Positions 1-64,000 of a DNA stretch of 64,000 nt are shown here, piece after piece. Under the pieces are notes generated by a model that saw only the letters and a program-made list of their open reading frames with translations, was not told where the DNA came from and did no database searches. The position numbers and the translations under genes are program-made. Source of the DNA: Bacteroidota bacterium. Its GTDB lineage: Bacteria; Bacteroidota; Bacteroidia; Bacteroidales; VadinHA17. The stretch covers positions 1 to 64,000 of the forward strand of contig JADFQJ010000011.1 in the NCBI GenBank assembly GCA_022561875.1. Direction: 5' to 3'. Every line of letters begins with the position of its first letter. Positions within the stretch are counted from its first letter, which is position 1.

Positions 1-354
1 GAAATTACATAATTTTTACGTTTTTCGGGGGTTTTCTATGACTATTTATCAACATATTCTGCTGATCATCTGCGGATTATGTTATTGGCGAAGGTCCCTG
101 ATTAAGTAATCGTGTATTATAATTGTTTTATTGCTATTTACTCTTTTGTTGACTGCTGACTGCTGACTGTTAACTAATTATTTATGAAACCCGAAAATTA
201 AGGTTTTATTAATCAATTTTCGAAGCTAAATTCTTATTGTCAGCAAACATAATAAATTATTCGTAAACAAATTGGGATTAACAGTCCTTTATAGTAGAAG
301 AGAGGTGATGAGGAGAAGAAGGGAATAACGAAGTCATTATTTAGGACGTTTTTT

Positions 355-618
355 TTATCGCTTTTTATATACATCTCTCCGATGGCCAACTTTTACCACA
401 ATTACAAAAAGTTTTTCATCTTCTATTGAATAGACAATACGATAATTTCCCTGGCGAATACGATACTTTTCTTCATCTGACAGCTTTTCACATCCAAAAG
501 GTCTTGGATTAATAGAAAGTTCTTTGATCCTTCCAACAATTTTCCGTAAAATCTTTTTTGGTACCTTTTCAAGTTCTTTTGCCGCAGATGGTTTAATGTA
601 AATTCTATATTTTACCAC
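355..618 (-). CDS. RelE/ParE-family toxin of a type II toxin-antitoxin system
   Basis: 87 aa with RelE-like pattern (KPSAAKELEKVPKKI...RIRQGNYRIVYSIEDEKLFVIVVKVGHRRDVYKK); overlaps the upstream RHH antitoxin ORF by 14 bp. Confidence 0.9.
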   Translation of the reverse strand: MVKYRIYIKPSAAKELEKVPKKILRKIVGRIKELSINPRPFGCEKLSDEEKYRIRQGNYRIVYSIEDEKLFVIVVKVGHRRDVYKKR

Positions 619-838
619 TCGATTTCAGATCTTTCAATACATACTCAAAATCTAAATTTGGCTCGTTTAAACGCTCTTCAAAGGCTTCTAAATCCTCCAA
701 ATCTTCAGCAAATGAAAGCTTTACCGCTTCATTTACTATAGCTGAAATTGATTTAGAAACCTGGGCAGATTTAATCTTCAATGCCCGGTGAAGTTGCGGA
801 TCAAGATAAATTGTCGATCTTTTTAATGTTGATTCCAT
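605..838 (-). CDS. Ribbon-helix-helix type antitoxin
   Basis: 77 aa, RSTIYLDPQLHRALKIKSAQVSKSISAIVNEAV RHH-like N-terminus, directly upstream of the RelE-like toxin. Confidence 0.8.
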   Translation of the reverse strand: MESTLKRSTIYLDPQLHRALKIKSAQVSKSISAIVNEAVKLSFAEDLEDLEAFEERLNEPNLDFEYVLKDLKSSGKI

Positions 839-854
839 AGCTCAATTATACATA

Positions 855-880
855 AAAACATTTTAACATCAAAACGTTTT
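855..880. promoter_or_regulatory. Candidate antitoxin operator: AAAACATTTT-N6-AAAACGTTTT
   Basis: Two near-identical 10-bp palindromic boxes 16 bp apart, immediately upstream of the antitoxin start (838). Confidence 0.35.
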
Positions 881-896
881 ACAGTTAAAATAAATA

Positions 897-2678
897 TTAC
901 TCCTGCGCCTTAACCCAGTTTACAAGTCCTTTTTTATTGACTATTTCCATAAGCTTTTCCGGCAGGGGGGCAAATAAGAATTGTTTTTCTTCTATTATTA
1001 TCTTTCCACCCAAAAAATCCACATCTGCCCTATCCCCTTCCCTGTATGCATCAACTGCTTCAGGAAGTACAATAAGCACAAGTCCCTGGTTTATAGCCGA
1101 ACGGTAGAATATCCTGTTTACCGATTTGACAATTATTGCCTTGATACCTGCATGTGCCAGTCCAACCGAAGGATGCTCACGGCTGCTGCCACACCCGAAG
1201 TTATCACCTGCGATGATCATATCACCCTTCTGAACATTTTTTGAGAAGGCAGGATCAAAACCCTTAAAAAGAAAAGGCATAATAGCTTCAGCATCTGAAC
1301 TAAGGATATCGTATGTCAGGTTCCCGGCGAACATCTGGTCGGTATTAAGATTATTGACATCCTTGTAGTTCCATACTCCATTGATCCTACGGTTTTCACC
1401 ATTTTTTATTTCGAGGGTTGAGCTTTGCTCTTTTGTATAGGGAAACTTATCGTCTGCATTAATGCCCCGTGGATCAGTTATCTCACCTTTAATAGCCGAA
1501 CAGGCAACTGTCGCAGGCGAAGCCAGGAATATTTCAGCGTTTTTATTACCCATTCGCCCAAGGAAATTCCTGTTTGCAGTTGATATAACTTTATATCCGT
1601 CAGCCGGTATCCCCTGCCCTGTCCCAAGGCATGGTCCGCACGAAGGACTTAAAACATTTGCACCTGCTTTTATCAATTTGGTGATAATCCCTTCTTCTAT
1701 TGCCTGCAGGTATATCTTTTCAGAAGCAGGAATAACAAGCAACTGGAAATCTTCAGTAATTTTTTTTCCGTCAAGCACCCCGGCAGCTATCTGTAAATCC
1801 TCCAGGCGTCCATTTGTACAGGTACCAATCAAGCCCTGCTGCAATTTTGTTCCCTGAACCTCAGAAACAGCTTTAACATTATCAACATGATGCGGCGCTG
1901 CCACAAGAGGAAATAGCTCATCCAGATTTATCTCCAGCTCTTTTGCATAATGAGCGCCTTCATCAGCCCAAACTCCTTTGATCTCTTTCTCATGATAAAA
2001 CTCAGAAAGTACCTCATCAGGCGGAAAAACCGCATTCTTAGCTCCCATTTCGGATGCAAGGTTAGCAAGTGTCATTCGTTCCGGGATGGAAAGACTTTTC
2101 ACTCCTTCGCCATGATATTCGATCGACATGTAATTGGCGCCTGCTGAGCCGGTCATACCAATGATCCATAACGAAATATCTTTTGCATAAACACCTTCCT
2201 TAAGTTTACCCTGCAGAGTTATCTTAACAGATTCCGGTACACGGAACCATGTTTCTCCCCTCTTCCAGATACCGGCTGATTCGGTACGGTCAATTCCGGC
2301 AGCCAGAGCATTAAAAGCGCCTGCCGTACAGGTATGGCTGTCGCTGCCGACAATTATCATCCCGGGCTTTGCATGGTAAGACATTATCTGGTGACATATT
2401 CCCTTTCCGGTATCGTAGAATCTTTTTATACCCTGTTCTCTAACAATATCCCGGATAGTCTGGTACTGGGTAGCCAGTTTAGCGCTTGTCGGGGGTGCAT
2501 TGTGGTCGAGTACTACCAACATCCGGTCGGGGTCAGCTACTCTCCTGCCCTCCATTTTCTGAAATGTTTTGTAAATAGAAGCGGTATTATCATGGGTAAG
2601 GACAATATCCGGTTTCCTGAACACAATAGAACCGGTTTCCGCTCCAAGGATCTTCTCTACGAAAGTTTTCTCTGACAT
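897..2678 (-). CDS. Fused large+small subunit hydro-lyase of the aconitase/3-isopropylmalate dehydratase superfamily
   Basis: 593 aa; Fe-S motifs GTCTNGR and PSCGPCLGTGQG; swivel-domain motif NFGCGSSREH. Confidence 0.9.
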   Translation of the reverse strand: MSEKTFVEKILGAETGSIVFRKPDIVLTHDNTASIYKTFQKMEGRRVADPDRMLVVLDHNAPPTSAKLATQYQTIRDIVREQGIKRFYDTGKGICHQIMSYHAKPGMIIVGSDSHTCTAGAFNALAAGIDRTESAGIWKRGETWFRVPESVKITLQGKLKEGVYAKDISLWIIGMTGSAGANYMSIEYHGEGVKSLSIPERMTLANLASEMGAKNAVFPPDEVLSEFYHEKEIKGVWADEGAHYAKELEINLDELFPLVAAPHHVDNVKAVSEVQGTKLQQGLIGTCTNGRLEDLQIAAGVLDGKKITEDFQLLVIPASEKIYLQAIEEGIITKLIKAGANVLSPSCGPCLGTGQGIPADGYKVISTANRNFLGRMGNKNAEIFLASPATVACSAIKGEITDPRGINADDKFPYTKEQSSTLEIKNGENRRINGVWNYKDVNNLNTDQMFAGNLTYDILSSDAEAIMPFLFKGFDPAFSKNVQKGDMIIAGDNFGCGSSREHPSVGLAHAGIKAIIVKSVNRIFYRSAINQGLVLIVLPEAVDAYREGDRADVDFLGGKIIIEEKQFLFAPLPEKLMEIVNKKGLVNWVKAQE

Positions 2679-2790
2679 GGCTTATGTATCAATAATATAT
2701 TTAATCGTTTACCTATCATTTGTTGTCATATACTTCCTTCGATCGTGTCATATGTTCGCTATCGCTCACACGCTTTTATATAGTGAAACA

Positions 2791-2913
2791 GGATTTTGCG
2801 AGGAGCGTAGCGACGAAGCAATCTCCCAAGAACAACCGGAATGCCGAATAAACGGACCGTTATAGACTTTAGGAAAATCCATGAAAGATTGCTTCACTTC
2901 GTTCGCAAAATCC
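2791..2913 (-). repeat. MITE-like dispersed element with terminal inverted repeats (reverse-oriented copy)
   Basis: GGATTTTGCGAGGAGCGTAGCGACGAAGCAATCT ... AGATTGCTTCACTTCGTTCGCAAAATCC ends; internal similarity to 14332-14479 when reversed. Confidence 0.7.
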
Positions 2914-2934
2914 TTTTTCATCATTCATCCTTCC

Positions 2935-4746
2935 CTAAAACAAACCTCCATTCTGATAAATTTCCATCTGCACATCTGAGAACGGATCTGTTTTTGTTGA
3001 TTTTCCGTTTTCCAGGTTCTTAATCACGCCTGTTTCAAAGTTAACATGGATTTTATCACCACTTCCAATATTCAGGTCATCCAGGGTTTTATATACCATG
3101 ATCGGGAAAGCGGCATTAATTGCATTCCGTTCATAGATAGCTCCAAACGATTTTGCAAGAATAATCTGCACACCCAGCGATTTGAAACAGTCCACTGCCT
3201 GCTGGCGTGAGCTTCCGCTACCAAAGTTCTTTCCTGTTATAACAATATCACCCTTCTGTGCCTTGCCTGCAAAATCCTTATATCCTTCAAAGTTATCGAA
3301 AGTATATCGACCCATTTCATCGAAATCGGTAATTGTCAGATATTTATTATGAAAGATCATATCGGTATCTATATTGTCATGATCTATCACCCATACCCTG
3401 CCTTCCACAATTGTTGGTTTATCAAATGACGGCTTGGTTTCCTTTTTCACCTTCTCAATCCTTTCCAGCTTCTCAGAAGGTTCAAAAACAGCAGGTTCAG
3501 CAGGTATTTTATCAGGAGTAGTGATATATCCTGCCACTGCTGAAGCAGCTACTACTGCAGGTGATGCCAGGTAAACTTCACCTTTTCCCTGCTTACCGGG
3601 GAAATTCCTGTTACCTGTACTGACGGTTATCTCTCCTGGTCCGTTCTGTCCCACCTGTCCTGCTGCACAACCTGCACAACCTGCATTTGAAACCAAAGCG
3701 CCCGACTTTTTAAAAATCCGGATAATCCCTTCCTCAAGGCACTGGTCCCACACACTATTGGTTGATGGAACAATCTTAAGAACTACGCCCGGAGCAACTT
3801 TTCTTCCTTCAAGCACTGCGGCGGCAACTCTCATATCTTCCATCCTGCCGTTAGTGCAACTGCCGATAAAAGCCGAGTCGATCTTCGTTTTACCTGTCTC
3901 TGCAATATCAACAGTATCATGAGGATTCCCTGGTTTTGAAACCCTTATAATAAACTTACTCACATCAATATCAATCACCTGATCATATGCTGCATCTTCA
4001 TCAGGAGCGATTACCAGAGGTTCTTTTCCCGACCGGTCTTTACAATATTGAACTATTTGTTCATTTGGCGGGAAAATAATATTTATAGCGCCCATCTCTG
4101 TAGCCATCGAAGAAATGGTTATCCGGTCGTCAAGAGATAAAGTTTCAATAGCTTCACCTGCCATCTCAATGGAATAGCCCAGCAATGAATTTGCCCCGAA
4201 TTCAGAGAGAAGATTCAGGACAATATCTTTAGCAAAGATCCCTTGAGGAAATTGTCCGGTCAGATTCAGTTTCACTGTTGCAGGAACTTTGAACCATACC
4301 TTGCCTGTACTCCATGCAACAGCTATATCACGATCGCCCATTCCCTGTCCGAAAGCACCTACGGCACCCAGAATATTGGCATGTGAATCGGTTGAAATGG
4401 CAGTTGTTCCCGGGTACACCAGTCCTTCATCAATAAGAAGATGGGTTCCGATTCCTGCATCAATATCATATACTTTTATCCCGTGCTCTCTTGCAAATAT
4501 CCTGCATATCTGCTGGTTAGTCGCATATTTCTGATCAGAACCTGTTGGGTTGGTATCAAATGTAAAAAAGGTTTTTGAAGGATCATCAATCCCCAGGTTA
4601 TTCTCTTTTATATTCTTCACAACATTAGGTCCCCCAAAGTCTCTGGCAACTCTAACATCGATCTCCACATCAACAATATCTCCGGGTTTTACTTTATCCC
4701 TGCCTGAATGAATGGCAAGTATCTTTTCAGTCATTGTTAATCCCAT
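2935..4746 (-). CDS. Second fused aconitase/3-isopropylmalate dehydratase-family hydro-lyase
   Basis: 603 aa; motifs GSCTNGR, AGCAGCAAGQ and FGSGSSRQQ; paralogous layout to the neighbouring gene. Confidence 0.9.
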   Translation of the reverse strand: MGLTMTEKILAIHSGRDKVKPGDIVDVEIDVRVARDFGGPNVVKNIKENNLGIDDPSKTFFTFDTNPTGSDQKYATNQQICRIFAREHGIKVYDIDAGIGTHLLIDEGLVYPGTTAISTDSHANILGAVGAFGQGMGDRDIAVAWSTGKVWFKVPATVKLNLTGQFPQGIFAKDIVLNLLSEFGANSLLGYSIEMAGEAIETLSLDDRITISSMATEMGAINIIFPPNEQIVQYCKDRSGKEPLVIAPDEDAAYDQVIDIDVSKFIIRVSKPGNPHDTVDIAETGKTKIDSAFIGSCTNGRMEDMRVAAAVLEGRKVAPGVVLKIVPSTNSVWDQCLEEGIIRIFKKSGALVSNAGCAGCAAGQVGQNGPGEITVSTGNRNFPGKQGKGEVYLASPAVVAASAVAGYITTPDKIPAEPAVFEPSEKLERIEKVKKETKPSFDKPTIVEGRVWVIDHDNIDTDMIFHNKYLTITDFDEMGRYTFDNFEGYKDFAGKAQKGDIVITGKNFGSGSSRQQAVDCFKSLGVQIILAKSFGAIYERNAINAAFPIMVYKTLDDLNIGSGDKIHVNFETGVIKNLENGKSTKTDPFSDVQMEIYQNGGLF

Positions 4747-4916
4747 AACTATATTATTTTTTTTTCAACCAGAACGTTCACAAGTAAAAAATCGTTGGGC
4801 AGTTATCTACCGTGCTTTAATTAATTGTATATCCGACTCAATTTCAGTACTTTATTTGATTAATAATATCATACCTGCCCTATGCTTTTTGCTAGCTGTT
4901 ATAAGCTGGGTGTTAT

Positions 4917-5444
4917 TTAGTCCGTTTCTTTTCTAATGTTTTTATACCCAATTTTTCTTCTTGGCTTTTCTTCTATTTTTTTTTGATGCAGAGCGTCGAT
5001 TTTATCAAGTAAAAATTTAAACACTTGATTTATTTTATCGTCTAATGCTCGTATTTCTGAACGTAAATCTTTATTTTCCATTAACATCGCCCGATACCTG
5101 GCAAAAGCCCTCATAATGTCAATATTAATAGAAATTGCCTTTTTAGAACGCAATACAGACGAAAGCATTGCTACTCCTTGTTCGGTAAATACCAATGGAT
5201 TTACACTTGAATGTTTCAAGTTAGATAACCGGTCACAATTTGTTACCAGTTGTTCCTTTTCTTCATTGGTAAGTTGAAACATAAAGTCATCAGGAAATCT
5301 GTCAATATTTCTTTTTACTTGTTGTTTTAATACTTTTGTTTCAGTTTCGTATAATGCTGCTAAATCAGCATCAACCATTATTTTATATCCGCGAAATTCA
5401 AATATTAATGATTGATAATCAGCTTTTATTAAAGTACTTTCCAT
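4917..5444 (-). CDS. ORF6N domain-containing DNA-binding protein
   Basis: 175 aa; FRGYKIMVDADLAALYETETKVLKQQVKRNIDRFPDDFMFQLTNEE...VFTEQGVAMLSSVLRSKKAISINIDIMRAFARYR is characteristic of ORF6N proteins. Confidence 0.9.
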   Translation of the reverse strand: MESTLIKADYQSLIFEFRGYKIMVDADLAALYETETKVLKQQVKRNIDRFPDDFMFQLTNEEKEQLVTNCDRLSNLKHSSVNPLVFTEQGVAMLSSVLRSKKAISINIDIMRAFARYRAMLMENKDLRSEIRALDDKINQVFKFLLDKIDALHQKKIEEKPRRKIGYKNIRKETD

Positions 5445-5457
5445 CGTATTGATTTAA

Positions 5458-5482
5458 AACTGGTCACATTTTGTGACCAGTT
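5458..5482. promoter_or_regulatory. Perfect 11-3-11 palindrome AACTGGTCACA-TTT-TGTGACCAGTT upstream of the ORF6N gene
   Basis: Read directly; begins 14 bp before the start codon at 5444; related copy inside the gene at 5227-5251. Confidence 0.6.
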
Positions 5483-5559
5483 CGTTCAATATGTAAAAGC
5501 AAAGAATTATTCTTTTTCAATCCTTTCTGTTTTATAACATTTCAATACCTACAACAGTG

Positions 5560-6741
5560 TTATATCTCCAAAACAAGCGCTGAAGCGCCACCTCCCCCAT
5601 TACATAGTCCGGCAACGCCATATTTTGCATTATTTTGTTTTAAAACGTTTATAAGTGTAACAACAATTCGCGCTCCGGAAGCACCGATAGGATGGCCCAG
5701 AGAAACAGCTCCTCCGTTAATATTAACCTTGTCACTGTTCAGTTCCAGTTCATTTAGTGTAGCGAGCATCACAACTGCGAACGCCTCATTTATTTCAAAA
5801 TAATCCACCTGATCCTGCTTCAGTCCTGCTTTTTTCAAAGCTTTAGTAATGGCCTTTGCCGGTGCAGTAGTAAACCATTCAGGAGCCTGTGCAAAATCCG
5901 CATAACCAATAATCCGTGCCAAAGGCTTTATACCCATCTTCTCAGCCTTATCAGGAGATATCAATACAACCGCAGCAGCGCCGTCATTAATAGTCGAAGC
6001 ATTTGCAGCAGTTACCGTACCATCTTTTTCAAAAACCGGTTTTAATTTCGGTATTTTTTCAAAATCTGTTTTTGTAAATTCCTCATCCACATCAACAATC
6101 ACCGGATCACCTTTTCTTTGTTTGATCTCAACCGGGACAATTTCATCCTTAAAAAGTCCTTTTTCCGTAGCTGCTGCAGATCGCCTGTATGACTCTTCAG
6201 CAAATTTATCCTGTTCCTCACGACTTATCTTCTTTTCTCGTGCACATAATTCTGCTGCACACCCCATATGATAGTCGTTATACACATCCCATAAACCATC
6301 TTTTACCATGCCGTCAATTAGTTTTGAGTCTCCAAGCTTATGCCCTGTCCTGTGTCCCGGCAGATAAAACGGGACATTAGACATGCTCTCCATACCACCT
6401 GCAACAACAATATCATTATCACCGGCTAGTATTGATTGTACGCCCAGCATAATGGCCTTCATTCCTGAGCTGCAAACCTTATTCACCGTAGTACATGGAA
6501 TGCAATCCGGTAATCCTGCAAAAATAGCAGCCTGCCTGGCAGGTGCCTGTCCGAGATCAGCAGAAAGAACATTTCCCATAAAAACTTCATCCACATCGCT
6601 ACTGTCAATCCCTGCCCTCTCCACTGAGTTTTTAATTGCAATGGCGCCTAAAGCGGTGGCACTCAAAGAAGACAATGAACCTCCGAAACTGCCAACCGGT
6701 GTACGGGCAGCCGAAATAATATAAACTTCCTTTTTTTCCAT
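5560..6741 (-). CDS. Acetyl-CoA acetyltransferase (thiolase)
   Basis: 393 aa; CSSGMKA active-site Cys, GHPIGASGARI and CNGGGGASALV thiolase motifs. Confidence 0.95.
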   Translation of the reverse strand: MEKKEVYIISAARTPVGSFGGSLSSLSATALGAIAIKNSVERAGIDSSDVDEVFMGNVLSADLGQAPARQAAIFAGLPDCIPCTTVNKVCSSGMKAIMLGVQSILAGDNDIVVAGGMESMSNVPFYLPGHRTGHKLGDSKLIDGMVKDGLWDVYNDYHMGCAAELCAREKKISREEQDKFAEESYRRSAAATEKGLFKDEIVPVEIKQRKGDPVIVDVDEEFTKTDFEKIPKLKPVFEKDGTVTAANASTINDGAAAVVLISPDKAEKMGIKPLARIIGYADFAQAPEWFTTAPAKAITKALKKAGLKQDQVDYFEINEAFAVVMLATLNELELNSDKVNINGGAVSLGHPIGASGARIVVTLINVLKQNNAKYGVAGLCNGGGGASALVLEI

Positions 6742-6899
6742 AAAATTTGTTTTATGCTAATTCAATATTTTAAAATTCTTATTTTCGTTTTTAAAGTACA
6801 ATTTATTTACCTAAATACATATTTGTTTAGGAAATACTTGCCTAAACCGGTAAACTTCTTCTTACTTTCTCCCCTTACTTCTTCTCTCTTCACTTTTGC

Positions 6900-6920
6900 C
6901 CACAGTGAAATGTGCTCCTT
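6900..6920 (-). repeat. Partial terminus of the REP-like element (CCACAGTGAAATGTGCTCCTT)
   Basis: 20/21 identity to the reverse complement of AAGGAGCATATTTCACTGTGG at the end of the 41038 and 63150 copies. Confidence 0.6.
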
Positions 6921-6929
6921 TATACTTTC

Positions 6930-6971
6930 TTCATCAATCATCATTCGTCCTTCCATTCATTCTTCATCCTT
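6930..6971. repeat. Degenerate heptamer array (TTCATCA/TTCGTCC-type units)
   Basis: TTCATCA ATCATCA TTCGTCC TTCCATT CATTCTT CATCCTT in 7-bp register. Confidence 0.5.
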
Positions 6972-7244
6972 AAAAAAGCGAAAGCAAAACTTGATAGTTA
7001 CTAATTTTTTTTGTAAATTGCTCACAATATAAAACTGTAAACCTAAGTCTCAAAAAATAATTTATTCCGGTTAAAAACCCGGTAATAGATATATGTAATA
7101 GAATAGCAAATAAAAAGTTATATTTTATGTGCCATTATATTCATAAACCACGTAAAGGCATTTAAATATGCCCTGCACCTGATATTATGCAGTGCAGGGT
7201 AATAATATAACTCTATGTTCAAAACCAACTTAAAAATTTATGTT

Positions 7245-7886
7245 ATGAAAACAATAATTCAAATATTTTATTTGTTTCCTGCCTTAGCGGTAACAGTAAT
7301 GAGTTGCCAGAAGGAACCTATAGAACCGGTAACGGAACTGGCTATTGACGGGGAACAAAAAGTTATAGCTGTAGAAAAAAATGGTATTGGCATTGAATTT
7401 TGTTTGCTGAATGAAGAAGGCGAACCGGCTACTGTTTTCAATGAAGGCGAGAACTTCAGATTTCGCCTGGCTATAACAAACAATGTTGAACCGGATACAG
7501 CTATGTATATAATTAGTAAATTTTTACAAAATTCTTCCCTTTTTATGGTTTTCAATAGTGCTGGTGATACGATAGGGAAACCTGTTATTTTTCGTGGGGC
7601 GGATTTAGTAGCTGAAACTACAAATCAAATAAAACAGGAAGAGAAATGGGATATAGAGATTCCCTGGCATGAAACCAGAGGTACGGAAGTGCCTTATGAT
7701 TATCATAATTTAATACGTTTCCTTAACTCTTATTTCATGGGTCTTAACCAACAACCTTTATCAAAGGGTAAGTATTATACAGAACTTACGCAACAGTTTT
7801 GCCTTGGGAAATATCTTCCGCATCCACAAAGTGAATTCGTATGTACAGATACTTTAGAATTAAAAATAAACTTTGAAATAAAATAA
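7245..7886 (+). CDS. Hypothetical lipoprotein
   Basis: N-terminus MKTIIQIFYLFPALAVTVMSCQKEP looks like a lipoprotein signal peptide with Cys; no recognisable domain. Confidence 0.65.
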   Translation: MKTIIQIFYLFPALAVTVMSCQKEPIEPVTELAIDGEQKVIAVEKNGIGIEFCLLNEEGEPATVFNEGENFRFRLAITNNVEPDTAMYIISKFLQNSSLFMVFNSAGDTIGKPVIFRGADLVAETTNQIKQEEKWDIEIPWHETRGTEVPYDYHNLIRFLNSYFMGLNQQPLSKGKYYTELTQQFCLGKYLPHPQSEFVCTDTLELKINFEIK

Positions 7887-7904
7887 AACTTTAAATCAAT
7901 TATT

Positions 7905-8426
7905 ATGAAAAAGTTATCTATCTATCTGTCTGTCTATTTGCTGTTAGCAATTAATGTAACAGCTCAGGTTACCTCCAATATCTATTCTGAGAAATCAAAG
8001 GTCTTTGATTTATATCCCCAGTTCAGTGAACTCCGCTATTCAGCACCCGAAATAATAATGCCCGGTTTTGATATTAACCGCCTTTTAGAAGAAGACGAGG
8101 CGGTAAAAGGCAAGGATGTGCCATATCGTTTTGGTAAAGGGTTTGATGTAAACTATTCGCTTGCCGACGGTAAATGGACAAAGATTGACAGCGGCAGGGT
8201 CTGGCTGATGAAGGTCTCTTCACCCGGGGCATATTCCATTAATTTTATTTTTAATGAGCTATTCCTTCCTGAAGGGGCTGAATTGTATATATACAACGCC
8301 GACGGCAGTATGGTTTACGGACCTGTAACTTCATCATTCAACCTTCCCTTCGTCCTTCCAGTAGTAAATGACAACGTATCATATGCAAGGAAAACATTCC
8401 CGGGAAGTTCTTCCTGTATTTCATAA
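7905..8426 (+). pseudogene. Truncated secreted protein, N-terminal part of a lysyl-endopeptidase/trypsin-like secreted protease-type protein
   Basis: Signal peptide then ...GRVWLMKVSSPGAYSINFIFNELFLPEGAELYIYNADGSMVYGPVTS; similarity-like sequence stops at about 8330 and runs into a heptamer array and the antisense of the next gene. Confidence 0.65.
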
Positions 8427-9118
8427 TGCTTGCCCATTGTATGACTAATATGGGTCAGGTAGGTCTTTTCAGGTGACACCTCTTTAATAATGGCAAGGGC
8501 TTCTTCAAGATTAAAATGAGATATATGTTTCCGTTTGTGCAGAGTATTTATTACCAGGAAACGTGTACCGTATAATTTCTTTTTTTCCTCTTCAGGTATA
8601 TAATTGGCATCAGTGATATATGTAAAGTCATCTATCCTGAAACCATAAATAGGAAGCCGGTAATGGTAAATACGTATTGGTATAATTTTCAACCCACAGA
8701 TATCCAAGATACTGCCATCAATAGTATGGAGGTTCATCTGTGGCATACCCGGATATTTCAATTCCGCAAAAACATAAGAGTATTCCCTTTTAACAGCTTC
8801 CTGTACTCTTTTTTCAGCAAAAATATCGATTGCCCGGTGGGATCGGAAATTAAACGGACGCACATCATCCATTCCGGCAATATGGTCTTTATGCTCATGT
8901 GTCAAAAGAATAGCATCTAACTTGCGTACCCCTGCACGTAACATCTGTTGCCTGAAATCGGGCCCTGCATCAATAACAAGAGTAACATCTTCCGTTTCAA
9001 TAAGTACAGACGTACGCAGTCGCTTGTCCTTTGGATCGTCCGACCGGCATGTATCACAATCGCATGTAATAACCGGAACTCCCTGAGAAGTACCTGTACC
9101 TAAAAAAGTAATCTTCAT
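8315..9118 (-). CDS. MBL-fold metallo-hydrolase (PhnP/lipoate-ligase-associated type)
   Basis: 267 aa; GTGTSQGVPVITCDCDTCRS, LLTHEHKDHIAGMDDVRPFNF, LTHISHTMG; natural C-terminus probably near LAYD (about 8366), with the remainder run-on. Confidence 0.88.
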   Translation of the reverse strand: MKITFLGTGTSQGVPVITCDCDTCRSDDPKDKRLRTSVLIETEDVTLVIDAGPDFRQQMLRAGVRKLDAILLTHEHKDHIAGMDDVRPFNFRSHRAIDIFAEKRVQEAVKREYSYVFAELKYPGMPQMNLHTIDGSILDICGLKIIPIRIYHYRLPIYGFRIDDFTYITDANYIPEEEKKKLYGTRFLVINTLHKRKHISHFNLEEALAIIKEVSPEKTYLTHISHTMGKHYEIQEELPGNVFLAYDTLSFTTGRTKGRLNDEVTGP

Positions 9119-9222
9119 ACCGGCAAATATAACCTGAATTATTTATGATTGGAATAAAAAAAAGGCTAAGGCTAAGGCTGAGGAAAAGGAAGAGGAAGAG
9201 GGAAGAGTTCAAGGTTCAGTGA

Positions 9223-9293
9223 CTGGGTGCTGGGTGCTGGGTGCTGGGTGCTGGTTAGTCAAAATGCCGACTGCCGACTGAGGACTGCCGACT
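9223..9293. repeat. Heptamer arrays (CTGGGTG)x4 and (GCCGACT)-type x4
   Basis: 9223-9250 has four exact CTGGGTG units followed by CTGGTTA; 9266-9293 reads GCCGACT GCCGACT GAGGACT GCCGACT. Confidence 0.9.
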
Positions 9294-9337
9294 GATTAGT
9301 TAGATATTTTATACTATTTTTGTTGAAATTCATAGCC

Positions 9338-10042
9338 ATGGAAGCTTCAATATATCTGATACCGGCAAGCCTGGGAAGTGATAAGACAAACCATTTTCTT
9401 CCTGATCTTGTTTTCAGTGTGATCAATAAAATCAATCATTATATTGTTGAAAATGAACGGTCTGCAAGAAGGTACCTGATCAAGCTGGGGATCAAAACCC
9501 CCATTGATGATCTTCAGTTCTATATTCTGGATAAAAACACTAAGCCAAATGAAATCGGTAAATTCTTAGGTCCTGCCAGACAAGGGAATAACATGGGAAT
9601 CATCTCTGAAGCAGGGACTCCGGGTGTTGCCGATCCGGGTGCAGATATCGTAGAAATTGCCCACCGGGAAAACATCCGTGTAATACCTCTTGTTGGACCC
9701 TCCTCCATCCTTCTTGCCCTGATGGCTTCGGGATTAAACGGTCAGAATTTTGCATTTACAGGGTATTTACCAATTCAAAAGGACGAAAAAACAAAAAGGA
9801 TCAAACAGCTTGAGATACGTTCCGGAAAAGAGAACCAGAGCCAGATATTTATGGAAACTCCTTACCGGAACCAGAAAATGCTGGATGATCTTTTCAAAAC
9901 ATGCTCGCCACAAACCCGTCTTTGCATTGCAACTGATATAACAATGGACAGTGAGTGCATAAAGACAAAAACAATTGCTGATTGGAAAGCCAACCCGCCC
10001 TATATCCATAAACACCCCACCATATTTATTCTTCATGCATAA
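9338..10042 (+). CDS. SAM-dependent methyltransferase of the tetrapyrrole methylase/RsmI-like family
   Basis: IYLIPASLGS...GIISEAGTPGVADPGADIVEIAHRENIRVIPLVGPSSILLALMASGLNGQNFAFTGYLP. Confidence 0.88.
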   Translation: MEASIYLIPASLGSDKTNHFLPDLVFSVINKINHYIVENERSARRYLIKLGIKTPIDDLQFYILDKNTKPNEIGKFLGPARQGNNMGIISEAGTPGVADPGADIVEIAHRENIRVIPLVGPSSILLALMASGLNGQNFAFTGYLPIQKDEKTKRIKQLEIRSGKENQSQIFMETPYRNQKMLDDLFKTCSPQTRLCIATDITMDSECIKTKTIADWKANPPYIHKHPTIFILHA

Positions 10043-10271
10043 CCGTGGCCTTGTAAATTGCCGGAAAAACCAGTCAGGTAGAATATAAAATGCTTAAAAT
10101 GAACTAAAATACCTGAATTTTGAATTAACTGAGTAAGTTAAGTCAACCTACTCAACCACTCAACTACTCAACTTCTATCACTACCTTACAGCAACATTGC
10201 ATCACAGTCAAGAGTCAAAAGTTAAGAGTTATAAGAAAGGACAGTGTACTATGCTTGCTCTTTGCCCTATG

Positions 10272-10327
10272 CACCCAGCACCCAGTAACCAGCATCCAGT
10301 AACCAGTACCTAGCAACCAGTAACCAG
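10272..10327. repeat. Heptamer array, 8 units (CACCCAG/TAACCAG type), partly inverse complement of the array at 9223
   Basis: CACCCAG CACCCAG TAACCAG CATCCAG TAACCAG TACCTAG CAACCAG TAACCAG in perfect 7-bp register. Confidence 0.9.
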
Positions 10328-10443
10328 TAACTTAGCTTAATTATTTATTTCACCAGTAATTCCCTGTTATTTTTTTTTATATATTGTTGCCACAATAATT
10401 CAAAAGAATTACAAATATAATTGTTTAACTTTATTTTATACTA

Positions 10444-13400
10444 ATGAAACTTTATTCAAACAAAATCCCGGGAACAACGGGCAAGATTATCAGTTTTGTA
10501 TTATTATCTCTAATAACATCAGGCATAGCGCTGTCACAAAAGCTGGATATGGACAATCTAAAAGATTTGAAAGCAAGGAGTATTGGTCCGGCAGGAATGA
10601 GTGGCCGTGTAACTTCAATTGCCGTAGTGCATAACCGGCCTGAGATCATTTTTGTGGGTACTGCTTCAGGTGGGTTATGGAAATCTGAGAGTGGTGGTAT
10701 TGAATGGAAACCGGTTTTTGATGAAGAAAAGGTTGCTTCGATCGGCGCTGTAGCCATTGATCAGAGTAACCCTGATATCATTTGGGCCGGGACCGGTGAA
10801 GGTAATCCGCGTAACAGCCTTAACGGCGGGTATGGGATCTATAAAAGTATTGATGGCGGAAAAACATGGAAACTTATGGGTCTTGAGAAAACCAGGCATA
10901 TCCACCGTGTTATCATTCATCCCAAAAATAGTGATATTGTTTACGTTGGTGCAATTGGCACTCCCTGGGGTCCTCACCCTGAAAGAGGAATTTATAAAAC
11001 TACTGATGGTGGTAAAACCTGGGAAAAGATCCTTTTTGTCAATGAACTAACCGGTGCAGCCGATCTGGTTATGGATCCTTCGAATCCAGACAAACTGTTT
11101 GCAGCAATGTGGGAACATCACAGGTACCCCTGGTTTTTTAAATCCGGTGGTAAAGGATCAGGCCTGCATATGACCATTGACGGCGGAAAAAACTGGAAAA
11201 AACTTGAAGATAAAGACGGGCTTCCAAAAGGTGAACTGGGAAGGATAGGTCTTGCTATTGCCAGAAGTAATCCGAAAATAATATATGCGTATATCGAATC
11301 AAAAAAGAATGCAATATACCGCTCGGTTGACGGCGGATATAAATGGGAAAAGCGAGGTGATAAAAATATTGGAGGGCGGCCTTTCTATTATGCAGATATT
11401 TTTGTTGATCCGGAAAATGAGAACCGGCTGTATAGTCTGTTTTCAAGAGTTAACATAAGTGAAGACGGGGGGAAAACATTTAGTCAGCTTATTGGCTGGA
11501 ATATACACCCGGATCATCATGCATGGTGGATTCATCCTGAAGATCCCGACTATATGATCAACGGAAACGATGGTGGAATGGCAATAACGCATGACCGGGG
11601 AAAAACATGGAGGTTTATCTCCAATCTTCCGGTTGCACAGTTTTATCATATAAACGTTGACAGGGAGCTTCCATACAATGTGTACGGCGGAATGCAGGAT
11701 AATGGTTCATGGCGCGGACCGGCATACACATGGACAAGAAATGGTATTATTAATACCTACTGGGATAATCTTTCAGGAGGCGACGGGTTTGATGTTGTAC
11801 CAGACAGCAGTGATTCCAGGTATTGCTATTCTATGTCGCAACAAGGTTATGTTGGAAGAGTAGATCTGTTAACAGGAGATATGAAAAGTATAAGACCTCT
11901 ACATCCTGATGGTATCGATTTGAGATTCAACTGGAACGCAGCCATTGCACATGATCCTTTCGATAAAAGTACTATTTACTTCGGCAGCCAGTTCGTTCAT
12001 AAAAGTACTGATCATGGTGAAAGCTGGGAGATTATCTCTCCTGACCTGACAACCAACGATCCGGAGAAGCAAAAACAGGGTGAAAGTGGCGGGCTGACCT
12101 ACGATGTTACCGGTGCAGAGAATTATACTACAATAATCGTTATTTCACCCAGTCCTGTACGGAAAGGTATCATATGGGCCGGTACTGATGACGGAAATCT
12201 TCAGCTTACAAAAGATGGCGGAAAAACCTGGGAAAATCTGGCCGTTAAACTCAAGGGGGTTCCTGAAGGAAGCTGGATCCCGCAGATCAAACCTTCATCC
12301 TATAATCCGGGAGAAGCCTACGTAGTAATAAACAATTACCGGAGAAATGATTACACACCCTACCTTTTGCATACTGAAAATTATGGCAAATCATGGGACA
12401 GAGTTGCAGATGAATCGGATGTCTGGGGTTACTGTCTCTCATTTGTACAGGATCCTGTTGAACCAAGACTCATGTTCCTGGGTACTGAATCCGGACTATA
12501 CGTTAGTATTGACAAAGGTGAAAACTGGACAAAATGGACCAACGGATATCCTACAGTATCAACAATGGATATGGTAATTCATCCGAGGGAGTACGATCTG
12601 GTGACCGGTACCTTCGGCAGGTCAGCTTATGTGCTCGATGATATCCGCCCGTTAAGGGAATTAGCCCGCAACGGTATTGAAACGTTGGATAAAGAGATCA
12701 AAGCATATAACCCGCCAACTGCTTACCTGGTAAATTATAAAAACGCACCCGGCTTCTTTTCAGCCGGAGATGCATATTATTCAGGAGAAAATCGTTCCCG
12801 CGGCGCTATGATCACTTATTCTGTTAAGGAGGGTAATGAAAACGCTGAAGAAGCTATGAAAGATATGTACCGGCGTGGCAGAGGTGGTAGTAGCAGTAGC
12901 GGCAGTAGTAATGAGAATGATGAAAAGCCTGAGGCAGAGAAATCCAAAAAAGTAAAAATCAGGATCATTAATAATTCAGGTGACACTATACGCACTTTGA
13001 CCCATATTCCCAAAACAGGTATTAACCGTGTCCAATGGAGACTTGACCGCAAAGGATTCCGGTGGCCGGGGTCCTCGAAACCAAAACCAGGTTCCCCTGA
13101 GCAGGGAGGTGGCGGTTTTGCCTTCCCGGGGAAATATAAACTTTTATTTAGCTATAATGGTGCTGTTGACTCTGCTTTTGTTACAGTGAAGATCGATCCG
13201 AGAATTGATTTCTCTCCGGAAGCAGCCAGGAAAAACCAGGAAATTATTACACAATTCATAAAAAAAGCCAATCTGCTTACCGAAGCTATTGACCGGGTAA
13301 AAGAAACAAAGTCAACTATGGCGCTTGTGAAAAAACAGATACCAAAGGAGAAATCTGAAGCGGTTGAGAATCTGAAAAAGGTGAGTAAAGAGGTGACTGA

Positions 13401-13692
13401 CTCATTGAAATCCCTTACCAGCATACTTATTCCTGACGAAAGCAAACAAGGAATCTTTCGTAGCGACAAGGTGGTTACCAATAAGTTACGGTCTGTTAGA
13501 AGAATTATGTACTCATACCAACCACTTAATCCAACCCAGAAACTGGCAGTGAAGCAAGCTGAAGAGTTGATCACCGAAACGGTTGATAAGGTAAACCATT
13601 TCTATGAAACATCATGGAAGAAGTACAGAAAAGCAGTTGAAGAAGTAAATATATCACCGTTCAAGGATTATAAGACACTGAAACTTGAGTAA
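10444..13692 (+). CDS. Secreted VPS10/sortilin-like BNR-repeat beta-propeller protein
   Basis: 1082 aa; signal peptide; many Asp-box repeats (SIDGGKTW, TTDGGKTW, TIDGGKNW, SVDGGYKW, SEDGGKTF, TKDGGKTW). Confidence 0.88.
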   Translation: MKLYSNKIPGTTGKIISFVLLSLITSGIALSQKLDMDNLKDLKARSIGPAGMSGRVTSIAVVHNRPEIIFVGTASGGLWKSESGGIEWKPVFDEEKVASIGAVAIDQSNPDIIWAGTGEGNPRNSLNGGYGIYKSIDGGKTWKLMGLEKTRHIHRVIIHPKNSDIVYVGAIGTPWGPHPERGIYKTTDGGKTWEKILFVNELTGAADLVMDPSNPDKLFAAMWEHHRYPWFFKSGGKGSGLHMTIDGGKNWKKLEDKDGLPKGELGRIGLAIARSNPKIIYAYIESKKNAIYRSVDGGYKWEKRGDKNIGGRPFYYADIFVDPENENRLYSLFSRVNISEDGGKTFSQLIGWNIHPDHHAWWIHPEDPDYMINGNDGGMAITHDRGKTWRFISNLPVAQFYHINVDRELPYNVYGGMQDNGSWRGPAYTWTRNGIINTYWDNLSGGDGFDVVPDSSDSRYCYSMSQQGYVGRVDLLTGDMKSIRPLHPDGIDLRFNWNAAIAHDPFDKSTIYFGSQFVHKSTDHGESWEIISPDLTTNDPEKQKQGESGGLTYDVTGAENYTTIIVISPSPVRKGIIWAGTDDGNLQLTKDGGKTWENLAVKLKGVPEGSWIPQIKPSSYNPGEAYVVINNYRRNDYTPYLLHTENYGKSWDRVADESDVWGYCLSFVQDPVEPRLMFLGTESGLYVSIDKGENWTKWTNGYPTVSTMDMVIHPREYDLVTGTFGRSAYVLDDIRPLRELARNGIETLDKEIKAYNPPTAYLVNYKNAPGFFSAGDAYYSGENRSRGAMITYSVKEGNENAEEAMKDMYRRGRGGSSSSGSSNENDEKPEAEKSKKVKIRIINNSGDTIRTLTHIPKTGINRVQWRLDRKGFRWPGSSKPKPGSPEQGGGGFAFPGKYKLLFSYNGAVDSAFVTVKIDPRIDFSPEAARKNQEIITQFIKKANLLTEAIDRVKETKSTMALVKKQIPKEKSEAVENLKKVSKEVTDSLKSLTSILIPDESKQGIFRSDKVVTNKLRSVRRIMYSYQPLNPTQKLAVKQAEELITETVDKVNHFYETSWKKYRKAVEEVNISPFKDYKTLKLE

Positions 13693-13718
13693 TAATAACC
13701 GGTGAAAACTATTCAGCT

Positions 13719-13758
13719 AAAAAGCATGGGGTCTGAGATTATGGGAACCATGCTTTTT
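13719..13758. terminator. Bidirectional terminator hairpin AAAAAGCATGG...CCATGCTTTTT between convergent genes
   Basis: Inverted repeat with A/T runs between 13692 (+) and 13776 (-). Confidence 0.65.
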
Positions 13759-13775
13759 CTTAATTTGAATATAAT

Positions 13776-14312
13776 CTATCTGACATCAACCAGCTCAACA
13801 TCAAAGATAAGGGTTGAGTAGGGAGGAATAGATGTAGCGCCTGTTGATCCATATCCTAATTGTGAAGGTATAATAAGAGTTGCTTTTCCTCCTTCCTTCA
13901 TATAGGCAATCCCCTCGTCCCAGCCTTGAATAACATATCCTACACCAAGTTCAAAAGAAAACGGGTTGCCTCCTTCAGAAGTATCAAAAACAGTACCGTC
14001 AATAAGTTTGCCTGTATAATGTACATATACAGTATCGCCCTGCTGTGGCTGCAAGCCAGTACCTGTTTCAGTTTCAATATAATAAAGTCCGCTTTCAGTA
14101 GATTGAACAGTTATATCATTCTTTTCAATATACTCTTTTATAGCTTCCTCTTCCTTTTTTATCAGATCCTCTTTATCATCAAGGCAGCCACCCAGGGTAA
14201 GTAATACACCCGTAAGCATAAACATAATTACGTTTTGTAATACCCTGCCTTTGTTAATTATTAATGTTTGCATATCGACTTTCATTTTTCGGTTAAAATT
14301 TGTGCATACCAT
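13776..14312 (-). CDS. FKBP-type peptidyl-prolyl cis-trans isomerase, lipoprotein
   Basis: GDTVYVHYTGKLIDGTVFDTSEGGNPFSFELGVGYVIQGWDEGIAYMKEGGKATLIIPSQLGYG; lipobox-like LTLGGC. Real start is probably internal (MKVDMQT or MQTLI). Confidence 0.92.
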   Translation of the reverse strand: MVCTNFNRKMKVDMQTLIINKGRVLQNVIMFMLTGVLLTLGGCLDDKEDLIKKEEEAIKEYIEKNDITVQSTESGLYYIETETGTGLQPQQGDTVYVHYTGKLIDGTVFDTSEGGNPFSFELGVGYVIQGWDEGIAYMKEGGKATLIIPSQLGYGSTGATSIPPYSTLIFDVELVDVR

Positions 14313-14331
14313 TAAAGCATAATAAGTATAC

Positions 14332-14479
14332 GGATTTTGCGAACGAAGTGAAGCAATCTTTCATGTCTTTTCGTAAAGCTCATAACATTCTATATATTTG
14401 GCATTCTGGTTGTTTTTGGGAGTTTGCTTCGTCACTTCGCTCCCCATGACGCTCTGGTCAGGGCAAGCTCGCAAAATCC
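14332..14479 (+). repeat. MITE-like dispersed element with terminal inverted repeats
   Basis: GGATTTTGCGAACGAAGTGAAGCAATCTTTCATG ... TTTGCTTCGTCACTTCGCTCC...GCAAAATCC; homologous to 2791-2913 (reversed) and 54907-55016. Confidence 0.7.
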
Positions 14480-14580
14480 TTTTTCATCCTTTAAAATCCA
14501 GTTAAAACTTCACCTCATTTTCTCATTTTATCATTTCTCTATCTCTTCGTCGCCTCTTCTCCTTTTCTCCTCTTCACATT

Positions 14581-14601
14581 TGACATCTGACATTTGACAT
14601 A
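14581..14601. repeat. Heptamer array TGACATC TGACATT TGACATA
   Basis: Direct reading. Confidence 0.6.
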
Positions 14602-14612
14602 ATTCAGCTCTC

Positions 14613-15152
14613 TCATCTTCCTTTAACTTTTTTTAATCTCAAATAATATACCAGTGATGCACCACGGGGGATTTTGTTTTCGTCACCCAGGAATCCGTGT
14701 GCCAGATAAGGAGGTAAAATAAAAATCGCTTCAGCCCCTTCATTCAACAAAAGTATTCCTTCTTCAAGTCCCGATTCAACACCTCCGGATCCGATAGTAA
14801 ATTGTTTCGGACCGGTTTGTTCAGATGAATAACATACTGTACCATCCAAAAGGCTGATCTTGTATTCAATAGTTGCTATTTTGCCCTTCACAGCATCAGT
14901 ACCGGTACCTTCTTTAATGATCATATACCATAAACCGGATCTGGTGGTATCCATATCCCAACCTCTTCTTTCAACATAATTCCCAATCCGCTCAATTTCT
15001 TTTTGTATAATGTACCGGTTAGTACTAATCAATGTCTCCTCATCAATGACTACCGGTTTTTTATCCTGATCACGGACATTGTTCCTGCACGAGAGCAACA
15101 AAACAGGAATGAGTAAAAACAAAGCTATATAAATAAGATAATTCACTTTCAT
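14613..15152 (-). CDS. FKBP-type peptidyl-prolyl isomerase-like lipoprotein (GldI-like)
   Basis: 179 aa; lipobox LLSC; GTGTDAVKGKIATIEYKISLLDGTVCYSS...GVESGLEEGILLLNEGAEAIFILPPYLAHGF. Confidence 0.82.
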   Translation of the reverse strand: MKVNYLIYIALFLLIPVLLLSCRNNVRDQDKKPVVIDEETLISTNRYIIQKEIERIGNYVERRGWDMDTTRSGLWYMIIKEGTGTDAVKGKIATIEYKISLLDGTVCYSSEQTGPKQFTIGSGGVESGLEEGILLLNEGAEAIFILPPYLAHGFLGDENKIPRGASLVYYLRLKKVKGR

Positions 15153-16168
15153 TTCAGCTCTTCAGAATATTCATGTAAAAGTGAACGAAATAATCTAAGT
15201 GTTTCTTTCATATTTGTAAAAGATTCACCTCCGGCTGCATTCAGATGTCCTCCGCCGTTAAAATGTTTTTTCGAAAAAAGGTTCACAGGGAAATCTCCTT
15301 TCGATCTGAATGAGATCCTTACATGACCGAATTTCTCGATAAACAGGGCTGAAAAACAGATACCGTTAATTGAAAGAGGATAATTAACAAATCCCTCCGT
15401 GTCTCCCGGAACAAAGTTGTATCTCTTCAATTCATCCATTGTAATGCTGATAAATGCTGTATTATATTCCGGTATAACCTCCATTTTCTCCCGAAGTACA
15501 TGTCCGAGCAATCTCATCCTGTTCTCTGAATAATTATCATAAACATGATTAAAAATCTCATCTTTGTTTATTCCATAACCTATTAATTCTGCCACTCTGA
15601 TATAGGTTCCCGGATCGGATGAATTGAAGCTAAAACAACCGGTATCTGTCAAAATACCAACAAAAAGCGCTGTAGCTATTTCCTTATCAATAATATCACC
15701 TCCGCCAACAGATTTCATAAATTCATACAACAGTTCGCAAGTTGAACTGACCGATACATCGGAGATTATTACATCAGAAAACTTTTTCGGACCGGGATGG
15801 TGGTCAATCAGAACCTTCATGGCTCCTGATCTTTCAAAGAAAGGCTCCATATCTTTCAGCCTGGATGGATCATTGAAATCCAGGACAAAAATGAGATCGG
15901 CTTCTAAAAATACTTTTTCGATAATCTCCGGTTTTCTTTCAAATACCAGAATCTCATTAACCCCTTGCATCCAATCAAAAAACACCGGGCTTGCGTCAGG
16001 TAATGCAGCAGACACCACATATCCCATTTTACTGAAAAAGCGGGTCATAGACAAGAGCGAACCTATGGCATCACCATCCGGATGATAATGGCTAAGTATC
16101 AAGATATTGCCTGTATCCTTAAGCTTTTCCTTTACAGCGTTAACTGTTTTGCTCGAAATTGATTTCAA
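15149..16168 (-). CDS. DHH-family phosphoesterase (NrnA-like oligoribonuclease/pAp phosphatase)
   Basis: ILSHYHPDGDAIGSLL, VLDFNDPSRL, LIDHHPG, GGGHLNAAGG. Confidence 0.93.
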   Translation of the reverse strand: MKSISSKTVNAVKEKLKDTGNILILSHYHPDGDAIGSLLSMTRFFSKMGYVVSAALPDASPVFFDWMQGVNEILVFERKPEIIEKVFLEADLIFVLDFNDPSRLKDMEPFFERSGAMKVLIDHHPGPKKFSDVIISDVSVSSTCELLYEFMKSVGGGDIIDKEIATALFVGILTDTGCFSFNSSDPGTYIRVAELIGYGINKDEIFNHVYDNYSENRMRLLGHVLREKMEVIPEYNTAFISITMDELKRYNFVPGDTEGFVNYPLSINGICFSALFIEKFGHVRISFRSKGDFPVNLFSKKHFNGGGHLNAAGGESFTNMKETLRLFRSLLHEYSEELK

Positions 16169-16283
16169 TGAAATATCACTTTTTTATGATCTGCAAAGAT
16201 ATAAATAATTACAAACCGGTCAGACCGGTGAAACAAGGTATATAGCATTTTTAAAATTTAGCAGCAAGGAATTAACAGAAATC

Positions 16284-16325
16284 ACTCACCGGGTGACTTG
16301 GAGTCACCCGGTGAGTTTTTTTATA
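16284..16325. terminator. Strong intrinsic-terminator-like hairpin ACTCACCGGGTGACT-TGG-AGTCACCCGGTGAGT followed by a T-rich run
   Basis: 15-bp perfect stem, 3-nt loop, then TTTTTTTATATC; lies between divergent genes. Confidence 0.75.
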
Positions 16326-16483
16326 TCTTTTTCTCAGACCCTTCCAGGAACGCCTGCGGCGTACTCTGGCAGGTCTTTATTCCGGTTATACTCACAGTTG
16401 AAATTATGAGATGATATTTTAATCCACTGATTTATCTGTGGGTGTTTTGAATTATTTAGTACATTAGCAGCCAAAAAAAAAAC

Positions 16484-16906
16484 ATGAAAGGAAATATTAT
16501 TACGCTCTCAATTATTAAACCATATGCTGTAAAAAGGGGATTTATCGGACCTATTATAGCTATTATCAACGAAGCAGGTTTCAAAATATCCGCAATTAAA
16601 TCAGTGAAACTAACTATAGAACAGGCCGAAGAATTCTACATTATACATAATAGCAAACCATTTTATAATGATCTGGTTGAATTCATGTCGTCAGGACCTA
16701 TTGTCGTTATGATACTTACAAAGGAAAATGCTATCGAAGATTTCAGGGAGCTTATTGGCAGCACCGATCCGGCAGAAGCAAAAGAGGGAACAATAAGGAA
16801 AAAATATGCCGATTCACTCCAGAAAAATGCTATTCACGGATCAGACAGCGATGAAAATGCAATAATTGAAAGTGATTTCTTTTTTGCTAAAAAAGACAGG
16901 TTTTAA
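16484..16906 (+). CDS. ndk: Nucleoside diphosphate kinase
   Basis: 140 aa; TLSIIKPYAVKRGFIGPIIAII, AIHGSDSDENAIIE active-site region. Confidence 0.95.
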   Translation: MKGNIITLSIIKPYAVKRGFIGPIIAIINEAGFKISAIKSVKLTIEQAEEFYIIHNSKPFYNDLVEFMSSGPIVVMILTKENAIEDFRELIGSTDPAEAKEGTIRKKYADSLQKNAIHGSDSDENAIIESDFFFAKKDRF

Positions 16907-17085
16907 TTTACTCCCTCCGGTCGTGTCATTAACTCGCTGGTGCCCGTGTCAGGTGCTTCGGCTGCGCTTCAGCGTCATTCGTTCGCTGTCATAACCTAAT
17001 GACTACCCAACTCGCAGGCTCACCCTCTTCTCCTTTTCTCCTTTTCTCCCCCTCTCTCCCTCTCCCTGTCTCCCTGTCTCTTCTT

Positions 17086-17376
17086 CTACTTCAACACGAT
17101 CTCTTTAATAATCTCCTCACCTGCATTGCTGTTAATTCTTTCAATAATAACTTCACGAATCATCAGGAGTTCATTTTTCACAATTGATGAATTCATATAC
17201 AGGTAAAGTTTTCCGTTTTTGATATATATCCTGTTTGTCCGGCGTGAAATGGCTTTTCCTACCAATTCTTCCCAGGAATTAACAACCTTTACTTCTTTTA
17301 ATTTGCCTTCCAGCTGAGTCTCTTTCAGGTAATCCCTTATAACGTCTGCGATTTTTTGAGTATTAACTTTACGCAT
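17086..17376 (-). CDS. DUF721 (DciA-like) domain protein
   Basis: 96 aa; VVNSWEELVGKAISRRTNRIYIKNGKLYLYMNSSIVKNELLMIREVIIERINSNAGEEIIKEIVL; located next to recF. Confidence 0.88.
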   Translation of the reverse strand: MRKVNTQKIADVIRDYLKETQLEGKLKEVKVVNSWEELVGKAISRRTNRIYIKNGKLYLYMNSSIVKNELLMIREVIIERINSNAGEEIIKEIVLK

Positions 17377-17546
17377 ATATTCCTAAGTTACTACGTTTTA
17401 TAATAAATAATAATTCCTTAAAATCTTTAATCCTTTTATCTTCCTAATTCTTTTTACTTTACTATAATAGTTATATTTTATACGTTATATGTTTGCACGG
17501 AACTCTTTGCTCTTTGACTCTTAGACATTTCGACTCTTCGACTTCA

Positions 17547-17588
17547 CTCATCTCTCATCTCTCATCTCTCACCTCTCACCGCTCACCT
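17547..17588. repeat. Heptamer array, 6 units (CTCATCT/CTCACCT)
   Basis: CTCATCT x3, CTCACCT, CTCACCG, CTCACCT in register; overlaps the 3' end of recF. Confidence 0.9.
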
Positions 17589-18717
17589 CTTCTTCCACTC
17601 TTCCTCTCCTCTCTTCTGACAGATCTGTTATTTCCTTATTTATCCTAAACAACCTGAAATCGGCAGATAACTCAGAAAGTATCTTTTCAAGCCGCGACTG
17701 ATGAGTATCTGTAATAAATATTTGTCCGAACTGATTTTCCGAAACCAAATGAATGATCTGCATAACCCGGGAAGCGTCAAACTTATCAAAAATATCATCC
17801 AGCAGGAGAATAGGTTCAAAACCACTTACATCTCTGATAAATTCATATTCAGCAAATTTCAATGCTACAAGATAGGTCTTTTGCTGTCCCTGCGAACCTA
17901 CTCTTTTTATCTGATAGTCGTCAAGCTCAAGAACCAGATCATCTTTATGGATGCCTCTGGTAGTATATTGCAATATCCTGTCTTTATCAAGCGCTTCCCT
18001 GAAAACGTTCCTGAAGTTACCATCATGATGGTGCGAATGGTAAACCAATCCAACCGATTCATTTCCCGAGGCAATTGAATCATAATACTTCTGAAAAACA
18101 GGTACAAGTTTTTCAATGAAATCCATACGCTTTGCATATATCTTCTCCGAAAGAGGTATTAACTGTTCATCCCATAATTCAAGTGATTCCGGCTCAAACC
18201 TGCCTGACCTGGCAAAATCTTTCAATAATTTGTTACGCTGAGCCAACGCTTTGTTATATTGAATAAGATCGTTAAGATAGTTCCGGTCGTATTGTGAAAT
18301 TACAGTGTTGATAAATTTCCGCCTTTCATCACTTCCGCCAACTATCAGATTGGTATCAGCAGGAGAGATCATAACAACCGGCAACAATCCAATATGGTCT
18401 GCCAATCGTTGATACTCTTTCTTGTTTTTTTTGAATTGTTTCTTCCTGTTTCTTTTCGAGCTGCAATAAATATTTTCCTGTGTATCATCTTTGATAAAAG
18501 TACCCTGAATAACAAAAAAATCTTCGTCGTACTTAATATTCTGACTGTCAATTGAATTAAAAAAGCTTTTAGTAAGTGACAAGTAATGAATGGCATCCAG
18601 GATATTGGTCTTCCCTACCCCGTTATTACCGACAAAACAATTGATCCTTGCCGAAAATTCCAGTTCAACCTGGCTGTAGTTCTTGAAATTAATTAGCGAA
18701 ATATTCTGCAGATGCAT
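17569..18717 (-). CDS. recF: DNA replication and repair protein RecF
   Basis: LQNISLINFKNYSQVELEFSARINCFVGNNGVGKTNILDAIHYLSLTKSFF; DDLVLELDDYQIKRVGSQGQQKTYLVALKFAE; LLLDDIFDKFD. Confidence 0.96.
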   Translation of the reverse strand: MHLQNISLINFKNYSQVELEFSARINCFVGNNGVGKTNILDAIHYLSLTKSFFNSIDSQNIKYDEDFFVIQGTFIKDDTQENIYCSSKRNRKKQFKKNKKEYQRLADHIGLLPVVMISPADTNLIVGGSDERRKFINTVISQYDRNYLNDLIQYNKALAQRNKLLKDFARSGRFEPESLELWDEQLIPLSEKIYAKRMDFIEKLVPVFQKYYDSIASGNESVGLVYHSHHHDGNFRNVFREALDKDRILQYTTRGIHKDDLVLELDDYQIKRVGSQGQQKTYLVALKFAEYEFIRDVSGFEPILLLDDIFDKFDASRVMQIIHLVSENQFGQIFITDTHQSRLEKILSELSADFRLFRINKEITDLSEERRGRVEEEVSGER

Positions 18718-19055
18718 AAAAACAGATTGAATTTTTCCGTTGTATAACTTGTCATTGCAAAGTTAAGAAAATAATGCTCGCCCGCCTGAATTATTCGGGC
18801 AGGCTATCTTTCGCGTTATTCATTTGCTGGCGCTCACTTCATATACTCGCTGCCGTTCGTGTCAGGTGCTTCGGCTGCGCCTCAGCGTCATTCCTTCGCT
18901 TTCGCTCACGTCATTTGTTGTTATTTACTATCGTTATCCTTTAATTCCATAAATCCTCTACTTTTCCATTTTTTTAATCAATAATTTCTGAAAAGAGCAC
19001 AAAAAAAATTACATTTGCGGAGATTTTTTTTGACAGAGGAAACAAAGATACTATT

Positions 19056-19745
19056 ATGGCAAAAACGAAAAAGTCTCAGGCTCATGACAGGATAGAAGGT
19101 GTTGAAAGCGCATTGAGCCGTACTGAAAGATACATAGAAGATAATCAAAAGCTCCTGACAATTATTATTCTGGCTATAGCTGCAGTTGTTATTGCTTTTA
19201 TTGGATACAAACGTTTTATTCTTTTACCTGCAGAAAAAGAAGCACAGACGCAAATGTTTATGGCAGAGAGATACTTCGAGCTGGATTCCTTTAATCTGGC
19301 TCTTTATGGAGATGGTAATAATCTTGGAATGCTTGATATTATCGACGATTACGGTATTACCAAATCGGCTGAACTTGCTCATTACTATGCCGGTATTTCA
19401 TATCTTCACCTAAGTGAATTTGAACAGGCAATTGAGCAGCTGGGAAAATTCAATTCAAATGACAAAATGATAAACCTGATCGCAACAGGAGCCATTGGCG
19501 ATGCTTATCTTGAACTTGGCAAACCGTCAAAAGCCATTACTTACTACGAGAAGGCTGCAACTACTGAAAATAACGTATTTGTAAACCCAATTTATCTTAT
19601 GAAAGCAGGTCTGGTTTATGAGTCGCAGGAAGAATTTCAAAAAGCATTAGAAACCTACCGGAAAATAAAAGATAATTATCCTGACAGCCAGGAAGCACGT
19701 GAGATTGAAAAATATATTACCAAAGTCAGGCTCATGATAAATTAA
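19056..19745 (+). CDS. TPR-repeat membrane-anchored protein (YfgM-like)
   Basis: One TM (LLTIIILAIAAVVIAFIGYK) followed by TPR-like repeats. Confidence 0.85.
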   Translation: MAKTKKSQAHDRIEGVESALSRTERYIEDNQKLLTIIILAIAAVVIAFIGYKRFILLPAEKEAQTQMFMAERYFELDSFNLALYGDGNNLGMLDIIDDYGITKSAELAHYYAGISYLHLSEFEQAIEQLGKFNSNDKMINLIATGAIGDAYLELGKPSKAITYYEKAATTENNVFVNPIYLMKAGLVYESQEEFQKALETYRKIKDNYPDSQEAREIEKYITKVRLMIN

Positions 19746-19831
19746 TCCTGTATTTATGTTTGAAAAATGTTAATAACAATGTGGTACTTAATGTGTTTTT
19801 TGACATGTGATGTTTGTAATTTTGAAATATT

Positions 19832-22800
19832 TTGCCTTTTTTAAAAACCAGCTTTGTTATGCAATTACCAGGAGAACCAAAAGCCGTACTCAACCAGGAA
19901 GCCAGGAGTTTTGTCGATCTATATGCTCAACTTGGTGAAAGAGCAGAAAACTTTCTTCCCGACCGGGTCTTTGAAAGCCTTACAAATTTTGTGAGATTAT
20001 GTTATGAAGAGCCAGATGATCCTGCCAGGCAGCAGGCTGAGATCCGGAAATACCTGTTGGAACTAAAAGAGGCTATTCCCGGCTACATAGATGTTTCACT
20101 TATGCTGATGCCCCATGAAGACTCAAAAGCATTTGAGTACAGTGCAAGAAGGCAGTTATTCTTTAATACGCTCAATGAACTTATTGATACCGAGCAAGTT
20201 GATGACAAAACTAAAATCCAGTTCAGAAATATTCTTAAAACTCATGATTATTCACTGGGTACACCTCCCATTACAAATGTAACCATCGACTTTCTTTACA
20301 GGATATTGCTGGGCGACAAGGTCAGGGAACTCAGGAAATTTCGTGATCTGATAGGAGTAAGTGGTGATGTCGAGGAAGCACAGTGGAATTATATGCTTGA
20401 TGTAATGGACCAGATGATCAACCAGTCGACCCATTATACCACAAGTGCGGAAAAGGACAATTTTCTGGCCCGCACCGAATCGACGATAAATTTCAAAGGA
20501 CTCAACGGTTTCATACGTACCATTGTTTCGGGCACTGCCGAAACAGCCATCGATCTGCTTACAAAAGAAGTATTCAGCAAAAACAGCGTCAGGGTTCTGG
20601 AATTTTCGACAGCCGAAAAGCTTTATGAAGAGATATATGAAGACGGCACCAGTATTTTCGCTATCAGGATGAGAAATATGAGAAAGAACCCGTTCAACAC
20701 CTTCAGATGGTTTCCTTTGCTGACAAGAATGGTTTTCATTGATGACTCACCTGAGTCCCGGTCAACGAATACATCCCTGATCTTCTGCCTGCATAATGGT
20801 ATTATAAATACACTTAATAAGGTTCATACCAAGAAACTGGGTCCACTTGCCAACAGCCAGCTGAACCTCCGACTTATCCATGATAAGGTTAACTCCCGGA
20901 ATTTGAAATATTTCAGACAAAAGATCGAAGAAAAAATAGTCGAATATGACAAGGAACTCAGGCAGTTGAAAGAGGAACAACTCGCCAATCCCGATGATGT
21001 CGACCAGGATATTATTCTTTATAAATTTGATGAATTTGCCCGCCAGGTAATCAAAGATAAGTACATCCTTTCAAAATTCGGAGCATATATCAACCTGATA
21101 GAAAACACAAGGGACCCTGAAAATCTTAAAATTATCAACCGGGAGATGATAAGGGAATTTGAAGAAAGAACCCTCGCGTATTTTTATTCTGAGAACAAAA
21201 GCCTGCATATAGCAACAGTTGTTGAAGGTGGCGGACGTAACCAGATACGAACATATGGAGAATACCTGCTCCAACGCCCTCTTAAACCCGTAAAGGATTC
21301 AATAATAAACAGGTGCAGAATTATCCTGGATATCGTTCCTGATAATTACCAGAGAACAATACGTAATCATTTCCATAAAAACTTTGGAATAAACCTTTTT
21401 CTTGAGAAGTATAAAGAATATCTCACCAAGGTCGAAAACAGTGCGGATAACCAGGGAAGATTCAGAAACCTGCTGATTGATCTTGGTATTGAGGAAAAGT
21501 ACAATGAAAAAGATACAGCCGGTAAACAGATCATTAACGAATTCATAAGCAACCTGGGAAACCTGGAAAAAACATCTATTTCAGATGATGTTCAAATGAT
21601 TATACGAGATCTGTTGTTTTACAAGAACCGCAGACCAAACCCGTTCATTTTTTTCAACCAGGAAGCTGCCTGGGAATATAAAGACCTGTTTCCGCCCGAT
21701 CGTTTTGACCTGAATCCTTTTGATATTGAAATTGAACTCAATGAAGAGGGTCGGGTTGACTGGGAGCGATTGCTCACAAAGCTTGAACGAATTAAAAGCA
21801 CTTTTCAGTTATTCGATGAAACGGGTAATTTATGGGACCGGTTTTGTGAGAATTCAATCCTTGTTATCAATGACCCGGCAAACCCGTCAGGATTCACCGA
21901 TTTTAATAACATTCACCTGATAAAATTTTTTAAGTTCCTCAATAACAGTAAACTAACCTTATTTCTGGACGAAGCATATAACGATGCTGTGAAAATCGAG
22001 GATCCTGAAGAGCCTAAATGGCGGACTATCTCAAGGTATATCATGAATAATATCGGTTCATTTGCAAGGATAAGTATTGTATCGGCTCTCTCTACAACAA
22101 AAAATCTTGGTGCAACCGGAGATCGTCTCGGCTCCCTGATAGCTACACCCGTCAGAAAAGATGTGATTGATTATGCCAGGGAACAATTCGGAGTTGAAAA
22201 AGGGAACACAAACTCCCTGTTCATTCTGGTTAATATACTGGAAACAGCCCAACTGGCAAAAAAGATAAAAGACAGAATGGACGAAAGTCTTCCAAAAGAC
22301 GCTTCACGGTATAAGATAAAAGATAAGCTGAAAAAGTATATCATGACGGAGATCCGGGATAATATCAATGTCCGTGAAAACGGGTACAAAGGTCGTATAC
22401 GAAATCCATCACTATTCGAAGGAAGTCCGCTTCACCTGTTCCTTCTCGAAGAGCTTGTCTCCCTCGATAAACTCGACGTGCTCGAACTACCCGATGATTT
22501 CAAATATAAAGGTGTTCCGTTTTTCAGCTATTATAAAGAACACCTCGTACGGGAGCTGAATGAATTCAGGGTGAACAAGATATTCCGGCAGGAAGCTAAT
22601 AAAAGACTTGATCTGGTCAAAAAAAAGGCGTTATCAGTTTTATCTGAAAACGAAGAAAACCAAATTGGCATACTCGACTCAGACGGGTCATACCTGTTCA
22701 ACCTTCATCTGAAAGACTTTTTCTCGTACCAGGATCTTGAAAAATTTACAATAAAACTGTCTGGCCAGCGTGGTATTGCTCTTATCCCCTACCAGACAGG

Positions 22801-25800
22801 ATTCTTACGATTCTCTCTGGGTGATTACCTGGAAGGTACAGCAGACAGTTATGATATTTTTATAAAAGAATTTGAAAATGCACTGAGGATCTTTCTGAAG
22901 TACTGGTCAATTTTCTATGAAGCAAAGAATAATCCTTCTAACAAAACAAAACGGACTGAAGATATTCTGGATGAAATATTCAGTGTTCGGAATGATAGTG
23001 AACTGATCGGGAATATCCTTGAAGATTTCTATATCATTCGTGATCTTGACAAAAAGATCAACAACTCGTTAAAAATCAGCGATATAAAAACCCTTTATCA
23101 TGCTTTCCCAAAAGAATGCGGGGTTTCAATAAATTCAATTGGTGATTCGAAGAATACAGTTCTGGAGTTTTATGAAAATGTTGGAAAATGCAGAAATCTG
23201 ACAGAGTTTATCTCATCAAAAGCATTTACAAAAGTATATGAGAACCTTCTTCCTCAGGTTTATCGAAACATTCCACACCTTAAAAAGCTTGATATCAATA
23301 CGGTAATTGCCAAATATGGGAAAACAACCTTACTGAAGTATATTAAAAGCAAGCTTGAATTCCAGCCAGACCGGTATATACTCGATAACCCGGATGAACT
23401 GACTATTATGCAGGAGATACTGATAGAACTGGAAAGGATCCTGTTTTCTGATGCAAAAACCAAAATACTGTCAATTAATGCAAATGAAAATGATATTCCC
23501 GGCGACCTGGCTAAACTGGAAGGTTATAATAGAATACTAAGAAAATACATCCAGGAATTGTTGCTGCATTTTAACCTCCCTTTTGAGCAGCAAGCTATTG
23601 AACCCACATTTGAACAACTTGCTAATTCAACAGCTGTAAAATTTAACGAGATTGTCGGATTATCTGTAAATGACCTTAACCCGGATATTTTCATGAACCT
23701 GTATATCGAGAAAATCGATAATAGATTGCACGACCTAAACCGTGATGAGATGATGAGAAGATATTCCGGTGTTATCCAACAAACAATCCGTAAACAGGTG
23801 CATCATTCGCATCTTACAACGGTTAATAAGATATTGTTTCTTTACCTGCTGCAGAAGGATAATTGCTTTGAAACCAGGGTGATTGAGAAAATAAACCGGT
23901 TCACAGGCCATTCTGATAATACAGAACAGGAAGATATAAGACTAATTAAGGAAGATCTGGTATCACGACTTATTCCGGCGGAGATAACGGCATTGATGGA
24001 TGAAATATTCACACAAAGAAAAATAAAGATAATTCCTGATCACCTGCACAATGAAGTCAGGGAGATAGTCCTGTTTTTTATCAGCCTGGCAAACATGACC
24101 AAAAACAACGAGTATTATAAAAAATATAATCATATACTTATCAGACTGGTTGAAACTGAATTCATGCAACAGAATTCCAGCATTAATGAAATGGTACAAC
24201 ATGGGATTGTCCTTCACAGAGATTTTTCCATAAAAAACAACCCACTTGAAAAATGGAACAAAGGATCGTTATCATGGATCGTGCAATTGATGTCCCGCTG
24301 TGGAGTAATTGCCTGGGAACAACCGGTACAATTACGTACACGCATCGCAACCGATGCCAAGAGAAGGCTATATCCATTCCATAAGGTTGACAGGATTGAG
24401 GAGCCATCCGGGAACAAAAAAATTGGTGATAATTCCAACCGTAATGAATTTATTAAAAAAATGCAGGTCAGACCTTTATCATCATTTTTTATCAAAAGAC
24501 TTGCTCTTTTTGCACAAAATCTTGATGAAGAAGATTACAGGTGTAAAATCGTAAAAACCGGGTTGGTTAAGGAACTCTATATTATTCAAAAATCATATTT
24601 AAAATACCTGGCGGATAATTACCGGTTGATTGGCCCTGGATTTATAGATCTTCGTGATGTTCAAAACTTCATACCCGATGTAATACTTTTTCTCGGGGCT
24701 CCTGAGAAAGTTATTTCATTCCCTGAAATCGGATATTTCGACCTGAAAGGCCCCAATGGTAACATTAAAACTATCGTAACACCACTGAAGAAATCAGTTG
24801 ATTATTTTGGTAACATCAAGAAACCGAGGTTAACCATGGTGAATGAAAAAGTGAAGGAACTTGGCGGCTTACCTGTTCATGGTTCTCTGTTTGCCGTGGA
24901 AGAAGATGACGGTAGTATATTTGTGATCCAGATAAGTGGTGATAGCGGTGTTGGTAAATCTGAAATGCTTGCTGCCATGATGTTGAAATGGATGAAAAAA
25001 GATCTGCCGGGCATCCGCTCAATTAAGATGATTGCCGGGGATATGTTTCATCTGTTCCCTGATGAAGAGGGTAACCTGTATGGGATAGGTACAGAAACGG
25101 GTGATTTCTCGCGTGTAACGGATTTTGATCCTGATTTTATTAAATATTATAATTCCCTTTTCGAAAGCAGTGCAGACAGTAATGTGAATGATCTGAACTC
25201 CAGAAGCACTATCAGTGGTTTATGTGATATCAATATGCCTTTTAAAATTGATATCATGCTCACAGCCTACAACTTTGCCAAAGAAGAAGCAGGTTTGAAA
25301 CGATATGCCAACCCTGAAAACTTTTTTCTCTATCGTGATTCACATGGCGAAAGGAAAGAAAAAGCAACAAGCTCAGACAATCCGCATATTCAGCGTACTC
25401 TGCTCAGGTATACTGGCGACAAGAATATTGTTGAAGTAATCGACCGGTATGGCAACCATCTTGATGATATTCTTACATGGGAAAAAGATGAATTTACCGG
25501 AATACATTACCTGTCATCCTCATACAAGATGATGGATAAGATTGATATTGAAGATGTTGTTAACAAGATATTTATTAAAAAATATTTTAACCGGAATAAC
25601 AAGGAATTCCTGATCAATAAAGTCAGGTTTGATATAATTGAGAACAGGTTCATTATAGATGCAAAATGCACAGATGGTGAAAGTAAGATTTCGTTCCCTG
25701 TTGACAGGGATTTCTTTGGCACCATGTTTAATACTCTGGCCAGTACTCCGGCAGGAAACCCATTCATTGCTGAGCCGGGAGAAAGTGAAGCTAAGAAAAA

Positions 25801-26527
25801 CCTTATTGAGATACTGAAAGGAAGGCCGGACGGAAAAGGAAAAGGAAAAAACATCCAGCTTGGCATCCTTTCGACTGATCTTGGCAAGAAAGGAAAAGAA
25901 ATAACCGGTCCCCAAAAAGCTGCAGAAGATGTTAGAACTTTGATACGCGAAGTGAGAATTATGAGCCCTGACCTTGACAGAAAGAAAAATCATGTTAAGA
26001 AGTTAATTGTCGAATGCTATAAGCATCTGTTCAGGCATCATAAACATAATATGGAAATTTGGCGGTATAATTTCTACCTGTACCAGCTTGAAGAAATGCG
26101 AAAAGCCAGGCTGGTTAGAATAGATGATATGAAAACTAAAATTGACCTGTCAGGATTAGCGGGTTTCTATCCTTTACCAAAGAATCATAAATTCAGTCCG
26201 TTACTGATAACCCCAAATATCAATATTGAGTTAAACGGGTTTAGTGAAACTTATGAACAACTAATGTGGTTGCCTAATAACCAGGCGTTTGCTAACCAGT
26301 TCTATCTCGATTGCGATAAAGTTTATGTTGCAAAAGGATATAGCAAAGACACTATTATTAACAACATGGTTATACAGCTTCTTTTGATGAACGGGTATAT
26401 TGAAGTTGAGGACCTTACTCTTAGCAGAATAACTGAAAAGGCAAACCGTGAAACAATTGCTGCAGCTAAATTTGCAGTTGTAAAGAAGCTTAAGGAAATT
26501 GAACCAGAGAAGACCGGAAAAAAGTAA
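19832..26527 (+). CDS. Giant 2231-aa protein: PLP-dependent aminotransferase (fold type I) domain plus C-terminal HprK/PEPCK-like P-loop module
   Basis: Single uninterrupted ORF; NDPANPSG (680-687), LDEAY (712-716), SALSTTKNLGATGDRLGS with Lys757, FLRFSLG with Arg993; HprK-like LPVHGSLFAVEEDDGSIFVIQISGDSGVGKSEM with Walker A at 1703-1710. Start may be the internal MQLPGEP at 19859. Confidence 0.85.
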   Translation: MPFLKTSFVMQLPGEPKAVLNQEARSFVDLYAQLGERAENFLPDRVFESLTNFVRLCYEEPDDPARQQAEIRKYLLELKEAIPGYIDVSLMLMPHEDSKAFEYSARRQLFFNTLNELIDTEQVDDKTKIQFRNILKTHDYSLGTPPITNVTIDFLYRILLGDKVRELRKFRDLIGVSGDVEEAQWNYMLDVMDQMINQSTHYTTSAEKDNFLARTESTINFKGLNGFIRTIVSGTAETAIDLLTKEVFSKNSVRVLEFSTAEKLYEEIYEDGTSIFAIRMRNMRKNPFNTFRWFPLLTRMVFIDDSPESRSTNTSLIFCLHNGIINTLNKVHTKKLGPLANSQLNLRLIHDKVNSRNLKYFRQKIEEKIVEYDKELRQLKEEQLANPDDVDQDIILYKFDEFARQVIKDKYILSKFGAYINLIENTRDPENLKIINREMIREFEERTLAYFYSENKSLHIATVVEGGGRNQIRTYGEYLLQRPLKPVKDSIINRCRIILDIVPDNYQRTIRNHFHKNFGINLFLEKYKEYLTKVENSADNQGRFRNLLIDLGIEEKYNEKDTAGKQIINEFISNLGNLEKTSISDDVQMIIRDLLFYKNRRPNPFIFFNQEAAWEYKDLFPPDRFDLNPFDIEIELNEEGRVDWERLLTKLERIKSTFQLFDETGNLWDRFCENSILVINDPANPSGFTDFNNIHLIKFFKFLNNSKLTLFLDEAYNDAVKIEDPEEPKWRTISRYIMNNIGSFARISIVSALSTTKNLGATGDRLGSLIATPVRKDVIDYAREQFGVEKGNTNSLFILVNILETAQLAKKIKDRMDESLPKDASRYKIKDKLKKYIMTEIRDNINVRENGYKGRIRNPSLFEGSPLHLFLLEELVSLDKLDVLELPDDFKYKGVPFFSYYKEHLVRELNEFRVNKIFRQEANKRLDLVKKKALSVLSENEENQIGILDSDGSYLFNLHLKDFFSYQDLEKFTIKLSGQRGIALIPYQTGFLRFSLGDYLEGTADSYDIFIKEFENALRIFLKYWSIFYEAKNNPSNKTKRTEDILDEIFSVRNDSELIGNILEDFYIIRDLDKKINNSLKISDIKTLYHAFPKECGVSINSIGDSKNTVLEFYENVGKCRNLTEFISSKAFTKVYENLLPQVYRNIPHLKKLDINTVIAKYGKTTLLKYIKSKLEFQPDRYILDNPDELTIMQEILIELERILFSDAKTKILSINANENDIPGDLAKLEGYNRILRKYIQELLLHFNLPFEQQAIEPTFEQLANSTAVKFNEIVGLSVNDLNPDIFMNLYIEKIDNRLHDLNRDEMMRRYSGVIQQTIRKQVHHSHLTTVNKILFLYLLQKDNCFETRVIEKINRFTGHSDNTEQEDIRLIKEDLVSRLIPAEITALMDEIFTQRKIKIIPDHLHNEVREIVLFFISLANMTKNNEYYKKYNHILIRLVETEFMQQNSSINEMVQHGIVLHRDFSIKNNPLEKWNKGSLSWIVQLMSRCGVIAWEQPVQLRTRIATDAKRRLYPFHKVDRIEEPSGNKKIGDNSNRNEFIKKMQVRPLSSFFIKRLALFAQNLDEEDYRCKIVKTGLVKELYIIQKSYLKYLADNYRLIGPGFIDLRDVQNFIPDVILFLGAPEKVISFPEIGYFDLKGPNGNIKTIVTPLKKSVDYFGNIKKPRLTMVNEKVKELGGLPVHGSLFAVEEDDGSIFVIQISGDSGVGKSEMLAAMMLKWMKKDLPGIRSIKMIAGDMFHLFPDEEGNLYGIGTETGDFSRVTDFDPDFIKYYNSLFESSADSNVNDLNSRSTISGLCDINMPFKIDIMLTAYNFAKEEAGLKRYANPENFFLYRDSHGERKEKATSSDNPHIQRTLLRYTGDKNIVEVIDRYGNHLDDILTWEKDEFTGIHYLSSSYKMMDKIDIEDVVNKIFIKKYFNRNNKEFLINKVRFDIIENRFIIDAKCTDGESKISFPVDRDFFGTMFNTLASTPAGNPFIAEPGESEAKKNLIEILKGRPDGKGKGKNIQLGILSTDLGKKGKEITGPQKAAEDVRTLIREVRIMSPDLDRKKNHVKKLIVECYKHLFRHHKHNMEIWRYNFYLYQLEEMRKARLVRIDDMKTKIDLSGLAGFYPLPKNHKFSPLLITPNINIELNGFSETYEQLMWLPNNQAFANQFYLDCDKVYVAKGYSKDTIINNMVIQLLLMNGYIEVEDLTLSRITEKANRETIAAAKFAVVKKLKEIEPEKTGKK

Positions 26528-26552
26528 AATAAAACAATCTGGTTAGCTTTGT

Positions 26553-26930
26553 TTACCTGGCTGCAATAGCATCAATCTCAATTTTAACATTCAGAGGCAG
26601 CCTGGCAACCTCATATGCAGCCCTGGCAGGAGGATCTTCGTTGAAGAACTTTTCATAAGCTTTGTTCATTTCTGCAAAATCATTCATATCCTGAAGCATG
26701 CAGGTTGTTTTCACTATCTCTTTCAGTGAATATCCTGCAGCATTTACTATAAAACGAATATTCTTTAAAACCTGTTCAGTCTGTTCAGTTATAGTATCAC
26801 CGGTAAGTTTCCCGGTGTCAGGATCGAGTGGTACCTGACCTGAGACATATAATGTACCATTTACTTCAATAGCCTGGCTGTAAGGACCAACTGTGCCGGG
26901 AGCTTTTTTAGTACGTATTACTTTTTTCAT
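26553..26930 (-). CDS. ridA: RidA family reactive intermediate/imine deaminase
   Basis: 125 aa; GTVGPYSQAIEVNGTLYVSGQVPLDPDTG, RAAYEVARLPLNVKIEIDAIA. Confidence 0.96.
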   Translation of the reverse strand: MKKVIRTKKAPGTVGPYSQAIEVNGTLYVSGQVPLDPDTGKLTGDTITEQTEQVLKNIRFIVNAAGYSLKEIVKTTCMLQDMNDFAEMNKAYEKFFNEDPPARAAYEVARLPLNVKIEIDAIAAR

Positions 26931-27000
26931 ACCAGATAATTAAAAAATTGCTGTAAATATAAGAATTATTGAAAATGTAAAAGTTTAAAAAAATAACAAA

Positions 27001-29619
27001 CTACAAATCACGATCGTACCAGCTCTTCCGCTTTTCCCACTTCAGATCGTTTAGAATTGAAGATTTGGCGCTTATCGTGAATGCATAACTTTGCCGTAGT
27101 CCCAGTGGTATCCATGAAAATCTCATTTGCCAGCAGTGAAGATCGCGAGAAATATTTACCGAGGTATAGGTGAGTTTTTTAATTTTAAAATCCCAACCGG
27201 AATTGAATCCGATTTTCCATTTTGTCGTTAAACTGACATTCCCGTTGAAGTTAAGGGCTTGTGTAATATTTGGTTCCGCTATACCCCGTTTTGAGTAATT
27301 GAAATTATATCTGAATGAAAATGTCCAGGGTATATTAAAATCGACATATCCCAATTCTTCAATAATCTGTTCATCCTGCCCAATTGCATCAGAACCTAAT
27401 CCCATTCTTCCACCCTCCGGTTTGATACCAGCCGGTGCACTACTTGCAGGAGCTGTACTTCCTCTGTCACCTCCGGCTTTCGAAGTGAAAGAGGCGTTTA
27501 TCGATAAATTCAGCCTGGTTACGCGAAATAATTTACCGGTTTGTTTGATCTCAAAAGTATTGATCCTCGTACCAGTTTCGTTAATTGCATATGGATCGAA
27601 CGCACCACCAAAGTTCAGACTGATTTTTTTGAACAGTTGGGTTGTACCCCGGAAAATGACCGGAGCAAGATTAAGTGAGTCTGCAAACATATTATAACTG
27701 GTGGAGAAATTGAACCTGTCCAGTATCTTAACTTTTCGTGCATCTTTTGTTGTATCTTCCAGGTTCCTGAGTTTCATTTCAATATTGTTATTAAGAGAAA
27801 AAGTTATTGATCCGCTTTTTCCGGGAAGTGAGGGTGTGCTGTATATTTCAGATTCGTATATTGAATATTCACGAATCCTGCCCGTTGTATCTGTCTGATA
27901 CTGACGATAATAATTCGGAGTAATTTCACTCATATCAGGTACCAGCGACATAGATATAGCAGGACTCATCACATGGCGGATAGCTATAATTTTTGAGTTA
28001 GGATTCCGCGGCATGAACATACCATAGATCTTCGGAGTGAATCCTAAAGAAACTGAAGGTAAATATGCATGAGCATAACTAAACCCATAGATAGTATCGG
28101 TAACTACTTCATTATTCTCCCACCTCCTTTCGATACTGCGGGAATATAAAACTCCCGTATATCTAACTTGTGGAGAGACAGAGAAGTTATTGAAGGGACG
28201 AAAAACCGTACTCAAAGGTATTGAATGCTGAAAACCGTTTTCCATATTATCAAACATTGTGGAAGTTAGAAAGTCATCATCCGAAGTATTTATTTTGTTA
28301 TCCATCTTTGCCAGGTAGCTCAGTTCAATATTCTCATACCATTTATTGTCACCAGCCTGGTTTTTTGCTCTAAACGGGTAAATCCGGCTCATGTTGAAGT
28401 TTGCACGAGGTAGGTTCAGGTTAACAGTTTTAGTTCTGCTATTCTGGGTCTGATTCATACTGGCTGAGAAGTTGAAGGGTGTCCCCTCCCATCTCCTGGA
28501 AAATGAAATACTGGATGTCTTTGTGTTTGTCAGGTAGCTGTTTGAGGTGCGAGCATGGTTCCGGTCATAGCTGCTGGAAGACATGTTAACATTTGCCGAG
28601 AACCTGGCACCGGGGTTGGCCTTGGGATCCTGTGAATGTGTCCAGGTAATGGAATAATCTTTTGACACACGGTAATCAGGTAACCCTTCCTCCCCTGCCA
28701 CATTTTTATAATATCTGGCATTAAGGTTCCCTGTAAACTTATACCTTTTTTTATACCTTGAACTCACACGCAATCCATATGTTCCTTTCGTATAGATATC
28801 TCCACGGATAGTCAGGTCGGCATAGTCACTCATAGCAAAATAATACCCTCCGTTCCTGAAGAAAAACCCGCGGTTTACCTCCTCTCCATATTCAGGAATC
28901 AGGATACCCGATGCACGTCCTTTTTGGTTAGGAAAGAATCCAAACGGGAGTATCAGTGGTAGTGGCAGATCTTCAACAACAAGGTAAGCAGGACCGGAAA
29001 CTATTTTATCATCAGGAATAACTTTAGCTTTGGAAAGAGAAATATAAAAATGAGGGTGATCAGCATCGCAGGTAGTATATTTCCCGGATTGTATATGTAT
29101 CTGACCATTTGCATGTTTTTTGGTTCGTATGCTATGCAGGTATCCTCCTTGTTCTTCAGTAACAATTCCCTTAATAATTCCTTTTTTTGTCTTGAAATTA
29201 TATTCCAGTGTATCTGCATCAAATTCTTCAGGTCCGTCTTTAAAATGAGGTCTGCCTGATATGGTCCCGGTACTGTCAGGCCAACCGGTTGCCGTAACCA
29301 CATTGTTTTTAATATCCAACACTATATAATCGGCCGTCAAAACAATATCTTCGTAATTTACAACCCCCTTACCATATAAATAAACTTTCTGATCTTTTAC
29401 ATCGAAGCGTAAAGAGTCTTCTGCATTATAGTCGATTGGAACCTCTATTACATTACTTGCTCCTGATCGTGAAACATGCCGGGTAGTATCGGCACGAACA
29501 GTATCCTGAGGTATTGCAGCATTACCGGGTATTACAGGAACATCCTGTCCATAGGATAAGGTCCCTGCAAAAATCCACGTCATTATCAGGAATACAAACT
29601 GCAGATATTTTTTAAACAA
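27001..29619 (-). CDS. lptD: LPS-assembly protein LptD-like outer membrane protein
   Basis: 872 aa; signal peptide, OstA-like N-terminus (VVNYEDIVLTADYIVLDIKNNVVTATG), PLPLILPFGFFPNQKGRASGILIPEYGE, long C-terminal beta-barrel. Confidence 0.85.
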   Translation of the reverse strand: MFKKYLQFVFLIMTWIFAGTLSYGQDVPVIPGNAAIPQDTVRADTTRHVSRSGASNVIEVPIDYNAEDSLRFDVKDQKVYLYGKGVVNYEDIVLTADYIVLDIKNNVVTATGWPDSTGTISGRPHFKDGPEEFDADTLEYNFKTKKGIIKGIVTEEQGGYLHSIRTKKHANGQIHIQSGKYTTCDADHPHFYISLSKAKVIPDDKIVSGPAYLVVEDLPLPLILPFGFFPNQKGRASGILIPEYGEEVNRGFFFRNGGYYFAMSDYADLTIRGDIYTKGTYGLRVSSRYKKRYKFTGNLNARYYKNVAGEEGLPDYRVSKDYSITWTHSQDPKANPGARFSANVNMSSSSYDRNHARTSNSYLTNTKTSSISFSRRWEGTPFNFSASMNQTQNSRTKTVNLNLPRANFNMSRIYPFRAKNQAGDNKWYENIELSYLAKMDNKINTSDDDFLTSTMFDNMENGFQHSIPLSTVFRPFNNFSVSPQVRYTGVLYSRSIERRWENNEVVTDTIYGFSYAHAYLPSVSLGFTPKIYGMFMPRNPNSKIIAIRHVMSPAISMSLVPDMSEITPNYYRQYQTDTTGRIREYSIYESEIYSTPSLPGKSGSITFSLNNNIEMKLRNLEDTTKDARKVKILDRFNFSTSYNMFADSLNLAPVIFRGTTQLFKKISLNFGGAFDPYAINETGTRINTFEIKQTGKLFRVTRLNLSINASFTSKAGGDRGSTAPASSAPAGIKPEGGRMGLGSDAIGQDEQIIEELGYVDFNIPWTFSFRYNFNYSKRGIAEPNITQALNFNGNVSLTTKWKIGFNSGWDFKIKKLTYTSVNISRDLHCWQMRFSWIPLGLRQSYAFTISAKSSILNDLKWEKRKSWYDRDL

Positions 29620-29723
29620 TTTATTAATGCTATTTTTGTGTGATCGGGGTTATGTATTAAAGTGCTCAATAATCCTTATTTACAGGTCGGGGACAAAGCT
29701 AAATAAAAATTCAAATTCTGCGA

Positions 29724-30833
29724 ATGAGGTACCGCATAAATAATGCCAGTTTTTTATTACATCGATTTGTTGTTTCTCTTGTTTTTTCTATCGTTGTATT
29801 TCTGTTTAATCAGAATGCAGTATCTGGTCAGAATAACGACACAAATAAACCGTGGACCGTTGTTATTGACCCCGGTCATGGAGGGAAAGATCCCGGGTCG
29901 CTGGGCAGGATAAGCAAAGAAGCCGATATTGTATTGGGTATTGGATTAAAACTCGGAAACTACATAGAGCAAAATTTTCACGATGTAAATGTGATTTATA
30001 CACGGAAAACCAACAAGTTTGTCGAACTTCATAAAAGAGCTGATATTGCCAATAAGAATAGAGCAGATCTATTCATTTCGCTACATGCCGACTGGTTTAG
30101 CAATTCGCGGATCACGGGACCATCAACCTATGCAATGGGACTTCATAAAAACGAAGAGAACCTTGCTGTTGCACAAAAGGAAAACGCTGTTATTGTTCTG
30201 GAAGAAGACTATACAACCAAATATGAGGGCTATGATCCTGATTCTCCTGAATCTTACATTATATTTTCGTTAATGCAAAACACTTACCTTGATCAAAGTC
30301 TTGAATTTGCATCTTATGTTCAGGATCAGTTCAGAGAACGAGCCAAAAGACGTGACAGGGGTGTCCGTCAGGCAGGATTTCTTGTTCTGTCTCAAACAAC
30401 TATGCCCAGTGTCTTAATTGAAACAGGGTTTGTCTCCAACCCTAATGAGGAAAGGTATTTGGCCTCAAAGCAAGGTCAGGACTATATTGCCTCTGCCATT
30501 TACAGGGCTTTCAGAGAGTTTAAAAAAAATATCGAGGATAAAAGCAATTTTACCACCCTGCATCAACAAAACAGAATACGTTTTATGGTACAGGTCTCAG
30601 CTTCTCGTAAACGAATCTCAACTGATTCAGATTTCTTTAAAGGCTATAAAAACGTGCATGAGTTTAAGATTGATAAAATCTATAAATATGCATTTCTTGA
30701 TTCAGGAACATATAATGAAACTTTAGCTTTCAGAAAAAAAATACAAAAAGATTTTCCGGGCGCTTTCCTTATCGCATTAAAAAACGATACGATTATCCCT
30801 GTCCGGGAAGCCCTTAAGATTATTAACCGGTAA
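29724..30833 (+). CDS. N-acetylmuramoyl-L-alanine amidase
   Basis: WTVVIDPGHGGKDPGSLG, FISLHADW, PSVLIETGFVSNPNEERYL; C-terminal SPOR-like region. Confidence 0.94.
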   Translation: MRYRINNASFLLHRFVVSLVFSIVVFLFNQNAVSGQNNDTNKPWTVVIDPGHGGKDPGSLGRISKEADIVLGIGLKLGNYIEQNFHDVNVIYTRKTNKFVELHKRADIANKNRADLFISLHADWFSNSRITGPSTYAMGLHKNEENLAVAQKENAVIVLEEDYTTKYEGYDPDSPESYIIFSLMQNTYLDQSLEFASYVQDQFRERAKRRDRGVRQAGFLVLSQTTMPSVLIETGFVSNPNEERYLASKQGQDYIASAIYRAFREFKKNIEDKSNFTTLHQQNRIRFMVQVSASRKRISTDSDFFKGYKNVHEFKIDKIYKYAFLDSGTYNETLAFRKKIQKDFPGAFLIALKNDTIIPVREALKIINR

Positions 30834-30851
30834 ATTTATAATTTATTAAGA

Positions 30852-31844
30852 ATGAAAATATCACACGAAGTAAAAATCGGATTTGCAGTATTTGTTATCC
30901 TGATCATGTTTATCTGGACTTATAATTTCCTGAAAGGTCGCGACATTCTGAGTTCAACTGTTTATTATTATGTAATATATGATGAAATAAATGGTCTTGA
31001 AGAATCATCCCCGGTAACTTTAAATGGCTACAAAATAGGAGCAGTTAGTCGTATTGGATTTGTGCCAGGTAAGAAAGGCGAACTGGAAGTAAAGATAATC
31101 ATTGAGGAACTGGTTAATTTACCCTCGACTACTATAGCTGAAATTTATAACTTAGATCTACTGGGCACAAAAGCGATCAGGTTAATAACCGGTGATGGGA
31201 AAGATTTTATCACGAAAGGAGATACTCTTCAGGGGCAGGTTGAAACAGCTTTGCAGGACCAGATAGGAAATCAGCTTTATCCGCTTAAAGAAAAAGCCGA
31301 AAACCTTATGGTTTCACTTGATTCAGTGCTTGGCATCATTCAATATACTTTTAATAGTGACTTTAGTAATGATCTGAGTGAGAGTATCAGACATATTAAT
31401 AACATACTGAGCGACCTGGATACCATGGTCGTAAAAAAAGATGGTTCTCTGACAAGCACTATGTCTCATATTGAATCCATTACACGAAACCTTGAAAAGA
31501 ACAATGAAGCGCTTACCAGGACACTTGAAAACTTTGCATCAATAAGTGATTCAATAGCCAAGTCAAATATCCGTTCATCTATTAACTACCTTGATCAATC
31601 ACTTGAAAATTTCAATTCAATTCTTTCCAAAATAAATAATGGTACGGGCACTGCAGGCATGCTCGTTAACAATGACTCATTATATAAGCAGCTGGTTGAA
31701 ACAATAGAAAGCCTGAATTTCCTGTTAAAGGACATGCAAATGAACCCAAAAAGATACGTACATTTCTCTTTACTTAATCTTGGCCGGACAATTGTTGTTA
31801 ATGAAAATCCTGATAAAAAAAAGTCTGAGTCAGTTGATAATTAA
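30852..31844 (+). CDS. MlaD/MCE family protein
   Basis: N-terminal TM and MCE domain: VYYYVIYDEINGLEESSPVTLNGYKIGAVSRI...LDLLGTKAIRLI. Confidence 0.92.
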   Translation: MKISHEVKIGFAVFVILIMFIWTYNFLKGRDILSSTVYYYVIYDEINGLEESSPVTLNGYKIGAVSRIGFVPGKKGELEVKIIIEELVNLPSTTIAEIYNLDLLGTKAIRLITGDGKDFITKGDTLQGQVETALQDQIGNQLYPLKEKAENLMVSLDSVLGIIQYTFNSDFSNDLSESIRHINNILSDLDTMVVKKDGSLTSTMSHIESITRNLEKNNEALTRTLENFASISDSIAKSNIRSSINYLDQSLENFNSILSKINNGTGTAGMLVNNDSLYKQLVETIESLNFLLKDMQMNPKRYVHFSLLNLGRTIVVNENPDKKKSESVDN

Positions 31845-32263
31845 ACTTGAGATCAATAAAAAAATTTCAGACTTCAAAAATATCTGATTTATCTATCTGA
31901 ATCCATTTTGGGGATTTTCCGCTTATTTAGAAAGAATAAAGATTCATTTTTTTGACAAAACAGGTGAAACCTTTGACAAGATTTACTGTTAATTGTCTAA
32001 CAGGATAATGAAATCTTTAGTTAATATACAATAAACAATTATATGTCAAAAACTTAAGCGCCTGATTACTTAATACGCTGTTTTTTAGTGATTTGGCATT
32101 TTTTTATTTTTTTTTTCAACACAATCACCTGATAATAATAACAATATGTTTTTTATATGAGAATCAAGTAAAATTTAATTTTTTTTTTACCATTTTTTTA
32201 ACAAATTTAGTGTTTGCAAATCATGAATAAAATTTACTCATAAACATAACTTTATTCCCATTC

Positions 32264-33694
32264 ATGAATAACTCTTATCAGGACGTCTGGAAAAATTGTT
32301 TGAAAATAATCAAAGACAACGTACCATCAATAAGTTACCGAACCTGGTTTGAACCTATAGTTCCCATAAAGGTTAATAGTAATATCCTTACTATACAGGT
32401 GCCAAGTCCGTTTTTCTATGAATACCTGGAAGAACAGTATATCGATATTCTGAGAAAAACCCTCAGGAAGGAATTGGGTCCCGATGCAAAGTTGGAATAT
32501 AATGTCATTATAGAAAATTCACAGTTTGACCAATCTAAACCTTATACTGTTAAATTTCCTACTAAGAACAAAATTGATTTAAAAAACCGGCCCTTCACAT
32601 TGCCATTAGAGGCTGAAAGTAATTCAATAAAAAATCCATTTATAATTCCCGGTATCAGGAAGATTCATGTAGATCCCATGTTAAATCATGATTATACATT
32701 TCAAAATTTTATTGAAGGTAATTGCAACCGGCTGGCTCGTTCTGCAGGATTTGCAGTTTCAAACAAACCGGGTGGAACAGCTTTTAATCCCCTGTTGATT
32801 TATGGTAATTCGGGACTGGGAAAAACCCATCTCGCTCAAGCAATTGGAATCTTAGTTAAGGAAAAGTTCCCTGAGAAAATAGTTTTGTACGTCAACGCTA
32901 ACAAATTTCAGACTCAGTATGTTGAATCTGTAAGAAACAACAACTTGAATGATTTCCTCCATTTCTACCAGATGATCGATCTGCTCATTCTGGATGACGT
33001 TCATGAGTTCGCAGGTAAGACAAAAACACAGGATACATTTTTTCATATTTTTAATCATTTACACCAGAGTGGTAAACAACTGATACTTACTTCAGACAAA
33101 CCACCGGTTGAGCTCCAGGGACTGGAACAAAGATTGTTATCGAGATTCAAATGGGGACTTTCCGCCGATCTTCAGTCACCCGACTTTGAAACACGAATAG
33201 CAATCCTTAATAAGAAAGCATATAACGATGGGATTGAACTTGATGGTGAAGTACTGGAATACGTTGCTACACATATAACAAATAATGTTCGCGAGCTCGA
33301 GGGGGCGCTCATTTCGTTATTGGCACAATCAACCCTGAACAGGAAGGAGATTACTTTAGATCTCGCCAGAGAGATGATTGATAAACTGATAAAGAATTCA
33401 CATCGGGAGATCTCAATTGATTATATACAGAAGATTGTTTGCGACTATTATAATATTCCCCTTAACCTGATACAAAGTAAAACCAGGAAAAGAGAAATTG
33501 TGCAGGCCCGCCAGGTAGCTATGTTCTTCTCAAAAAGTCTTACAAAATCTTCTCTTGCAACTATCGGATCTCAAATTGGAAAAAAAGATCATGCCACTGT
33601 ACTGCATGCCTGCAAAACAGTTAATAACCTTATTGATACTGATAAGCAATTCAGATTACAAATACAGGATATTGAGAAAAAATTAAGTTTCTGA
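32264..33694 (+). CDS. dnaA: Chromosomal replication initiator protein DnaA
   Basis: NPLLIYGNSGLGKTHLAQAIG, LLILDDVHEFAGK, C-terminal GSQIGKKDHATVLHACKTV. Confidence 0.97.
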   Translation: MNNSYQDVWKNCLKIIKDNVPSISYRTWFEPIVPIKVNSNILTIQVPSPFFYEYLEEQYIDILRKTLRKELGPDAKLEYNVIIENSQFDQSKPYTVKFPTKNKIDLKNRPFTLPLEAESNSIKNPFIIPGIRKIHVDPMLNHDYTFQNFIEGNCNRLARSAGFAVSNKPGGTAFNPLLIYGNSGLGKTHLAQAIGILVKEKFPEKIVLYVNANKFQTQYVESVRNNNLNDFLHFYQMIDLLILDDVHEFAGKTKTQDTFFHIFNHLHQSGKQLILTSDKPPVELQGLEQRLLSRFKWGLSADLQSPDFETRIAILNKKAYNDGIELDGEVLEYVATHITNNVRELEGALISLLAQSTLNRKEITLDLAREMIDKLIKNSHREISIDYIQKIVCDYYNIPLNLIQSKTRKREIVQARQVAMFFSKSLTKSSLATIGSQIGKKDHATVLHACKTVNNLIDTDKQFRLQIQDIEKKLSF

Positions 33695-33698
33695 CTTT

Positions 33699-35687
33699 TT
33701 ACTTTTTCTTATGCTTATAACCCCTCGATTTAGCTGCTTCTTCAAGTCTTTTCTGCCATTTTGATTTCTGAGCAGGTTTCTTCTTATTCTCAGCCAGTTT
33801 TTTTAATATTGCTTCTTCATCTACAAATCTTTTTGTGATTAAATTCTGCCCAAAAGTTATCAGGTTAGCCAGAAAATAATAATAAGTCAATCCGGCTGAG
33901 AAATTATTCAGAATAACCATAAACATAACAGGCATAATATACATCATTCCTTTCATTCCAGGCATTTGTGTTGATCCTGAAGCAGGAGTGTTGATTTTCA
34001 TTGTTATGATAGTTGAAACAGTCATCAACAGGGTAAAAAGACTTACATGATCCCCATACATTGGTATTTCAAAGGGGAGGTTTAAAATCGAGTCGTAAGT
34101 TGAAAGATCATGTGCCCACAAGAACCCTTCCTGGCGTAATTCAATAGATGAAGGGAAAAACCGGAACATAGCAAAAAGAACAGGCATCTGCAACAACATA
34201 GGCAGGCAACCACCCATAGGACTAACGCCTGCCCTTTTATAAAGAGCCATTACAGCCTGTTGTTTCTTCATAGCATCTTCTTTCTTCGGGAACTTTGCGT
34301 TAACCTCGTCAACCTGCGGCTTAAGCACCCGCATTTTAGCCTGCGACATATAGGATTTATAAGTAAAAGGGAAAAGAACCGTCTTGATAATTAAGGTCAA
34401 AATGAGAATAATGATACCATAATTACCGATAAAGTTATTCAGCCAGTTGAAAATGGTAATAATTACATACTGGTTGATAAAACGGATAATACTTTTACCA
34501 AGGTCAACCAGTTCTTCCAGACCAATTCCATGTTTTTTCAATGTCTGGAAGTGGTTAGGACCAAAGTAAAATCTCAGCTTAATCTTTTCCTCCGTTTTGC
34601 CTTCATAGGGAATACCAAGCTCTGTACGCATATTCCTGAGGAATTTACCGGATGTGAGCTTTTGGGAACGTACATAACCATTTGTAAAAAAGTCATCAGC
34701 AATCAGAACTGATGAAAAGAACTGATCTTTAAAAGCAATCCATTTGACCTTTGTGGCAATACTCTCTTCTTCTGTATCCTTATTAGACCGTATTCTGAAA
34801 CCATCAACTTCACCTTCGAAGAACTTATATCTTATTGTGGTATAATTATCTTCATTCTGCCTGCCTTTTTCCTGCTGGGGCATATATATCTCCCAGTTCA
34901 GATCAAGACTATTCATATTACCGGCTATAATATTGTCCATTCCATACAGGGTGATATCAAAATCAACCATATAGCTCTCAGGTTCAAGAGTATACAAAAA
35001 CTCAATATATCTGTTGTCAGCCACTTCCAAGCGTAAAGGAACTGATTGAGTTGAATTTGAGGCATTGAAACTGACTTTATCTTTAATTGGTTTAAAATAC
35101 AGATTATTAGTTTCAATTGGTTTATTATCAACTGTAAAGAATCTGAGACCAAATTCGGTTGAATCGCCGTCAAAAAGCATTAATGGTAATGAATCGTGTG
35201 TTTGATAATTTTTTAATTCGGCAGAATATACACGACCTCCCAAAGTCGACAGAATTATTTTTATCCTGTCATTTTCAAGAGTAATAAAACTTTTCTCACC
35301 TAACGCAACTGACGAAAACGCTCCATACTTATTTCTTGCTTCCTCTTTTGTATAGAAATCTTTCGCTACTACCGATTCCACAACCTGCATTTCAGTTTCT
35401 TCAGGTTTGGTTTCATATGTCCAGGAAGAATCTAAATTTGCTGCTTCAGGGATTATTATGGTATTAATTCTATCGATCCTTTCAAGAGCATATTCCTGAT
35501 TTACCCTGTAAGAAAGAGCTTTACGATAAGATATCCTTGCAGCCTCATAATTCTTAACCTGGAACAAGGAATCTGCCGTTATTATTTCATCTTCATAAGC
35601 TTTCTTTGTCTTTCGCGAATTAAACATGCTAAAAATGATAAAGATTGCTGCTATGAGGATTATTCCGATTATTGTATTTTTATCCAT
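33699..35687 (-). CDS. yidC: Membrane protein insertase YidC
   Basis: [78 protein letters not shown]. Confidence 0.96.
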
Positions 35688-37329
35688 TTTTACTTATTGG
35701 TTTTATTTTCTTTTCTTCAAGTGTATGAAATAAAACAGCCGCTTTGATAAAATCCACAAAAAGCGGATTTGGTTTGATTACAGTCGAGCTGTATTCAGGA
35801 TGGAACTGAACCCCGACAAACCAAATGTGTTTCGGTATCTCTATTATTTCGACAAGTTCTGAACCGGGATTGATCCCTACTCCTTTCATACCAGCATTTT
35901 CAAAATCTTTAAGGTATTTATTATTAAATTCGTACCTGTGACGATGACGCTCTGAAATGATTTTCTTTCTATATGCCTTATACGGAACAGAATCTTTATC
36001 AAGCACACAAGAATATGCACCAAGACGCATGGTCCCACCCTTTTGGTTTACTTTCTTCTGTTCCTCCATCAAATCAATAACCGGGAATTTTGTTTCAGTA
36101 TCCATTTCAGTAGAGTTTGCTCCTTCGAATCCTAACTTATTCCTGGCAAACTCTATTACAGCACATTGCATACCAAGACATATACCAAGAAAAGGAACGT
36201 TGCTTTCCCTGGCAAACCGGGCAGCAAGTATTTTCCCATCGATACCACGACGTCCGAAACCGGGGGCAACCAGGATCCCGTCAAATGCAGAGAGTTTCCT
36301 TTTATAATTCCTTACGTGAAGTGTTTCGGATTGGATAAAATCCACATTTACCTGACAGTTATTACTGGCGCCAGCATGTATGAACGATTCGGATATTGAT
36401 TTATATGCGTCCGGCAGCTCAACATATTTACCCACCAGGGCAATTTTTATGTGATGCCTGGGGTTATTAAGTTTATTAAGAAAAGTCTTCCATTTTCTAA
36501 GTCCGGGTTCCTTATTCAGAACAAGGTCAAGTTTCTTTAATACAATAATATCCAGTTTCTCATGAAGCATGAGAATTGGAACCATATAGATTGTAGAAAC
36601 ATCTATCGATTCAATAACAGAATTCCGGTCAACATTGCAAAACAGGGCTACTTTATTCCTTATATCATCCGAAAGTTTTCTATCGGTTCGCAATATCAGA
36701 ATATCAGGTTGTATACCTGTTTCTAATAATACCTTAACCGAATGTTGTGTTGGTTTTGTTTTAAGTTCTCCCGAGGCAGCAAGGTACGGAACCAGAGTCA
36801 GGTGAATTACTAAGCTGTTTGACTGTCCCAATTCCCATTTCATCTGTCTTACAGATTCGATATAGGGAAGAGACTCGATGTCTCCAACAGTACCCCCTAT
36901 CTCAGTTATCACAACATCATATCTCTTCTTTTTAGCAACTTTTTTGATCCTGTACTTGATCTCATCAGTAATATGTGGAATAACTTGTACTGTCTTACCC
37001 AGGTATTCGCCTTTGCGTTCCTTTTCGATAACCGCCTGGTAAACCATTCCGGTAGTTACGTTATTATCCTGTGAAGTTGGTTTGTTAAGGAATCGTTCGT
37101 AGTGTCCCAGGTCAAGATCTGTCTCTGCACCATCCTCAGTCACATAGCATTCCCCATGTTCGTATGGGTTCAGGGTACCCGGATCGACATTAATATAAGG
37201 ATCGAGCTTCTGAATAGTGACGGAATATCCACGAGCCTGCAATAATTTTGCAAGGGATGATGAGATAATTCCTTTTCCAAGTGAAGAAGTAACCCCACCT
37301 GTCACAAAAATATATTTAGTAGAAGACAA
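35680..37329 (-). CDS. pyrG: CTP synthase
   Basis: [88 protein letters not shown]. Confidence 0.98.
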
Positions 37330-37376
37330 ACTATTATTTTATTAAAGGGTTTAATATAAAAATACTCTGATTAACA

Positions 37377-39356
37377 CTATTCTTCAAGATCTGACTGATC
37401 AATCATTTTTATCTTTTCTTCCATGAGTCTGATATTCTCCCTTGATTTATCAATTTTTTCATCAATTTCCCTGATAAAAGATTCAGCATTCGCTGACTTT
37501 GCAAAAAAGCCCTTGTTGTTCTCCCAGAGAACAATATCACTCTCTATCTTTTTAATCCTATTATAAAATTTTTCCCTGTCGATTTCCGCCTTTAAACTTC
37601 CCTTTGGACTTTCCCGTAATTGCTCCAGCTTATTCTTATATTTAAGTTTGTTCTTTCCAAACTCATCAATATTCAATTTATCAAACTGTTTATTAATTGC
37701 ACTCCTGTACCGATTAAAGAGTTTATCCTTTTGCTTAAACGGTACAAATCCAATTTCGTTCCAACGATGCTGAAAATCTTGTATTTTATCGAAACTTTCT
37801 TCTGCGTCTTCAACAGGTTCGTGTTTCTCAATTTCTTCGATCAGTTCTTTTTTTAGCCTATAATTATCTTTGAATATATCATCCCTGTTGGAATAGTACT
37901 CTGATTTCCTTTTAAAAAATTTATCGCAGGCTGCTCTGAAACGTTTCCAAACCTTCTCTGAACTTTTCCTGGGAACAGGACCTGCTTCTTTCCACTTTTT
38001 CTGCAGTTTGATCAATGCATCTGTGGTTTTTTTCCAGTCTTCACTATCCTGCAACGATTCTGCCCGAATACACAAATCTGTTTTTATTTTCAGATTATTA
38101 TTCTGAACATCTTTATGTTCAGTATAATAGTCCCTTTTTGCCTGGAAAAAAGCATCACAAGCTTCCCTGAACCTATTGTAGATTTTATTATTATGTTTAC
38201 GCGGAGCAAAACCAATTAAACGCCAGGCTTTTTGAAGTTTCTTAATTTCATCGGCTTTCTTTTCCCAATTCCCGGGAGATTCCATATTACACTGCTTGTT
38301 AATCTGTTCCACCTTTTCACACAGCTCGGTTTTCTTCTCGAGATTATTTTTTTGCTGGTCTTTCAGATCCTGGTAATATTGGTGGTGTCTTTTATTGATT
38401 TTTGCTGTAGCATCTTTGAATCTTTCCCAAATTTCAGCCTTAATTTCATGGGGAACAGGACCTATTTCTCTCCACTGATCATGATATTTTTGAAGGGTTT
38501 TGTAGGTATCAATAACATTAGACCCTGACAATATTTTTTCCGCTGTTTCACAAAGCTTAATCTTTGATTCCTGATTTTTTTTCAGGTCAAGATCACGAAG
38601 TTCCTTATTAATTTTCAAATAGCCATAAAACTTCTCAACATGATGGTGATAAGTTTCCCAAAGATCTTTGACATTCTGCTGCGGAATTATCCCAACCCCT
38701 CTCCAACGAGCCTGAAGATCACGGAATTCCTGAAAAGTTTTATGTAGTGATTCTTCACGGTTAATAAGGTCCTTTATTTCATTAATTATTTCATATTTCT
38801 TTTTCAGGTTTTCCTGCTTATTAACCTCTATGGTTTTATTATACTCAGATTTATTCTTTTTGAATTGGTTCAGAAGCTCTTTCAGATTTAGTTCAAGTGG
38901 ATCATCCACAGGTTTAAAGTCTTTCAATTCACCACCCTCATCGAGAAAATGCTTTTTCTTCAGCTCAAATTCATTCCTGTGCTTCTTGTAAAAGTTAATT
39001 TTTATCCGGTCGATATCACCTTTAATCTCATTTACAGGTCTCTCTTCAATCAGAAGCGACAGTCTGCTAATCAACTGCTCCTTTTCAAAAGTGGAATAAT
39101 CAACCGGCATAACCTTTATTTCATCAACATCATCTTTCTTTTTATCCTCTGTTTCAGCCCTTTCCAAAGCTATTCCTGTTGCTTTCTCTTTAGAAGAGCT
39201 GTCAGATTCAGATTCAGGGTTTTCTCTTGTTTGAGTATCCTCCACCTTAATAGAGTTTTCTTCCTGCTTTAATGTATTTTCAGGGTTATTATTTTCTTCC
39301 CCGAATTGTTCCTCCCGAACAGCGCGTTTTTCTTCGTTGTCCATCACAATACACAT
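37377..39356 (-). CDS. DUF349 repeat protein
   Basis: 659 aa with repeated W(R/K)xxGxxP...(W/N)xRF(R)xAxDxF motifs. Confidence 0.88.
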   Translation of the reverse strand: MCIVMDNEEKRAVREEQFGEENNNPENTLKQEENSIKVEDTQTRENPESESDSSSKEKATGIALERAETEDKKKDDVDEIKVMPVDYSTFEKEQLISRLSLLIEERPVNEIKGDIDRIKINFYKKHRNEFELKKKHFLDEGGELKDFKPVDDPLELNLKELLNQFKKNKSEYNKTIEVNKQENLKKKYEIINEIKDLINREESLHKTFQEFRDLQARWRGVGIIPQQNVKDLWETYHHHVEKFYGYLKINKELRDLDLKKNQESKIKLCETAEKILSGSNVIDTYKTLQKYHDQWREIGPVPHEIKAEIWERFKDATAKINKRHHQYYQDLKDQQKNNLEKKTELCEKVEQINKQCNMESPGNWEKKADEIKKLQKAWRLIGFAPRKHNNKIYNRFREACDAFFQAKRDYYTEHKDVQNNNLKIKTDLCIRAESLQDSEDWKKTTDALIKLQKKWKEAGPVPRKSSEKVWKRFRAACDKFFKRKSEYYSNRDDIFKDNYRLKKELIEEIEKHEPVEDAEESFDKIQDFQHRWNEIGFVPFKQKDKLFNRYRSAINKQFDKLNIDEFGKNKLKYKNKLEQLRESPKGSLKAEIDREKFYNRIKKIESDIVLWENNKGFFAKSANAESFIREIDEKIDKSRENIRLMEEKIKMIDQSDLEE

Positions 39357-39486
39357 TTTAATAAAATCTTTTACTATTCATCAAACCGGACATTAACAAA
39401 ACAATTAATTCAAAGCTACGAAATTATATAATTCACCTTGAATACTCAAAGTTTTTCCTTTTATTTTGAAAGATAGCGCGTTTACA

Positions 39487-39520
39487 TAAAAAAACCACTT
39501 ACCGAAAAAGGGTAAGTGGT
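39487..39520 (-). terminator. Intrinsic terminator downstream of the Hsp20 gene
   Basis: ACCACTTACC-CTTTTTC-GGTAAGTGGT then T-run when read on the minus strand. Confidence 0.8.
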
Positions 39521-39546
39521 AATGTTAATAAATCTGTGCGAGAGAT

Positions 39547-39993
39547 TTATGAAATTCTGATCTCATGTATTTGTTCAACCTTTGACTTCTGTTTCTTTGC
39601 CAATTCAAGAATAAGAATCCCATTTTGATATTTTGCTTTCACCTTACTATCATCAACACTCTCGGGGATGATAAAAGTCCGCGTAAATTCATTATACCGG
39701 AACTCTCTGCGGGAATACGCGTGATTTTCATTCTCTTTCTTTTCAGAACTCTTATGGTGTATTTTCAATATATTTTTATCAATTTCCACCTTGATATCCG
39801 TTTTCTCAAGTCCGGGTACAGCCAGTTCAATCTGATATTTGTTCTCATCTTCAAAAATATTAGCCTCCGGAATAGCTTTGTAATCATCACAATAACCTTC
39901 GTTTCCGAAAAAATTATCAACCAGGTCTGAGAAAGAAAAAAAGTTTTTTGCAACTGCCTGATTGTTCCAATCATTAAATTTTACCAGTGTCAT
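39547..39993 (-). CDS. Small heat shock protein, Hsp20/alpha-crystallin family
   Basis: PEANIFEDENKYQIELAVPGLEKTDIKVEIDKNILKIHHKS...FTRTFIIPESVDDSKVKAKYQNGILILELAKK. Confidence 0.96.
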   Translation of the reverse strand: MTLVKFNDWNNQAVAKNFFSFSDLVDNFFGNEGYCDDYKAIPEANIFEDENKYQIELAVPGLEKTDIKVEIDKNILKIHHKSSEKKENENHAYSRREFRYNEFTRTFIIPESVDDSKVKAKYQNGILILELAKKQKSKVEQIHEIRIS

Positions 39994-40336
39994 TTTATTA
40001 AGTTTTTAGTTTGTAATTATTGTTTAAAATTCGACTCATTAATCAACATCTACAAAACCAATGCCGTTTGGTTTTCCAGGACAATTTAACCTTTATTAAT
40101 ATAATTATATGTCATATTGGCAGTTTCTTTTAAATATATATGCCATAATGACACCTATAAAGAACATAGCTTTGCAAAGCAATTAGAAAGGTTAAAACTA
40201 TTCAAATGAAACTGTTACTGAATAAGAATGATTTAACTTATTATTAATCAACAAATAATTTTAAAAATCCGACACGTTTAGTTTACTTGTTGCGACAGAT
40301 GTGAGAAGTTTGTACTTTTGTTAATAAAAGGAACAG

Positions 40337-41020
40337 ATGCGCATAGATATTATCACAGCCATACCCAAACTTTTAGAAAGCCCGCTGGGACATTCAATTA
40401 TTCAAAGGGCCCGGGAAAAACGGCTGGTTGAGATTCATATTCATAATCTGCGGGATTATGCTACCAACAGATATAAAAGCATAGATGATTATCCTTTCGG
40501 TGGTGGTGCGGGCATGGTAATGTCTGTCGAACCTATTTTCAAGGTTATCGGTAAGCTAACCGGCGAAAGAAAATACGATGAGATCATATATACTACACCT
40601 GATTCTGAACGGTTTACACAAAAAATAGCCAATAACCTCTCCCTCATGATGAACATAATAATCCTTACAGGACATTACAAGGGTGTTGACCAAAGGGTTC
40701 GTGATCATCTGATTACTATGGAGCTTTCAATTGGAGACTATGTATTGTCCGGGGGGGAACTTGCCGGCGCTGTTATCACTGATGCCATAGTCAGGCTGCT
40801 TCCCGGTGTTCTTTCGGATGAAACGTCTGCCCTGACCGATTCATTTCAGGATAACCTGCTTGCTCCACCTGTTTATACCCGCCCAGCAAACTTCAAAGGA
40901 TGGAAAGTTCCGGAGGTTCTATTATCAGGTCATGCTGAAAAAATTGAAAAGTGGAGATTGGAACAATCATGGGACCGTACAAAGAAAATAAGACCGGACC
41001 TTTTGAAGGATGAAGAATGA
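40337..41020 (+). CDS. trmD: tRNA (guanine-N1)-methyltransferase TrmD
   Basis: [61 protein letters not shown]. Confidence 0.97.
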
Positions 41021-41036
41021 AGGATGCTGGTTACTG
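41005..41036. repeat. Heptamer array overlapping the trmD 3' end (GAAGGAT GAAGAAT GAAGGAT GCTGGTT ...)
   Basis: Direct reading in 7-bp register. Confidence 0.6.
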
Positions 41037-41037
41037 G

Positions 41038-41155
41038 CTTGCCACGTTTACCCCATGAAATTCTTTTTATTTCATCGGGGTGAAATGCGACGTTTACCCT
41101 GTGAAATTTGAGGTACGAAAATATTTCACCAGGGAAGGAGCATATTTCACTGTGG
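41038..41155 (+). repeat. REP-like hairpin-rich dispersed element, long form
   Basis: CTTGCCACG...TGTGG shared with 63150-63233; hairpins CCCCATGAAAT/ATTTCATCGGGG and CCCTGTGAAAT/ATTTCACCAGGG; flanked by GTTACTG on both sides. Confidence 0.8.
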
Positions 41156-41240
41156 TTACTGACTTTCTCCTTCCAACTCTGGCAGGTCTGTTGTTATGGT
41201 ATCTCTTGACTTTTGAATGTGTTGCAGTGATGCAGTGTGA

Positions 41241-41268
41241 AGAGCAGAGAGCAAAGAGCGAAGAACGT
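41241..41268. repeat. Heptamer array AGAGCAG AGAGCAA AGAGCGA AGAACGT
   Basis: Direct reading in 7-bp register. Confidence 0.75.
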
Positions 41269-41304
41269 GGAGGCAGTGTTAAAAAATGTTAAAATACTTA
41301 ATTA

Positions 41305-41336
41305 TTTGCTTAAATAAGCAATATATTGTATATTTG
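41305..41336 (+). promoter_or_regulatory. Bacteroidota-type promoter TTTG-N20-TATATTTG with overlapping palindrome TTGCTTA-AA-TAAGCAA (41306-41321)
   Basis: Matches the TTTG / TAnnTTTG layout known from Bacteroides; lies upstream of the ArsR-type regulator of the mer operon. Confidence 0.6.
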
Positions 41337-41366
41337 CATATTTATTAATTATCAAAACATAATAAA

Positions 41367-41747
41367 ATGAACAATAATCAATCGTGTATCAGGCTGTTGG
41401 CTGATGAAGTTCAAATCAATGCTTGTAAGGATAAAATAGAGGCAAGTGCCTCTTCATTTACCCGATTAAGCAACGTTCTTGCATTAGCCGGTAATGAAGT
41501 GAGATTGAAAATCATGTTTCTTTTAGATGAAGAGAAGGAGCTATGTCCGTGTGATCTTTCCGATATTTTAAGAATGAGCATTCCTGCCATTTCCCAGCAT
41601 CTGCGTAAAATGAAAGACGGTAATTTAATCGAAGCAAGACGCTCAGGACAGATCCTTTTTTACTCGCTTAAATCCGTACACTTAAATCTGCTAAAACCCA
41701 TTTTCGAACATATCAAAATATTAAATACTAAGGAGGAACTCGTATGA
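41367..41747 (+). CDS. ArsR/SmtB-family metalloregulator of the mer operon
   Basis: 126 aa wHTH (LSNVLALAGNEVRLKIMFLLDEEKELCPCDLSDILRMSIPAISQHLRKMKDGNLIEARRSGQILFYSL) with CPC motif. Confidence 0.92.
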   Translation: MNNNQSCIRLLADEVQINACKDKIEASASSFTRLSNVLALAGNEVRLKIMFLLDEEKELCPCDLSDILRMSIPAISQHLRKMKDGNLIEARRSGQILFYSLKSVHLNLLKPIFEHIKILNTKEELV

Positions 41748-42364
41748 ACACAAAAAAATCAAATTCAAACAAATTAGCAGGTGCAGGTATGCTATCTGCA
41801 ATAGTAGCTTCATTGTGCTGCATTACACCCGTTTTAGCTCTTATTTCAGGGGCATCAGGTGCTGCTTCTGCATTTTCCTGGATGGAACCTTTCAGACCTT
41901 ATCTAATTGGTTTAACTATTTTGGTGTTGGGCTTTGCCTGGTATCAAAAACAGAAACCAGGAACTGCTGAAGAAATACAATGTGATTGTGAAGAGGATGA
42001 AAAACCCTCTTTCTGGCAGTCTAAAATGTTTTTAGGGATTGTTACCGCTTTTGCTATTCTCATGCTTGCATTCCCTTATTATTCATCTGTTTTCTATCCA
42101 AATAACAAAAATGAAGTAACGATAGTTAATCAAAGTGATATTCAAACACTCAACCTCCGTATTGAAGGGATGACCTGCGATGCTTGTGATAGTCATATAG
42201 CCCATGCAGCATTGGAAGTGGACGGAGTTATCGATGCAACAGCCGACTACAAAACCGGCAAGGCTGTGGTAAAATTTGACAAGTCAAAAACTGTGGCAGA
42301 TAAAATCATCAAATCTATTGATGCCACGGGTTATAAAGTAGTTAAGCAGATACCGGATAACTGA
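41744..42364 (+). CDS. Mercuric transport protein MerTP (MerT-like TMs plus C-terminal HMA domain)
   Basis: ASLCCITPVLALISGASGAASAF MerT-like N-terminus; GMTCDACDSHIAHA HMA domain. Confidence 0.93.
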   Translation: MNTKKSNSNKLAGAGMLSAIVASLCCITPVLALISGASGAASAFSWMEPFRPYLIGLTILVLGFAWYQKQKPGTAEEIQCDCEEDEKPSFWQSKMFLGIVTAFAILMLAFPYYSSVFYPNNKNEVTIVNQSDIQTLNLRIEGMTCDACDSHIAHAALEVDGVIDATADYKTGKAVVKFDKSKTVADKIIKSIDATGYKVVKQIPDN

Positions 42365-42413
42365 TTTTTAATTACAAATTTAAATTTTTACTTGAATAAT
42401 AAAATATGATAAT

Positions 42414-44063
42414 ATGAAAATCACAGAATTTAAAATCAAAGGAATGACCTGCGACCATTGTGCAACAACTATTGAAAAACAATTCAATAATAAGGAAGGT
42501 GTTGTAGGAAAGGAGGTTTCATATCAACAGGGAAGCGGAAAATTCACTTTCGATGAGAATAAAATATCAAAAGAAGAAATTATTAAAACGATTAATGATA
42601 CGGGACAATATCGGGTTGTTGATGAAATTCTTTCCAAACAAGGTAAACCAGCAAAGAGCTATGATTTAATAATTATTGGCGGTGGGTCAGCAGCATTTTC
42701 GGCAGCTATTAAAGCGGAAAGTTTAGGACTTTCTACGCTTATGGTAAACGGAGGCCTGGATATTGGCGGAACTTGTGTAAATGTGGGTTGCATACCATCT
42801 AAAAATCTGATTCGTGCAGCTGAAACAGCCTTTCATGCTACACACTCCAACTTTCCGGGCATTAAACCCAAAGGAGTAAATATTGATTTTGCACAGTTTA
42901 TTAAAAATAAAAAACAGTTAGTAGCTACGTTGCAACAAAAGAAATATATTGATATTGTAAGTGATTTTGAAAACCTCACTATTATAAGAGGTTGGGCGAA
43001 ATTTGTTGATGACAAAACCATTCTGGTTGATGGCAAAGAAAGATATACTGCCTTAAAACTTCTAATAGCAACAGGAGCAAGTACCAATATTCCAAATATC
43101 GATGGCTTAGATAAAATTGGATACCTGACCAATGTCTCTTTATTTGATTTGGAAGAAAATCCCGAAAGCATAACCATTATGGGTGCAGGTTACATTGGTT
43201 GCGAAATTGCAATGGCCTACAATCGCCTGGGAGTTGAAGTTCGTATTATAGAATTCACTGACCGCGTATTAAGAAGTCAAACCCGGGATATTACCGAAGA
43301 ATTGGAAAGGCATATGCGAAATGAGGGTATTGAAATCCTCCCGAATTTCAGAGCAGAGAAATTTGAGAAAAAAGGCAATGAAACTATAATTCATTGCAAA
43401 TGTCCGGACGGTTCTTCAAAACAAATTGTAGAAAAAGGCAAAATCGTGATTGCAACAGGAATAAAACCCAACACTTCTAAATTGGGATTGGAAAATACCG
43501 GCTTAATTCTCACTAAAAACGGACACGTTTTGGTAAATGAAAAAATGGAAACCAACATCCCTCATATTTATGCGGCAGGCGATGTCGTCAATACTCCTGC
43601 TTTTGTTTACACCGCAGCTTATGAAGGAAAAATTGCTGTTGAAAACGCTTTTACAGGATCAGATAATAAGTTCGATTATTCATCACTACCCTGGGTAATA
43701 TTTACAGACCCGCAAGTAGCCGGTGTAGGTTTCGATGAATTACAGGCTGAAGCAAAGAACATTCCCTTTGAAGTATCTAAATTGGAGTTGAAAGATGTGC
43801 CAAGAGCATTAGCAGCACATGATACCAGAGGATTTATCAAATTGATCCGCAACCCCGAAACCAACAAGCTCATCGGTGCAAGGATAATAGCCCCGGAAGG
43901 TGGTGAACTTATCCAACAATTGAGTATGGCAATAAAATACGGAATAAACGTCAAGGAATTAGCCGAAAGTTTTTATCCTTACCTGACATTAGGGGAAGGA
44001 ATAAAATTAGCAGCCATTACATTTGATAAAAATGTAGCAAAATTGAGTTGTTGTGCAAGTTAA
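42414..44063 (+). CDS. merA: Mercury(II) reductase with N-terminal HMA domain
   Basis: GMTCDHC; GGTCVNVGCIPSKNLIRAAE redox disulfide; C-terminal vicinal cysteines LSCCAS. Confidence 0.97.
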   Translation: MKITEFKIKGMTCDHCATTIEKQFNNKEGVVGKEVSYQQGSGKFTFDENKISKEEIIKTINDTGQYRVVDEILSKQGKPAKSYDLIIIGGGSAAFSAAIKAESLGLSTLMVNGGLDIGGTCVNVGCIPSKNLIRAAETAFHATHSNFPGIKPKGVNIDFAQFIKNKKQLVATLQQKKYIDIVSDFENLTIIRGWAKFVDDKTILVDGKERYTALKLLIATGASTNIPNIDGLDKIGYLTNVSLFDLEENPESITIMGAGYIGCEIAMAYNRLGVEVRIIEFTDRVLRSQTRDITEELERHMRNEGIEILPNFRAEKFEKKGNETIIHCKCPDGSSKQIVEKGKIVIATGIKPNTSKLGLENTGLILTKNGHVLVNEKMETNIPHIYAAGDVVNTPAFVYTAAYEGKIAVENAFTGSDNKFDYSSLPWVIFTDPQVAGVGFDELQAEAKNIPFEVSKLELKDVPRALAAHDTRGFIKLIRNPETNKLIGARIIAPEGGELIQQLSMAIKYGINVKELAESFYPYLTLGEGIKLAAITFDKNVAKLSCCAS

Positions 44064-44157
44064 TCCAACGGGGTGAATACTCATGTAAGCCGAACAAGTA
44101 TTTTAAGCATAAATAGACCTTTGGAGGAGATGGATTTTTGATCATATTTATAATAAA

Positions 44158-44811
44158 ATGAAAAGACGACTTGTAACACTGACGCTGCTTATTTCAACAT
44201 TGGTTGCCTTCGGACAGACCATCAAGACCTTTGAATTTATAATAGAGGGAATGACCTGTCAGAGTTGTGTGAACACAGCGACACGGATGCTCAAACAAGT
44301 GGGCGGTGTGGACAGCGTTTCCATTGACCTTGACTCTAAACAAGCCATCGTCATTGCCGACAATAATGTGACAGAGGACGACTTGAAAAACGCCATTGAC
44401 ACCAAGACCAACTTTGAGGCATTATTTGCAGGCGACACACTTCCCGCCCCCCTGACAGAGAAGGAAAAAGAAGGACTTGACATAAAAACCATAACAGGCG
44501 GAGACAAAATCAAATTCAAAGACCATTTAGTGCAAGGGAAAGTTATCATCTTCGACTTTTATGCCGATTGGTGCGCACCTTGCAGTGTGTTTTCACCCAA
44601 GGTGGAGCGGTTAATGCTCGACATTGACGATCTCGCACTACGCAAAGTGGACATTGTAGACTGGAAATCCAACCTTACCAAGCAATTGACAAAGGAATAC
44701 AAATTGCCGGCCCTGCCATTTACGTTAATATTTGACGACCAGGGAAACCTGCTGGGCAAAGTGAATGGAAACGACATCGAAAAAGTGAAGGAGATTATAG
44801 CAACTAAATGA
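44158..44811 (+). CDS. Secreted HMA-thioredoxin fusion protein
   Basis: Signal peptide; GMTCQSC HMA domain; FDFYADWCAPCSVFSPKV thioredoxin motif. Confidence 0.88.
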   Translation: MKRRLVTLTLLISTLVAFGQTIKTFEFIIEGMTCQSCVNTATRMLKQVGGVDSVSIDLDSKQAIVIADNNVTEDDLKNAIDTKTNFEALFAGDTLPAPLTEKEKEGLDIKTITGGDKIKFKDHLVQGKVIIFDFYADWCAPCSVFSPKVERLMLDIDDLALRKVDIVDWKSNLTKQLTKEYKLPALPFTLIFDDQGNLLGKVNGNDIEKVKEIIATK

Positions 44812-45857
44812 GAACAGTACTCTCAATTATATTAACCATTGCATTTTTCGTATGTTCATCAGAAACATTTGCACAGGCGTGTCCTGCTTGCAGCAACCCT
44901 GCCCTGCAAAGCAGCGAGAAATTAGAGGCAGGACTGGACACTTTGAATAAAAAAACTTTCAGGACAACTGTCAATGTTACTAATGGTTTCGACTATCAGG
45001 GCGGACACCCTAACGATGAAGGACTATCACCAAACGGGCAGGGGATAATCGTTCCTCTGCACGAGCACATTGTTGAACTGGATTTCTTAAGGACAGAATT
45101 GAGTTTGGAGTACACCTTCAAAACCAACTGGACTGTTTGGCTTCGAGTGCCTTTTGACGTCAAAATGCAAACAGCCTCCATCAATTATCTCGAACCCGCT
45201 ACACAATACGAACAGGAAGCTGTTCTTCGCAAAAGAGACATACACCACCGAACCGAAACATATACTGGCATTAGTGACTTCAAGTTGTTGTTTGCCCATC
45301 GCATCAACGGTTTCATTTCCAAAAAGGGACGGTTAGACCTTGCCTTCGGGACTTCATTGCCTATCGGCAAAACAGAGGAGAACCCTCTTGCAGCGGGAGA
45401 TGAAGCGCGAAAACACCTGCACATACAATTCGGCACAGGCACATTCGATCCCTTACTTGAATTTCATTATGCAATGGGGCTGACCAACAAACTTTCCCTT
45501 GCGTTTTTCACCATCAACAAAATTTCACTTTACGAAAACAGCAAGAGCTATCAAGGTCCCTTTGAGACGACAAGTGGCTTCAGTTTCGGCTACAGGGCAA
45601 CTGACTGGCTGATACCGAGATTGACCTTTGCCAACTTCACGCAGACCTGGGCAAAATGGGACGGAGAGAAAGACCCGAATTCAGGACTTATCACCTACAA
45701 CCTGACAGCCAATCTGACTTTTAAACTCAAAAACGGACTGGCAATAACTCCGGGATATAGACACCCGGTTGCACAACAGACATTATCAGATGCTGGTGAC
45801 ACATTTGAGTACGGACCTACATTTCTGCTCAATTTATCACTTAAACTTTACGACTGA
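44808..45857 (+). CDS. Predicted outer-membrane beta-barrel protein of the mer block, mature N-terminus with CPAC
   Basis: Signal peptide ending FAQ, then ACPACSNPALQSSEKL; alternating aromatic/polar strands; starts with 4-bp overlap with the upstream ORF. Confidence 0.7.
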   Translation: MRTVLSIILTIAFFVCSSETFAQACPACSNPALQSSEKLEAGLDTLNKKTFRTTVNVTNGFDYQGGHPNDEGLSPNGQGIIVPLHEHIVELDFLRTELSLEYTFKTNWTVWLRVPFDVKMQTASINYLEPATQYEQEAVLRKRDIHHRTETYTGISDFKLLFAHRINGFISKKGRLDLAFGTSLPIGKTEENPLAAGDEARKHLHIQFGTGTFDPLLEFHYAMGLTNKLSLAFFTINKISLYENSKSYQGPFETTSGFSFGYRATDWLIPRLTFANFTQTWAKWDGEKDPNSGLITYNLTANLTFKLKNGLAITPGYRHPVAQQTLSDAGDTFEYGPTFLLNLSLKLYD

Positions 45858-46353
45858 CAAAAGTTATCCTTTTGGTGTTCGCGGGGCTTTGCATTGATGT
45901 GGCTACTTACACAACTATACCTCTTATCCCGTTCCTGTTCGCCTGCCCCGTAGCTTTAGCGTACCAGGGGCTGTTCAGACTTTTGCAGAATCGCTTACTT
46001 TGGTGAATGGGTCACCCTCCCGCCAACAGCGGGACGACTTGCTAATGGTTACTTACTTGCTTATTTATTTTTAACGGTGTTTGTGAATGCTTCACATTTC
46101 CAGGCGTTACCCCAGTGCATAAGAAACTTTCACTTTCTGGATTTTCATTAATTCAAAGAACTTTGTTAAATTTACCATTCAAGGCACACACAAAAGCTAT
46201 TAAATATAGGTCTGATTGGGGTTATAGAGAGTTTAGTGCTCACAACAAACATTCTTCCCGGTGGACACTGACAAAGTCCTAAAGTCCTACATTTCATATC
46301 TCAACCGGTTGTGCCGCATACAAAAAAGATTGTTTAATTAAAAATTAGAAAAG

Positions 46354-46878
46354 ATGGAACAAGTCATTCATGGAATTTTACTAGCATTGCACAATCTGGC
46401 ATTGGTAGGCTGTGCTGCTGCACCTTTTTACAACCGCAACCTGGTTAACAGCAGGGGGCAATATGGGCCTAAATTATCTTATAAGCTTGATAAAGTAGTG
46501 GAAGATACTTTACAGGGAAATACACCCTATTGTATAGTCTTTATTATTACTTTGTTCGTTACAGGTATGGGAATGCCGGCTAATCACTATCTTTTTCACG
46601 GAGTTTTCAAAGAATTGTCGGATGTTGCTTTAATTTCACTTATCACTAAGATTGCATTTGTGTTTGGGATAGTGGTTATAATGTTCATTATATTTTTTAA
46701 AATTAATCCTGAACTGAACATAATGTTTGCAGGCTTCTCAAGTAAAGATCAACCTGACCCCCAGATCGAAGCCGGATTTTTTAAACTCAGGGCACGCAGG
46801 AAATACTTATGTGAGATATGCCTTGTTTTTGCAATACTGGTTCTTGTATCCAGCGCTTTTATTGGCTTTGAAGTATAA
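46354..46878 (+). CDS. Hypothetical integral membrane protein
   Basis: 174 aa with several hydrophobic helices (YCIVFIITLFVTGMGM, IAFVFGIVVIMFIIFF, CLVFAILVLVSSAFIGF). Confidence 0.65.
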   Translation: MEQVIHGILLALHNLALVGCAAAPFYNRNLVNSRGQYGPKLSYKLDKVVEDTLQGNTPYCIVFIITLFVTGMGMPANHYLFHGVFKELSDVALISLITKIAFVFGIVVIMFIIFFKINPELNIMFAGFSSKDQPDPQIEAGFFKLRARRKYLCEICLVFAILVLVSSAFIGFEV

Positions 46879-46943
46879 GTTAAGATACGGAATTCTGATA
46901 AAAGAAAGAAAATAAGATTGAAAAATAATCATTATTTACTAGC

Positions 46944-47054
46944 ATGAACAATCTGATAATTATAAACGAAGCTCCTTATGGAACGGAAAAAGCATACAAT
47001 GCTTTACGATTGGCGAACCAACCTGGTAAAGACTACGAAACAGTTGAAGTTTGA
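46944..47054 (+). pseudogene. DsrE/DsrF-family protein N-terminal remnant
   Basis: MNNLIIINEAPYGTEKAYNALRLANQPGKDYETVEV* resembles the first ~30 residues of DsrE-like proteins, then breaks. Confidence 0.55.
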
Positions 47055-47082
47055 ATATTTTTAATGGCAGACTCTGCAATTT

Positions 47083-47298
47083 GTGCCAACAGGCAGAGAA
47101 TATTGGCTTTTCGGACTTATGGTTGAAAAAATATGGAAGAAGTTTTCAATTTTCGCAAACTTTGAAAATTTTGGAAACACAAGACTGACAAAGTTTGATA
47201 ATATTTATACGGGTTCAATTACCAACCCGACATTCCGGGACATCTACGCACCAGTTGACGGGTTTGTAATAAATGGTGGGCTAAAACTTAAACTGTAA
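47083..47298 (+). pseudogene. TonB-dependent receptor C-terminal remnant
   Basis: FSIFANFENFGNTRLTKFDNIYTGSITNPTFRDIYAPVDGFVINGGLKLKL* resembles the last barrel strands of a TonB receptor; N-terminal part missing. Confidence 0.7.
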
Positions 47299-47322
47299 AA
47301 ATGCCTGTGCTGATAATAATTA

Positions 47323-48642
47323 TTAAATAAAAATAAAGCTGGCTAAAATATATAGCGGAAGAAGTACAATTAATGAAAAACCGTACATATATCTAAAGAA
47401 ATGGGGCATTTTAATATCATTGTTTTCGGCTATTGCTTTTACCATAAAATTCGGACCATTTCCAATATATGTCATACTGCCAAAGAAAACTGACCCTACT
47501 GAAATTGCAGTGAGCAATGACACGGGAATGCCCGCAATCAGCTCATCTCCGGTAAACAGGGTGACAAACCGAGCCTGAAGCCCCAGGGCTAAAGAGTGCA
47601 TGGATACTGCAGTTGGAGCATTGTCCAGAAAACTACTTAATACACCGGTAACGAAATAGAACTGAGTTGGTGTTTCAATTCCCAAATGTGAAGCATTTTG
47701 CTGCAGGTATAACAGTGCAGGAGTCATAGTTGCAAATATACCCAGGAACAAGAATGCTACTTCAATAATTGGTTCCCATGTAAAATTATTAGACTTCCGG
47801 TGGCTGGTCGGAGAAAATACCAATGATAAAATAGCCATTAACAGGATAACTCCCTCACGAATAAACTTAAGGTAATGGTATTGGTCAATAATCGGAAAAA
47901 ATTGATTATTCAAAAAGGCAACAGATAATACAACACCGCCCAGCCATATAAAATTCAATTTCCCTCGTAAACGAATTGGCATTTTCTTTTCAAGGTCAAG
48001 CTGAATGTCTTCAGGTGCTTCTCTTTTGTAAAAGTACAAATCAACTATATAATAGATCAATAACAACGAAATATTGATAAATAACCATTCGGGTAATAAT
48101 TCAAAAAACCAGGTAAAGGGAGCTCCTCTCAGGTAAAGAAGGAAAAGGGGCGGATCTCCTAGCGGTGTTAATAAACCTCCACAATTAGCAACAATTGCAA
48201 TAAAGAAAAGAACAGTATGAACTTTGTTTTTACGTTCTGCGTTAGTAACCAGTAAAGGCCGGATAAGTAGCATAGCTGCCCCTGTTGTTCCCATAAACGA
48301 TGCCAGAATGGCTCCAATACCCAGGAACAAGGTGTTTATTCCTGGTTTGGCCGGGATGAAACCGGTCAGCAAAATACCCCCTGTAATAACAAAAAGTGCA
48401 CCAAGCAAAATAATAAACGGAACGTAATCAAAAAACATCTGGTGTATCAGTTCATGTGAGAATCCTTTTAATAATAAAAATATAGCTGTAGGAATTCCCA
48501 ATATCAACGCCAGGATTAGTTTTGTACTGTTTTTTTCCCATTGGCTGTGAAAGAAGATTGGGCCTGCCGCGATCCCCAAAAGCATCAAAAGGAAAGGAAT
48601 AATTGTGTATATCTCAATTGTGTGGGGTACTTCATATCCCAT
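47323..48642 (-). CDS. NhaD-type sodium:proton antiporter / citrate-transporter-family protein
   Basis: 439 aa, ~11 TM; MGTTGAAMLLIRPLL, NCGGLLTPLGDPPLFLLYLRGAPFTWFF, FLDNAPTAVSM, GNGPNFMVKAIAE. Confidence 0.92.
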   Translation of the reverse strand: MGYEVPHTIEIYTIIPFLLMLLGIAAGPIFFHSQWEKNSTKLILALILGIPTAIFLLLKGFSHELIHQMFFDYVPFIILLGALFVITGGILLTGFIPAKPGINTLFLGIGAILASFMGTTGAAMLLIRPLLVTNAERKNKVHTVLFFIAIVANCGGLLTPLGDPPLFLLYLRGAPFTWFFELLPEWLFINISLLLIYYIVDLYFYKREAPEDIQLDLEKKMPIRLRGKLNFIWLGGVVLSVAFLNNQFFPIIDQYHYLKFIREGVILLMAILSLVFSPTSHRKSNNFTWEPIIEVAFLFLGIFATMTPALLYLQQNASHLGIETPTQFYFVTGVLSSFLDNAPTAVSMHSLALGLQARFVTLFTGDELIAGIPVSLLTAISVGSVFFGSMTYIGNGPNFMVKAIAENNDIKMPHFFRYMYGFSLIVLLPLYILASFIFI

Positions 48643-48906
48643 ATAATCCGGTTTTTTAAAATTTTAGTCCCAAAAATAATTAATTCTTGAGAATAAGAAC
48701 ATAATGAAGAACATTTATATTCGCATATTATATCGTTCATAAAGGATATTTAATCCCTTTTTTTACCAACTATGCATATTCTTAAAACCTTAACGGGCGT
48801 TTAAAAAATACAAACAAAACGCAGCTTGACAGGCGGTATAGGTAAAGCCGTTTTGTTATATGGTCGCAGCATGACAGTATACGAGAATTTGTAATTTTAG
48901 AAAAAG

Positions 48907-50655
48907 TCACCTTAGTATCTTCCTTACAAAAGCCACAGTAAAGTAAGACATCAGGAACAATCCGACAAACCCTTCAACTCCTGATACCCACCGTATTACA
49001 CCAGACGGATAATAATCTCCATATCCAATTGTCAGAAAGGTAATCGCGCTGTGATAAAGCGCAACCTGTATATTAGACAAGTGATCGGGGTCTCCGACCG
49101 ATGACGTGATCCTCCCATTGGATATAAAAGGTAACACAACGTAAATAAGTGAGAAAAATAAATAGCTAACAACCATACTGAATAAAACCCTAAGCGGATT
49201 AGTTGCATATAACCCAACCTGATCAAATACCAGCCACTGAAAAGCTTTCGCAGGATATTGCCATAGGGCATAAATTGGATTTCTTTTTATACTCTCATGC
49301 AAATCGGCTCTCGCTTCATGTCTTTTAAACTGTATGTATGCTTTGTCTTCATCACTATACTTCCCTGTCAATCTAAAATTTTCTTTCAGCATTCTAAACT
49401 GTTCGGCTAACCGGCGATAGGTCGATTCCTTCTGCTCTTTAATTATTTTTTCAACCCTGTTACTATGCCAGTCAATATTAATCCTGCCTAACAATCGCAT
49501 ACCGGTAAGATCAAGCAATTGAATATCAACATCAAAATCATATGGCTGAAAATCAATTATATCGCGCACTATGGTATCTGAAAGATCCATAACATTACAT
49601 TTAGCTACTCTCAGATCAAGGTAATGATCGAGATGGCATGATTTCATCGACAGCCTGTTAAACCGGGAATTGTGAAAGGAAATGTCACCCTCGCCAAAAT
49701 CAGTATTATCAAAAGTCAGCTCTGAATTATCATACTCCGCAAGTTCAAAGTTTATATTACCCTTGCCAAATTTCGCTCTTTTGAAGCCAAACTTTCCTTT
49801 CTTAACCTGGCTGCCTTCAAAACTTACATTACCATCACCAAAAATGGAACGGTTGAAATTTATTCTTCCTTCATTAAACTCCACTGCCCTGAAATTAACA
49901 TTACTGTTTCCGAATTCAGTACGTTCAAAAGATATGTTCCCCTTTCCGAATTTTGAATAATGAAACTCAACAATTCCTCCTTTGAAACGGGCAATCTTAA
50001 AACTCACTTCTCCATCATTGAAATCCGTATTTATAAAAGAGACCTGACCGCTGTTAAATTCCGTATTGGCAAATGAAACTAATCCCTTACCAAAGCCGGT
50101 ATATTGGAAATCCTTTTTACCATCATGAATAACGGAATTCTTAAAATTGAAATCCCCAGACCCGAATATTGCATTGGCAAAGTCAATATTGCCATCACGA
50201 AACAAAGCGTTGGAGAAATTTACATCTCCGTCACCAAACCTCGCTGAATTGAAAGAAACATTACCTTTGCTGAAATGTGCACCTTCAAAACTCAGATCTC
50301 CTTTACTGAATTCAGAAAAAGAAAAATCGATTCCAAATTTTGATTCGAAGAATGAATTGGACGCGCTAAACCCGTTAAGCTCAACGTATTCCTTTTTCTC
50401 TAATCCGCGTTCACTACGATAAACCGAAAGAGAAAAATTCTTTACCAGACAATTATCGAGATTTAGATGTTCCTTTTTGTCAATCATTTTATACAGCTTC
50501 TCCGTTTCCAGGAACCCGAACAATTCAACTGCAATTGACATGTTATTTTCATCAAACAAAGTTACAATGGCTGTTTTGGGAAATACCCTACCATCGTCTG
50601 TTGTATATTTAAGGTTTTTTATCTCAACCTTATAATTTGAATACTGAAAGGTCAT
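48907..50655 (-). CDS. 12-residue-repeat solenoid protein fused to a two-TM potassium-channel pore
   Basis: 582 aa; 18 in-register repeats FGxGx(V/I)xFxxxx at residues 116-331 (nt 49663-50310); pore FLTIGYGDYYPSG (filter at nt 49015-49032). Confidence 0.88.
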   Translation of the reverse strand: MTFQYSNYKVEIKNLKYTTDDGRVFPKTAIVTLFDENNMSIAVELFGFLETEKLYKMIDKKEHLNLDNCLVKNFSLSVYRSERGLEKKEYVELNGFSASNSFFESKFGIDFSFSEFSKGDLSFEGAHFSKGNVSFNSARFGDGDVNFSNALFRDGNIDFANAIFGSGDFNFKNSVIHDGKKDFQYTGFGKGLVSFANTEFNSGQVSFINTDFNDGEVSFKIARFKGGIVEFHYSKFGKGNISFERTEFGNSNVNFRAVEFNEGRINFNRSIFGDGNVSFEGSQVKKGKFGFKRAKFGKGNINFELAEYDNSELTFDNTDFGEGDISFHNSRFNRLSMKSCHLDHYLDLRVAKCNVMDLSDTIVRDIIDFQPYDFDVDIQLLDLTGMRLLGRINIDWHSNRVEKIIKEQKESTYRRLAEQFRMLKENFRLTGKYSDEDKAYIQFKRHEARADLHESIKRNPIYALWQYPAKAFQWLVFDQVGLYATNPLRVLFSMVVSYLFFSLIYVVLPFISNGRITSSVGDPDHLSNIQVALYHSAITFLTIGYGDYYPSGVIRWVSGVEGFVGLFLMSYFTVAFVRKILR

Positions 50656-50784
50656 ATGCTATGAAAAAAAACTGTTTAACGAAAACATTAGCATGGCTTC
50701 GCAAATTAATAAAAAAATATACTAATTGTAATTATTCTAATAATTTTGATTTTTCTATAAGGCTAAGACAGAGGCTGAGGCTTC

Positions 50785-53694
50785 TTATTTATCCTTGCTA
50801 CACAACTGTTTATAAAGACAATATTTGCAAATTTCCTGATCCTCCACCTGCAGGAATGGAACACCAGGGTTGTACATTTCCTCAATTACTTTTTTTAACA
50901 AATCCATCAAAACCACTTCGTAGTCAGATATATCCAAAACCGGAGAAAAAGTTTTTTTGCCATCTTGGATAAAAACCCGGTAATCGAAATTTTTTTTATA
51001 AATATCTCTGACAGAATATAATCCAGGAACAACCGGGGTGACTAACCCATTCGTTTTCAGCATTAAGGCATACAGAAAAGTTTGGAAAACCGCTCTTTCC
51101 CTGTTCTTATCTCCTGAAACAAACAGATCGCTGATCAATTTAATTTTATTACCGGTTGCACCGGTTTTATAGTCTATTACACGAATTATCTCATTCACCT
51201 CGTCAATTCTGTCAACTCTTCCCCCTACCCTTACCTTTTCAGGTGCACCATCAATAATAACAGGAATATCTATCTGATGGGGTTTCTCTAACTCAATAAC
51301 CCGGAGAGGAGCGTATTTAAGATCGGTCTCCAGCAGAGTCACAACATATTTCAATAAAACATCACGTATAACCTTATTTTTTCCGGTAATCTCAGGTGCA
51401 TTTAATTTGGTATCTTCATTACTGAACCACACTTCCGTAAATGATTGGTTTACAACATCTCTTATTTTGTTGCGATCACCGATCAATCCCTTCAGAACCG
51501 GTACGTCAACGGTCTTTCCTTCATAAGGTTTGTATAACAAATTAACCGAATGATGTAACAGGTTTCCAAATACCAGCGGATCGATCTCTTCAACTACCTC
51601 ATCCGGCTCTTTAAGTCGTGCAACATACTTAAAATAAAATCTTAGTGAACAATCCAGGTATGTATTCAGGGCGCTCGGAGAAAGATGTCTTTTCACCTGA
51701 CCATCTCTGACAATATACACCGATAGTTTCTGCAAAGCTTCCCTGGTCTTGTATAACTTGAGAGGCTCATTCACAGCAATATTAATTTTATAACCAAGTA
51801 TCTTCTCTTTTATCTTAATGTCATTATCATACTTCAGTTGGGTAAGGAACCTGCTCATCTCGCCGGTTTTCAATCCTTCCGAACTGGTATTATAAATTAA
51901 GGAAACGTTACGGGCTCTTTGGATTAACCGGTAAAAATAATAAGCGTAAATTGAATCCTGATGTTCGATGGTCGGAAGGCCAAATCCCTTTCTCAGATTG
52001 AAAGGAATAAATGAATAGCCGTGTCGTGATTTAGGAAATATTCCTTCATTCATTGAAAGAACTACCACGTTCTCAAAATCTAAAGTCCTGGTTTCCAGTA
52101 TTCCCATTATCTGCAAACCTTTCAAAGGTTCCCCGCTGAATGGAATTTTTGCATCATGAATATACCTTTTAAGTAAACGATAATAAATATCGAGAGATAA
52201 TCTTATTCCTTTAGCTGATTTAACCATTTCATCAAGCCGCTTCACTGATGTATAGACATGGTAAATATATTCCCGTTCTAACTTTGAAAAACCTGACTTT
52301 TCCGTTTCTTCATCAGTATCCTTTTTATGAAGATGTTCCAGAATCTCCAGGAGATAAGATGAAATGTTCTCAACATTTTCAACAGGAGTAAAAATAAGCT
52401 GCAGCAAATGATTCTCAACTTTTTTTTCAGGAGTCCAGTAAATAATATTCTTAGTGTTTATCTCCTGCTCAATTCTTTTTGCTTCTTCGCCTGCAACACT
52501 TTGAATATAATTATTATAAAGGACGGTTAAAATATGTTTGAAATAAAAAACCGGTTTTCTTCCGGTTTTTTTCCGGAGTGATCGCTGAAGCTCAATCAAA
52601 TTGCACACCAGTCCATATACAGGTGTATCTTTCACAGGATATCCCATGGTAATATTAACATCGCTGATCTCTTCAGGCAAAGAATAGATCACCGGCATTA
52701 AAAGATGTTCATCCGGAAGAACCACTGCTGTTTTATGATCGATACTTCCAATCCCACCCGGTGTTTCCTTAAAAATTTGTTCCAGTATCTTTGCTTGCCC
52801 AACTTCTGACGGGACACCTGTAAATTCAATCTTTTTCTCACTATCCAGCATATGATTGAATGTGAAATCCAACTCCGCAGGTGGATATTTCTCTATGTTT
52901 CCCGAAATAAAAAAGCCTGCTTCCTGGTATTCCTTATCTTTTCCCAGGTAATAGAGGTCATAATCCCAATAAAATTCAGCTTTCCCGCTTTCTTTCAGAT
53001 ATTCAAACAACCTATCCTCAGCTCTGTTCAAAGCATTAAACCCGACAATAACGTATGATGAATATTTCAGTTCCGGTCCCTGGTCATCAGCTATTTTTTC
53101 CGCTACCTGCCTGTAAAGCATTCCCTCATACGCAACTCCCTCTTTACTGATCTTATTTTTGAACCCGGAATATATTTTATATAACACCTCCCACAAGCTA
53201 ACAAATTCTTCCTGGTGTACGGATTCTTTTTCCGGTTCAAACCATTTCCAGAATTGTTTAATGGCTTCAATTTGCTCCTTTTCAAAAGTAAAAAACTGAT
53301 CATCAATTCGCTTTAAATCACTCAGATTCCGGAACAGTTCTTTAGCAGAAACAAGGTATTTATCCACTTCATCAAAATCACTGAGAAACATTTCTCCCCA
53401 GTGGTAAAATTCATCAAAACTTTCTTCGGATTTCTTTTCATGCCGGAAGATTTTGTACAGTTCAAAAATCAAATAGAGCGGATCGGCTACCTGAAGACCG
53501 GAAAATTCCTGCATTAATTCCCTGATTGTCATGAAAACAGGAGACCAGACCGGTTTGTTCGTAATTTCACTAAGGTACTTGCTGAAAAACAAACCGGCTC
53601 TTTTATTCGGAAAGATCACACATACCTCACCCAGGTTCTTTTCATGCTTATTATAAACCTTTTTTGCAACCTGGTATAAGAAGTTGTTCTTCAA
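50785..53694 (-). CDS. addB: AddB-like PD-(D/E)XK nuclease/inactivated helicase subunit
   Basis: LSPSALNTYLDCSLRFYFKYVARLKEPDEV, RVGGRVDRIDEVNEIIRVIDYKTGA, C-terminal CKYCLYKQLC. Confidence 0.88.
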   Translation of the reverse strand: MKNNFLYQVAKKVYNKHEKNLGEVCVIFPNKRAGLFFSKYLSEITNKPVWSPVFMTIRELMQEFSGLQVADPLYLIFELYKIFRHEKKSEESFDEFYHWGEMFLSDFDEVDKYLVSAKELFRNLSDLKRIDDQFFTFEKEQIEAIKQFWKWFEPEKESVHQEEFVSLWEVLYKIYSGFKNKISKEGVAYEGMLYRQVAEKIADDQGPELKYSSYVIVGFNALNRAEDRLFEYLKESGKAEFYWDYDLYYLGKDKEYQEAGFFISGNIEKYPPAELDFTFNHMLDSEKKIEFTGVPSEVGQAKILEQIFKETPGGIGSIDHKTAVVLPDEHLLMPVIYSLPEEISDVNITMGYPVKDTPVYGLVCNLIELQRSLRKKTGRKPVFYFKHILTVLYNNYIQSVAGEEAKRIEQEINTKNIIYWTPEKKVENHLLQLIFTPVENVENISSYLLEILEHLHKKDTDEETEKSGFSKLEREYIYHVYTSVKRLDEMVKSAKGIRLSLDIYYRLLKRYIHDAKIPFSGEPLKGLQIMGILETRTLDFENVVVLSMNEGIFPKSRHGYSFIPFNLRKGFGLPTIEHQDSIYAYYFYRLIQRARNVSLIYNTSSEGLKTGEMSRFLTQLKYDNDIKIKEKILGYKINIAVNEPLKLYKTREALQKLSVYIVRDGQVKRHLSPSALNTYLDCSLRFYFKYVARLKEPDEVVEEIDPLVFGNLLHHSVNLLYKPYEGKTVDVPVLKGLIGDRNKIRDVVNQSFTEVWFSNEDTKLNAPEITGKNKVIRDVLLKYVVTLLETDLKYAPLRVIELEKPHQIDIPVIIDGAPEKVRVGGRVDRIDEVNEIIRVIDYKTGATGNKIKLISDLFVSGDKNRERAVFQTFLYALMLKTNGLVTPVVPGLYSVRDIYKKNFDYRVFIQDGKKTFSPVLDISDYEVVLMDLLKKVIEEMYNPGVPFLQVEDQEICKYCLYKQLCSKDK

Positions 53695-53742
53695 GATATC
53701 AAAGTATTAACACAAGATAAAAAATTTGTTATTAATTTCAAT

Positions 53743-53770
53743 GTTACGGGTTACGGGTTACGGGTTACGG
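53743..53770. repeat. Heptamer array (GTTACGG)x4
   Basis: Four exact units. Confidence 0.95.
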
Positions 53771-53849
53771 GTTTGTCTTACTTACTCACCTAACTTACCT
53801 ACTCACCAACTCACGTCTACTTCCGACTTCCTGCTTCCTGCTTCTTACT

Positions 53850-54803
53850 TTACTTCTTACTTCTTCGACCCTGCCATATATCCATTTCTTCCAGCTTTTG
53901 CTCAAAAAACTTAAGTATCTGATCCGTTCTTTTCAAATTCCACTGCGGACCGGCCAGTAATCCCGGTGGTGCTTCTCCCGTTATCCTTTCAACAACAAAT
54001 GCCGGATTGAGTCTCTCAACAAAATTTACAATAAATTCAATATATTCCTTCCAGGTAAACAAGTTGAATCGTTCAGGATGTTCCCTGTATTCACCTGACA
54101 TAGCAGTATCCTTAATAATTTGCAATTGATGGAATTTTATATTGTCCAAAGGTAAGCCGGAAATGATATCTGCTTCATCGAGCATTTGTTTCCTGCTCTC
54201 ACCCGGCAGACCAAAAATTAAGTGAGCACCAACATGAATACCCTTCCTGGCTGTTTTTTCAATTGCCTCAACACTTTGCTCATAAGTATGTCCCCGGTTT
54301 ATCCGTTCAAGGGTTGAATTATAGCATGACTCAATACCGTATTCAATGATAATATAGTGATTTTCAGCCAGTTCGCTAAAATAATCGAGTTTCTCATCAT
54401 CCACACAATCAGGACGAGTTCCAATAACCAATCCAACCACTTCGGGGAATTTCAGTGCTTCCCGGTAGATCTTCTTCAGATCAGCAAGTGGAGCATATGT
54501 ATTGGAATAGGCCTGGAAATATGCAAGATATTTAGTCGCCCTGCGATACCGTACTTTATGAAATTCAATCCCCTGCCTTATCTGGTGACCAACAGGTTTT
54601 TCAGGGCTGCAATAAGAAGGATTAAAAGCATTATTGTTGCAATAGGTACAACCACCCGTTGCAATTAAGCCATCCCGGTTAGGGCATGTAAATCCGGCAT
54701 CGATACTCACTTTCTGAACTCTTTCTCCAAATATTTTCTTAAAATAGTTCGAGTAAGCATTAAATCTTCTCTCATCACCCCAGCTATATACCTTTTTGCT
54801 CAT
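53850..54803 (-). CDS. Radical SAM protein, TIGR01212-like family
   Basis: [61 protein letters not shown]. Confidence 0.93.
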
Positions 54804-54865
54804 AAATTATCTTAAAATTGCAATTATGTACTTTCTTAACTTTCAAAATTCATGTTTCATATTTG

Positions 54866-55016
54866 GGTTAAAATTTATGCATACCTTTAAAGCATGATTA
54901 GTATACGGATTTTGCGAACGCAGTGAAGCAATCTTTCATGACTTTTCATAAAGCTTATGACATTTCATTGTTTTGGCATTCTGTTTGTTTTTAGGAGTTT
55001 ACTTCTCCCCTTACTC
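54866..55016 (+). repeat. MITE-like element, copy truncated at the distal end
   Basis: GGTTAAAATTTATGCATACCTTTAAAGCATGATTAGTATACGGATTTTGCGAACGCAGTGAAGCAATCTTTCATG..., parallel to 14291-14440. Confidence 0.7.
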
Positions 55017-55034
55017 ACCTACTCTACCACTCAC

Positions 55035-58000
55035 CTACACTTGAACAACTTCATCCAGCTCGACATACCAGAGATATCCTTCAGTATGCCTGTAGCCCAT
55101 TTCTGAAAGATAACCCATATACTGCCTGATCTGTGATAAGTGTTTTGTCTCCTGAACTTTTCCGAATTTATAATCGATAACCACTGTTTTTTCATCATTA
55201 TAAATAACCCTGTCAGGTCGCCTGATCTTTCCATCCCTCAATATAATATCAGCCTCAGTTTTTACTTTCCATTTATCACTGAACCAATCTTTTACCCTAA
55301 AATCTTCCAGCTTATGGCAAACCTGTTCCTGAATCACGGGTATTTCACCGGCTGAAATTTTACCCGCATGAAATAGCTTTTTTACTGAAGATTTAACATC
55401 CTTCACGGTAGTAATATTCTCAAATATCTCATGCATTATTTTTCCATAACTCACCTTTGATCTTTCACCCATCCCGGCCGGTTCAAAATAACCATCCGAC
55501 TGAAGATTCAACCAAAGTTTCCCGGAGTACTCATGAGACGGATAAGTTCTCACTGCCATTTCTCCCAATCCAATCTCCCCGGAAACATCTTTCGTTATTT
55601 CATTATTACCTAACCTGAAAAGTTTTTTTTCCACATCCCAAAATCCCGAAAAGTCAATCCCCTGTTTTTCCGTTTCGCGGTTTACAGCTTCAATATCGAG
55701 GTGGAGGGCCGAACTAACCAGTTGTCCTGCATCAGTAAGCCCACCATCCTTTGCAGGTACAGGACACATTACGAACAAACTCTCCTTCGCCCTTGTAAAT
55801 GCAACATACAACAAATTAAGGTTATCGATAAAAACATAAAATTTTTCACGGAAATAATCCTTGTAAAATTCCGTTAAGGCTAATCCCTTCACATATTTTA
55901 CCGGAACCCGTTCCAGCTTGTTAAACGGAGCCGTTTGAGGGTTACACCATATCACCGGGTGTTTTTCATGATCAATTTTCCAATTACAAAACGGTATTAT
56001 TACCGATCTGAACTGCAAACCCTTAGCCTTATGCAAGGTTAGAACACGGACTGCATCCAGTTTTTCAGATAACTGGATACTCTTTTCCGATCCGGTTTGC
56101 TTCCACCATTCTAAAAATTGCATGATCCCTGAAATCTCATTCTTTGAGTACTCTATTACAAGATCCTGAAAAGCCTGAATGAATGGGATTTCATTCTCCA
56201 TAGTGTTCAGCTTAAAAATCCTGATCAGGTTTTCGGTCAGTTCAAACAGTGGGAGGTTCTTTAGCTTCTGCAGCTTTTCATTGAATTCTACGGGTAAGAC
56301 CGATACCAGCATGGTGTCACGGTCATCCGCCTCAAATACTTCATTCATCTCCTGCACTTCCTCCCCGGTTTGTTTATCCTTTTTCTTAAGGCAGTAAAGC
56401 AACCAGGTGCTATTGATTTCATCATCATGATTCACAATATACCGCAGCATTCCCAATAAAAACATAACAGCTTCTGAATTCCTGATAAATAATGAATCAT
56501 CCGAGATCAGGTTATATGTCCATCTCTGTTCCGGATCATTATTCATGTACCCAAGCAGGCTTTCCATAACCATTACAGCCTGAGCCTTTTTCCTGACAAG
56601 TATTGCAATCTCACCGGGTTTCAATCCTTTATCAAGCAAGTCACCTACCATGGCAGGTAATTTCTCCAGCACTTTACTTTCCCAATTCTCTCCCCCGGGA
56701 TCAATAAATGATATCTCAATATATCCTCCTTCTTTATCTCCATTTCCGGATAAAACCTGGATATGATCACTGAAAACACCGGAAATTGTGGTACTAATAC
56801 CTAAACCTTTCATATCCAGGTTCTTTTCACCATTCTCCTCAAGATCGCTGATAAAATGATCATCCAGTAGCTTCTTTGCTGCCTCAAACAGTCTGTTGTT
56901 AAAATCGATTATATTTCGTTTGCTCCTCCAGTTCTCCCTCAATGGTTTTCTATCCACCTCAAAAATATTATGATCTCCTGCAGCAAGAGAAGCCAGAATG
57001 TTCCAGTCACTGTTTCTCCACCGGTATATCGATTGTTTCACATCTCCAACAACCAGGTTTTTAAATCCTTCCGAGAGACTATTGATTATCAACGGTTTAA
57101 AATTCTCCCATTGGACTTTTGATGTATCCTGAAATTCGTCGATCATGAAATATTTGAAATAATTACCTGTCTTTTCGTAAATATATGGCGCTTCATTACC
57201 ATTAATGATTTTATTAAGAAATACAGGGACATCGGATAAAAGGAATAGATTATTATCATGTGTAATATCTCTGACTTGCTGTTCAATATCTGCTAATATT
57301 CCATACGAAAACAGATTTTCATTTATCCTTACTGCTGTAAAATATTCCCTGAAGTTTTCATTATAAAATTCAATTGTCCGCTTTAAAATTTCATTTAGTC
57401 CACCATCTACCGCTGCAATAATTTCATTCTTTTTTTCAGATGTTGGTTTAAACCATTCATCCGGATTATCAACAGCTCCTGCATCACGTTTACGAGGAGT
57501 GAGTTTCTGCCTGTTTCTTTCATTCAGATACCAGAAATAACGTGGAACACTCGAGCTTCCGTATTTAAAATCTTCAATCTCCAGTGAATTTTTATTAATT
57601 AGGTCCAATCCTTGATTTCCATATTTCTCCAAAGTATTTTCAAATGAGTGTATGATCTTATACAAACTCGTCTGGTAGACACTCAGTTTCTGCAAAAAAG
57701 AGTCAGTCCCACCCGGTTTAAACTCATTACCAGTCCCCTGATAGTCTTCTGCAAAAATTTCATTACCAAGATCAAGCAGACTATCCCTGAAATTCCAGTT
57801 CCGCCCTTCTTCAATCCTGCTTTCTGCAAATCTGGTCAGCCAATCAATTAATTTGGGCTTTTTATCCAGATTCTCCATCAGGTCATCAACCGCCTGTTCA
57901 AGGATTCTTCTATTATCAAGCTCAAGGTTAAATCCAAATTGCAAACCGGTTTCCCTGGCAAATGAAATAAGGATCCGCTGGAAAAAATTATCAATGGTCC

Positions 58001-58367
58001 CTACCGAAAATCTGGAATAATCATGCAGAAGCCTGTCTCTAATCATCCCGGCTTCCCTTTTTATTTTTTCCGGAGTCGATCCCAGTTCTTGAATAATTCT
58101 ATCTGTTGCCGGGGTTTTTTCACCGGTAGCAAGATTATTCAATTCTTCCAATATCCTTGCTTTCATTTCGGCAGTAGCTTTATTAGTAAATGTCACAGCA
58201 AGGATATATCTGTACTCATGCCCCGATTTAAAAAGTAACTTGATATATTCAACAGCCAGTGTAAAAGTTTTTCCTGAGCCCGCCGAAGCACTATATACTG
58301 TTAGTTTTGACATGGAGTATTGAAACAGAACAATGAAGAATAAAAGTAAGAAAAAAGCAGAGAACAA
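55035..58367 (-). CDS. addA: AddA/RecB-like UvrD-family helicase-nuclease
   Basis: 1110 aa; VYSASAGSGKTFTLAVEYIKLLF (Walker A), FKYFMIDEFQDTSKVQW, VLTLHKAKGLQFRSVIIP, LLYVAFTRAKESLFV, C-terminal KTEADIILRDGKIRRPDRVIYNDEKTVVIDYKFG. Confidence 0.93.
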   Translation of the reverse strand: MFSAFFLLLFFIVLFQYSMSKLTVYSASAGSGKTFTLAVEYIKLLFKSGHEYRYILAVTFTNKATAEMKARILEELNNLATGEKTPATDRIIQELGSTPEKIKREAGMIRDRLLHDYSRFSVGTIDNFFQRILISFARETGLQFGFNLELDNRRILEQAVDDLMENLDKKPKLIDWLTRFAESRIEEGRNWNFRDSLLDLGNEIFAEDYQGTGNEFKPGGTDSFLQKLSVYQTSLYKIIHSFENTLEKYGNQGLDLINKNSLEIEDFKYGSSSVPRYFWYLNERNRQKLTPRKRDAGAVDNPDEWFKPTSEKKNEIIAAVDGGLNEILKRTIEFYNENFREYFTAVRINENLFSYGILADIEQQVRDITHDNNLFLLSDVPVFLNKIINGNEAPYIYEKTGNYFKYFMIDEFQDTSKVQWENFKPLIINSLSEGFKNLVVGDVKQSIYRWRNSDWNILASLAAGDHNIFEVDRKPLRENWRSKRNIIDFNNRLFEAAKKLLDDHFISDLEENGEKNLDMKGLGISTTISGVFSDHIQVLSGNGDKEGGYIEISFIDPGGENWESKVLEKLPAMVGDLLDKGLKPGEIAILVRKKAQAVMVMESLLGYMNNDPEQRWTYNLISDDSLFIRNSEAVMFLLGMLRYIVNHDDEINSTWLLYCLKKKDKQTGEEVQEMNEVFEADDRDTMLVSVLPVEFNEKLQKLKNLPLFELTENLIRIFKLNTMENEIPFIQAFQDLVIEYSKNEISGIMQFLEWWKQTGSEKSIQLSEKLDAVRVLTLHKAKGLQFRSVIIPFCNWKIDHEKHPVIWCNPQTAPFNKLERVPVKYVKGLALTEFYKDYFREKFYVFIDNLNLLYVAFTRAKESLFVMCPVPAKDGGLTDAGQLVSSALHLDIEAVNRETEKQGIDFSGFWDVEKKLFRLGNNEITKDVSGEIGLGEMAVRTYPSHEYSGKLWLNLQSDGYFEPAGMGERSKVSYGKIMHEIFENITTVKDVKSSVKKLFHAGKISAGEIPVIQEQVCHKLEDFRVKDWFSDKWKVKTEADIILRDGKIRRPDRVIYNDEKTVVIDYKFGKVQETKHLSQIRQYMGYLSEMGYRHTEGYLWYVELDEVVQV

Positions 58368-58418
58368 ACCGGGTTACATCAAATAATATTGAAGGAAGTA
58401 GGTGAGGAAGGTGAGTGT

Positions 58419-58481
58419 AGAGCAAAGAGTAAGGAGCGGTGAGAGATGAGTGATGAGCGATGAGTTGAAGAGTGAATAATG
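58419..58481. repeat. Heptamer array, about 9 units
   Basis: AGAGCAA AGAGTAA GGAGCGG TGAGAGA TGAGTGA TGAGCGA TGAGTTG AAGAGTG AATAATG in register. Confidence 0.8.
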
Positions 58482-58660
58482 AAGAAGAAGACTAAGGAAA
58501 CTTAATTTTTAACTCGTAACCCGTAACACATTGGAAGGATGAAGGTTGAAGGATGATAACGTAAAATCTTTCCACTATTCCATTATTCCATCATTCCATT
58601 CTTCCATTCTTTAATGAATTTTATACTAATTTTGGTTATTTCCAATAAACAATTTCAATT

Positions 58661-59656
58661 ATGGAAATTTATAACCCTTCAGTTGGACGTTATGACAGGA
58701 TGAAATACAAACGTTGTGGAAACAGTGGATTACTATTACCACAGGTTTCTTTAGGATTATGGCATAATTTCGGAGATGTCGATTTGTTTGAAAATTCAAA
58801 AGAAATCATTTTCCGGGCTTTCGACCTGGGCATAACGCATTTCGACCTGGCGAACAACTATGGTCCCCCACCCGGGTCGGCCGAGGAAAACTTTGGTAAA
58901 ATTTTGAAGAAACATCTGGCTCTTTACCGTGATGAACTTATTATTTCATCAAAGGCCGGATATGACATGTGGCCCGGGCCGTATGGTGAATGGGGTTCCA
59001 GGAAATATCTTATTGCCAGCCTCGATCAAAGCCTGCAACGAATGGGACTGGATTACGTTGATATTTTCTACTCACACAGGCCTGATCCTGTCACTCCGTT
59101 AGAAGAAACCTTGGGAGCTCTTGCACAAATTGTCAGGCAAGGGAAAGCGTTGTATATTGGTTTATCCAATTATGATTCGGAGACAATGAGACAGGCTGTT
59201 AAAATCCTGGATTCACTCAACACTCCCTGCCTCATCCACCAGCCAAGATACTCTATGCTCGACAGATGGGTTGAAGATTCATTGCTTGATGTTCTGGAAG
59301 AAAATGGAATTGGATGCATTTGCTTCTCTCCTTTAGCCCAGGGACTGTTAACTGATAAATATCTGAAAAACATACCCGAAAATTCACGTGCAGCCAAACC
59401 CCATGGATTCCTTCAAAAGACCACAATCACCCCTGAACTAAGGAAAAAAACTTTCAAACTGAATACCATGGCTGTTCGCAGGGGACAATCCCTTGCTCAA
59501 ATGGCTTTGGCATGGATACTGAAAGATGACAGGGTAACCTCTGTCCTGATCGGCGCCAGTAATGTTGACCAGCTTGAAAATTCACTTGAATGTTTGAATA
59601 ATACTACTTTTACAAGTGAAGAACTGGATGATATTAAAAAAATACTTGTGGTGTAA
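58661..59656 (+). CDS. Aldo/keto reductase (YghZ-like, L-glyceraldehyde 3-phosphate reductase type)
   Basis: HFDLANNYGPPPGSAEENFGKIL; YVDIFYSHRPDP; GLSNYDSETM; SVLIGASNVDQLENSL. Confidence 0.94.
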   Translation: MEIYNPSVGRYDRMKYKRCGNSGLLLPQVSLGLWHNFGDVDLFENSKEIIFRAFDLGITHFDLANNYGPPPGSAEENFGKILKKHLALYRDELIISSKAGYDMWPGPYGEWGSRKYLIASLDQSLQRMGLDYVDIFYSHRPDPVTPLEETLGALAQIVRQGKALYIGLSNYDSETMRQAVKILDSLNTPCLIHQPRYSMLDRWVEDSLLDVLEENGIGCICFSPLAQGLLTDKYLKNIPENSRAAKPHGFLQKTTITPELRKKTFKLNTMAVRRGQSLAQMALAWILKDDRVTSVLIGASNVDQLENSLECLNNTTFTSEELDDIKKILVV

Positions 59657-59767
59657 AGAACATAGCTTAGGAAAAGAAATTAAAAAATGTAATCATTGTA
59701 ATTATTCTAATAATTTTAACTTTATTCCAGGATTAAAGCTAAGGCTGAGGCTTCTATTTATTAATCA

Positions 59768-60958
59768 ATGAATAATTCTAAAATTCCGATACATAAAAAA
59801 ATAATTGTCGGGTTATCCGGTGGAGTTGATTCAAGTGTTGCAGCATATCTTCTGAAAAAACAGGGCTATGATGTCGAGGCTTTGTTCATGAAAAACTGGC
59901 ATGATACAACAGGTGTGCTCAAGGGTGACTGTCCCTGGGATGATGACATGATGTTTGCTGAAATGGTTGCTGATAAACTGGAAATACCGTTTCACCATAT
60001 AGATTTGAGCAAAGAATACCGCGAACGTGTAGTTGATTATATGTTCAATGAATACAAAGAAGGGCGAACTCCAAATCCTGATGTACTCTGCAACAGGGAG
60101 ATCAAATTCGATCTTTTTGCCAGGGAAGCACGCAGACTGGGCGGGGATATGGTAGCTACCGGTCATTACTGCCGGAAAGAAGAAACCATTTCCGGCGGTA
60201 AAACGATATACAGACTACTGGCAGGTGTTGATAAAAACAAAGACCAGAGTTATTTTCTATGCCAGATATCTCAGAAGCAATTGTCAAATGCCATTTTTCC
60301 GCTGGGCAACATTACAAAACCTGAAGTAAGAAAAATTGCTTCGGAACTTGACCTTGCAACAGCAAAACGAAAGGATTCACAGGGTATCTGTTTTGTTGGT
60401 AAAGTTGATCTGCCGGTATTTCTGCAACAACAACTTGCCATAAAAAAAGGTGACACTATTGAAATACCACAGGGCTTTTACGACAACCTCAAAAAACCTG
60501 ACTCACTTGAGGATATTACTAAAGAATACCCGTACAAGCCACATGACGGAATAAAGATCGGAGAACATAACGGTGCACACTTTTTTACTATCGGACAAAG
60601 AAAAGGATTGAATATCGGAGGTAAAACCGAACCTCTTTTTGTTATCGATATTGACACAAACATGAATATTATCTACACCGGGATGGGTAAGAGTCACACG
60701 GGTCTCTTCCGCAAAGGACTATTTGTAAAATCAGACGAAATACACTGGCTTAGAAACGATCAGGAAATGAAACCGGGAGGGAACCGGAAGATGCTGGCAA
60801 GGATCCGCTACCGCCAGCCACTTCAGGAAGCCACTCTTCATATGAAGGAGGAAGGCATGTACATTGTCTTTGCAAAATCTCAAAGAGGAGTTGCACGGGG
60901 CCAGTTTGTTGCCTGGTATGATGGAGAGGAACTGATCGGTTCAGGAGTGATCTATTAA
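59768..60958 (+). CDS. mnmA: tRNA-specific 2-thiouridylase MnmA
   Basis: IIVGLSGGVDSSVAAYLLKKQGYDV, NPDVLCNREIKFDLF, KRKDSQGICFVGKVDLPVFLQQ, FTIGQRKGLNIGG. Confidence 0.97.
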   Translation: MNNSKIPIHKKIIVGLSGGVDSSVAAYLLKKQGYDVEALFMKNWHDTTGVLKGDCPWDDDMMFAEMVADKLEIPFHHIDLSKEYRERVVDYMFNEYKEGRTPNPDVLCNREIKFDLFAREARRLGGDMVATGHYCRKEETISGGKTIYRLLAGVDKNKDQSYFLCQISQKQLSNAIFPLGNITKPEVRKIASELDLATAKRKDSQGICFVGKVDLPVFLQQQLAIKKGDTIEIPQGFYDNLKKPDSLEDITKEYPYKPHDGIKIGEHNGAHFFTIGQRKGLNIGGKTEPLFVIDIDTNMNIIYTGMGKSHTGLFRKGLFVKSDEIHWLRNDQEMKPGGNRKMLARIRYRQPLQEATLHMKEEGMYIVFAKSQRGVARGQFVAWYDGEELIGSGVIY

Positions 60959-61156
60959 TTAAATGTATCGGAATTTCAATGATTATGGCTTGATAATGGA
61001 TAATTTCATTATACTTCGCATTTTTAATTATTTATAAAATCTAAAAATTAAAGTTTCTTTAATCAATTTGTGAAGCTATGTTCCTGATATTGAAAATATA
61101 ATACTCCTTAAATAAGGCAAAAAAACAAACTGGTAATAAGAACCGAAACGAAAAAA

Positions 61157-61996
61157 TCACCAGATATCCATTCTTTCATTGAAACGGTAGATTGCTTCAC
61201 ACAAACCGGTATTTTCATCATCTCCAACAACCTCATACTTCTCACACAGCTCATCCGGAGAATTATATACTATAAAACTGTTTTCAGCCCAGTCGAGCAA
61301 GGTAATATCATTATAATCATTACCCAGTGCCATAACATTAGATAATGGTATATCAAGTTTACTTATAAGGAACGAAGAACCTGTTCTCTTTGAAACACAG
61401 GATGGAAAGATCTCGGTCCATACCGACTCGCCATCCAACGGTGAAGTGGATCTTACAATATGATACCCTGGAAACATTCCGCTTACCTTATCATGAATAC
61501 CGGTATCCTTTTTAGATATAATCAGAAACTGGCATGCTTCACCCAATTCTGCTTCAGGATTCTCCACAGGTTTTGCAAACTCTGAATAAAGCTCATTCCT
61601 GTAATGAAAATCCGGCATAATATTATTCAAATCTGCGTAAAGATATTTATGATTATCCGGTATGGGCTTGTGCACAGCAAAGGAAAGTTTTTCTAACCAT
61701 AACTTTTTTGCAATCGCCTGAGTTTCATCCGATTTAAGACCCTGACTATATATCAGCTCTTTTGTTTTCCAGTTTAAAATACCGGCACCACTTGAAAATA
61801 TCAGATAATCCAGGGGAAATCCATTTCCAAGTGCCCTGTTAAAAGAAAAAACCGATCTGCCTGTTGCAACAACCCTGCATATTTTCTCCCTTTTTAACAT
61901 GTTCAGTATCTCAAAGTCCCGCTCGTCGATCTTCCCCTTACGCGGAAGAATAGTACCATCCAGATCCATAATTACCATCGCCTTGTAATCCATCAT
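61157..61996 (-). CDS. HAD-family hydrolase, Cof-type
   Basis: MVIMDLDGTILPRKGKI; VVATGRSVFSFNRAL; VMALGNDYNDITLLDWAENSFIV. Confidence 0.92.
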   Translation of the reverse strand: MMDYKAMVIMDLDGTILPRKGKIDERDFEILNMLKREKICRVVATGRSVFSFNRALGNGFPLDYLIFSSGAGILNWKTKELIYSQGLKSDETQAIAKKLWLEKLSFAVHKPIPDNHKYLYADLNNIMPDFHYRNELYSEFAKPVENPEAELGEACQFLIISKKDTGIHDKVSGMFPGYHIVRSTSPLDGESVWTEIFPSCVSKRTGSSFLISKLDIPLSNVMALGNDYNDITLLDWAENSFIVYNSPDELCEKYEVVGDDENTGLCEAIYRFNERMDIW

Positions 61997-62043
61997 AGTT
62001 AGTGTTCGTCCATAAAGTCAAACAAATTTTGAATTAAAAAATC

Positions 62044-62085
62044 AAATAGTAAATAACAAATAGCAAAAAACAAATAACAAATAAT
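62044..62085. repeat. Heptamer array, 6 units (AAATAAC type)
   Basis: AAATAGT AAATAAC AAATAGC AAAAAAC AAATAAC AAATAAT; inverse-complement-like units recur at 62231-62283. Confidence 0.85.
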
Positions 62086-62361
62086 ATCCAATGTTTGAAA
62101 AAACAAAATCCAAACAACATATGTACAAGAATTTGTTTGATTTTTGAGTCATTAGAATTTGAGATTTATTTACTCATAAAATAATTAATTTTAAAGATGT
62201 TCGTGAGATCACTTCGTTAAGTTGTATTTTGGTGTTTGTTTTTTGTGATTTATTTGCAATTTGGTGCTTGTCATTTGTGATTTTAAATATTTAATTAAAC
62301 TTTCGACTTTATAGACGGATTCCAGTTAATCTTCTTATATCAATTTTAGCTTATGCAATAT

Positions 62362-63111
62362 CTATAATTCAGGTGGTAGTGCATTTTTATTTTGCTCAAG
62401 AAACAGGGAAACTTCCTTCAATTGGTCAGGTTTTCCAACATCAAACCAGAAACCGGTGTTATGCTCGATTGTCATAATATCATAATCAGGAGCAAGCCTC
62501 AGGTAAACATCGATGATATTGCAATATCCTTCTTCAATAATCATATCAGGCAGCTGTGTACTGATAATCTGAATACCGGAAAAAGCCAGTGAAGTAAGCT
62601 CGTCAGTTTTATCTCTTGAGATGATACGCTCACCGGTTTTTGTATTATGCCAGCCACACAGGATATTTTGATCATTCACCAGCAGGTACCGTGTTGTATC
62701 CCTTTTCCTGACCGCCAGGGTTGCCAGTGCTCCTGAGATTAAATGTTGCCTGTATAGTTTGCCAAGATTGAGATCCGTGATCACATCAACATTATATGCA
62801 AGAAAAGCTTCCTCTCCACTAAAGAAGCCGGCTGCTTTCTTTATTCCGCCTCCGGTTCCCAGCAATTTGTCGCTCTCATCTGATAAGGTTATGTTCAGAT
62901 CACTAATTCTCAGGTTATTAATAAACCCCTCTAACTGTCCGGGAAAATGATGTACATTTATTATAATCTCCCGAAAACCATAATAACTTAATTTCCTTAT
63001 TGCAAGCTCAAGCAAAGGAATACCATTAACCTCAACAAGCGCCTTGGGCTTGTTGTCAGTAATTTCTTTTAACCGGGTTCCCAGCCCCGCTGCAAAAATG
63101 ATAGCTTTCAT
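62362..63111 (-). CDS. Sugar-1-phosphate nucleotidyltransferase (MurU-like)
   Basis: MKAIIFAAGLGTRLKEITDNKPKALVEVNGIPLLELAIRKL. Confidence 0.92.
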   Translation of the reverse strand: MKAIIFAAGLGTRLKEITDNKPKALVEVNGIPLLELAIRKLSYYGFREIIINVHHFPGQLEGFINNLRISDLNITLSDESDKLLGTGGGIKKAAGFFSGEEAFLAYNVDVITDLNLGKLYRQHLISGALATLAVRKRDTTRYLLVNDQNILCGWHNTKTGERIISRDKTDELTSLAFSGIQIISTQLPDMIIEEGYCNIIDVYLRLAPDYDIMTIEHNTGFWFDVGKPDQLKEVSLFLEQNKNALPPEL

Positions 63112-63149
63112 GTAGGTTATTTAAGTTTTCCAATGTTACGGGTTACGGG

Positions 63150-63233
63150 CTTGCCACGTGAAATGCGACGCCTGCCCCGTGAAATTTGAGGCACGAAAGT
63201 ATTTCACTGGGGAAGGAGCATATTTCACTGTGG
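63150..63233 (+). repeat. REP-like element, short form, embedded in a GTTACGG heptamer array
   Basis: CTTGCCACGTGAAATGCGACGCCTGCCCCGTGAAATTTGAGGCACGAAAGTATTTCACTGGGGAAGGAGCATATTTCACTGTGG, parallel to 41038-41155 minus 34 bp. Confidence 0.8.
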
Positions 63234-63291
63234 TTTCGGGTTACGGGTTAAGCTATTCACATTTTTCTTAACTTCATACTTACAATGGGTT

Positions 63292-64000
63292 TCAATCAAA
63301 CAAAAACTCCTGCTCCCGGTGCCTGAGGATAACACGTATATTGTATTTCTTTTTTAAATACTTCATCAATTTCTCAGCTGCATATACCGAGCGGTGCCGA
63401 CCACCGGTGCATCCATAACTAATCATAATATGTGTAAATCCCCTCTCAAGGTAATTTTCAACCGACCGGTCAACCATCCTGAAGGAATCCTGAAGAAATT
63501 GGCTCATGCTCTTTCCTGCTTCAAGGAACTCTTCAACTTTCCTGTCTTTTCCTGTAAGCTCCCGAAATTCCTCATACCTTCCCGGATTTTCAACTGCCCT
63601 GCAATCAAATACATAGCCCCCTCCATGTCCTGATTCATCAACCGGAATTCCTCTTTTAAATGAAAAACTGCTTACTCTCACTGTAAGCTGTTTCCCGGTA
63701 TCGGCGATTTTCCTGAGTTTTCCTGATTTGATCAGACTGTAAAAAGCATCTGTAAGTGCAGGTAACTTAACCGGCAACTCAATATTTCCGAGCAAATACT
63801 CAAGATTCTTTATGGCGAACGGAATACTCTGGAGAAAATGCTCTTTTCTCTCGTAAAACCCCCGGAAACCATATGCTCCCAAAGCCTGCATAATCCTGAT
63901 ATAAACGTAACCGTAAAAATAAGAAGTGAATTTTTCAGTATCGACCTTAATAACCTTCTGAAGCTCGTCCATATAGTATAATAGCAATTCCTTCCTGATA
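63292..64000 (-). CDS. RapZ C-terminal-domain protein, probably fused to an N-terminal aminoglycoside/sugar kinase (APH-like) domain; 5' end outside the window
   Basis: VRVSSFSFKRGIPVDESGHGGGYVFDCRAVENPGRYEEFRELTGKD...FTHIMISYGCTGGRHRSVYAAEKL; the reading frame is still open at the window edge (IRKELLLYYMDEL). Confidence 0.9.
   Translation of the reverse strand, partial: IRKELLLYYMDELQKVIKVDTEKFTSYFYGYVYIRIMQALGAYGFRGFYERKEHFLQSIPFAIKNLEYLLGNIELPVKLPALTDAFYSLIKSGKLRKIADTGKQLTVRVSSFSFKRGIPVDESGHGGGYVFDCRAVENPGRYEEFRELTGKDRKVEEFLEAGKSMSQFLQDSFRMVDRSVENYLERGFTHIMISYGCTGGRHRSVYAAEKLMKYLKKKYNIRVILRHREQEFLFD

Follow-up and report, generated by a model that had tools for sequence, protein, structure and literature searches.

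Results

The giant gene and its product

The window is a 64,000-nucleotide stretch of DNA from a Bacteroidota bacterium (GCA_022561875.1, JADFQJ010000011.1:1-64000). Positions 19832-26527 form a single uninterrupted frame of 2231 codons counted from a TTG, and the motifs quoted in an initial annotation of this DNA all lie where that annotation placed them. Residue numbering throughout is that of TTG 19832. Codon 10 (ATG at 19859) encodes a methionine that is invariant among the homologs, and the residues upstream of it are not conserved. This pattern suggests that ATG 19859 is the most likely translation start, so the frame length given initially stands and the start, with a protein of 2231 aa, does not. 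The product from this ATG has 2222 aa, a mass of 259 kDa and a pI of 6.6. No 19-residue stretch exceeds 1.6 on the Kyte-Doolittle scale, and the protein is without a transmembrane-type hydrophobic segment. The GC content of the gene is 38.7%, that of the window 38.3%. The features are as follows.

19859..26527, + strand: giant gene; the conserved ATG gives 2222 aa, TTG 19832 gives 2231 codons
19859..21181, + strand: N-terminal segment (residues 10-450); helical, then a predicted five-stranded alpha/beta domain, then helices (AlphaFold)
21182..22921, + strand: predicted fold-type-I PLP (class I/II aminotransferase) domain (residues 451-1030); Pfam, AlphaFold/Foldseek, invariant residues
22979..24298, + strand: central region (residues 1050-1489), mostly helical, no family; model and profile searches
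24299..25966, + strand: PEPCK-like phosphotransferase module (residues ~1490-2045); fold matches, invariant signature
25967..26524, + strand: C-terminal extension (residues ~2046-2231); absent from free-standing ~580-aa relatives

A direct sequence search of the whole protein against the PDB gave no match. Its architecture combines known folds in a way not previously described: no curated family covers the whole protein, and no report of an aminotransferase/PEPCK-like fusion was found in the open-access literature.

The PLP head

The Pfam family Aminotran_1_2 (PF00155) matches residues 637-784 (E=1.2e-8; 35 bits against a cut-off of 19.7) and is found in all 36 aligned homologs at E<=1, with a best value of 8.9e-14. 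The AlphaFold model of residues 1-1050 has a pLDDT of 81 and a pTM of 0.81. Foldseek returned 167 PDB matches to this model at E<=1e-3 (best 2.5e-6), and the best 50 of these are all fold-type-I PLP enzymes, including aminotransferases. The motifs of the head are EGGGR (465-469), NDPxNPxG (680-687) and STTK757. In an HMM alignment to ACC synthase, STTK757 falls on the SLSK segment with the Schiff-base lysine, fixing the register of Lys757. W614, N684, D713, Y716, S754, K757, R765 and R993 are unchanged across all 55 sequences; their roles are presumably those of the corresponding positions in aspartate aminotransferase. E465-G468, assigned by motif to the phosphate loop, is likewise invariant in all 55. 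The PLP site is thus predicted, from these residues and the model, to be of aminotransferase type with a complete fold-type-I catalytic set, and the initial assignment of a PLP fold with Lys757 and Arg993 is upheld by profile, structure prediction and conservation alike.

The boundaries of the domain need revision. The fold alignments contain 450-630 aligned columns against targets of ~350-460 aa, and from these lengths we infer that the aminotransferase core of the model runs from about 450 to 1030 and carries a ~105-residue helical insert (about 482-600). The initial limits of 540-1030 were correct at the end only; the core begins earlier, the insert lies inside it and an alpha/beta domain is predicted ahead of it. 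A core at 139-1030 was also considered and was rejected, since the fold alignments do not extend far enough to span it.

The PEPCK-like head

The second head was initially described as an HPr-kinase/PEPCK-like P-loop domain beginning at residue 1640. The module begins near 1490-1530 and ends near 2045. Its motifs are TRxxTDxK (1503-1510), Y1658-x-G1660..K1663K1664, H1683, the P-loop GDSGVGKS (1703-1710), D1737 and N1789-x-R1791. Y1658, G1660, K1663/1664, H1683, the P-loop, D1737, N1789 and R1791 are invariant in the 55 sequences. In PEP carboxykinase the Tyr and Gly belong to the oxaloacetate site and the Lys and His are metal ligands, and we apply these roles to Y1658/G1660, the KK pair and H1683. 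D1737 and N1789-x-R1791 presumably correspond, by their order, to the metal-binding Asp and the region of the catalytic Arg; they were placed by eye and order, and the Y, G, KK, H and P-loop positions were aligned automatically. R1504, within TRxxTDxK, is invariant and lies 154 residues before Y1658; by motif and distance it is a candidate for the Arg with which PEPCK binds oxaloacetate. The spacing from that Arg to the Tyr in PEPCK is about 142 in E. coli (R65-Y207) and 148 in rat (R87).

Structure prediction for residues 1040-2231 is moderate (pLDDT 73, pTM 0.60), and residues 1757-1798, which include R1791, are a low-confidence stretch. The best 50 PDB matches to this model are all PEPCK (top E=2.8e-4), with low TM-scores of 0.2-0.3 by target, and HprK is absent among them. 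Structure prediction therefore gives an aminotransferase fold in the 1-1050 model and a PEPCK fold in the 1040-2231 model.

Profile searches are less direct. The P-loop region of the window protein has no Pfam match above cut-off, and the module as a whole falls below all Pfam and NCBIfam cut-offs, so that no curated family covers it. Below cut-off, two of the 36 members give a PEPCK_ATP match (best E=0.076) and one gives a PEPCK_GTP match (E=0.16). Hpr_kinase_C is matched weakly by 6 of 36 (best E=5e-4), and the window protein itself has no match to the Hpr_kinase profile at E<=1. Searched against the PDB, the module profile gives weak matches only, with Rab GTPases at the top, HprK at E=0.08 and PEPCK lower at E=0.45. 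An hhalign comparison of the module with the PEPCKs of its own lineage gave no signal (low Neff). In a profile search backed by controls, the lineage's true ATP-PEPCKs score up to 14.7 bits, and none of the 240 shuffled or 12 reversed sequences exceeds 2.6 bits. These controls cover chance scores and not the after-the-fact choice of this test, made once hhalign had failed and the motif had been spotted by eye. Four of the 12 true PEPCKs score no higher than the controls. The profile alignment pairs the module's YGG-KK-MH-P-loop with the YFG-KK-VH-P-loop of true PEPCK.

HPr kinase belongs to the same superfamily as PEPCK, and to our knowledge YxG..KK is a feature of PEPCK that is absent from HPr kinase. 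With PEPCK alone among the best 50 fold matches and YxG..KK invariant, motifs and model indicate that the P-loop domain resembles PEP carboxykinase more closely than HPr kinase. The superfamily assignment of the initial annotation holds; the resemblance to HprK that it noted is explained by the HPr-kinase wording of the P-loop.

Regions without a recognized family

Residues 10-450 and 1050-1490 match no curated family, as had been noted at the outset. The N-terminal segment has no Pfam match and no PDB sequence match; AlphaFold predicts strands at 228, 253, 275, 300 and 314. The succession of these strands could be that of a shortened fold-type-I domain, and the segment is possibly an abbreviated second domain of this kind that lacks the Schiff-base Lys, as judged from the model. 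In a viral fold library the best match is an 867-aa entry whose alignment extends over both halves of residues 1-1050, and the match is weak (TM 0.23-0.26, rmsd 32). When all segments were compared by hhalign in search of an internal duplication, the only matches lay at the ends that overlapping pieces have in common, so the second domain is suggested by the predicted fold and not by repeated sequence. Within the central region, residues 1290-1400 are the least conserved stretch.

Distribution, conservation and gene context

A search of genome contigs identified 51 further homologous loci with 54-94% identity, nearly all of Bacteroidales type; most are full-length and some are cut by contig ends. 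The hosts include members of the Marinilabiliaceae in culture (Anaerophaga, Thermophagus, Marinilabilia and Geofilum) as well as many Bacteroidetes MAGs. These loci, cultured isolates among them, exclude the assembly fusion that had been raised as a possibility; nothing was found in favor of an assembly or gene-calling artifact, the chance of which is negligible. The protein also occurs in one 'KSB1' MAG and one 'Chlorobiota' MAG. Both copies group among the Bacteroidales in the tree, so that mislabelling, misbinning and transfer are all possible.

The 55 distinct full-length homologs have a lowest pairwise identity of 48%, and the invariance of the catalytic positions across sequences this divergent is far beyond chance. 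Against five relatives, dN/dS is 0.065-0.108 for the complete gene and stays at 0.04-0.14 in every segment, which places the segments without a family under constraint as well. These comparisons show, at the sequence level, a fusion strictly co-conserved as a single chain, with purifying selection in every segment.

Near-full-length copies are present in 12 of 198 genomes of the order, the source genome included. In the family of the source genome 20 of 98 genomes have a copy, one of them decayed, and in its own genus the protein is present in 7 of the 7 genomes searched. The tree of the protein clusters related hosts with strong support.

A neighborhood survey had been proposed. The neighborhoods of more than 20 loci, with genes named by eye from sequence, differ between clades, have no conserved operon and suggest no pathway. 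A convergent RidA gene lies 26 bp from the stop of the giant gene, a placement confined to close relatives and a single additional locus. No HPr gene was recognized among the neighbors examined. A plasmid search with the giant protein gave no match, and PADLOC returned nothing convincing (only E=0.009, over the P-loop).

Free-standing relatives of the phosphotransferase module, of ~580 aa, occur in other Bacteroidales. By hhalign they align to residues ~1563-1847 with a probability of 99.6%, and by blastp they also share a C-terminal stretch near 1948-2040; none has a match above a curated family cut-off. The giant protein and a free-standing relative were never found together in any genome of the sets searched. 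All 31 free-standing cases in the family set come from one genus, so kinship confounds this exclusion, which is no evidence of shared function. In six loci inspected by eye, no aminotransferase neighbor of the free-standing genes was recognized.

Discussion

Intact residues at both heads and their strict co-conservation favor a bifunctional enzyme. The protein appears to be a soluble, probably cytoplasmic megaenzyme in which both heads, the second PEPCK-like rather than HprK-like, are probably catalytic within one enzyme. The lack of a pathway in the gene neighborhoods, the absence of a recognized aminotransferase neighbor in the six free-standing loci and the moderate model of the second head count against this reading. 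We infer that they act on consecutive intermediates. A PLP-dependent fold-type-I head and a metal- and NTP-dependent PEPCK-like phosphotransferase head would then share a single polypeptide, and the helical regions between them would position both heads and may hand an intermediate across.

In Bacteroidia PEPCK produces oxaloacetate from PEP (PMC11238397). An aminotransferase can convert oxaloacetate to aspartate, which makes a channelled aspartate/oxaloacetate/PEP enzyme the most concrete proposal. The PLP head would interconvert aspartate and oxaloacetate with a keto/amino acid partner, and the PEPCK head would interconvert oxaloacetate with PEP and CO2, for a net interconversion of aspartate and PEP without oxaloacetate release. 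This is the most concrete chemistry that fits the kept residues, and we offer it tentatively, as an unlikely proposal in absolute terms. The source genome carries a separate true ATP-PEPCK, so the giant protein is not needed for the PEPCK step alone, which counts against it. The substrate could instead be a different 2-keto acid, or the head could phosphorylate an amino acid or a protein. A fuller version, in which transamination is directly coupled to a PEPCK-type reaction in the 259-kDa chain (e.g. channelled PEP + CO2 <-> oxaloacetate <-> aspartate) and an active and a degenerate fold-type-I domain pair up within the PLP head as an internal pseudo-dimer, is quite improbable.

The alternative that survives best makes the PEPCK-like head a small-molecule or protein kinase, acting on an amino acid, a cofactor or a protein Ser, with the PLP head using or making its substrate. 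The GDSGVGKSE wording, the weak Hpr_kinase_C matches and the better placing of HprK than PEPCK in the PDB profile search, weak as both are there, speak for it. The PEPCK-only fold matches, the invariant YxG..KK and the lack of a recognized HPr gene among the neighbors examined speak against it, and we regard it as a real possibility that is nonetheless not the expected one.

A regulatory sensor, with one or both heads binding a ligand (a PLP adduct or a nucleotide) without turnover and signalling metabolic state, would account for the large regions without enzymatic homology, the patchy distribution, the gene decay in one relative and the lack of a conserved operon. It is improbable. None of the catalytic residues of either head varies over the 55 sequences, which also disfavors the degenerate enzyme domains suggested initially, and profile searches and hydrophobicity reveal no DNA-binding, receiver or membrane module. 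An anti-phage or other conflict system built on enzyme-like domains is suggested by the patchy presence and giant size of the protein and is very unlikely, given the PADLOC and plasmid results, the strongly supported clustering of related hosts and the presence in every genome of the source genus.

The gene joins two well-known folds of central metabolism in a very large bacterial protein that is strictly conserved and lies outside any whole-protein curated family. Should both heads prove active, amino-group chemistry and phosphoryl/carboxyl chemistry of the PEPCK type would, unusually, be combined in a single chain. Its occurrence in culturable relatives opens it to expression and simple assays. 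The analysis also points to a PEPCK-like family of ~580-aa proteins, so far uncharacterized, among related bacteria.

Comparison with known systems

The coccolithovirus single-chain serine palmitoyltransferase is encoded by a 2604-bp gene in which two fold-type-I subunits are fused (PMC5371807). This length equals that of the 867-aa viral fold match, through which the enzyme can be likened to residues 1-1050, the entry being tied to the transferase by its length.

The PLP head resembles class I/II aminotransferases (PF00155) in its predicted fold and in the complete set of W, N, D, Y, S, K, R and R invariant in the 55 sequences. Unlike them it has a helical insert of ~105 residues ahead of the PLP-stacking Trp, and it is embedded in a 2222-aa chain. 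Its identity to the solved structures matched by fold is about 9-16%.

The free-standing ~580-aa proteins share ~30% identity with the module over ~1540-1850 and have the C-terminal GPxxAAE motif in common with it; unlike the giant protein they are not fused and lack residues ~2046-2231. HPr kinase/phosphorylase (PF07475) shares with the module the HG before the P-loop and the GDSGxGKSE wording, whereas the module adds the YxG..KK signature and is of PEPCK size. PEP carboxykinase (PF01293/PF00821) shares with it the predicted fold and, in order, YxG, KK, His, the P-loop, Asp and NxR; the module departs from PEP carboxykinase in the HPr-kinase wording of its P-loop, in its sub-cut-off profile scores and in its fusion to a second head.

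Other genes of the window

A RidA gene lies on the strand opposite the giant gene, with 26 bp between its end and the giant gene's stop.

26553-26930, (-), RidA gene

RidA is an enamine/imine deaminase that removes reactive intermediates of PLP enzymes. The same adjacency is present in homologous loci of close relatives (L002, L003, L010, L013) and in L045, and is absent from the other clades among the loci compared. Because recF and dnaA are both inside the window, a position near the chromosome origin is suggested. The window also carries two FKBP-type prolyl isomerase paralogues a short distance apart.

17569-18717, recF
32264-33694, dnaA
13776-14312, (-), FKBP-type prolyl isomerase paralogue 1
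14613-15152, (-), FKBP-type prolyl isomerase paralogue 2

Related loci

One giant-gene copy, at a contig end, is apparently decayed.

L117, G850:C7:62000-66996, giant-gene copy

It contains an internal TGA, and its matches end at residue 1225 and restart at 1735; the P-loop (residues 1703-1710) is therefore missing.

Bacteroidales also possess a free-standing PEPCK-like family of ~580 aa that has no curated entry (L076, L077-L082). Genomes G664 and G773 have two paralogues each, one of which adjoins a class I fructose-bisphosphate aldolase-like gene, as judged by eye.

Follow-up and report, generated by a model that had tools for sequence, protein, structure and literature searches.

A predicted pentapeptide-repeat beta-solenoid joined to a predicted two-transmembrane K+ channel in Bacteroidota

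The gene at 48907-50655 of the window, the 64,000-nucleotide stretch of DNA analysed here, raises the question of what a long array of 12-residue repeats does in front of a potassium-channel pore, and whether such repeats form a class of their own. A first-pass annotation of the sequence had proposed a solenoid sensor that gates a K+ channel and is built from possibly novel repeats. According to the present analysis, the repeat and the fusion are both of catalogued kinds (pentapeptide repeats and an ion channel), and the channel family is uncharacterised; no description of a pentapeptide-repeat K+ channel was found in the literature searched. According to a 2021 review, just two pentapeptide-repeat proteins have an explicit biochemical function, and the word "channel" appears nowhere in that text (PMC8145042). 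With a repeat rod tied to a K+ pore, binding to the rod could be read out directly as an electrical signal. The family, so far uncharacterised, is worth keeping in view because the question of its gating is tractable and its operons offer a clue, in that the stress-signalling operons of some relatives suggest how such channels are switched.

Domain organisation and predicted structure

The gene begins with an ATG codon and is single-copy in the source genome, whose only PF13576 matches in a genome profile search are those of this gene (Table 1). An AlphaFold2 (AF2) model of its product, built with 50 homologues, reached a mean pLDDT of 90.9 and comprises a beta-solenoid, a helical hairpin, M1, a pore helix and M2, with beta coils continuing past the solenoid to about residue 393 and the pore helix spanning residues 528-542 ahead of the filter. 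The structure prediction called for at first pass thus returned a solenoid, and identical anatomy was obtained for a long-form member of 671 residues (pLDDT 90.4). AF2 is known to model perfect repeats too readily as beta-solenoids, which then usually have charged residues buried inside (PMC11795689); this concern is lowered, not removed, because the repeats have diverged (lag-12 identity of only 33%) and the expected inward positions are Phe, Val and Ala, with little charge. A Pfam search of the N-terminal cap domain gave no match, and the hairpin, searched against solved structures, gave chance matches only.

Table 1. Features of the channel gene and its recurrent upstream neighbour (window coordinates)
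Feature	Position	Strand	Basis
Entire pentapeptide-repeat K+ channel gene (predicted), 582 aa	48907..50655	-	ORF, Pfam, AF2 model
N-terminal beta/alpha cap domain, aa 1-115	50311..50655	-	AF2 model
18 dodecads, aa 116-331, predicted beta-solenoid of ~9 coils x 24 residues	49663..50310	-	Repeat analysis, AF2
Terminal beta coils past the regular dodecads, conserved, aa 332-396	49468..49662	-	Alignment, AF2
Helical hairpin and next helix, conserved, aa 401-479	49219..49455	-	Alignment, AF2
Transmembrane helix M1, aa 487-511	49123..49197	-	AF2
Pore helix and selectivity filter TIGYGD, aa 528-547	49015..49074	-	Pfam, alignment, AF2
Transmembrane helix M2, aa 553-581, near-invariant C-terminus MSYFTVAFVRKILR	48913..48999	-	Alignment, AF2
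AddB-like PD-(D/E)XK nuclease, recurrent upstream neighbour	50785..53694	-	Neighbour annotation

The two transmembrane segments and TIGYGD filter initially read from the C-terminus are borne out by an Ion_trans_2 match (PF07885, E=6e-11, residues 494-580) and by the model, in which the C-terminus forms two long helices, TIGYGD being residues 542-547. The two-TM K+ channel layout of M1, pore helix, T(I/V)GYGD and M2 is present, and in the homologue alignment T542, G544, Y545, G546 and D547 are each at least 90% conserved, as is RKILR at the C-terminus. Many invariant columns fall in the hairpin region, the consensus of which is EQFRxLKExFxxxGxYxxEDxAYxxFKRxE. The domain order is solenoid, hairpin, M1, pore and M2, and the 582-residue chain ends right at M2, with no RCK or nucleotide-binding domain beyond it. 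KcsA and Kir two-TM K+ channels have the same M1-pore-M2 arrangement and canonical filter; in contrast to them, the Bacteroidota channel is without a C-terminal cytoplasmic domain and carries its large, putatively regulatory domain on the N-terminal side.

In Foldseek searches, HalA of Hailong (PDB 9nyi), a structure solved in complex with a ligand, was the best fold match and the only one in the PDB with E<1e-3 for each of the two models (E=2e-5 and 4e-4); the alignment spanned 365 columns, the HalA chain being 333 residues long. Beta-helix enzymes, pentapeptide proteins (MfpA; 6fls) and K+ channels ranked after it. The TM-scores to HalA are low (0.23/0.37), the identity is 13%, and, unlike HalA, the channel has no NTase partner gene, HalB nucleotidyltransferase being absent from the recurrent neighbour clusters and the scanned window neighbours. 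Because profile searches recovered no HalA by sequence among the matches listed, the likeness is one of build only and homology is not established. Membership of Hailong was rejected, since these searches gave neither a sequence link nor a partner gene. The single match below 1e-3 in a viral structure library, an uncharacterised poxvirus protein, was no useful lead.

A 12-residue form of the pentapeptide repeat

The 18 dodecads follow a degenerate one at residues 104-115 and run without gaps, confirming the perfect register described at first pass; Phe occupies position 8 in all 18 and position 1 in 15 (the rest being Ile, Val and Tyr), which agrees with the two Phe positions given there. In self-comparison of the repeat, identity is 0.333 at lag 12 (z 12.6) and 0.365 at lag 24 (z 14.0), values reached by 0/2000 shuffles in either case, and is depleted at lags 11 and 13. 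The register is kept in homologues, 50 of which give the pooled consensus F-G-D-G-D-V-S-F-E-N-A-E, in which position 1 is Phe in 85% of repeats and position 8 in 96%, while position 6 is V/I/L and position 11 A/S/T/V.

The 12-residue period had been taken to set these repeats apart from pentapeptides, possibly as a new class. This view was not supported: Pentapeptide_3 (PF13576), a catalogued family, recognises the repeat in seven stretches (E=4e-13; 49.8 bits against a cut-off of 27), and the Phe-Phe spacing alternates 5/7, not 5/5. A dodecad is two pentapeptides (VxFxx and AxFxx) and two extra residues, the consensus parsing into V-S-F-E-N, A-E-F-G-D and a two-residue insertion, G-D, and both Phe positions are preceded at i-2 by V/I or A/S/T. 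A new repeat class is thus rejected on the PF13576 match together with the 5+7 decomposition. As judged from sequence, the dodecad is a sub-form that pentapeptide repeats already include, ordinary in kind, because Streptomyces Pentapeptide_3 proteins carry FxxGxVxFxxAx too. PF13576 proteins in general share with the channel the central Phe, the A/V two residues before it, units of two pentapeptides and a predicted beta-solenoid, whereas the channel adds Gx after every second pentapeptide, giving a unit of 12 instead of 10 residues and a coil of 24 instead of 20.

The Streptomyces proteins, encoded on plasmids and annotated as pentapeptide proteins (e.g., WP_329583145.1), have the 5+7 dodecad with Phe-Phe spacing of 5/7, match Pentapeptide_3 at E=5e-29 and 1e-34, and are 36% identical to the channel across the solenoid; unlike the channel, they have N-terminal hydrophobic segments, and Pfam finds no channel pore in them. 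One Streptomyces plasmid protein with these dodecads (locus L124, 1886-3532; lag-12 identity 0.55) is encoded near a recombinase and a Tn3 transposase. As for the fusion, the refuting case named at first pass, an already catalogued fusion of this kind, largely applies: the haloarchaeal protein WP_284011228.1 has the same order of PF13576 solenoid, helical linker, Ion_trans_2 pore (TIGYGN) and short C-terminus, yet with an 11-residue unit (Phe-Phe spacing 5/6) and 24% identity. The joining of a solenoid to Ion_trans_2 therefore recurs in haloarchaea.

In the AF2 model, solenoid strands start at residues 179, 193, 203, 217, 227 and 241, a spacing of 14, 10, 14, 10 and 14, and a 24-residue coil corresponds to two dodecads. 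Set against the four-sided right-handed beta-helix of pentapeptide proteins, the model offers these periodic strands and the Foldseek matches to MfpA and 6fls. A two-sided solenoid with 12 residues per turn, as in the Tenebrio antifreeze protein, is disfavoured because the strands repeat at 24 (14+10) and the lag-24 similarity is slightly above that at lag 12. The Knotted Solenoid fold, which is triangular, has few Phe and is reported to be exclusive to one bacterial group, was unsupported here (PMC13123833). Conserved residues outside the core cluster in the middle dodecads (N209, 100%; E259, 94%; R269, 94%; R256, 90%), and a putative docking or binding face is therefore suggested on that part of the rod.

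Relatives and gene neighbourhoods

A scan of one genome per species gave 80 loci, nearly all from Bacteroidota or from records labelled close to Bacteroidota, and the family appears almost confined to this phylum. In the taxonomic order of the source, matches at E<=1e-5 occur in 41 of the 198 genomes, some few being weak and restricted to the pore, and genomes drawn evenly from the phylum gave almost no matches to the channel. Three length classes are found, short (~555 aa), medium (~582 aa) and long (~665 aa), with spacings between conserved flanks of 212-214, 237 and 320-321 residues in most members. The comparison of repeat number suggested at first pass is informative here, since relative to the medium class the solenoids differ by close to -24 (short) and +84 (long) residues, and most change in length has therefore come in multiples of 12. 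A tree built on the last 245 residues of the protein groups 24 long forms in one supported clade (100/98), and two more lie outside it with weak support. One relative (locus L008, 1501-3033) is broken by a single in-frame TAG, possibly as a pseudogene or through an assembly error.

Of 36 non-redundant loci of medium forms, 18 have a gene for an AddB-like nuclease on the same strand upstream of the channel, usually no more than 200 bp away; in the window the distance is 129 bp. The nuclease is often a neighbour of this class, and a functional tie to the channel is putative. The minus-strand row at 50785-58367 comprises this nuclease, a radical-SAM protein and a UvrD/AddA-like helicase, an order in which the first two also precede the channel in many relatives. 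A CitMHS_2-family ion/citrate transporter (47323-48642, minus strand) is encoded just downstream of the channel on the same strand.

Long forms have other neighbours. A SiaB(DUF6272)-SiaC fusion gene on the same strand precedes the channel in 12 of 22 loci, and the gene for the polyphosphate kinase PPK1 follows it in 9 of 23. Farther upstream, a caspase-MORN protein and a papain-like protease are often encoded; alternatively, a SpoIIE phosphatase gene is adjacent, as in a few loci. At one locus (L072, 432-10051), genes for a caspase-MORN protein, a papain-like protease, the SiaB-SiaC fusion, the channel and polyphosphate kinase are co-directional, an arrangement that recurs in several genomes. 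Neighbour counts gave no SiaB-SiaC linkage in the window and no close linkage in the short and medium classes. The source genome has one SiaB-SiaC pair elsewhere (contig C37; locus L118, 2199-3159) and five SiaC-family domains, pair and domains being distributed over contigs C37, C78, C60, C41 and C1, and therefore a Sia partner could act in trans on the window channel.

Proposed gating mechanism and alternatives

From the repeat geometry, domain order, filter, conservation and missing C-terminal domain observed here, we infer the oligomeric state, K+ selectivity, topology, gating direction and sensing role: the protein is probably an N-terminally gated tetrameric K+ channel of the inner membrane, with the pentapeptide-repeat solenoid as a cytoplasmic docking or sensing rod. 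K+ selectivity is predicted from the TIGYGD filter. The two-TM topology of K+ channels places the N-terminal part in the cytoplasm, where the solenoid is accordingly predicted to lie. Four subunits would assemble into the channel, and the rod of each may dock or sense a regulatory protein or a ligand. Binding to the rod would shift the conserved hairpin at the base of M1, and this shift could open or close the pore from the N-terminal side, through solenoid, hairpin and M1 in turn; regulation is assigned to this side because the chain stops right after M2. Of the solenoid sensor gating a K+ channel that was first proposed, the predicted beta-solenoid fused to a K+ pore stands, and gating by the sensor is plausible.

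Through their operon link to the channel, SiaB/SiaC and PPK1 become candidate partners, and SiaC is the best genomic candidate for docking in the long forms. In Pseudomonas aeruginosa, the diguanylate cyclase SiaD is the target of a partner switch made up of SiaA, SiaB and SiaC (PMC7647112, PMC7278518). As a special case of the N-terminally gated channel, SiaC might bind the solenoid or not depending on whether it is phosphorylated, a state that the SiaB kinase and a SpoIIE/PP2C phosphatase would set; its docking would open or close the channel, which would stand in for SiaD as the output, and short and medium forms would use a partner encoded elsewhere. The neighbours of the long forms, together with the SiaB-SiaC pair and SiaC domains of the source genome, are consistent with this version. 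It is nevertheless rather improbable, given that the Sia genes are not closely linked to short and medium forms, that of the window among them, and that SiaBC-bearing loci are not independent events because they lie mostly within one clade. Equally tentative is a Sia switch through which stress of the envelope or of nutrient supply would be coupled to membrane potential and, for the long forms, also to polyphosphate synthesis encoded in the same gene row; Sia control of a K+ channel is a testable and novel idea.

The rod could instead be only a tether or scaffold, and the protein a K+ leak channel that serves ion homeostasis, either constitutively or under osmotic regulation. Membrane transporters do follow the gene in different contexts, and these vary between lineages (CitMHS_2 in the window, CitMHS at L088, DUF819 at L038), which weakens the point; the conserved surface of the middle dodecads and the hairpin suggest a specific contact, and a leak channel is thus unlikely. 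HalA is reportedly, in the Hailong paper, an ion channel with a ligand-binding, DNA-binding crown domain. In Hailong, DNA oligomers suppress the effector HalA and a phage exonuclease releases it (PMC12657230). By analogy, the channel might be an abortive-infection effector that a ligand holds shut and that opens upon phage-induced loss of the ligand. The fold match to HalA and the AddB-like nuclease upstream of many medium forms, the AddB-type recombination pathway being commonly attacked by phages, would fit such a role. Against it stand the low TM-scores, the lack of HalA sequence similarity among the profile matches listed, the absence of a nucleotidyltransferase from the recurrent neighbour clusters and of any PADLOC match (from a library older than the Hailong structure), and a gene order beside housekeeping genes that is kept across genera, unlike that of mobile defence loci. 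An anti-phage role is accordingly very unlikely, and the N-terminally gated channel with a docking or sensing rod remains the preferred reading.

Elsewhere in the window, plus-strand genes at 42414-44811 encode an HMA-domain flavin disulphide reductase and then an HMA-thioredoxin protein, by appearance a mercury/metal detoxification pair, and an open reading frame of 2231 aa lies at 19832-26527 on the same strand.
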